From assembly GCA_001001705.1 (NCBI GenBank), contig LCOG01000006.1:1-35450 (forward strand): a stretch of DNA of 35,450 nucleotides, written 5' to 3'. The stretch is from Parcubacteria group bacterium GW2011_GWA2_47_26. GTDB taxonomy: Bacteria; Patescibacteriota; Patescibacteriia; GWA2-47-26. Below the pieces are notes generated by a model, which saw nothing but the letters and a program-made list of their open reading frames with translations, made no database searches and had not been told where the DNA came from. Shown here in pieces: positions 1 through 35,450 of this stretch (position 1 is its first letter; every line of letters begins with the position of its first letter). The translations under genes were made by a program, and so were the position numbers.

Positions 1-117
1 ATTTTCATACACGTGAAACTGTATCAGAAACAGCTAAAATTGCTTATCAATACAGGAAAATTTCAATTATCCACCAACAGAAATTTGTCCATCATCCCTT
101 ATATGTTATATATTTTA

Positions 118-2511
118 TTATTTAAGCGCGACCTTTAATACCTCGTCCATATTCTCCACAAAAATAAATTTCATCTGATCTTTGACCTGTTTAGGCACGT
201 CCACCATATCTTTCTCATTATATTTGGGTAGAATTACGGCTTTCATTTCCCCGCGATGCGCGGCAAGGACTTTTTCTTTCACGCCGCCGATTTCCATAAC
301 CCGTCCGCGCAAGGTAATCTCGCCGGTCATAGCCACATCTTTGCGCACTGCCCGGCCAGTCAAGGCAGAAATCAGGGCGAGCGTCATGGCGACCCCGGCC
401 GAGGGACCATCTTTGGGAATCGCGCCGGAAGGCACGTGCACATGCAAATCGGAATTTTTATAAAACGCGTCTTTAATGCCGAGCTTTTTCGCACGGCTGC
501 GCGCGTAAGTAAATGCGGCTTGCGCTGACTCTTGCATAACCTGCCCGAGGTGTCCGGTTAAGATAAGCGAACCCTTGCCCGGAATTTTGGTAGCCTCAAT
601 AAACAAGACGTCGCCGCCGGCCGGCGTCCAAGCCAGGCCATTGACCACCCCAATCTCATCTTTTTTTTCGGCCAAGGTAATGCGATACTTTTGCGGGCCT
701 AAGAATTCCCGCAAGTCATCAATGCCAATTTTTCTTATGGCCATTTTACCTCCGTTTTCCGCAACCTTGCGCGCGACTTTACGACATACGGCCGCGATCG
801 TGCGTTCCAGCTCGCGCACGCCCGCCTCCAGAGTATATTCTCGGATAACGGTTCGGAGCGCCGGATCAGTAAAGAAGATCAATTTATCCGTAAGACCGTT
901 GTCTTTGACTTGCTTGAAAATCAAAAATTTTTGCGCGATCCAAAATTTTTCTTCCTCGGTATAGCCGGCAAACTCAATGACTTCCATGCGATCCTTGAGG
1001 GCAGGCGGAATCGGGTCAAGCAGGTTTGCGGTAGTAATGAACATGACGTCCGATAGGTCAAATGGCATCTCTAAATAATGGTCGCCGAAGGCATTGTTCT
1101 GCTCCGGGTCAAGCGCCTCAAGGAGTGCGGCGGAAGGATCGCCGCGAAAAGCATCAAAGCCCATCTTATCAACTTCATCAAGCATAAAGACGGGGTTGCG
1201 GGTGCCGGCGGTCGTCATACCCTGAATAATCCGGCCCGGAAGCGCGCCCACATAGGTGCGGCGAAAGCCGCGTATCTCGGCCTCATCTCGCACACCGCCC
1301 AAGGACATGCGCACAAACTTGCGACCCAAAGCGCGAGCGATGGATTTACCAATGGAAGTTTTGCCGGTGCCGGGCGGGCCGACAAAACAAAGGATCGGCC
1401 CCCGGATTTTGCCAACTAATTTTTGCACAGACAAATATTCTACCATCCGCTCTTTAACTTTTTCCAAACCATAATGATCTTCATCAAGCACTTGCTGGGC
1501 TTTTTTCACATCAATCTTAGATTCGTCTTTTTTGGACCAGGGCAACTTGACGAGCCAGTCCAGATAAGTGCGGATATAAGAGATCTCGGGCGAGAAAGAG
1601 GGCATGCGCTCCATCCGCGCCAGTTCATCAAGCGCAGTCTTTTTTGCCTCCTCCGGCATGCCAAGCTTTTCAATTTTAGCTTTGAGCTCTTCCAGTTCAT
1701 TGCGGCCGCCGGACATACCCAGCTCTTTTTCAATTGCTTTCATTTGCTCGCGCAGAAAAACTTCACGCTGCATTTTATCAAGCTCCTTGCCAACCTCGGC
1801 CTGTAATTTCTTGGCCGTGCGCAAAACTTGAGTCTGCCGACCAAGGGCTTGGCGCAGTTTTTCCAATTTGTCCTCCACGGTTTGCGCTTCAAGAATTACC
1901 TGTCGCTCTTCGGTTTTGAAATCAAGATTGCTGACTATCAAATCGCCAAGCACCCAGGGATCAGTAATATTCAAAATCACAAACAGGACATCGAGCGGCA
2001 CCGGCGCGCCCATTGAAACAATCTCACGAAACTGATTAATCGCCGCATACATCAAGGCTTCAATGCGCTCCGTTTTCTTTACAATCGGCGGCGGCAAGGG
2101 CTCCAGGCGTACCTTGATAAAAGGTTCGTTTTGCGCGACGCCTAAGACTTTGGCGCGCATAATGCCTTCTACCAAAACGCGCACGGTACCATCCTCTCCC
2201 TTGCCCATCTCTTTGATCTTGGCCACCGTCCCTACATTATAGATATCGTTGTTGCTGGGATCGTCATGCTCCTCGGTTTTCTGGGCTACAAAAAAAGCAA
2301 GCTGGTCGTGCTTCATGGCATGGTCCAGTGCGGCTAAAGATTTTGGACGTTGAACGAGAAGCGGCATGGCAATACCGGGGAAAACCACGGCGTCGCGCAG
2401 GGGCACGAGCGGCAACTCCCGCTTCTCGCGGATATTCATGAAAGCTTTGACAAATTTAGGAAGTTGCGGCGATTGCGGTTGTTGGATTTGCGGAGGTTGT
2501 TGTTCTGACAT
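118..2511 (-). CDS. lon: ATP-dependent Lon protease
   Basis: 797 aa ORF; N-terminal LON domain (LPLVPLRDAVVFPG), Walker A GPPGTGKTSIGKSIA, C-terminal protease motif PKDGPSAGVAMT. Confidence 0.98.
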   Translation of the reverse strand: MSEQQPPQIQQPQSPQLPKFVKAFMNIREKRELPLVPLRDAVVFPGIAMPLLVQRPKSLAALDHAMKHDQLAFFVAQKTEEHDDPSNNDIYNVGTVAKIKEMGKGEDGTVRVLVEGIMRAKVLGVAQNEPFIKVRLEPLPPPIVKKTERIEALMYAAINQFREIVSMGAPVPLDVLFVILNITDPWVLGDLIVSNLDFKTEERQVILEAQTVEDKLEKLRQALGRQTQVLRTAKKLQAEVGKELDKMQREVFLREQMKAIEKELGMSGGRNELEELKAKIEKLGMPEEAKKTALDELARMERMPSFSPEISYIRTYLDWLVKLPWSKKDESKIDVKKAQQVLDEDHYGLEKVKERMVEYLSVQKLVGKIRGPILCFVGPPGTGKTSIGKSIARALGRKFVRMSLGGVRDEAEIRGFRRTYVGALPGRIIQGMTTAGTRNPVFMLDEVDKMGFDAFRGDPSAALLEALDPEQNNAFGDHYLEMPFDLSDVMFITTANLLDPIPPALKDRMEVIEFAGYTEEEKFWIAQKFLIFKQVKDNGLTDKLIFFTDPALRTVIREYTLEAGVRELERTIAAVCRKVARKVAENGGKMAIRKIGIDDLREFLGPQKYRITLAEKKDEIGVVNGLAWTPAGGDVLFIEATKIPGKGSLILTGHLGQVMQESAQAAFTYARSRAKKLGIKDAFYKNSDLHVHVPSGAIPKDGPSAGVAMTLALISALTGRAVRKDVAMTGEITLRGRVMEIGGVKEKVLAAHRGEMKAVILPKYNEKDMVDVPKQVKDQMKFIFVENMDEVLKVALK

Positions 2512-2541
2512 ATTTAATTAACTAAGCAGATTAAGTATATA

Positions 2542-2603
2542 AGCAGATTAGGCAGAATAGGCAGCTGTTCAGTACTTACTCTGCCTACTCTGCTTAACCT
2601 GCT
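2542..2603. repeat. Imperfect inverted repeat, 23-nt arms (AGCAGATTAGGCAGAATAGGCAG / CTGCCTACTCTGCTTAACCTGCT)
   Basis: Arms match at 20/23 positions around a 16-nt loop, in the gap upstream of lon; AAGCAGATTA also occurs as a direct repeat just outside the left arm. Confidence 0.75.
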
Positions 2604-2896
2604 CACTGTAACAGGGGGAGCTTCTGTTGCTCTCCTTGGAGCCTCTTCGCTACTTTGCGGCCCAGCGGGGTCAAGCGCACTTCTTTTATATACCACTTCT
2701 TAGGGGTGCGCACGCCATAACCAACCATCAAACCTTTATCAATAAGTCGTTCCAGGGTCTTCGTAATGGTGTCCACGATATCTTTGGGCCTAACTGTTTC
2801 ACCTTCATAAAAACGCGGGAAATGCACGCGCCCTACTCTTCCATTTATGGAAAAACAGACCCCCAAAATATACCGCTGAAGGCGCGACAGGCGCAT
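2603..2896 (-). CDS. Small hypothetical protein, possibly winged-helix-like (start MRLSRLQRY)
   Basis: ORF 2603..2917 trimmed to a plausible internal ATG; basic, helix-rich, no firm family recognised. Confidence 0.5.
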   Translation of the reverse strand: MRLSRLQRYILGVCFSINGRVGRVHFPRFYEGETVRPKDIVDTITKTLERLIDKGLMVGYGVRTPKKWYIKEVRLTPLGRKVAKRLQGEQQKLPLLQ

Positions 2897-3019
2897 ATAT
2901 ATCCTATTGTAGCACAAAAACTAAGATCTTGGAGGTGAGGGGACTTGCACCCCCAGGATCTTGGGCGACGATCCAGATCCCGTACCACACCACTCCCAGG
3001 CTATCTTACATTATGCAAG

Positions 3020-3062
3020 TCGTCCCGCGATTGGCGCGATCGCGAGAATCACGGGACGATTA
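3020..3062. repeat. Palindrome CGTCCCGCGATT..CGCGATCGCG..AATCACGGGACG
   Basis: 12-nt arms with one mismatch around a CGCGATCGCG core, downstream of aspS; diverged second copy near 8058-8097. Confidence 0.7.
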
Positions 3063-3103
3063 AGACAATTAAATTGTTTCCATCCGTGTTATATCACTTT
3101 ATA

Positions 3104-4564
3104 TCACTCCGCCACCTTAATATGCGCCTCACGTAGACTCTTATCTGGCAACTCACTGGGCGCACCCATCATGGGGTCGCGAGCGTCGCCGGTTTTGGGA
3201 AACGCAATCACTTCGCGGATGTTTGGCTCACCAGCCAAAAGCATTACGAGCCGATCAATCCCTGGAGCAATACCGCCATGCGGAGGGGCACCATAGGTAA
3301 AGGCTTCCAACATATGCCCAAACCTTCTCTCCGCTTCTTCGACCGGAATTTGTAAAATATGAAAAATCTTCTGCTGGAGTTTCGGATCGTGAATTCTCAT
3401 TGAACCGCTCGCAAGTTCATATCCATTTGCCACAAGATCATACTGATTGGCAAACGCTTTTTCCGGCGCGCTATCAAGAAGTGGAATATCTTGCGGCCGC
3501 GGAGCAGAAAAAAGATGGTGGGTGGCTACCAGCTTGCCCTCCTCTTCCGAATGCTCAAACAGCGGAAAATCTACAATCCAAGCAAAGGCGAGCTCGTGCG
3601 GGTCGTTTTTATCTTTTCTTAAATCCGGCTTATCTGACCCGTATTTCTCTATTGCGTCACTGTAGGAAATTCGTGGAAACGGAATTTTGCTGATGTGCCA
3701 CGGACCAATGCCGTGTAGGGGCGACCCTGGTAGTCGCCCGCCGCGGGAGGGTATAAGACCATCCCCTACAAGTTGGTTGAGATGCCCTACCATCGCAATC
3801 ATTAACCCTTCAGTCAGCTCATACACATCTTCTGCTTCAATAAAACTCATCTCAATATCGAGTTGAGTGTGTTCGGGCTGGCGATCGCCGCGTTGATCTT
3901 CATCGCGCAAAGCGCGCGCAATCTGAAAATACCGCTCCACTCCGGCAACCATCAGGAGCTGTTTGAATTGCTGTGGCGATTGCGGTAGCACATAGAATTT
4001 TCCGGGATGCAATCGCGAAGGCACTAGAAATTCTCGCGCGCCTTCCGGAGTTCCTTTCGTGAGAATTGGCGTTTCAATCTCGGTAAAATCATGCTCGGAT
4101 AAATAGTCGCGGCAAAACTTTACTACCCTATGACGCAAAACTAAATTGCCACGCATCCGCTCACTGCGCAAATCCAGATAGCGATATTTGAGGCGCGTCT
4201 CTTCATTGACGACGCGGGTATCTTTATCCAATTCAAACGGGGGAGTTTTTGACTCGTTCAAAATTTTAAGATCCGCAGCAAGAATTTCCACCGTACCGGT
4301 GGGCAATTTAGGATTTACCGTTTTTTCAGTGCGCTTTTGCACTGTTCCTATTATCGATACCACATATTCACTGCGCAAGGCCTTCGCAAATTCATACGCC
4401 CCGCCTACCTCTTTTGGCGCAAATACAACTTGCATGATACCCGTCCGGTCGCGCAGATCAATAAAAATAATCTTGCCCATGTCCCGACGGGCATGAACCC
4501 AACCATAGAGTTGAACTTCTCCGCCAATTTTATTTACGATATCAATATTCCACGTCCTAGACAT
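3104..4564 (-). CDS. aspS: Aspartyl-tRNA synthetase (class II)
   Basis: Class II motifs: FTEIETPILTKGTPEGAREF, QSPQQFKQLLMVAGVERYFQIARALRDEDQRGDRQPEHTQLD, GGIAPGIDRLVMLL. Confidence 0.97.
   Translation of the reverse strand: MSRTWNIDIVNKIGGEVQLYGWVHARRDMGKIIFIDLRDRTGIMQVVFAPKEVGGAYEFAKALRSEYVVSIIGTVQKRTEKTVNPKLPTGTVEILAADLKILNESKTPPFELDKDTRVVNEETRLKYRYLDLRSERMRGNLVLRHRVVKFCRDYLSEHDFTEIETPILTKGTPEGAREFLVPSRLHPGKFYVLPQSPQQFKQLLMVAGVERYFQIARALRDEDQRGDRQPEHTQLDIEMSFIEAEDVYELTEGLMIAMVGHLNQLVGDGLIPSRGGRLPGSPLHGIGPWHISKIPFPRISYSDAIEKYGSDKPDLRKDKNDPHELAFAWIVDFPLFEHSEEEGKLVATHHLFSAPRPQDIPLLDSAPEKAFANQYDLVANGYELASGSMRIHDPKLQQKIFHILQIPVEEAERRFGHMLEAFTYGAPPHGGIAPGIDRLVMLLAGEPNIREVIAFPKTGDARDPMMGAPSELPDKSLREAHIKVAE
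3714..3770. repeat. 57-nt palindromic element inside aspS (TGTAGGGG...CCCCTACA)
   Basis: Terminal inverted repeat TGTAGGGG/CCCCTACA with inner GGGCGAC/GTCGCCC; 57 nt is 19 codons, and the aspS frame continues through it. Confidence 0.75.
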
Positions 4565-4582
4565 ATGTCGATTTTCAGCATA

Positions 4583-5338
4583 TCACACCCCCACAGGAGT
4601 GTGAAGCTCTTGAGTAAGGCTCACCATAAAATACTGCGCCTTGGGCATTTCCCCAAAATGCGCTTGGATCATAGTGGCGGCAATGTCGGACAATTCTTTT
4701 TGCACAGGAGAAGGCATCTCTGGCGCGGATAAAGGCGCTCCAAACAGCGCCTCTAATACGTCAACTGTGATTGATGAGACTGGAAAAGACTCCGCGCCAA
4801 ACTGTCTAAAACAATCCTCGCAAAGCACGCCGCCTTTTACTGCTTCAAATGGCCGGGAAATGCCCTCAACCGTTTTTTTGCACATGACACAATTATGCAA
4901 CTGCGGAGTAAAGCCGGTGTCTTTTAAAAGTTTTAGAGAAAATACAACTTCTATAGCGCCAGTATTCTGCTCAAGCAAATTCAGCGTACCATGAAACAGC
5001 TCAAATATAGTTTTTTCCTTGGTGCCCGGACGCAAGACTAAATCTACAAGCGCCGCGGCATAAACTGCTCTGGATAATTTTTGCAGATCAGCCCAGAGTT
5101 CACTAAAATAATTTTTGACCTTGACTTGGGCAACGCGATCAAAGCGTCGGCCGCGGGCCAACATAAAATCGCAAAGATACAGCGACTGCAAATGCGGGGA
5201 GAGTTTGCTTTGCGGTTTGCGCACGCCTTGACCCCAGGCTTCAATCTTACCGTGATCGCGCGTCAAAATCGTATAGATACGCTCGTATTCGCCAATGTCG
5301 CGGTACTTGAGAATGATGCCATCAGTGTTGTAAGTCAT
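4583..5338 (-). CDS. recO: DNA repair protein RecO
   Basis: N-terminal GIILKYRDIGEYERIYTILTRDHGKIEAWGQGVRKPQSK, central CVMCKK...LCEDC. Confidence 0.9.
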   Translation of the reverse strand: MTYNTDGIILKYRDIGEYERIYTILTRDHGKIEAWGQGVRKPQSKLSPHLQSLYLCDFMLARGRRFDRVAQVKVKNYFSELWADLQKLSRAVYAAALVDLVLRPGTKEKTIFELFHGTLNLLEQNTGAIEVVFSLKLLKDTGFTPQLHNCVMCKKTVEGISRPFEAVKGGVLCEDCFRQFGAESFPVSSITVDVLEALFGAPLSAPEMPSPVQKELSDIAATMIQAHFGEMPKAQYFMVSLTQELHTPVGV

Positions 5339-5727
5339 ATTTGCTCTAGGAACGATTGCAAAATTAGGGCTGCGGCGGCGGCATCCTTGTCCACTCCCTT
5401 GCGGGCCTTGCCATATCCACGCGTTATTTTTTCTACCTCTTTTGTAGTAAACCGTTCGTCCTGCATTTCAACAGGTATGCCCAGAGATTTTAACTCTTTA
5501 ATAAATTGTCGCACTAGCACCGAACTTTTACTTTCTTCCCCGCCAGTAGTCAGGGGCAGGCCAATAATAATCAGATCAATTTTTTCACGCTCTATTATCT
5601 CGTGCAAACATTCAAGCGTGGCGCCGCCAAATTCAAGTGTATCGTAGGGCACGGCCACTCTGCTTTCCGTATCCCCAATCGCCACCCCAACCCGCTTTGT
5701 ACCATAGTCAATTCCTAAAATACGCAT
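5335..5727 (-). CDS. ruvX: YqgF/RuvX Holliday junction resolvase-like protein
   Basis: RILGIDYGTKRVGVAIGD N-terminus, IIGLP, QDERFTT motifs. Confidence 0.95.
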   Translation of the reverse strand: MRILGIDYGTKRVGVAIGDTESRVAVPYDTLEFGGATLECLHEIIEREKIDLIIIGLPLTTGGEESKSSVLVRQFIKELKSLGIPVEMQDERFTTKEVEKITRGYGKARKGVDKDAAAAALILQSFLEQI

Positions 5728-5739
5728 ACTATACTCGTA

Positions 5740-6627
5740 CTACTTAGTGATCACCTCACACCCCCGTTTTGTGACAACAACCGTATGCTCAAAATGCGCG
5801 GCGGGAGAGCCGTCGGCCGTAACAATGGTCCAGCCATCGGGTTGAACCTTTACGCGCCAAGTTCCTAAATTCACCATGGGCTCAATCGCAAGCACCATGC
5901 CTTCCTGTAAAATACAGTCGGGCAAGCCCTCTTGCCAGAAATTCGGAATCTCGGGTGGTTCATGCACCTCATATCCGACACCATGCCCAACCAAATCGCG
6001 GACAATTCCAAAACCCGCGGTGTCAATATACTTTTCAATAGCGCGAGATATATGACTGACTCGCCGCCCAGCACGCACCTGCTTGATCCCGATCTTAAGC
6101 GCATCCTCTGTAACTTTTACAAGTTTATGCACCTTTTTATCAGTCTTCCCTACAATCACGGTGCGGGCCATGTCGGTATAAAGACCATCGCCCATAGCCA
6201 CTCCTGCGCCTCTCCTTATCTTAAGGGGAGGGTTGCCGTTGTCTCCCCCTCTTAAGGTAAGAGGGGGTTGGGGGGTGTTACGCACGGGCCACTTCATACC
6301 AATATCTATCTTCACCACATCTCCTTGTTTTATTACACGCGAGGGCACGGCTGGGGCATGCACGACTTCGTCATTAATACTTGTGCAGATTGTAGTTGAG
6401 AAGGGGCGATCCCCTAAACGTCCGACATAGCCCTTAAAAGCTGGAGCTCCGCCGGCTTCGCGGATTAGGCGCTCGGCCAGCACATCCAATTCTTCGGTTG
6501 TTACTCCGGCTTTGACCGTACGCATCAGTTTATCTAAAATCCGACCAAGACGTTTGCCACCCTTGCGCAAGAGTTCAATATCTTCTGGGGTTTTTATAGT
6601 AACTGTTTTGTGCGGTTGATTCATCAT
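5740..6627 (-). CDS. map: Methionine aminopeptidase type I, with an internal low-complexity insertion
   Basis: VKIDIGM, GLYTDMARTVIVG, GHGVGYEVHEPPEIPNF, EGMVLAIEPMV, HFEHTVVVT. Confidence 0.95.
   Translation of the reverse strand: MMNQPHKTVTIKTPEDIELLRKGGKRLGRILDKLMRTVKAGVTTEELDVLAERLIREAGGAPAFKGYVGRLGDRPFSTTICTSINDEVVHAPAVPSRVIKQGDVVKIDIGMKWPVRNTPQPPLTLRGGDNGNPPLKIRRGAGVAMGDGLYTDMARTVIVGKTDKKVHKLVKVTEDALKIGIKQVRAGRRVSHISRAIEKYIDTAGFGIVRDLVGHGVGYEVHEPPEIPNFWQEGLPDCILQEGMVLAIEPMVNLGTWRVKVQPDGWTIVTADGSPAAHFEHTVVVTKRGCEVITK
6200..6290. repeat. Palindrome-bearing insertion inside map
   Basis: Paired TTAAG-centred G/C-rich arms (CCTCTCCTTATCTTAAGGGGAG / CTCCCCCTCTTAAGGTAAGAGGGGG); encodes roughly PVRNTPQPPLTLRGGDNGNPPLKIRRGAGVAM between conserved IDIGMK and GDGLYTD. 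Boundaries approximate. Confidence 0.7.
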
Positions 6628-6662
6628 AAATAATCAAACAGAGTTAAGATTCCAAAATATTA

Positions 6663-7058
6663 TCATATCAAAACAAAAAAAGGAAGCGCTGTGCGCAGAC
6701 TATTAAATCCTAACATCAGGTCATCTGGAAAAGGCGGCGGCTCGCGCATCGGACTTACGCCCGGATAGCGCCAAGCCGCGATTATCTTGCGCGCCTTTTT
6801 TGTGTCCTCATACATTACCCACAACTCCTGCCCTTTCCCGCGGGCCTTGCCCGACTGAAATTTTTTCGTAGAAAAAATTTGGGCGGGCGTCATAGCCGCG
6901 ACTGTCTTTGGCGCGATCCCGACCTCAACACGAGTTGGGTTGCGCAATACTCTCTTTACTCGCGCCTCGGAAAATCCATACTGGCGCATCTTAAACTTGG
7001 CATGCTCGGTCCAAAAGAGCGGCTTGTTGGAGATTAACTTTTTAACTCGCGGATCCAT
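6663..7058 (-). CDS. DUF4258-like small protein (possible toxin-type component)
   Basis: FWTEHAKFKMRQYGFSEARVKRVLRNP resembles the H..R/M...I..V..vl..P pattern of DUF4258/BrnT-like proteins. Confidence 0.5.
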   Translation of the reverse strand: MDPRVKKLISNKPLFWTEHAKFKMRQYGFSEARVKRVLRNPTRVEVGIAPKTVAAMTPAQIFSTKKFQSGKARGKGQELWVMYEDTKKARKIIAAWRYPGVSPMREPPPFPDDLMLGFNSLRTALPFFVLI

Positions 7059-7089
7059 ACATCTAACTGATCAGATTCATGCGAAACAA

Positions 7090-7764
7090 TTAATCTCCCA
7101 GTCGTTCTCGAAGATATTTATATGCAACATCATCAAAATAGCGGTGAATTTTTTTGAAAATCTCTTTCTGGTCTGCGGGTGTCTCTGTGAGCAATAGTCC
7201 ACGCACTGCATCGAGTCGCTGGAGCGCTAGTTCAGCATCTGCAAGGAGGGTCTGCTCATCAATTTTGAGTCCGAATTTTTTATGCATCAATTTCAAAAAT
7301 TTGGGAAGATTCCATTTTGTCTTTTGGATCAAATAATAGATATCAAAAATGTCCTTGGGCTCGTGGCGTTCAATTAAGGCGAATGCCTTGTTCGCGGCAA
7401 TATCTCCAAGGGTATCAATAAAAATACCATTCCACTCTAGGCGCGGTTTTAGGGGTTTAAAATCATAAAATACAAACTCCACTTTAGTATCCTCTTTGCC
7501 ATAGTGCAGATCCCATTCATGCCGATCGGCAACTCTTCGATATTCCCCCATGGCAATGCCTGCGCGCGTCACAATCCTTTTCATGATTGGCTGAAGTTTT
7601 CTAAGTTCAACGGGAGCATTGGCAAAAAAATCCAAATCCAGGGAATGGCGATGGTGAAGATAACGCACAGCAAGCAAGGTTCCGCCGGTCAAATAAAATT
7701 TCTGCGCAAGCGGAGTGCACTTATATTCGGCAAGAAACATTTGCTGGAGAGGAGTAAAATTCAT
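7090..7764 (-). CDS. AbiEii-like nucleotidyltransferase toxin
   Basis: FYLTGGTLLAVRYLHHRHSLDLDFFA (TGGTaLa..yl.HR.S.DlDff motif), KAFALIERHEPKDIFDIYYL; start chosen at MNFTPLQQ. Confidence 0.85.
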   Translation of the reverse strand: MNFTPLQQMFLAEYKCTPLAQKFYLTGGTLLAVRYLHHRHSLDLDFFANAPVELRKLQPIMKRIVTRAGIAMGEYRRVADRHEWDLHYGKEDTKVEFVFYDFKPLKPRLEWNGIFIDTLGDIAANKAFALIERHEPKDIFDIYYLIQKTKWNLPKFLKLMHKKFGLKIDEQTLLADAELALQRLDAVRGLLLTETPADQKEIFKKIHRYFDDVAYKYLRERLGD

Positions 7765-7765
7765 A

Positions 7766-7975
7766 CTATTTTCTTTTCTGCCGAAAAATGTAATGCTCAA
7801 AGAGCAGTGCATTTCCCTCATCGAGCCGTAATCCATGCCAATATTTTTTTAACATCCGCTTTGGCACGTTTCTAAGGTTTCCCGTCATAATCATTTTTTC
7901 CAAATACCAAATCCAGCCCTCGTCGGTGGCGGGCTTCCAATTTTTTGGTATATTATAGTCCCAAACTTTGATCAT
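7766..7975 (-). CDS. Small hypothetical protein directly upstream of the AbiEii-like gene (putative antitoxin/partner)
   Basis: 69 aa ORF ending 1 nt before the MNFT start of the AbiEii-like gene. Confidence 0.6.
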   Translation of the reverse strand: MIKVWDYNIPKNWKPATDEGWIWYLEKMIMTGNLRNVPKRMLKKYWHGLRLDEGNALLFEHYIFRQKRK

Positions 7976-8057
7976 ATGTTGTCAGTTTATCACATTACTC
8001 AAACTTTCACCACACACCACCCAAAATAAAAAGGCCTCGTGTGCTCATACCTCCTGC

Positions 8058-8097
8058 TCGTCTTGCATTTGACGCGATCGCGCTAAATACGGGACGT
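8058..8097. repeat. Diverged second copy of the CGCGATCGCG palindrome
   Basis: CGTCTTGCATTTGACGCGATCGCGCTAAATACGGGACG aligns with the 3020-3062 palindrome. Confidence 0.55.
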
Positions 8098-8105
8098 TTT
8101 GTCAT

Positions 8106-8198
8106 TTAGTCTTTTCCGTATTGGCGCATCTTAAACTTGGTATGCTCGGTCAAAAGTAAAGGTTTTTTGGTGAGCAACTTTTGCAGTTTACCCTCCAT
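8106..8198 (-). pseudogene. Truncated paralogue of the DUF4258-like gene at 6663-7058
   Basis: Translates to MEGKLQKLLTKKPLLLTEHTKFKMRQYGKD*, matching MDPRVKKLISNKPLFWTEHAKFKMRQYGF of the intact gene, then stops. Confidence 0.75.
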
Positions 8199-8324
8199 AG
8201 TGCCTCCATTTTACCGCATTTTTACACAAAAAACAAAGGCAGAGCTTACGCCCTGCTTATGACAGATTTTATACGGTCGGCAGTCTATTTTTCCCCGTCA
8301 TATATCATGCCGCCTTTACGATTT

Positions 8325-9896
8325 TTATTCTACTACTTCTTTTATCTGTTTGCCTATCTTAACGACTTCATCAACTGATCCATCAAAAAATTCTATTTGC
8401 TCCAACTGATGCCCAAGTTCCTGACCGCTTAATCCTATAACGGGGGCCGTGGCGCGGATAAAATCTTTTTCATTTTTTAAAAATTCGTCAACAGATTCCT
8501 TCCAAATTTTCTTCAATTTATCAATGTTCTCTTTATTTTTATTTGCAAAAGATTTTCTGGTAATTAGAACATCCGCGAATACGGGGTATTCTTTGCTCGT
8601 TGTTATGACGTGGGCTCTGGATAATTCTAAGGCTTTGGAGAGCCAGGGCTCCCACAAAACCGCCGCATCAACATTGCCACTGATTAAAGCAGTGCCAATT
8701 TCATCGCCACTCATATCTTTTACAACCACATCGCTTAATTTCAGCCCATTTTTATGCAAGATGTATTTCAAAAAGAATTCGCTGATTTCACCTTTTTCCA
8801 AAGCCACTTTTTTACCTTTAATTTTTTTAATAGATTCTATATCTTCACGACTTATCAAGGCATCGCCGCCGCGCGAAATGTTAAGTCCCATAATAATTTC
8901 TGTGTCAGGCATTTCTTTCATCAAACGCAACGCTGTATCCACAGTGACGTTCAAAATGCCAATCTTTTTTGATTTCCAATAATCAATCTTCTGCCGGTTG
9001 TCACTGAATGAGATTAATTCAACCGCAAGCGAATGTTTATCAAATAAGCCTTTATCTTGCGCGTAAAAAAATGGACTATTGCCGGGCCAATAATATAAGC
9101 CGACTTTGAATGCGGCGCTTTGCGCCGGCTCTCCCTCGGAAAGTTTGCTTTTGATAGTTTCTGAACGAATAATATAAGACAACATGCGACGAATTTTTTG
9201 AAATTCTTCATCAAATCGGAGTGTTGTTTTTCGAGGGTAAGGGAAAGAAATATCCAAAATTTCCCTGATAATTCCCGGCCTCGTACCCATTACCACGACT
9301 CGTTTAGATAAAAATAAGGCCTCTTCAATATCGTGCGTGACAAATAGAATTGTCTTTTTCCCTTCTGCCCATAATTCCAAAATAAGCTCCTGCATTTGAT
9401 GCCGTGTTTCAATGTCTAGCGCGTTAAGCGATTCGTCAAACGCTATAATGTCCGTGTTTTGAGCAAGTGCCCGCGCCAGAGCCAATCTCTGCTGCATTCC
9501 GCCAGAAAGTCGCTCCGGATATGCTTTCTTATGTTTATCCAATCCCACACTTTTTAAAATCTGGTCAATCATTGTGGTCTTGCCTTGCACTAATTCTTTG
9601 AGTGCCACTAAAATATTTTGCTCAACAGTTAAATGATTGAAATTGGCATATTTCTGCGGAACGTAAGCAATGCGTTTATTCTTCAACCATTCGCGCTGTT
9701 TTTCTGAATTGATAAAAATATTTCCATCATCGGGTTTTTCTAAGCCTAGGATACATTTTAGAAGCGTAGTCTTTCCGCAACCAGACGGACCGAGTATTGC
9801 AATAATTTCTCCCGCTTTTACATCAAAAGAGACGTTCTCCAATACCCTTTTGTTGTCGTATGCCTTGTAAATTTTTTGTACACTTATGCCGGCCAT
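8325..9896 (-). CDS. NitT/TauT-type ABC transporter ATPase fused to a C-terminal periplasmic-binding-like domain
   Basis: Walker A GPSGCGKTT, signature LSGGMQQRLALARAL, then ~270 aa NMT1/SsuA-like domain (KVGLYYWPGNSPFFYAQDKGLFDKHSLAVELISF...GNVDAAVLWEPWL). Confidence 0.9.
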   Translation of the reverse strand: MAGISVQKIYKAYDNKRVLENVSFDVKAGEIIAILGPSGCGKTTLLKCILGLEKPDDGNIFINSEKQREWLKNKRIAYVPQKYANFNHLTVEQNILVALKELVQGKTTMIDQILKSVGLDKHKKAYPERLSGGMQQRLALARALAQNTDIIAFDESLNALDIETRHQMQELILELWAEGKKTILFVTHDIEEALFLSKRVVVMGTRPGIIREILDISFPYPRKTTLRFDEEFQKIRRMLSYIIRSETIKSKLSEGEPAQSAAFKVGLYYWPGNSPFFYAQDKGLFDKHSLAVELISFSDNRQKIDYWKSKKIGILNVTVDTALRLMKEMPDTEIIMGLNISRGGDALISREDIESIKKIKGKKVALEKGEISEFFLKYILHKNGLKLSDVVVKDMSGDEIGTALISGNVDAAVLWEPWLSKALELSRAHVITTSKEYPVFADVLITRKSFANKNKENIDKLKKIWKESVDEFLKNEKDFIRATAPVIGLSGQELGHQLEQIEFFDGSVDEVVKIGKQIKEVVE

Positions 9897-9898
9897 AA

Positions 9899-10663
9899 TT
9901 ATTTTTTGTAAGGGAAAAGCCTGATATAGCTTTTTCTAAAAAGATAATCGGAAAGAAATCCTATCAAACCCATAAGCAATATGCCGACATAAACATTTGA
10001 GGTGAGCGAAAATCTTTGCGCTTCTTTAATCATGTGGCCAATTCCTGTTTGGGCGGCCACCAATTCCACAATAATAACGTACGACCAGCTCAACCCCAAA
10101 GAAATCCGCATATTATCATACATTTCAGGAATTGCGGCTTGCAGTTTCATTTTGAGCCGCTGCCATGTTGTAAAGTTTAATGAATACGCCAAATCAAAAT
10201 AATCCTTGGGAACGCTCATTAAGTTGGTATCAAATAGAAGAACAATCTGAAAAAATGTCCCAATAAAAAGGAGTACGATTTTTGCCTCCTCTCCGATTCC
10301 AAAAAATAGAATGGTGAGCGGAATTAAAACCGGAACCGGGATGTATCTAATAAAATCAAGGTATGGCGTGAACAATTTTTTCCAAAAATTGGATTCCGAC
10401 ATTAATAGCGCTATTGGCAGAGCAAAAACTATGGAGATTAGAAAAGCAATCATTACTCGAGACAGCGTAGCAAAAATATCAACGGCCAGACTTCTGGATG
10501 CAAGCGATATGGCAGACGCAATCACTTTTACCGGCGAGGGTAAAAATAATGGATTGATGAGATTGGTCTGTTCAGTGATGAAATACCATAAACCCAACAA
10601 AAACAACACCGATATTAGGGCTGGCCAAAAAGTTCGGGCTGTTTTTGTTGGGTTAGCTACCAC
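9899..10663 (-). CDS. NitT/TauT-type ABC transporter permease
   Basis: Multi-TM; EYA-like GLSWSYVIIVELVAAQTGIGHMIKEAQRF motif typical of SsuC/TauC permeases. Confidence 0.9.
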   Translation of the reverse strand: MVANPTKTARTFWPALISVLFLLGLWYFITEQTNLINPLFLPSPVKVIASAISLASRSLAVDIFATLSRVMIAFLISIVFALPIALLMSESNFWKKLFTPYLDFIRYIPVPVLIPLTILFFGIGEEAKIVLLFIGTFFQIVLLFDTNLMSVPKDYFDLAYSLNFTTWQRLKMKLQAAIPEMYDNMRISLGLSWSYVIIVELVAAQTGIGHMIKEAQRFSLTSNVYVGILLMGLIGFLSDYLFRKSYIRLFPYKK

Positions 10664-10664
10664 A

Positions 10665-11660
10665 TCAATTAAATCTCTTGATAATACTGTCGGTAAGTTT
10701 GTCCGCAGCTTTCAAGCAGATATTGGTATCGCCATTCTTTTGGAGAATACTGCAAACAAGATCGTAGGTTTTATAGACATTGACCTCGCTACTCTGGTTG
10801 AATAATCTCTTATTTTCTTCTTTGCTTATCCAGCTAACTCCAGTCTTAAAGTCTTCCATTTCTTGTACGGAAACACCAAAAGCATTGGCCATGATTTGGT
10901 AGGCATCGTCATGGTTGGTGTTGATGTAATCAAGCGCTCTGAAGTAACCAGCCGCCACTTTTTCCAGTGCTTGCGGGTAATCCTTGGCCAAGTTTTCATC
11001 GGCAAAAATCAAGTCCTGCACCAACCCCGGGATGTCTGCGCTAGAGGCAAAGACTTTTGAGCCATGCCGAACTTTGACGCTGGCCGATAATGCCGGTTCA
11101 TAAATTCCAGCGGCTGCGAGTTGGCCAGCGGCAAACGCACTGCCGGCGTCTGTTGTTGGCAAATCCTGAAAATCCAAATCCTTTAGGGTCATTCCTGTCC
11201 TATCTAACAAATATTGAAGGACTAGATAGGGCGGAAAACCGGGCTCTGCGCCAACTTTTTTGCCGCGCAAGTCTTGTATTGAATTAACATCAGCCGCTGT
11301 GGCTACCCCGTCAGCTCCGTGTGATTCATCAACGATCAAGAAGCCTATGCCGGCGGGTGCGACATCCTTTGTTGATTGATATATGTCGTAAGTGGCGGCG
11401 TACATATTGATATCACCGCTACGCATGGCCGCGCGAATGTCGCCGATAGATTCAATTCTCGCAAGTTCAACATCAACCCCTTCAAAAAATCCTTTTTCTT
11501 TAGCTACGTAAAGCGGTGCGTAGCCAGGGAATGTTACCATTGCAATTTTAATCTTTGGAAGTTCGGGAGTGGGCTGGCTAGGTTTTGTGCTTATGAGATA
11601 CCCACCAATGCCCAATATAATGACGACCACAAGAATTCCTATTAGTGATTTTTTATTCAT
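10665..11660 (-). CDS. ABC transporter substrate-binding protein (NMT1/SsuA-like)
   Basis: N-terminal signal anchor; KIAMVTFPGYAPLYVAKEKGFFEGVDVELARIESIGDIRAAMRSGDINMYAAT. Confidence 0.9.
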   Translation of the reverse strand: MNKKSLIGILVVVIILGIGGYLISTKPSQPTPELPKIKIAMVTFPGYAPLYVAKEKGFFEGVDVELARIESIGDIRAAMRSGDINMYAATYDIYQSTKDVAPAGIGFLIVDESHGADGVATAADVNSIQDLRGKKVGAEPGFPPYLVLQYLLDRTGMTLKDLDFQDLPTTDAGSAFAAGQLAAAGIYEPALSASVKVRHGSKVFASSADIPGLVQDLIFADENLAKDYPQALEKVAAGYFRALDYINTNHDDAYQIMANAFGVSVQEMEDFKTGVSWISKEENKRLFNQSSEVNVYKTYDLVCSILQKNGDTNICLKAADKLTDSIIKRFN

Positions 11661-11811
11661 AGATTTTTCCTTAGAGTAACTAATTAATTTGTAATCGACC
11701 TTTATAGTATTTTACTATTCTACCCCCTCTCTCGACATTATTACAACACCAGCTTTGCGATGCCCTTATAAAAAACGGCTGGTTGAGCTACGTGGATTTA
11801 CACCCATCATA
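11661..11811 (-). promoter_or_regulatory. ~150-nt 5' leader of the ABC operon with predicted hairpins
   Basis: Contains ACCAGC...GCTGGT (11748-11753/11778-11783) and TGGG-TGTAAA-TCCA (11793-11806) stems between predicted promoter and start codon. Confidence 0.35.
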
Positions 11812-11818
11812 ACAGTTC

Positions 11819-11847
11819 AGATTAGCATACTCAATCAATCTTGTCAA
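11819..11847 (-). promoter_or_regulatory. Putative sigma70 promoter for the ABC operon
   Basis: TTGACA - 17 nt - TAATCT preceded by TGC (extended -10), minus strand. Confidence 0.55.
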
Positions 11848-11927
11848 TAGTAATAACATCATAAATAAGTTATATATATCGCAAAATCAACACTAATTGG
11901 GATATTTAAGATATGTTGTCAAGAAAA

Positions 11928-11956
11928 TTGACATAATAACAGCATGGCGGTATAAT
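11928..11956 (+). promoter_or_regulatory. Consensus sigma70 promoter for the TrmB-type regulator
   Basis: TTGACA - exactly 17 nt - TATAAT, 30 nt upstream of the ATG at 11987. Confidence 0.85.
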
Positions 11957-11986
11957 GAAACAGACAATAAAAGGCACTATTTTATT

Positions 11987-12736
11987 ATGACCATTGAAGA
12001 GACGCTCATAAAATTCGGCCTGGAACCAAAGGAGGCAATGATATATCTTGCCTGTCTTGAACTAGGACCAGCTACGGTACTACAAATCTCGAAAAAAGCC
12101 GGGATCAAGCGGCCCACAGCTTATCTTGTGCTTGATAGCCTGGCAGACAAGGGTTATCTCTCAAAAACTCAAAAGCAGAAAAAACTCCTCTACAGTGCAG
12201 AGAAGCCAGAGACACTATTGCATACTCTCCGCGCTAAAGAGGAGACTCTCCGTGAGGCGCTCCCAATGCTTGAGGCTATGATGGCCACCGCAAAAGAGCG
12301 GCCGAAAATTACTATTTTTGAAGGAAAAGAGGGGGTATGGCGGGTCTATACCGAGATTTTTGCCAGTCCCGAAATAATCTTCTTCGGTTCAATCAAAGAC
12401 ATATTAAGGTGCTTTCCGGATTTGATTGCTTCTTTTAAAAAGATTGTGAAAATAAAAAACCAGAGAGTTCGCGATCTCCTAACGACCCATAGAGATGATC
12501 TCACATATGCGAGAGAGTGTGTGAGCGAGACGTACGAAGTTCGAATAGTACCACTCCCCCTGAATTTCTCTATTGATTGTGCAATTTACGGAAATAAAGT
12601 TGCAATCCTTGCGGCAAAGAAAGATTTCTTCGCAGTGGTCGTCGAAAGTCAAGATGTCGCGGATTCATTCCGCAGTCTTCATGCACTTGCATGGCAAAGC
12701 GCAAAAACGCTGGACGAACTAGAAAAATGGGTCTGA
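11987..12736 (+). CDS. TrmB-family HTH transcriptional regulator
   Basis: LIKFGLEPKEAMIYLACLELGPATVLQISKKAGIKRPTAYLVLDSLADKGYL HTH; start moved from 11897 to 11987 because the consensus promoter lies between them. Confidence 0.85.
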   Translation: MTIEETLIKFGLEPKEAMIYLACLELGPATVLQISKKAGIKRPTAYLVLDSLADKGYLSKTQKQKKLLYSAEKPETLLHTLRAKEETLREALPMLEAMMATAKERPKITIFEGKEGVWRVYTEIFASPEIIFFGSIKDILRCFPDLIASFKKIVKIKNQRVRDLLTTHRDDLTYARECVSETYEVRIVPLPLNFSIDCAIYGNKVAILAAKKDFFAVVVESQDVADSFRSLHALAWQSAKTLDELEKWV

Positions 12737-12789
12737 CCCCTTTTCCGCGACATAAAAAGAGCACGAGTTAAAAACACAAAAATGGTGTG

Positions 12790-13419
12790 CTAGCTAAATA
12801 TTTGTACAATATTTTCAAACACCTTTTCAATTGGCTGTGCGGCGTTGATGGTGTGCACAATGCCGCGAGGTTGGTAAAAATTAAAAAGCGGTTCGGTGTC
12901 ATTTCTATAAATTTCTAATCGCTTGCGTACCGCCTCGGGCTTATCGTCATCGCGCAGAACAAGCGCACCTTTATCTATATCACAAACTCCTTCTTTTTGG
13001 GGCGGGCTGTAAATAAGGTGATAGTTGCGTCCACAGACCGCACACACGCGCCGGCCGCTCAAACGTTTTATGGCTTCCTCATCTGAAAACGCAAGTTCAA
13101 TAACATGGGTGGGCGAAGCAATTTTCTCAAAAGCCTGGGCCTGCGCAAGGTTGCGCGGATAACCGTTTACAATATAGCCGGCCGAGGCATCAGGCCGGGC
13201 CAGCCGCTTAATCATAAGTTCGTTGGTCCATTCATTGGGCGCGAGATTTCCAGCGGCCAGGATCGGTTCGGCTTTTAAACCAAATTCGGTTTTTTTAGCA
13301 ATTTCCTCGCGCCATAAATCGCCAGCCGAGATCATGGGGATTCCGAGTTTTTTGGCAAGCAGTTCGGCTTGGGTATTTTTGCCTGAACCTTGAGGGCCGA
13401 GGATGAGAATGCGGTACAT
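12790..13419 (-). CDS. adk: Adenylate kinase
   Basis: GPQGSGKNTQAELLAKKLGIPMISAGDL, GYIVNGYPRNLAQA, zinc LID CAVCGRNYH; atypical GKNT P-loop. Confidence 0.93.
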   Translation of the reverse strand: MYRILILGPQGSGKNTQAELLAKKLGIPMISAGDLWREEIAKKTEFGLKAEPILAAGNLAPNEWTNELMIKRLARPDASAGYIVNGYPRNLAQAQAFEKIASPTHVIELAFSDEEAIKRLSGRRVCAVCGRNYHLIYSPPQKEGVCDIDKGALVLRDDDKPEAVRKRLEIYRNDTEPLFNFYQPRGIVHTINAAQPIEKVFENIVQIFS

Positions 13420-13430
13420 AAATAAGGGGT

Positions 13431-14261
13431 CTAAAAGCCTGAAAATAATTTTACCACAAAAAATCCCAAGATAGTTCCGAGGCTAATCGGCGGAAGCGCG
13501 GGCATAGGCCGTTTTTTACCCCAAGCAAAAAGAGTAGTGGTCAAGGCCAGTCCAATCACTGAACCAACTGCCGCGCCGATTGCCGGACCAAAACCTTCTC
13601 TAAAAGCTGAAGCCACAAAAATTGCGGGTAGGGCAACATCCCCGCTTCCTAAAAAGAAAAATCCTGCGCCGGGCTGTACTTTATTTAAAGGATTAAAAAA
13701 CATAGTGGGCTTGTCAGGGAGAACCAAAGCAAAAATCACGCCTTTCTCCAATAAACCTCTGAACATGGCGACCATGTGCCGCGTGCCATAAACCGCGATT
13801 ATATCGTAAACTGCCAAGGCGGCTAAAACAATGGCCATGGTTTGCCAAGGCGTGGCTAGACCCAGCGCGGCGGCAATGCCAGCAATTCCCAGCATAAGAA
13901 CAATGTTTTGGATAATCACTAACGGAAAAATATAACGCAGAGCAACTGTAACTAGGGCTAAAATAAAAGCCGCGGATGGAGATATCAAGGTAAAAATTAA
14001 CCAGACACCCAATAAGACACTGATAATAAAAAGCACCTCAAAAATAATCCGCTGACGACGCAGAGTCTTTATTAAAAAGAGCAAAAGCGCGGTAGAAATT
14101 AAAAAGGTAAAGAGAAATTGTTGGGCCGTAATAGCTGGGGCTAGAACGCCCGAGAGCACGGACAATGTTTCAATGCGTATTCCAATAACTAAGACTAGAA
14201 TTTCAACAATTAAAAGAGAGGCGATTGTCTCAAGAGTAAGAATGAGTTGCTTTTTAGGCAT
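13431..14261 (-). CDS. Presenilin / signal-peptide-peptidase-like intramembrane aspartyl protease
   Basis: Multi-TM protein with ordered motifs YD (LAVYDIIAVYGT), GxGD (FLGSGDVALP) and PAL (MPALPP). Confidence 0.8.
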   Translation of the reverse strand: MPKKQLILTLETIASLLIVEILVLVIGIRIETLSVLSGVLAPAITAQQFLFTFLISTALLLFLIKTLRRQRIIFEVLFIISVLLGVWLIFTLISPSAAFILALVTVALRYIFPLVIIQNIVLMLGIAGIAAALGLATPWQTMAIVLAALAVYDIIAVYGTRHMVAMFRGLLEKGVIFALVLPDKPTMFFNPLNKVQPGAGFFFLGSGDVALPAIFVASAFREGFGPAIGAAVGSVIGLALTTTLFAWGKKRPMPALPPISLGTILGFFVVKLFSGF

Positions 14262-14300
14262 GGGCGTACTTTTCTTTCTCTCTCGGCCGCGACGCGCCCT

Positions 14301-15581
14301 CTACGTTTCGTATTCGTGCATGGTCAACTGCGCCTCGATTTGAGCGAGGGTCTCGATGACGACGGAGACGACGATCAAGATGCTGGTTCCGCCAATGGCG
14401 AGCGCCTGCGTTCCGGTCAGCCGCTGCATTAAAAGCGGCAAGATGGCGATCACGGCTAAAAAGAGCGCGCCGACAAATATAACGCGCGATATAACATATT
14501 GAAGGTAGGCCGCGGTGGCCTTGCCCGGACGGATGCCCGGAATAAATCCACCTTGCTTTTGCAAATTTTCGGAAATTTGGTGGGGATGAAAAATTACCGC
14601 GGTGTAGAAATAAGTAAAGATGAAAACGAGCACAAAATAAAGAATGCCGTAGACTAAATTATTTTGAAAAACCTGAATTACCCATTGAGCGATGCGCACT
14701 ACGACTGCGCTTTTGGCTTGAACAAAAAACTGCGCGATCATGGGCGGAAAAAGAATGATGGAGATGGCAAAAATAATAGGAATCACGCCGGCCATATTCA
14801 CGCGCAAGGGCAGATGGGTGTCAACGCCGCCGTACATGCGCATGCCGCGCACTCGGCGCGCGTAAGAAACAGGGATATTGCGCTGGGCTTGGGTAATTAA
14901 AACAACGCCCACGATTGTAATTAAGGCAATGACCGCAAAAATCACGATTTGAGTAATTTGCGTGGCATCCAAGGTCACAACAGCGCGTTGAATCGCCGGA
15001 GGCAAGCCGGCAATAATACCAGCGAAAATAAGAAGGGAGATGCCATTGCCAACCTTGCGTTCCGAAATAAGCTCGCCGATCCACATTAAAAACAGGGTCC
15101 CGGCAGTTAAAGTTAGGATCGTCAAAACATAGGTACGCGCGTTGAGTATTCCCAAAATCGGCTGGGGCGATTGGCGCAAAAGAGTCAACATACCAAATCC
15201 TTGGAGCACGGCGAGCGGAACTGTGGCATAGCGCGTCCAGCGATTGATGCGCCGCTGTCCGGCCTCGCCTTCTTTTTGTATTGCTTCAAGCTTAGGGATA
15301 ACCATGGCTAGGAGCTGAAAGATGATTGAGGCCGTAATGTATGGCGCAACGCCTAAGGCTACAACGGAAAAATTCTCCATGGTTCCTCCGGAAAAGACAT
15401 TCAGCAAGCCGAGGATGGCATTCTTCCTAAAAAAATCTTGGAGATTGGCAATGTCTACTCCGGGTATTGGGATATGGGCGGCCAAACGAAAAATAAAAAG
15501 CATGGCCAACACAAAAATAATGCTACGCCGGAGATCGCGCAGACGCCAGATGCGCACCAGAGTATTAAAAACGCGATTCAT
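14301..15581 (-). CDS. secY: Preprotein translocase subunit SecY
   Basis: FRLAAHIPIPGVD, GVAPYITASIIFQLL, MKLEAIQKEGEAGQRRINRWTRY-like, GGFIPGIRPG, GTSILIVVSVVIETLAQIEAQL. Confidence 0.98.
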   Translation of the reverse strand: MNRVFNTLVRIWRLRDLRRSIIFVLAMLFIFRLAAHIPIPGVDIANLQDFFRKNAILGLLNVFSGGTMENFSVVALGVAPYITASIIFQLLAMVIPKLEAIQKEGEAGQRRINRWTRYATVPLAVLQGFGMLTLLRQSPQPILGILNARTYVLTILTLTAGTLFLMWIGELISERKVGNGISLLIFAGIIAGLPPAIQRAVVTLDATQITQIVIFAVIALITIVGVVLITQAQRNIPVSYARRVRGMRMYGGVDTHLPLRVNMAGVIPIIFAISIILFPPMIAQFFVQAKSAVVVRIAQWVIQVFQNNLVYGILYFVLVFIFTYFYTAVIFHPHQISENLQKQGGFIPGIRPGKATAAYLQYVISRVIFVGALFLAVIAILPLLMQRLTGTQALAIGGTSILIVVSVVIETLAQIEAQLTMHEYET

Positions 15582-15696
15582 CCCGTTAGAAGCAGGTCGC
15601 GGTCTTGCCGCCCTGCTGATTAATGTGTAATGCGATTAATCTTGGCTTTTTCATATGGTAATTTTTCAGGTAACGCGACCGCGGCTTCTAACGGGA
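15581..15696. repeat. IR family 1, copy A (L15-SecY junction)
   Basis: TCCCGTTAGAAGCAGGTCGCGG...GCGACCGCGGCTTCTAACGGGA, 116 nt, flanked by TTCA direct repeats (15577-15580, 15697-15700). Confidence 0.9.
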
Positions 15697-16134
15697 TTCA
15701 ACACGGCCACCTGCCTTCTCAATCTTTTCTTTGGCTGATTGGGAGACCAGACAGCCATGAATAGCCAGTGTTTTTGTAAGACTTCCATCACCTAGTATTT
15801 TAACACCATTCCTGATATTGCGCACGAGGCCGGCAGCCTTTAGCGTCTGCGGGCTTATAACTGCACCCGCCGGAAATCTCGCTTCAAGCCAGCCCAAGTT
15901 AACCTGGGCTGGCTTGGGGTGGATTGATTTGAAACCGCGATGTTTGGGGACGCGTTGAAAAATACGCTTGAGGCCAAGCAATTTTAAACCTTTGCGTCCG
16001 CCGGAACGCGCTCTTTGCCCCTTAATACCCTTTCCTGAATAGGTGCCTTTGCCCGACGCATTGCCGCGTCCAAGACGTTTCACGCGCGTACGCGAGCCGG
16101 GAGCGGGTTTCAAGTTTGATAAGGTTATTGACAT
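15688..16134 (-). CDS. rplO: Ribosomal protein L15
   Basis: MSITLSNLKPAPGSRTRVKRLGRGNASGKGTYSGKGIKGQRARSG; start trimmed from 16170; stop TAG lies in repeat copy A. Confidence 0.97.
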   Translation of the reverse strand: MSITLSNLKPAPGSRTRVKRLGRGNASGKGTYSGKGIKGQRARSGGRKGLKLLGLKRIFQRVPKHRGFKSIHPKPAQVNLGWLEARFPAGAVISPQTLKAAGLVRNIRNGVKILGDGSLTKTLAIHGCLVSQSAKEKIEKAGGRVESR

Positions 16135-16195
16135 ATAGTTGTGAGCCACTAGCCCATAGGGTATAGCCACTAGTGTCTATTGGCTAGTCGTCACT
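16135..16195. repeat. Palindrome-rich spacer at S5-L15 junction (CCACTAG/CTAGTGG words)
   Basis: GCCACTAG and TAGCCACTAG repeated, plus complementary GGCTAG; overlaps last codons and stop of S5. Confidence 0.5.
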
Positions 16196-16671
16196 GGCTT
16201 CAATTGCTCAATTGCCCCGAGGGTCGCTCTAATAATATTTACTTTGTTTTTAGTGGTGCCAAGAATCTTGCCTACCACATTAGACAAACCGGCAAGCTCA
16301 AAAACCGCACGCATGGGGCCGCCGGCTTTGATACCGGTTCCACGCGGCGCCGGTTTCATCATTATTACTGCCGCCCCATATTTAGCGCGTATCTTATGAG
16401 GAATGGTTTCTTTAATCATAGGGATAGTCAAAAGCGTCTTACGCGCTTTGCGCGAGGCTTTAGCCGTCGCCGCCGCAACATCGGCGCCTTTGCCAAGACC
16501 AAAACCAATGCGTCCCTTTCCATCGCCAACAAGTACTGCGGCGCGAAAACGCATACGCTTGCCGCCAGCAGTTACGCGCGTAACGCGACGCAGGTCAACT
16601 ACGCGCTGTTCAAATTCTTTTTCTTCCGGTGTTCTTGTATCAAAACGTCGTCGTTCACGTGGCATACTCAT
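16177..16671 (-). CDS. rpsE: Ribosomal protein S5
   Basis: VVDLRRVTRVTAGGKRMRFRAAVLVGDGKGRIGFGLGKG. Confidence 0.98.
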   Translation of the reverse strand: MSMPRERRRFDTRTPEEKEFEQRVVDLRRVTRVTAGGKRMRFRAAVLVGDGKGRIGFGLGKGADVAAATAKASRKARKTLLTIPMIKETIPHKIRAKYGAAVIMMKPAPRGTGIKAGGPMRAVFELAGLSNVVGKILGTTKNKVNIIRATLGAIEQLKPVTTSQ

Positions 16672-16674
16672 ATA

Positions 16675-17049
16675 TTAAAATATTAGTCCGCCTTCGCGTG
16701 CGCCTTCGGCTACGGCCCTTACTCGTCCGTGATATGCCCGGCGTCCGCGATCAAACACAACAGTTTCAATGTTTTTAGCCTTGGCCAACTCTGCAGCTTT
16801 TTTGCCTAATTCTTTGGCGACTTCTACAGTCACATGGTGCGTCTTTTTGTCGCCCTTCACAAGGGCGTCACTAACCGCAAGCAGTGTTACTCCTTTTTCA
16901 TCGTCTATAAATTGGATATAGAGATGCTGGCCAGAAACATGCACGGACATGCGCGGCTTTAAGGCATTGGAGCGCATACTTGCGCGCACGCGGCGTTGAC
17001 GCCGAACCCTTGTTTTTTTAATATCTTTGAGAGTCTCTTTCATAATCAT
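16675..17049 (-). CDS. rplR: Ribosomal protein L18
   Basis: RRQRRVRASMRSNALKPRMSVHVSGQHLYIQFIDD...VFDRGRRAYHGRVRAVAEGAREGGLIF. Confidence 0.97.
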   Translation of the reverse strand: MIMKETLKDIKKTRVRRQRRVRASMRSNALKPRMSVHVSGQHLYIQFIDDEKGVTLLAVSDALVKGDKKTHHVTVEVAKELGKKAAELAKAKNIETVVFDRGRRAYHGRVRAVAEGAREGGLIF

Positions 17050-17052
17050 TTG

Positions 17053-17604
17053 TTATTTAGCGCCCGCAGTTTTAGTGGCTTTACCGGCCTTGCGTCTCAC
17101 AAATTCACCAGCATAGCGAATGCCTTTGCCTTTATACGGCTCGGGCTTGCGAAGCCGGCGAATTTGCGCGGCGATTTCCCCGACTAATTGCTTGTTAATT
17201 CCGGAAAGCGTAATAATATTTTTTTCAACTGTACAAGATATTCCTTCAGGCAAAACAACTTCAACGGGATGCGAGAATCCCAGCTCTAATACAAGACTCT
17301 TATCTTTGAGCGCCGCCTTGTAGCCCACCCCGATCATCTCCAATTTTTTCTCAAAGCCGCGAGTGACTCCTTGTATTATATTAGCCAAGAGCGCACGATG
17401 CAGCCCCCACAACGCTCGGTCTTGTTTCTCGTCGGGATTTTTTACGGAAACCGCGAGAACGCTCTCCGCCTCTTCAACTTTGACGCTCGGATGCATTACT
17501 AAAACATCTTGGCCCTTTGGCCCTTGCACCGTCACGGTGTTCTCCGCAATTTGCACAGTTACTCCCTTGGGTATGATAATATTTTTTTTACCAATGCGCG
17601 ACAT
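17053..17604 (-). CDS. rplF: Ribosomal protein L6
   Basis: MSRIGKKNIIIPKGVTV...PYKGKGIRYAGEFVRRKAGK. Confidence 0.98.
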   Translation of the reverse strand: MSRIGKKNIIIPKGVTVQIAENTVTVQGPKGQDVLVMHPSVKVEEAESVLAVSVKNPDEKQDRALWGLHRALLANIIQGVTRGFEKKLEMIGVGYKAALKDKSLVLELGFSHPVEVVLPEGISCTVEKNIITLSGINKQLVGEIAAQIRRLRKPEPYKGKGIRYAGEFVRRKAGKATKTAGAK

Positions 17605-17607
17605 ATG

Positions 17608-18006
17608 TTAATATACTTCACAAATAACTTCACCGCCGAGCTTTTGCTCTTTTGCTTCTTTATTCGTCATGATTCCTTTGGGCGTGGACACAATAGCCAT
17701 ACCAAGCCCGCGAGTAACTTGGGACAATTGCCGATGACCAACATAGACACGGCGACCAGGAGTGGAGACGCGCCGAATTTCGCGGATACGTGATTTTTTG
17801 GGAGCATCGTAACGCAAGGTTAGTTTAAGCTGCTGGCCCGTAAGCGAATGCTCGGCTTTGCCCGCAAAAGCAAGATAACCTTCGCGTTCTAGAATTTTTG
17901 CAATGGCTAATTTGACTGCTGAATATGGCAACAGCACTTCTTTGATGCCAACTGCGGAGGCATTTCTGATTCTGGTAAGCATGTCTGCGATGGGATCTGT
18001 CATCAT
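17608..18006 (-). CDS. rpsH: Ribosomal protein S8
   Basis: MTDPIADMLTRIRNASAVG...GLGMAIVSTPKGIMTNKEAKEQKLGGEVICEVY. Confidence 0.98.
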   Translation of the reverse strand: MMTDPIADMLTRIRNASAVGIKEVLLPYSAVKLAIAKILEREGYLAFAGKAEHSLTGQQLKLTLRYDAPKKSRIREIRRVSTPGRRVYVGHRQLSQVTRGLGMAIVSTPKGIMTNKEAKEQKLGGEVICEVY

Positions 18007-18008
18007 AA

Positions 18009-18064
18009 TTTGGTCTACAGTCTACAGACTTATAGTCTACAGTAAGCGGTCGTCGGTAGTCTAT
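18009..18064. repeat. Repetitive spacer at S14-S8 junction (GTCTACAG words)
   Basis: GGTCTACAGTCTACAGACTTATAGTCTACAGTAAG...TAGTCTA; three GTCTACAG copies plus complementary CTGTAGAC-type pairing. Confidence 0.55.
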
Positions 18065-18075
18065 TATTTAATGAA

Positions 18076-18261
18076 TTACCAGCTGGATTTTCGTAACCCC
18101 GGAATCTGTCCAACATTGCCCAGCTCTCTAAAACAAATCCGGCACAAATCAAAGTCGCGCATATAACCGCGCTTTCGACCGCAACGCCAACAGCGGCGCA
18201 CAATGCGAGTGCTGAATTTTGGTTTTCTCTTAGACTTTTGAATCTGTGCTGTTGTTGCCAT
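18076..18261 (-). CDS. rpsN: Ribosomal protein S14 (zinc type)
   Basis: CWRCGRKRGYMRDFDLCRICFRELGNVGQIPGLRKSSW. Confidence 0.97.
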   Translation of the reverse strand: MATTAQIQKSKRKPKFSTRIVRRCWRCGRKRGYMRDFDLCRICFRELGNVGQIPGLRKSSW

Positions 18262-18262
18262 A

Positions 18263-18805
18263 TTATTTAGTCCGGAAGGGGAAGCCCATCAGCTTTAATA
18301 ATTCCAATCCTTCCTCGTGTGTGGCGGCGTTATGCACAACGGTTATCTCAAGGCCGTGTTGACGCTCCGCCTCGCCAGCTCTAATTTCCGGAAAAGCCGA
18401 GACTTCGCGCAAACCAACCGTCAAATTTCCTTCTTTATCCAAGGCCTTGAAATCCAAACCGCGAAAATCACGAACGCGCGGCAAGGTAAATTTTATAAAC
18501 CTCTCAATAAAATGATACATGCGTATACCGCGCAAGGTTACCGAAAGGCCGATGGTCTGCCCTTTGCGGATCTTGAAATTCGCTATGGATTTTCGCGCTT
18601 TTCGCTCGATGGACTTTTGGCCGGTTATAATCCGCAGAGTATCTTTGGCTGATTCAAAAAATTTTTGATCCTTAAGCGCGCTGCCCAATCCGACATTCAA
18701 AACTACTTTTTGAATGTGCGGCACGGCCAGAATATTTTTGTAACCAAACTTAGCCTGCATTGCGGCTATAACAACCTTATTGTAGTGCTCTTTTAAGTTA
18801 ATCAT
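18263..18805 (-). CDS. rplE: Ribosomal protein L5
   Basis: NLKEHYNKVVIAAMQAKFGYKNILAVPHIQKVVLNVGLG; start trimmed from 18865. Confidence 0.97.
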   Translation of the reverse strand: MINLKEHYNKVVIAAMQAKFGYKNILAVPHIQKVVLNVGLGSALKDQKFFESAKDTLRIITGQKSIERKARKSIANFKIRKGQTIGLSVTLRGIRMYHFIERFIKFTLPRVRDFRGLDFKALDKEGNLTVGLREVSAFPEIRAGEAERQHGLEITVVHNAATHEEGLELLKLMGFPFRTK

Positions 18806-18809
18806 AGAA

Positions 18810-19118
18810 TCAGTCAATGGCCTGCTTACATGACCGGCAAACACGGCGCTTAGATTCGCCCTCACTGCTAAAGGAAACGCGCGTAACTTTATTACAACGC
18901 GGACAAACTAGCGCGACATTAGAAATATGCAGCGGCGCGGGGAATTCGATTTTCTGGCCTTTCTGTCCTTGGCGGCGGGGACGAGTGTGTTTTACCCGGA
19001 GATTAATGCCTTCCGCTGTCACGCGACTCTCCTTCGGAAATACTCTCAAGACCTTCCCCGTTTTACCACGTGAAGTTCCTGTAATTGCTTTAACCATGTC
19101 GCCTTTGCGAATCTTCAT
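18810..19118 (-). CDS. rplX: Ribosomal protein L24
   Basis: MKIRKGDMVKAITGTSRGKTGKVLRVFPKESRVTAEGINLRVKH; C-terminal Cys4. Confidence 0.97.
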   Translation of the reverse strand: MKIRKGDMVKAITGTSRGKTGKVLRVFPKESRVTAEGINLRVKHTRPRRQGQKGQKIEFPAPLHISNVALVCPRCNKVTRVSFSSEGESKRRVCRSCKQAID

Positions 19119-19237
19119 CCCGTTAGAAGCAGGTCGCAGTCATCCCGCCCTGCTGATTATTATTATATTTTACGAAATTGACCTTTTGCATACTATCATG
19201 ATTTTTGTGAATAAAGCGACCGCGGCTTCTAACGGGA
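19118..19237. repeat. IR family 1, copy B (L14-L24 junction)
   Basis: TCCCGTTAGAAGCAGGTCGC...GCGACCGCGGCTTCTAACGGGA, 120 nt, flanked by TTCA direct repeats; left half nearly identical to copy A over ~45 nt. Confidence 0.9.
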
Positions 19238-19249
19238 TTCATACCTTGC

Positions 19250-19621
19250 TTATAATACTTCTGGCGCTAATGAAATAATTTTAGTAAAACCTTTAGCTCT
19301 TAACTCCCGCGCCACGGGCCCAAAGATGCGCGTTCCTTTTGGCTCGCCAGATTCTTTATCAACAATAACTGCGGCATTATCATCAAAACGGATATAGCTG
19401 CCATCAGGCCGCCGCGTTTCTTTTCTAGTTCTGACAATCACCGCGTGCACAATATCGCTTTTTTTAACCAGGCTGTGCGGAATGGCCTCTTTTACTACAC
19501 AAGTAACAATACCGCCAATACGGCCGTACCGCTTTTGATAGCCGCCGAGCACGCGAATACACTGGAGTTTCTTGGCGCCAGTATTATCGGCTGAAACTAA
19601 CATTGTTCTGTGCTGAATCAT
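19250..19621 (-). CDS. rplN: Ribosomal protein L14
   Basis: [27 protein letters not shown]...[23 protein letters not shown]. Confidence 0.98.
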
Positions 19622-19629
19622 ACTTTTAC

Positions 19630-19689
19630 ATCACTGAACGAATCACACGAATTTGCACAAATTATTTGCGTAAAATTAGCGTAATTAGC
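19630..19689. repeat. IR family 3, copy 1 (S17-L14 junction; ATCACTGAACGAAT...)
   Basis: ATCACTGAACGAAT / ATTAGCTTAGCGAT imperfect arms; shares ATCACTGAACGAATC with the inverted copy at 20731-20800; contains S17 stop codon. Confidence 0.5.
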
Positions 19690-19948
19690 TTAGCGATTTA
19701 CTAACAACGCGCCACCTTTTATCTTTAGACAGCGGCCGCATCTCTTCAATTATTACTTTATCACCGACTTTAGTTTCACTTTTCTCATCATGCGCCTTAA
19801 GCTTTTTACTTACGACATAGCGTTTCTTGTATTTGGGATGCAATTTCATCCGATCAATGCGAACAACTACGGTCTTCTGCATTTTATTGCTAATTACAAT
19901 TCCTTGCAATCTGCGGCGGCGCGGTAGTTTTTTTGATTCTGCGGTCAT
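19685..19948 (-). CDS. rpsQ: Ribosomal protein S17
   Basis: [46 protein letters not shown]. Confidence 0.97.
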
Positions 19949-19969
19949 AAGACAAACTAATAATACAAT

Positions 19970-20149
19970 TTACTTGCTAATCAGGGTGAGTATCCTTGCG
20001 ATGGTCTTTTTGGTCTCTCGCATATCGCGCACGTTCTTCACTTCGCGGCGCGCAGCCTTAAAACGAAGCTCACGCAGTTTTTTACGCGATTCCTGTAGAA
20101 TCTTCCCTTGTTCAACTTCATTCAGTTGTCGGAGCTCTTTAATGGTCAT
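19970..20149 (-). CDS. rpmC: Ribosomal protein L29 (not in the supplied ORF track)
   Basis: 59 aa, MTIKELRQLNEVEQGKILQESRKKLRELRFKAARREVKNVRDMRETKKTIARILTLISK*, between S17 and L16. Confidence 0.95.
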   Translation of the reverse strand: MTIKELRQLNEVEQGKILQESRKKLRELRFKAARREVKNVRDMRETKKTIARILTLISK

Positions 20150-20303
20150 CCCGTTAGAAGTTTAAATTTTAGTTTCGTTTATGTACCCGCTAGACGTTAG
20201 TCGGCTTCGTCCCGGTTAGAGGTAGGACGCGGACTGCGTCCGCTACCTCTAACGGGATTCGCCACCATAGTATATGAATGGCTTGCCTGAACTTCTAACG
20301 GGA
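20149..20303. repeat. IR family 1, copy C (L16-L29 junction), with nested palindrome
   Basis: TCCCGTTAGAAGTT...AACTTCTAACGGGA perfect 14-nt arms; flanked by TCA(T) direct repeats; inner palindrome at 20211-20257. Confidence 0.9.
20211..20257. repeat. Nested palindrome inside copy C
   Basis: GTTAGAGGTAG/CTACCTCTAAC perfect arms with inner GGACGC/GCGTCC. Confidence 0.85.
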
Positions 20304-20723
20304 TCATACTGTATCCTTGCTTACAATCACTGTTCTTACCGGCATTTTGTGCGAGGCCAGACGCAGTGCCTCACGCGCGACATCCTCGGCTACACCATCA
20401 ATTTCAAACATGATAACACCTGGTTTTACAGGGGCAACAAAATGGTCAACTGCTCCTTTGCCGCCGCCCATAGGTATTTCAACTCCTTTAGTCGTTATGG
20501 GTTTATCCGGAAAAATGCGTATCCAGATCTTACCGCCCTTTTTCATAAAACGCGTCATAGCCCGACGAGCGGCTTCAATCTGGCGCGCCGTAATCCAACC
20601 CGTCTCAAGAGTCTTCAGACCAAAAGAACCAAAGTCAACACCTAAACGCCTAGTTGCAATACCAATTCGATGCCGGCGTCCTTTGTGCCATTTGCGGTGT
20701 TTTATTTTCTTAGGGATTAACAT
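20304..20723 (-). CDS. rplP: Ribosomal protein L16
   Basis: [17 protein letters not shown]...[26 protein letters not shown]. Confidence 0.98.
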
Positions 20724-20730
20724 ATCTTTT

Positions 20731-20800
20731 AATCACTGAGCAAATTCCACTAATTTTCGCTAATCATTCGTGCATTATTGAAGAGATTCGTTCAGTGATT
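20731..20800. repeat. IR family 3, copy 2 (S3-L16 junction)
   Basis: AATCACTGAGCAAATT...GATTCGTTCAGTGATT inverted arms (first 9 nt perfect). Confidence 0.65.
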
Positions 20801-20807
20801 TAATACT

Positions 20808-21446
20808 CTAACCCTTATTAAATATCTCTCCTCTATAAACCCAGACCTTAATACCAATCCTGCCGTAAATCGTATGGGCTTCAACACAAGCGTAATCTAT
20901 ATCAGCGCGCAGATTCTGCAAAGGAATCTTGCCAAAGCCAAGGGTTTCATCGCGAGCAATCTCCGCGCCGTTCAAACGTCCGGAAACGGTTATTTTTGCT
21001 CCGAGGGCTCCCACTTTCTGAATTCTCCCCAAGGCTTGTTTTAGGGCCGTGCGGAAAGGAATGCGTTTTTCAATATCTTGTTTCACGCCCTCGGCTACCA
21101 CTGCTCCATGCAAAGACGGCTTTTCAATCTCTTGGATATTGACCGTGAGGTTAGTAGCGGGGAAAAATTGCTGTTTTAGCTTGCGCTTCAAATCCTCTAT
21201 GCCAGCACCGCCGCGGCCAATAACCATGCCGGGCTTTGCCGCATGAATTGTAATCGTAGCGGCAACAGTGGACCTATCAATTTCGATGCGATCAACGCCG
21301 GCGCCAACTAAGCTCTTTCGAATAAAGTCCCGTAGTAAGACATCGTCTTTAAGATAGCGGCGAAAATCTTTTCTAGAAAACCATTTTGACGGCCAGGTAT
21401 AGATATTCGCCATTCGGAATGCAAAGGGGTGCACTTTATGTCCCAT
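20808..21446 (-). CDS. rpsC: Ribosomal protein S3
   Basis: MGHKVHPFAFRM...KPGMVIGRGGAGIEDLKRKL KH domain, YGRIGIKVWVYRGE. Confidence 0.98.
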   Translation of the reverse strand: MGHKVHPFAFRMANIYTWPSKWFSRKDFRRYLKDDVLLRDFIRKSLVGAGVDRIEIDRSTVAATITIHAAKPGMVIGRGGAGIEDLKRKLKQQFFPATNLTVNIQEIEKPSLHGAVVAEGVKQDIEKRIPFRTALKQALGRIQKVGALGAKITVSGRLNGAEIARDETLGFGKIPLQNLRADIDYACVEAHTIYGRIGIKVWVYRGEIFNKG

Positions 21447-21455
21447 ATTATCTGA

Positions 21456-21788
21456 TTATCGTTCTCCTAGAACGATTGTAATGTGACTAGTCCTTTTACG
21501 AATAGGCGCGGCTCGACCAAAAGCGCGCGGCGCAGACCGTTTTAACACTGGACCGCCATCTGCCGTAATCTGTTTGATATAGAGTTTTTCGGTTTCCATT
21601 TTTTTATCTTTAGCATTAGCTAGGGCTGACCGCAAGAGCTTAAGCAAGGGCTCCCGGGCGAGTTTAGCCGTGTACTGCAAAATTACCTGCGCCTCTCCTG
21701 TTGACTTGCCACGAATTAAATCGGCAACAAGACGGACCTTGCGCGGCGACATTCTAATATATTTTGCAACTGCTTTAACTTCCGTCAT
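21456..21788 (-). CDS. rplV: Ribosomal protein L22
   Basis: VKAVAKYIRMSPRKVRLVADLIRGK...RAFGRAAPIRKRTSHITIVLGE. Confidence 0.98.
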   Translation of the reverse strand: MTEVKAVAKYIRMSPRKVRLVADLIRGKSTGEAQVILQYTAKLAREPLLKLLRSALANAKDKKMETEKLYIKQITADGGPVLKRSAPRAFGRAAPIRKRTSHITIVLGER

Positions 21789-21790
21789 AT

Positions 21791-22126
21791 TTATTTAGCT
21801 GGCGTGGCAGTTTTGCCGGGTTCCGCTGCCGGTTTAGTGGTGGCGGCTTTGGCTTCTATTTCGCGTTGCATTTTACCTCCGTGCCTGATAAATTTCCGGG
21901 TGGGTGAAAATTCACCAAGACGATGTCCGACCATATCCTCCGTGATTAAGACCTGAAGATGCGTTTTACCATTATGCACGCCGATCGTAAAGCCCACCAT
22001 CTCCGGAGCGATGACCGAGTCGCGCGACCAGGTTTTCACAACGGTTTTGTCGCCAACTCTCAACTTACCCAACTTTTTTAATAAATTGGCATCTACGAAT
22101 GGACCTTTTCTCAAGCTTCTGGACAT
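21791..22126 (-). CDS. rpsS: Ribosomal protein S19
   Basis: [18 protein letters not shown]...[44 protein letters not shown]. Confidence 0.98.
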
Positions 22127-22137
22127 AGTAAATCAAT

Positions 22138-22222
22138 TCTGTCATTCCGAGCGGAGCGAGGAATCCCGTTCTTTGGTGTAGGGGATCCTTCGCTACGCTC
22201 AGGATGACAACTTCGTTGTCAT
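22138..22222. repeat. REP-like element, copy 1 (L2-S19 junction)
   Basis: TCTGTCATTCCGAG...GGAATCCCGTTCTT...AGGGGATCCTTCG...AGGATGACAACTTCGTTGTCAT; carries the L2 TGA stop. Confidence 0.85.
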
Positions 22223-23049
22223 TTTCGCCGTTTAACAATTAAAGCATTGGACCATTTATTAGCCTTGCGAGTTTTTACGCCAAGAGCAGGCTTCCCCCAA
22301 GGAGTCTTGGGGTGCTTTAAGCCGATCGGCGAAACTCCTTCTCCGCCGCCATGGGGATGATCTACCGGATTCATGGCCTTGCCGCGAACGGTCGGCCGTC
22401 TGCCGCGATGAAACATACGTCCAGCTTTTCCCCAAGTGATGAGTCTCCAGTCTGGATTTGAAACTTGGCCAATGGTCGCTGCACAATCTTCCGGAATTTT
22501 TCGGACCTCGCCCGAGGGGATTTTTATCTGCGCAAAACCACCTTCTATTGCCATGAACTTGGCCACTCCACCGGCACCGCGCGCCAGTACACCTTTGGTA
22601 TTGGGCTTTAACTCTATATTGAAAATTGGCTGGCCTATCGGAATGAATTTCAAGGGCATGCGATTGCCAATCTTTGGCGGCACGGCCGACCTTGAAGAAA
22701 TTATTTGGTCGCCAACTTTGATTCCATTAAAAGCCAATAAATAGCGCTTTTCACCGTCGCTGTATTTTACTAAAGCAATGCGGGCACTGCGATAAGGATC
22801 ATATTCTATCGCCAAGACTTCGGCCGGAATATCAAATTTATCCTGTTTAAAATCCACAAGACGATAATAGCGCTTCGCCCCGCCCACTCGATGGCGCACC
22901 GTTATCCGGCCAGCCACATTGCGTCCAGCGTGCCGCGGCAATTTTACAACCAAGGCTTTCTCCGGTTCAGTTTTGGTAATATCGCTAAAAGCATCAATGC
23001 TCAAATTGCGGCGGCCCGGACTCGTAGGTTTTACTATTCGTATTGGCAT
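22219..23049 (-). CDS. rplB: Ribosomal protein L2
   Basis: [26 protein letters not shown]...[21 protein letters not shown]. Confidence 0.98.
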
Positions 23050-23050
23050 A

Positions 23051-23148
23051 CCCGGTGCTACAATACTTTTATTAATATAATTTTATTATTCATGGATAAC
23101 GTATATTTCTCGCTAGCACTACATACTTGAAAGAGTTGTAGCACCGGG
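23051..23148. repeat. IR family 2 element (L23-L2 junction)
   Basis: Perfect 13-nt arms CCCGGTGCTACAA / TTGTAGCACCGGG, flanked by 4-bp direct repeat CATA (23047-23050, 23149-23152). Confidence 0.9.
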
Positions 23149-23153
23149 CATAA

Positions 23154-23579
23154 TTATTTTTTGTATACATCAATGGTCTTACCAGCCGGCAAGGTGACAA
23201 TCGCCTTTTTCCATTCCTTGGTTTTGCCTAAACTTTTTCCAAAACGCACGTGTTTCCCGTCCATCCTGACAATATTCACGGCTCGCGGGGTTATTCCATA
23301 TAGGTCCTTGACGGCCAAGACCACCTCCGGCTTGGATGCAGACGATGCAACCTCAAAGATATACTGGTTTGAGGGGCCGACGCTCACAGCCTTTTCGGAA
23401 GTATGCGGACGAATTAAGACATTGGCGAACAAACCAGACTCCTTATTCGAAACGACGGCTATAGGGGCAGTCTCGGATTTTAATTCAGAAACCCCGCCCT
23501 GCTTTGGTTGCGAACTTTCCTTCTCGCCCTGCTTGAACGGTTTCTTTCCCCATCTAAAAATTTTATCTAAAAACGCCAT
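23154..23579 (-). CDS. rplW: Ribosomal protein L23 with N-terminal extension
   Basis: VLIRPHTSEKAVSVGPSNQYIFEVASSASKPEVVLAVKDLYGI. Confidence 0.95.
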   Translation of the reverse strand: MAFLDKIFRWGKKPFKQGEKESSQPKQGGVSELKSETAPIAVVSNKESGLFANVLIRPHTSEKAVSVGPSNQYIFEVASSASKPEVVLAVKDLYGITPRAVNIVRMDGKHVRFGKSLGKTKEWKKAIVTLPAGKTIDVYKK

Positions 23580-23588
23580 AGAATATTA

Positions 23589-24224
23589 TTATTTCGGCCT
23601 GTAAATCTGCTCCAGCTCTTTTAATCCATCAACAGTGGTTACAAGATTAATATTTCCTAACAGATCAACCACATTCAAACTGCCCACCCAGATCGGGGTT
23701 AAGCGCGTGATATTGACGGCGAGACGGCCGATCGGCTTTTGGGTTTTTGACAAAGCCAGAAGGGTCTTGCCGCGCTTGAGCGGCAAAGCGCCGATTATAT
23801 TTGCAACCATTTTTGTTTTATCTGCTGAAGGAATTAAATTATCCAAAACTACTAAATTGCTGGCGAGCGCCTTATCCGAAAGCGCCATTAAAATTGCTGT
23901 TTTCAAGACGCGGCGATTGATTTTTTTTGACCAATTGCGTTCTGGACGCGGTCCAAAGATAATGCCGCCTCCGCGCCAGATAGGAGAGCGGATTGAACCA
24001 TGCCGCGCGCGTCCAGTGCCTTTTTGCTTCCATGGTTTTCTACCTCCGCCACGCACTTCTCCACGCGTTTTGGTGCTGGAAATAGTCGGCCGATTTTTCG
24101 CGCGCTGGGCCACCACTGCTTCATGAAGCACACTCACTTTGGGTTTCACGCCAAATACCGCGGGATTCAAATCCAGCGTGCTTACCTGTTTGCCATCTTG
24201 TCCATATACGGGAATAGCTAGCAT
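23589..24224 (-). CDS. rplD: Ribosomal protein L4
   Basis: STKTRGEVRGGGRKPWKQKGTGRARHGSIRSPIWRGGGIIFGP. Confidence 0.98.
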   Translation of the reverse strand: MLAIPVYGQDGKQVSTLDLNPAVFGVKPKVSVLHEAVVAQRAKNRPTISSTKTRGEVRGGGRKPWKQKGTGRARHGSIRSPIWRGGGIIFGPRPERNWSKKINRRVLKTAILMALSDKALASNLVVLDNLIPSADKTKMVANIIGALPLKRGKTLLALSKTQKPIGRLAVNITRLTPIWVGSLNVVDLLGNINLVTTVDGLKELEQIYRPK

Positions 24225-24233
24225 AGCTTTGAA

Positions 24234-24836
24234 TTACAGTGCGGAAATCATTAGTAAACCATTGCGCGCGCCCGGCACAGCCCCTTTAACAACCAGCCGA
24301 TTTTTTTCCTTATCAACCGAGACTACCTCCAAATTGCGCACGCTTACGCGCTCTCCGCCCATGCGTCCGGCCATTCTTTGTCCTTTGCGAACATGCTGTA
24401 AACCACCCGCGCCAATCGCTCCCGGCATGCGCGCTTGGTCTTTATGTCCGTGCGTTGCAGGGTGGCCGTGAAAGCCGTGCCGCTTTACTACTCCCTGAAA
24501 ACCCTTGCCCTTTGAAACACCGGTTACTTTAACTATATCACCCGGAGCAAATATCGCTACATTAATGACGTCGCCGCGCTTGATCTCTTTGTCTTGAAGC
24601 TTGCATTCGCGCAACCAGCGCAATTTTGGCAGATCTTTAAGATGCTGCTGCATTGCCTTAGTTAAAATTTTTTTTGTACCAAATCCAAGCTGTACTGCAC
24701 TGTAGCCGTCTTTTTCAGATGTGCGCAGTTGCGTAACATAACACGGCCCGGCTTCGATAATAGTCGCGGGCATCAACCGTCCTTTACTATCCCATTGTTC
24801 AGTCATTTCTAATTTTTTACCTAAGATAAACTTCAT
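24234..24836 (-). CDS. rplC: Ribosomal protein L3
   Basis: MKFILGKKLEMTEQWDSKGRLMPATIIEAGP...GFQGVVKRHGFHGHPATHGHKD. Confidence 0.98.
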   Translation of the reverse strand: MKFILGKKLEMTEQWDSKGRLMPATIIEAGPCYVTQLRTSEKDGYSAVQLGFGTKKILTKAMQQHLKDLPKLRWLRECKLQDKEIKRGDVINVAIFAPGDIVKVTGVSKGKGFQGVVKRHGFHGHPATHGHKDQARMPGAIGAGGLQHVRKGQRMAGRMGGERVSVRNLEVVSVDKEKNRLVVKGAVPGARNGLLMISAL

Positions 24837-24951
24837 CCCGTTAGAAGCAGGTCGCGGTCACAATCGCTACTCTGCAATTATGAATTAACATCAATCTCTT
24901 TATTCTCCTTGATATCCCGTTACTTAAGCGCGACCGCGGCTTCTAACGGGA
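24836..24951. repeat. IR family 1, copy D (upstream of L3)
   Basis: TCCCGTTAGAAGCAGGTCGCGGTC...GCGACCGCGGCTTCTAACGGGA, 116 nt, flanked by TCA(T) direct repeats. Confidence 0.9.
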
Positions 24952-24958
24952 TCATAAA

Positions 24959-25169
24959 CTAAAAGCTAGAAGTCGTTATATTTGGGGCCTGTTGCCGGAT
25001 ACCATTTCTACTGCAAACCAAGATTTCCGGCTGCAAAATCCCGATAGCTCCTCGCCGTATTTTAAGTCAAATATGCCTTGTCGCTCTCGGAATTTTTCGC
25101 TCGCAAATCTTGGTTTTCGCTACGAAAGCGTATTCGGCAACGGGCCCCTTAACAACCTCTAGCCTTTAA
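24959..25169. repeat. 211-nt nested inverted-repeat element between S10 and L3
   Basis: Three colinear arm pairs: CTAAAAGCTAGAAGTCGTTA/TAACAACCTCTAGCCTTTAA, GGGGCCTGTTGCCGGATAC/GTATTCGGCAACGGGCCCC, AAACCAAGATTT/AAATCTTGGTTT. Confidence 0.85.
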
Positions 25170-25319
25170 TCATAAGAAAGGCTGCTGTTTTTAATCTCTC
25201 AAATTACATGCTTGTAGACCTCTTACTTTCTGCGCTCTCAAGGCAATGCAGGTTTTCTATATATATCTCCTTATAGATCTTCTGCATCACCAATGATAGA
25301 CACTCCACTATAATCTATA

Positions 25320-25667
25320 CTACATTTTTATTTCCACGTCAACCCCCGCGGGCAAATTCAGACTGGTTAGCGAATCAACGGTTCTGGATGTCGGATTCAG
25401 AATATCCAAAAGCCGCTTGTGCACCCGCATCTCATATTGCTCGCGCGAATCTTTATGTACGAACGAGGAACGATTGACCGTGTACTTGCGCTTCTCGGTC
25501 GGGAGTGGCACTGGGCCGCGCACTTGGGCGCCGGTACGCACTGCAGTATCAATGATTGTCCGCGCGGCCTGATCAATAATCTTGTGGTCGTAAGCGCGAA
25601 TTTTAATACGGATCCGTTGATGGATCTCCTCGTTTTTTTCTTTAACTTTTTGATGTGCGTCAGTCAT
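25320..25667 (-). CDS. rpsJ: Ribosomal protein S10
   Basis: [69 protein letters not shown]; start at MTDAHQK, ORF extension to 25769 is repeat-derived. Confidence 0.96.
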
Positions 25668-25685
25668 GAAAGAACGGTTTTTAAT

Positions 25686-25779
25686 TCTGTCATTCCTAGG
25701 AGTAAAACGACGAGGAATCCCGTTCTTAGACGAAGGGGATCCTTCGGGCTTCGCCCTCAAGATGACCACTTTGTGGTCA
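25686..25779. repeat. REP-like element, copy 2 (EF-Tu-S10 junction)
   Basis: TCTGTCATTCC...CGAGGAATCCCGTTCTT...AGGGGATCCTTCGGGCTTCGCCCTCAAGATGACCACTTTGTGGTCA; carries the EF-Tu TGA stop. Confidence 0.85.
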
Positions 25780-26970
25780 CTTTATTATCTTAGTTACAAC
25801 GCCGGCACCAACAGTTTTTCCGCCTTCACGAATGGCAAAACGCTGTTTCTCTTCAAGAGCAACTGGAACAATCAGCTTGATCTTCAGGTTAATTGTATCG
25901 CCGGGCATAACCATTTCCACGCCCGCGGGCAAGTCGGTCACTTCGCCAGTCACATCAGTAGTACGGATATAGAATTGGGGCTTATACCCTTTGAAAAATG
26001 GCTTGTGCCGGCCGCCTTCTTCTTTAGCCAGACAATAAACTTCGCCCTCAAATTCGGTGTGCGGCGTAACAGAGGCCGGCCTGGCCAAAACCATGCCGCG
26101 CTCAACTTCCTCTTTTTTAATGCCGCGCAAAAGCACGCCGGCATTGTCGCCGGCACGACCTTCATCTAACTGTTTATTAAACATCTCGATCCCGGTTACC
26201 ACGGTCTTGCGCGTTTCCCGCATCCCCACAAGTTCGACTTCCTCATTGAGCTTTACTAGGCCGCGCTCTATACGACCGGTTACGACGGTGCCGCGGCCTT
26301 CAATTGAAAAGACGTCTTCAATTGGCATGAGGAATGGTTTTTCCACATCGCGCACCGGTTCAGGGATATATTCATCCAAAGTTTTCATGAGTTCAAGAAT
26401 AGGCTTGGCCGCTTCTTCGTCCTTGGGATTTTGGAGGGCTTTAAGAGCGGAGCCTCGAATAATGGGGGTGGTGTCGCCCGGAAATTCATATTTCTTCAGC
26501 AAGTCGCGGATTTCTTCCTCGACCAAGTCAATTAGTTCCTTATCTTCAACCTGGTCTACTTTATTCAAAAAGACCACAATAAAGGGAACGCCAACCTGAC
26601 GGGCAAGCAGAATGTGCTCGCGAGTTTGCGGCATGGGACCGTCCGCGGCGGAAACGACTAAAATTGCGCCGTCCATCTGGGCTGCGCCGGTAATCATGTT
26701 TTTTACATAATCAGCGTGTCCGGGACAGTCCACGTGCGCGTAGTGGCGCTTTTCCGATTCGTACTCAACGTGGGCAGTCGCGATAGTAATGCCGCGGGCT
26801 TTTTCTTCAGGCGCGGCGTCAATTTGATCCACGCTCTTGTCCTGGGCGCGAAAACCGTGATTGCGCAAGACCGTTAAAATTGATGCAGTCAGCGTAGTTT
26901 TGCCGTGGTCGACGTGACCAATGGTTCCGACGTTAATATGTGGTTTAGTTCGCTCAAATTTTTCTGCCAT
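25777..26970 (-). CDS. tuf: Elongation factor Tu
   Basis: [69 protein letters not shown]. Confidence 0.99.
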
Positions 26971-26978
26971 ACTCTTGG

Positions 26979-26998
26979 ATATTTAAACATTTAAATAT
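26979..26998. repeat. AT-rich perfect palindrome 8 nt upstream of tuf start
   Basis: ATATTTAAA-CA-TTTAAATAT. Confidence 0.7.
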
Positions 26999-27007
26999 TT
27001 AAATTTA

Positions 27008-27319
27008 TCACTCCGCGGGCTCCATGTAGTAGCGATCCTCTTCTTCGGTTTCGGCTTCAGATTCCCATTCTGCAGGGTCGTTTTTTGTCGCTCCCTGCCA
27101 TAAAGCCACATCCGGATCAATACTACCAGCACTTGGGGCGGCCGTCAATGGCTCGCTGGCCCTTGCGCGTACTGGTTCCGAAACCTTGTTAAGCAGCTCT
27201 TCATACTCGGTCAGACGCATCAAGGTAAAAGGAGCGCCTGATTTCGGATCTACAACAATAACCCGATCCCCGGTTTTCTCAATAATTCCTAGGATTTTAG
27301 CAAAAGTTTCGGGAGTCAT
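27008..27319 (-). CDS. Small acidic hypothetical protein between EF-G and EF-Tu
   Basis: 103 aa, RVIVVDPKSGAPFTLMRLTEYEELL with acidic C-terminus; same strand and operon spacing. Confidence 0.7.
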   Translation of the reverse strand: MTPETFAKILGIIEKTGDRVIVVDPKSGAPFTLMRLTEYEELLNKVSEPVRARASEPLTAAPSAGSIDPDVALWQGATKNDPAEWESEAETEEEDRYYMEPAE

Positions 27320-27440
27320 AGCTACTAAACTAGATTTATACGGGCGAGGAGTGTTTCTAAAATACCATAACCCATAAAAAATGGCAATATCTAGGCGGGG
27401 TCACGTTTTATGCCCTTATCCCCAATATATCCACCCTCAA

Positions 27441-29528
27441 TCATTTACCGCCGCCTGTCTTGCTTTCTATGATTTTTTGCGCAACATTAGCGGGGACTTC
27501 GGCATAATGGGAAAATTCCATAGTGTAGGAACCGCGACCTTGGGTCATAGAACGCAAGGATGTGGCGTAGCCAAACATTTCTGCGAGCGGTACATCAGCA
27601 TCCACCACTTTGACATTTGCGCGGTCGCGCATTTCTTTGATAACCCCGCGCTTGGAATTCAAGTCGCCGATCACGGTACCCATAAAATTTTCCGGGGTTA
27701 AAACCTCGATTTTCATAATCGGCTCCAGTAAAACTGGCGAAGCCCGCTTAACTCCGGCCTGTAGCGCCATGGATCCAGCGATCTTAAAGGCGATCTCGGA
27801 GGAATCTACATCGTGATAGCTGCCGTCATAAACTGTCACCTGTAAATCAATAACCGGGTATCCAGCCACCACGCCTTTATCAATAGCCTCGCGCACGCCT
27901 TTTTGAATCGCCGGAATAAATTCTCTGGGAATAGCTCCGCCTTTCACCTCATCAATAAACTCATACCCGCTTCCGCGCTCTTTGGGCTCGACACGCAGCC
28001 AGCAATGCCCATACTGCCCGTGCCCTCCAGTCTGACGGATGTATTTGCCCTCCGCCTGCGCCACGGCGCGGATGGTTTCTTTGTAGGCCACTTGCGGCCG
28101 ACCAACATTAGCCTCTACCTTGAACTCCCGTTTCATGCGATCCACAATAATTTCCAAATGCAACTCGCCCATGCCGGATATAATGGTCTGGAACGTTTCT
28201 TCGTCGGTATGCACGCGAAAGGTCGGGTCTTCTTCTATGAGTTTGGCTAGCGCAATACCCATTTTTTCTTGATCAGCTTTGGTTTTAGGTTCAATCGCTT
28301 GCGAGATCACTGGTTCAGGAAACGTAATTGTCTCCAAAACAATCGGGTGATCAGGATCGCAAAGGGTATGCCCGGTAAAAGTATTCTTAAAGCCTACAGC
28401 AGCGGCAATCTCTCCGGCATAGACCTCGGTTACGTCTTCTCTATGATTGGCGTGCATACGCACAATGCGGCCAATACGTTCTCTGTCGCCGGTAGTGGAA
28501 TTCAAAACATAGGAACCGGCAGCGAGTTTTCCGGAATAGATGCGGAAATAGCAGAGTTTGCCAATAAAAGGATCAGCCGCTACTTTAAAGGCCAGAGCGG
28601 AAAAATATTCATCATCAGCAACTCGGCGCTCAATATTTTTTTCCGGATCTTTGGGGTCTATACCTTTAGGCGGAGGAATATCCAGGGGTGAAGGCAGATA
28701 ATCAACAACGGCGTCAAGCATGAACTGCACACCTTTGTTTTTAAGGGCGCTGCCGCAAAGCACGGGCACAATATTGAAATTTGTGACAGCCTTGCGCAGG
28801 ACGCGCTTCAAGTCCGCAACTGGAATATCTTGACCGGCAACATAACGATCCAGCAATTCCTCGTCGTTTTCAGCAATGGCCTCAACGAGCTTAGCGCGAT
28901 ATTCTTCAGCTTTGTTTTTCAGATCCGCGGGTATTTCGGTTTCTTCAATTTCCTTGCCTAAATCGTCTTTGTAAAGAAAAGCTTTGCGTTCCAGTAAATC
29001 AATAATGCCCTTAAAATTTTCTTCAGCGCCGATGGGGAGCTGTAAAGGATAGGCTTTGGTCGTAAGCCGGGCATGGATAGAATGCAGGTCAGCAAAAAAA
29101 TCCGCGCCCATCCTATCCATTTTATTAATAAAACAAATGCGCGGAACTTTGTACTCGTCAGCGTAATGCCAATTGGTTTCGGACTGCGGCTCAACCCCGG
29201 CAACCCCGTCAAAGATGACAACCGCGCCATCAAGCACGCGCAAAGAGCGTTTTACCTCAATGGTAAAATCAATGTGTCCGGGGGTATCAATAATGTTGAT
29301 GCGACTATCTTTCCAAAAACAAGTCGTTGCCGCGGCGGTAATGGTAATACCGCGCTCGCGTTCTTGCTCCATCCAATCCATGGTGGCCTCACCCTCATGC
29401 ACCTCGCCAATCTTGTGTTTTTTGCCGGTATAAAAAAGAATCCGCTCGGTTACGGTGGTTTTTCCGGCGTCGATATGAGCGATAATGCCTATATTACGGG
29501 TTTTTTCTAATAAATATTCTCGGGGCAT
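27441..29528 (-). CDS. fusA: Elongation factor G
   Basis: [64 protein letters not shown], domain [10 protein letters not shown]. Confidence 0.99.
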
Positions 29529-29536
29529 TTTTTTAT

Positions 29537-30004
29537 CTAGCGTGCAAAGTGCGCAAAGGCTTTGTTAGCTTCAGCCATTTTTTGCACATCTTGTTTCTTT
29601 TTAATCGCCGCGCCTTCTCCTTTTGCCGCATTCATTAATTCTTCCGCAAGCTTATTGGCCATGGGAGCGCCTTTGCGCCCGCGAGCCGCTCCTAAAATCC
29701 ATTGGGCCGCCAAAAAGAAACGCCGCTCGGTCCGGACCGGAAATGGGATTTGATAATTGGCGCCACCAACTCGGCGTGAACGCACTTCCAGCATTGGGCC
29801 GACATTTTTCATTGCCTCATCAAAGATTTCCACGGGGTTTTGTTTGGAAACGTCAGCAATGCGTCCGAAAGCGTCGTGGAGAATGCGCGTAGCTGTTGAT
29901 TTCTTTCCTCGCTCCATGAGGTAATTAATAAACTTGGCAACATCAGTACTGCCGTATTTCAAATCCGGAGCGATAATTCTTTTTGGCGCTTTTTTATGAC
30001 GCAT
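29537..30004 (-). CDS. rpsG: Ribosomal protein S7
   Basis: [38 protein letters not shown]...[17 protein letters not shown]. Confidence 0.98.
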
Positions 30005-30018
30005 AATATTTTACGAAA

Positions 30019-30435
30019 TTATTTCGGCATCTTTACTCCGTACAAACTTCGGCTGCGATGACGCCCTTCAACACCGGTCGTATCATAAACCCCGCGCACA
30101 ATATGGTAGCGCACGCCTGGCAAATCTTTAACACGACCGCCGCGGATTAAAACGATAGAGTGTTCTTGAAGATTGTGACCAACGCCGGGGATATACGCGG
30201 TGACTTCTTTGCCATTACTCAATCGAACTCTGGCAATCTTGCGCAGAGCCGAGTTCGGTTTCTTAGGCGTCATGGTCGTTACTTTAACACAGACCCCGCG
30301 TTTAAACGGACTGCCTGCAGCCAGCACGGTTTCGCGCCGCTTCAGGGTATCCAAAACCGATTGCAAAGCCGGAGCTTTGCTTTTGGTGGTCTGGGGTCGT
30401 CTTGGATTTTTAATCAGTTGGTGAATTGTTGGCAT
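30019..30435 (-). CDS. rpsL: Ribosomal protein S12
   Basis: [12 protein letters not shown]...[71 protein letters not shown]. Confidence 0.99.
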
Positions 30436-30461
30436 AACTTAATATAAACGGAATTGAACTT

Positions 30462-30490
30462 ATACTACACGATCCCCTAAAATCCGTCAA
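30462..30490 (-). promoter_or_regulatory. Putative sigma70 promoter of the str/ribosomal operon
   Basis: TTGACG - 17 nt - TAGTAT on minus strand, ~27 nt upstream of rpsL start. Confidence 0.6.
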
Positions 30491-30561
30491 GAAAAGGATC
30501 GTTGCCCAAGACGGGAACGACCCCCAATATACACCGAAGTAAACACCATCTATAAGTAAGC

Positions 30562-30960
30562 TTATCTAGCCGCTTTCTCTATCATCACATACACTTTCTG
30601 CAACAACTCGGTATATCTTCCTGCAATTGCTTTGTACAACTCATCCGCCACGGTCTCTTTGTGGGTATGGATTATCTCGTTGCGATCATCGGTCATTTCC
30701 ATGAGAGCAACGGCGTCATCATCGGAAATTGTCACATTGTTGCGAAGTTCGCGAAAACAATCTTTGGGTGAAGCAGCATCAACTCCGAATTTTTCTTGGA
30801 GCAGAACTTTCGCGGTCTTCCAAACCAACTCAAAGGTATACTCAAAACGTTTAATTATCGAATCGCGCACGACTTTGTTGTACTCCAAACTCAAGGCCTC
30901 TTGAAGAGTGGTTAGGGTCTTTTTAAATTCTTGAATTTTAAGTATTAGCGTTTGATCCAT
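30562..30960 (-). CDS. HEPN-type nucleotidyltransferase substrate-binding protein (HI0074-like)
   Basis: FKKTLTTLQEALSLEYNKVVRDSIIKRFEYTFELVWKTAKVLLQE...MTDDRNEIIHTHKE (HEPN Rx4-6H-like). Confidence 0.88.
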   Translation of the reverse strand: MDQTLILKIQEFKKTLTTLQEALSLEYNKVVRDSIIKRFEYTFELVWKTAKVLLQEKFGVDAASPKDCFRELRNNVTISDDDAVALMEMTDDRNEIIHTHKETVADELYKAIAGRYTELLQKVYVMIEKAAR

Positions 30961-31232
30961 ATGATGGGCTGCTTAAATACATTTTGCTTAAAGACCGCGC
31001 TCACCTGATTAAAATCAACAACATCCACTTTGTATGGCAAGACGGACTCTTCAAAAATTGATTGCAAGCGCCGGACATCCGGTTTGGATACTTTGCCAAC
31101 GAGTCCGAGGCCACAATCATGAAAGCGTTCTTGCCGAGTGGCAGAGCCAAACAAAAACACTTTTACTTTTTTCTTGCCTAAAACTTGCTCAACGACTTTC
31201 TTAATCTGTTGTATGTATTCGTCCTTGATCAT
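30945..31232 (-). CDS. MNT-type minimal nucleotidyltransferase (HEPN partner) with altered Asp motif
   Basis: VKVFLFGSATRQERFHDCGLGLVGK...YKVDVVDF; overlaps the HEPN gene by 16 nt. Confidence 0.82.
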   Translation of the reverse strand: MIKDEYIQQIKKVVEQVLGKKKVKVFLFGSATRQERFHDCGLGLVGKVSKPDVRRLQSIFEESVLPYKVDVVDFNQVSAVFKQNVFKQPIIWIKR

Positions 31233-31381
31233 GCTTTATTTTAATATTGCCTGCCCATCTTTTATAACTACCCAATTACCTCATTTATCGTATCACCTTA
31301 TTTATCTTTGGACAAACGACCAATTAGGCTTGGCTCTAAAGTCTAATCATGTTATACTTCATTAATTGAAAAATCTCGCAT

Positions 31382-32098
31382 ATGAATAGCGTAAAGAAAA
31401 ACCTATTAACTTGGCTCGGCCTGACCACCGTTGGCTTTTTTGTCTTTGGTCTAATTCCAGTTTTATTTTTTTTAGATGGTGGGTCCAATAAACTGCTTTT
31501 GTTTATTTCAAGGCTGGTGTTTTTAGGCAAGCTATCTGGTTTACTAATTTTTATATACATCGTCTTGTCGTTTGCGCTCTTTTTGGTTATTGTGTTATTC
31601 AAAAAAATTGAATATAAAAAAGTTTTACTCGGCTGGTTGGTCGTCATACTTTTAAGCTGGGGGATTCCCAATATTATTTACAGAGAAATTTATCTCAAAA
31701 GTGATCGGGTAAATTTAGGCCACAACCCGTTTAATCAAAATGAAATAATGGAACCGACTGTACATACTTTGTTTTGGCAATCGGAATTTTGGATGAGTAA
31801 GGATAAAAGAATTGCAAGACTTACAGAAGAAAGAAAAGAAAATGACCAAAAATCTAGACTCATAAAACACGTAAATGAGCCCGAGCCGTTGGATATAAGC
31901 GAGGAATTGGCTGTAGACGCTTTTGGGGAGCCGACACAGAAACGCCATGATGCGAATGGGTTTGAAGAATGGATATATTATCCATGGACAGACCACAATG
32001 ACTGGACTCTTTCAGTTTACTTTAAAAATGGGAAGCTCTGGAGCATTGGAGAAGTTTTAAGTGAAAAGGAAAGAGAGAAATTGCGTATAAAAAAGTAG
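31382..32098 (+). CDS. Hypothetical membrane protein with SmpA/BamE-like C-terminal segment
   Basis: Several hydrophobic N-terminal segments, then AVDAFGEPTQKRHDANGFEEWIYYPWTDHNDWTLSVYFKNGKLWSIG. Confidence 0.6.
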   Translation: MNSVKKNLLTWLGLTTVGFFVFGLIPVLFFLDGGSNKLLLFISRLVFLGKLSGLLIFIYIVLSFALFLVIVLFKKIEYKKVLLGWLVVILLSWGIPNIIYREIYLKSDRVNLGHNPFNQNEIMEPTVHTLFWQSEFWMSKDKRIARLTEERKENDQKSRLIKHVNEPEPLDISEELAVDAFGEPTQKRHDANGFEEWIYYPWTDHNDWTLSVYFKNGKLWSIGEVLSEKEREKLRIKK

Positions 32099-32099
32099 T

Positions 32100-32528
32100 A
32101 TGAAAACAGGATCAAAAATTTTAATAATAATTCTAGGCACAATAGCATTCGGGGTCGTGCTTGTGTCTTCATTGCCTTTGGCACAGCGGATATTTCATCT
32201 CTCCTTTTACTGCGTTCCGGAAAAAGTTTTTAAAGAAGACAGCAGAGAATGGCAAAGGAGCTGGCATAATAATAACGACGAGGAATGCAGGGGTGATGAA
32301 ATCAAAAAGCAGTTCTTAAAGTATACTTTGTTTAAAAAAGATTCACCTTTTGAGGTTGGCGATATTGTAGCTTACAAAAGAAACGGCAAGCTGTTTGGCA
32401 AAGCATTTGGCAGAATAGAAGAAGTCAGCACTCTTGATGCAGGTTGGTCTTACGAAGTATTAACAGTCGTAGATAGCCAAGTATTTACTGAAAAGGTTAT
32501 GCATGATTGGATCTTTGCGAGGGATTAG
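32100..32528 (+). CDS. Hypothetical single-TM protein, peptidase S26-like segment possible
   Basis: N-terminal TM, SPFEVGDIVAYKRNGKLFGKAFGRIEEV; 1 nt after the preceding ORF. Confidence 0.55.
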   Translation: MKTGSKILIIILGTIAFGVVLVSSLPLAQRIFHLSFYCVPEKVFKEDSREWQRSWHNNNDEECRGDEIKKQFLKYTLFKKDSPFEVGDIVAYKRNGKLFGKAFGRIEEVSTLDAGWSYEVLTVVDSQVFTEKVMHDWIFARD

Positions 32529-32649
32529 GAATTAAATTTGTTTCCGCTTCGCTGCGGCAAACATCGTCTATCTAAAAACACTCATTATTTCATTCCGACC
32601 CCAAACCAGAAATTCTAGCTTTTAGATTCTGGCTACCAGCTTCTCAATT

Positions 32650-33417
32650 ATGTCACGACATTCGCATTGGGCAAAAGTAAAACACGGCAAGGGTACGGCG
32701 GACCAAAAAAGGGGGGCGCTTTTTTCCAAACTCTCTCGCATGATTACGGTTGCGGCGCGCAGCGGCGGCGATCCATCAATGAATTTTAGACTCCGTCTAG
32801 CCATTGACCATGCTAAAGCCGCGGCCATGACCAAGGATACAATTGAACGGGCGATTGCCAAGGGCACGGGGGCGGATAAAGAGGGCTTACAAATCACGGA
32901 AGAAATTTATGAAGGATTTGGTCCGAGCGGAATCGCCTTGCTTATTGAGGTAGTTACAGACAATAAAAACCGTGCCTTTCAGGAGCTGAAGCATGCTTTT
33001 TCCAAGCATGGCGGGAGTCTTGGCAGTAGCGGCTCGGTGGCTTGGATGTTTGAACATAAAGGCGTTATTCGTCTGCCGCCCCCTCACCCCGCTTCCGGCA
33101 TTCCTATCCCCGGGGGAGAGGGCAGAGTGAGGGCGGACCAAGATTTGGAATTTAAATTGATTGATGCGGGGGCAGAGGATATTGCAAGCGAAGACGAGGG
33201 GGTTACGGTTTATACCAAGCCCGAGGAGCTTAAAGCCGTGGAGGAAAAAATCCGAGCCGCGGGCCTTATCCCTGAATATACGGGCCTGGCTTGGGTAGCA
33301 AAAGATGCCGTCAAGCCTCCAGAAGAAGCGCGCGGACAATTAGAAGCTTTGCAAGATGCGCTGGATGAGATGGAGGATGTGAGTGAATATTATACAAATG
33401 CGGCCGAAGAACATTAA
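32650..33417 (+). CDS. yebC: YebC/TACO1-family protein with an internal insertion
   Basis: MSRHSHWAKVKHGKGTADQKRGALFSKLSRMITVAARSGGDPSMNFRLRLAIDHAKAAAMTKDTIERAIAKG. Confidence 0.96.
   Translation: MSRHSHWAKVKHGKGTADQKRGALFSKLSRMITVAARSGGDPSMNFRLRLAIDHAKAAAMTKDTIERAIAKGTGADKEGLQITEEIYEGFGPSGIALLIEVVTDNKNRAFQELKHAFSKHGGSLGSSGSVAWMFEHKGVIRLPPPHPASGIPIPGGEGRVRADQDLEFKLIDAGAEDIASEDEGVTVYTKPEELKAVEEKIRAAGLIPEYTGLAWVAKDAVKPPEEARGQLEALQDALDEMEDVSEYYTNAAEEH
33074..33137. repeat. Palindromic insertion inside yebC
   Basis: CCGCCCCCTCAC...GTGAGGGCGG arms; encodes PPPHPASGIPIPGGEGRVRA between GVIRL and DQDLEFKLIDAGAEDI. Confidence 0.7.
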
Positions 33418-33419
33418 AT

Positions 33420-33911
33420 ATGCGAATTCTAGGCATTGATCCGGGGGTGGCCCGGATGGGGTATGGAATTTTGGAAAGTGATCAGGATAAAGTGCGGGCT
33501 ATTCTCTACGGCTGTTTTGAGACACCGGCTCGCATGAATCATGCAGCACGACTTGTGGCGATCCATAAAAAGCTTGTATCTCTTATTAAAAAATACAAAC
33601 CCGATCGCGTTGCTGTAGAAAAACTTTTCTTTTCCAAAAATACAAAAACCGCTCTTGCGGTTGGGGAAGCGCGCGGGGTCGTGCTTATGACTTGCGCAAA
33701 TTTAGGCGCTCCGATTATTGAACTTGCGCCTAAAGAAATTAAGTCTGCACTTACCGGCTACGGGTTGGCAAATAAAGCGCAGGTGCAAAAAATGGTTCAA
33801 CTAATTCTCAAACTAGACCATATTCCCAAACCCGACGATGCCGCTGACGCTTTGGCCATTGCCATTTGTGGACTAAGGACTACTGACTACAGCAATTGCG
33901 GTAAACCGTAG
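33420..33911 (+). CDS. ruvC: Crossover junction endodeoxyribonuclease RuvC
   Basis: MRILGIDPGVARMGYGILE, RVAVEKLFFSKNTKTALAVGEARGV, KPDDAADALAIAICG. Confidence 0.97.
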   Translation: MRILGIDPGVARMGYGILESDQDKVRAILYGCFETPARMNHAARLVAIHKKLVSLIKKYKPDRVAVEKLFFSKNTKTALAVGEARGVVLMTCANLGAPIIELAPKEIKSALTGYGLANKAQVQKMVQLILKLDHIPKPDDAADALAIAICGLRTTDYSNCGKP

Positions 33912-33919
33912 ACAAACAT

Positions 33920-34834
33920 ATGTCTCGATCAGAATTGCGCAAAGATTATATCCAAGACAAGTACGTTATTATCGCGCCGAGGCGCGGCAAACGGCCGCAG
34001 AAAATGGAAACTGGTCCGAAGACCACTATCCCCCCTTGCCGGCTATGCCCGGGGCAGATTGATAAGGAACCCTTTTTGCTGGAAGTCTGGGGCAAAAAAG
34101 AATGGCTGATCAAGGTAGTGGCCAATAAATTCCCGGCCGTCTCTTTAGATAATTCCAAAGCCTACGGCACCCAAGAGGTTGTTATTGAAACGCCAGAGCA
34201 TGGCAAACACTTGGAAGAGTTAAGCGATGATCAGGTGGCAAAACTGTTTTGGGTCTATGCCGGGCGCACCAAAACTATTTCAGAAAATAAAAAGATTGAA
34301 TATATTTTGATTTTCAAAAATTCCGGCGGACCGGCCGGGGCATCTTTACAACACGCACACTCACAGATATTTGCAACCCATTTCCTGCCGCCGAATCTTT
34401 TTGATAAATCCCAAAAAGTGCAATCGTACAAACTACGCACTGGCCGTTGTGTATATTGTGATGTTTTACAAAAAGAAAAAAGGGGGGCGAGATTTATTTG
34501 GGATGATAATAATGTTATTGCTTTTGCGCCGTACGCTTCCTTGCATAATTATGAGGTCTGGATATTGCCTAAACGCCACTTGGACAACATCACTAACTTA
34601 ACCGAGGCCGAACGTTTTTCGTGGGCCAAAATTTTACGACACGTCCTTAAAAAAATTGTGGCCCTTAATCTTCCTTACAATTTTTATTTTCATCAGGTTA
34701 TCCATGATGAGGATCAGCATCTCTATATGAAAATCACGCCGCGTGGCTCGGTCTGGGCCGGGGTAGAGATCGGATCGGGGTTAATCATCAATCCGGTTTC
34801 ACCAGAAGAAGCGGCAGAGTATTATCGAGAATGA
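33920..34834 (+). CDS. Galactose-1-phosphate uridylyltransferase-like (HIT superfamily)
   Basis: SELRKDYIQDKYVIIAPRRGKRP, CRLCPG, GGPAGASLQHAHSQIFA active-site HxHxQ. Confidence 0.9.
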   Translation: MSRSELRKDYIQDKYVIIAPRRGKRPQKMETGPKTTIPPCRLCPGQIDKEPFLLEVWGKKEWLIKVVANKFPAVSLDNSKAYGTQEVVIETPEHGKHLEELSDDQVAKLFWVYAGRTKTISENKKIEYILIFKNSGGPAGASLQHAHSQIFATHFLPPNLFDKSQKVQSYKLRTGRCVYCDVLQKEKRGARFIWDDNNVIAFAPYASLHNYEVWILPKRHLDNITNLTEAERFSWAKILRHVLKKIVALNLPYNFYFHQVIHDEDQHLYMKITPRGSVWAGVEIGSGLIINPVSPEEAAEYYRE

Positions 34835-34836
34835 TC

Positions 34837-35250
34837 CTATGTCTTTTTATCCTCTTTCCAGCACTCGGGGTGAATAATCCGCATTAAAAAAAGAATCAGC
34901 AGAATAAGCAAGGCTGTAAGGGTGCCTAACACATAAAGCCCTTGACCCAAAATCATGCCAAGTGCGGCAACAGCCCAAAGCGCGGCGGCCGTAGTCAATC
35001 CCTCAATGTGTCCTTCACGAAAAATAATTAATCCCGCACCGAGAAAACCAATACCGGCGGCAATCGGCTGGACGCCTCCGACACTACTCAAAGAAAAAAG
35101 CGCGGCTCCTAAAGAAACCAAGGCAAAAGTTCTGGTGCCGGCAGTCTTGCCAATGGTCTCACGTTCTAAACCAATTAGCCACCCAAAAACCGCGGCCAAC
35201 AACAAACGCAAAAATAATTCTAGCTCGTTGCCGGCAAAAAAGTTAACCAT
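34837..35250 (-). CDS. MgtC/SapB-family membrane protein
   Basis: LFLRLLLAAVFGWLIGLERETIGKTAGTRTFALVSLGAALFS...GIGFLGAGLIIFREGHIEGLTTAAALWAVAALGM. Confidence 0.92.
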   Translation of the reverse strand: MVNFFAGNELELFLRLLLAAVFGWLIGLERETIGKTAGTRTFALVSLGAALFSLSSVGGVQPIAAGIGFLGAGLIIFREGHIEGLTTAAALWAVAALGMILGQGLYVLGTLTALLILLILFLMRIIHPECWKEDKKT

Positions 35251-35262
35251 ATTTTTACACAA

Positions 35263-35450
35263 TTAAGTATTAAGCCTCCCCATCCCCACCTCCAACTTCA
35301 CAATCTGGGAAGCACTAGGCGGGGTAAGGTCCATGATAGTAGAACGGTAAGGGAGGTAACCTTGTTTTTCCAGGGTAATGTAGTATTTGCTCCGGCCCAC
35401 CAAGAAAGCATACTTGCCAGAGTCATCCGTGATTTGGGTTTCCAGGAGTT
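35263..35450 (-). CDS. C-terminal fragment of a protein with a carboxypeptidase-regulatory/SpaA-like beta-sandwich domain (runs off window)
   Basis: Open frame LLETQITDDSGKYAFLVGRSKYYITLEKQGYLPYRSTIMDLTPPSASQIVKLEVGMGRLNT*. Confidence 0.6.
   Translation of the reverse strand, partial: LLETQITDDSGKYAFLVGRSKYYITLEKQGYLPYRSTIMDLTPPSASQIVKLEVGMGRLNT

Follow-up and report, generated by a model that had tools for sequence, protein, structure and literature searches.

The window analysed here is a 35,450-nucleotide stretch of contig LCOG01000006.1 from Parcubacteria group bacterium GW2011_GWA2_47_26, and the genes discussed lie on its minus strand. In the direction of reading they are rplO, which encodes L15 and is the final spc-operon ribosomal protein gene ahead of secY (15688..16170; TIGR01071 above cut-off); secY itself (14301..15581; PF00344, E 3.2e-106; TIGR00967); a gene for a PSH-type intramembrane aspartyl protease of 276 aa with nine predicted TM helices (13431..14261; assigned through PF06550, 4hyc, and AF2 and Foldseek); and adk, for an adenylate kinase with a lid domain (12790..13419; PF00406, PF05191; TIGR01351 at 203.7 bits against a cut-off of 168). 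The first-pass annotation gave no strand for the protease gene; the coding strand is minus, and the plus strand of 13431-14261 has stops throughout. The gap from the end of secY to the start of the PSH gene is 39 nt and that from its end to the start of adk is 11 nt, and PSH is probably cotranscribed with both neighbours. It is the single PSH copy in the window's genome (842 kb, 80% complete). Just past adk, positions 8325-12736 hold a cassette of an NMT1/THI5-like substrate-binding protein, a permease and an ABC ATPase, accompanied by a TrmB-type regulator encoded on the other strand; the gene order there is seemingly unlike that of sister genomes.

Family membership and predicted fold

What kind of protein lies between secY and adk? 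The first-pass annotation had read it as a presenilin/SPP-like GxGD protein and proposed an HMM search, and this reading is borne out by the PF06550 match, the motifs, their conservation among homologues and the predicted fold. The search gives an A22 match, with the Pfam SPP/presenilin family PF06550 at 78 bits (E 1.1e-21, cut-off 23.9) and residues 16-275 aligned to positions 4-282 of the 283 in the model. Among solved structures, a PDB sequence search returned one strong match, the archaeal PSH 4hyc (E 9.5e-18), which improves to E 1.1e-34 when a profile built from relatives is used and aligns over its full length. The protein also hits NF041679, NCBIfam's equivalog for archaeal PSH, with E 2.2e-24 and 86.4 bits, below the 125-bit cut-off of that model, which marks the protein as homologous and outside the equivalog, and PF04258, the model for eukaryotic SPP, reaches 16 bits against a threshold of 23.3. 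The window protein is confirmed as a bacterial member of the PSH/SPP-presenilin family A22 (PF06550).

The catalytic motifs occur in the order that had been read from the sequence. The YD motif (AVYDIIAVYG; Tyr152-Asp153, 13803..13808, minus strand) lies in TM6, the GxGD motif, here GSGD (LGSGDVALP; Gly205-Asp208, 13638..13649, minus strand), stands at the start of TM7, and the PAL motif (MPALPP; Pro254-Leu256, 13494..13502, minus strand) precedes TM9, which spans residues 256-273. Y152, D153, G205, G207, D208, L256 and P257 are invariant in the 16-sequence alignment, with P254 kept in at least 90%, and nearly all full-length homologues retain the motifs. An AF2 model built from 16 homologues (pLDDT 88.7, pTM 0.88) has nine helices and places the two aspartates on adjacent TM helices, as expected of the family, with Asp153 in TM6 (139-160) and Asp208 opening TM7 (206-222). 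TM6 is followed in the model by a helix at 162-172 and by strands at 178-182 and 201-205, predicted to occupy the places of TMD6a and of the substrate-binding beta strands of PSH and presenilin (for a discussion of these elements in PSH consult PMC9282858). Membrane-cutting activity of the di-aspartyl type is most likely.

A Foldseek comparison with the PDB ranks PSH first, followed by human presenilin-1 and SPPL2a. The PSH of Methanoculleus marisnigri (MCMJR1; 4hyc, 4hyg, 4y6k) shares its length, its YD, GxGD and PAL motifs and the predicted fold with the window protein, but it is archaeal and about 25% identical. MCMJR1 has intramembrane aspartyl protease activity that is blocked by transition-state inhibitors (PMC2947513). 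Human presenilin-1, the catalytic subunit of gamma-secretase, was not detected by sequence in the PDB search with the window protein, and has in common with it the nine-helix fold (Foldseek E 6e-6), the motif order and the predicted N-in orientation. In gamma-secretase, presenilin is complexed with nicastrin, APH-1 and PEN-2 and undergoes autoproteolysis in the TM6-TM7 loop; this loop is predicted to be shorter in the window protein, at about 45 residues. Eukaryotic SPP/SPPL proteins (SPPL2a 9k92, PF04258) share fold and motifs, but the sequence match is weak and below threshold, and the predicted membrane orientation of the window protein is opposite to the reported SPP topology.

Distribution and gene order

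The closest named relatives, at 57% and 53% identity, belong to Candidatus Uhrbacteria. PF06550 matches occur in 59 of the 384 genomes scanned for the class, with 54 of these above cut-off, and in 14 of 384 for the phylum, usually as a single copy per genome. A scan of about 85,000 species, which used a 4-row alignment as query and relies on short conserved words, returned named matches from Patescibacteria and archaea only (Pacearchaeota, Woesearchaeota, Undinarchaea, Thermoplasmata and others), besides metagenome-assembled genomes titled just 'bacterium', and among the control genomes two archaea and none of the bacteria carry PSH. The earlier description of these proteins as uncommon in bacteria agrees with such figures. 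The occurrence is patchy, covering a minority of the class, fewer genomes in the phylum, and DPANN and other archaea; because PSH-free relatives manage without it, PSH is not essential across the class. Several DPANN archaeal PSHs fall inside the Patescibacteria set in a quick, unrooted tree, and transfer may have gone either way. Three weak class matches (L067-L069) were discarded, as they have no motifs and resemble thioredoxin/DsbD-type proteins. One further sequence, L113 (G443), has the motifs together with a very long branch and a reversed charge pattern, and its homology or its alignment is doubtful.

How general is the placement between secY and adk? The secY-PSH-adk order, raised earlier as a feature to look for across the CPR, recurs in six families and is not general. 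In these families (f1, f15, f24, f39, f41 and f56) PSH lies directly upstream of adk, mostly at a spacing of 5-37 nt, and secY stands upstream of the adk-linked PSH except at contig ends or where other genes intervene (f24); the secY-PSH gap is larger in one f56 genome. Most PSH-bearing genomes of the class have the gene elsewhere, and therefore the link to secY and adk is lineage-specific and any association with the translocon does not extend to the whole class. Among 30 PSH-free genomes, adk was located in 24, and in 21 of these it begins 11-178 nt downstream of secY; this adjacency suggests that PSH entered the spc operon as an insertion long ago. Once the unlinked L060 and L070, a long-branch linked member with other genes between its secY and PSH, are left out, linkage amounts to one change on the tree, and the AU test does not reject a single clade for the linked PSHs (p 0.69). 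Read most simply, PSH was inserted once where secY and adk already adjoined and was then retained; the linked proteins are only about 31-39% identical across several families, yet the position has been kept.

Some linked loci have features of their own. In a family f41 genome (G042), the slot between secY and adk is filled by a 290-aa protein (L077:5055-5924) that keeps YD, has GIGE in place of GxGD and gave no PF06550 match in hmmscan. It is possibly a pseudoprotease derived from PSH; since the GxGD aspartate is missing, catalysis would be dispensable in L077. Some genomes encode a small conserved protein of 75-96 aa, without a convincing Pfam match, between their secY and PSH genes (L100:5910-6134, L101:5876-6109, L090:5907-6134, L063:5640-5927); a search of the window's genome did not find it. 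Two apparent rearrangements were rejected: the N-terminal part of a 699-aa open frame suggesting a SecY-PSH fusion in L045 is a GC-rich alternative frame, and the extra cluster-0 ORF behind an apparent tandem duplication in L070 starts in the wrong frame, with no second PSH.

Membrane orientation and candidate functions

Which way does the protein cross the membrane? Lysines and arginines were counted in loops taken from the AF2 model and read by the positive-inside rule, and this count, uncalibrated against known topologies, assigns N-in/C-out to 111 of the 112 homologues; the sole exception is a doubtful long-branch row. In the window protein the predicted cytoplasmic short loops hold 2, 4, 1 and 3 such residues and the outer segments 0, 0, 0, 1 and 1. 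N-in/C-out is the orientation of presenilin, and the window PSH is predicted to share it; the SPP-type arrangement, with the N-terminus outside or lumenal, disagrees with this prediction. SPP topology is reported to be opposite to that of presenilin, with presenilin suited to type I and SPP to type II substrates (PMC2947513). If this eukaryotic rule carries over, an N-in/C-out enzyme would be expected to act on N-out membrane stubs, and its substrates would be N-out/C-in helices and not cleaved signal peptides. A cleaved signal peptide is N-in, and for this reason it would suit SPP and not an enzyme of the predicted orientation.

Which other membrane proteases does the class possess? In 79 of its genomes, 40 with PSH and 39 without, descriptive counts that ignore relatedness find a site-2 protease in all 79 and rhomboid (PF01694) in none, all 14 control genomes being positive for the latter. 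A pairing of PSH with rhomboid was discarded on this count. Sortase is present in 7 of the 40 and 11 of the 39, and with no association seen, the clearing of sortase-cleaved tails was likewise dropped. SppA (S49), an unrelated serine peptidase that would share the proposed role of clearing signal peptides, occurs in four genomes and went undetected in that of the window (80% complete).

Taken together, it is on balance probable that the window gene encodes a catalytically competent PSH-type GxGD protease, oriented like presenilin, which disposes of N-out stubs and derives from one secY-adk insertion that was kept. A substrate TM helix would enter laterally, and Asp153 and Asp208 would activate the water that hydrolyses it. 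The substrates would be N-out/C-in helices, namely stubs left by ectodomain loss or aborted insertion, and the enzyme would provide general membrane-stub disposal in a lineage that lacks rhomboid and usually SppA. The insertion itself would date to an ancestor of several Patescibacteria families. But is the location informative about function? PSH may be a passenger that is functionally unconnected with SecY and Adk and owes its place in the spc operon to a single insertion long ago and to high expression. That the linked copies fit one insertion, that most PSHs lie elsewhere and that spc operon order is generally stable all suit this possibility, which we hold to be nearly an even call, leaning slightly against it; what argues against it is the persistence of the slot despite the sequence divergence across families noted above. 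Because it concerns location and not enzyme activity, its likelihood overlaps with that of the stub-disposal account.

The first-pass annotation had instead suggested signal-peptide turnover, with an SPP-like enzyme that acts once SecYEG and signal peptidase I have done their work and clears the cleaved signal peptides. PSH adjoins secY, signal peptidase I (S26) is found in 37 of the 40 PSH-bearing genomes, the near absence of SppA from the class leaves a vacancy and the Pfam family is named after SPP, but the charge bias gives the orientation opposite to SPP, with which the enzyme should take N-out helices (PMC2947513). PSH also does not track the vacancy, SppA being about equally rare in genomes with it (1/40) and without it (3/39), so that replacement of SppA fails to explain the distribution, and no S26 match was found in the window's genome, which is 80% complete. 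We consider this role unlikely, and the prediction of a presenilin-like orientation turns against it; the other half of that suggestion, that the enzyme turns over other segments of membrane proteins at the translocon, may hold. Could the enzyme rather have a single dedicated substrate, or a few of them, and free a signalling domain by cleavage, as gamma-secretase does with Notch? Such regulated intramembrane proteolysis would suit the predicted presenilin-like orientation, the single PSH copy that is the rule per genome and a class without detected rhomboid, and the gene cluster around PSH in family f10 hints at dedicated partners there, but the secY-linked copies have housekeeping neighbours and no conserved candidate substrate alongside, and we find this reading quite improbable. 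In f10 (L076, L080, L084, L049, L042) PSH is the first gene of a cluster that also encodes a solute-binding protein (PF01547) and, in a tandem array, small membrane proteins resembling T4SS pilins (PF18895), which are possible partners or substrates.

A bacterial branch of a known family

The family is known and has established archaeal members; what is added here is a bacterial branch in an informative gene order. No paper was found that joins presenilin to CPR/Parcubacteria as a protein family, and bacterial members may have been noticed before. The literature surveyed names no native substrate for prokaryotic PSH enzymes, of which one is used to model the structure of the Alzheimer's protease. 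In a bolder extension of the stub-disposal account, speculative and rather unlikely, PSH would have become a permanent accessory to the Sec translocon in one branch of the Patescibacteria, a minimal gamma-secretase-like 'membrane proteasome' that removes N-out stubs leaving SecY, with a non-catalytic pseudoprotease in the same slot in at least one lineage. The family is placed in bacteria, with Patescibacteria PSH sequences intermingled with those of DPANN archaea. Is the bacterial enzyme SPP-like or presenilin-like? The predicted orientation makes this a testable question, and the copies that several bacterial families keep between secY and adk offer a concrete hypothesis on where PSH may act and on what.
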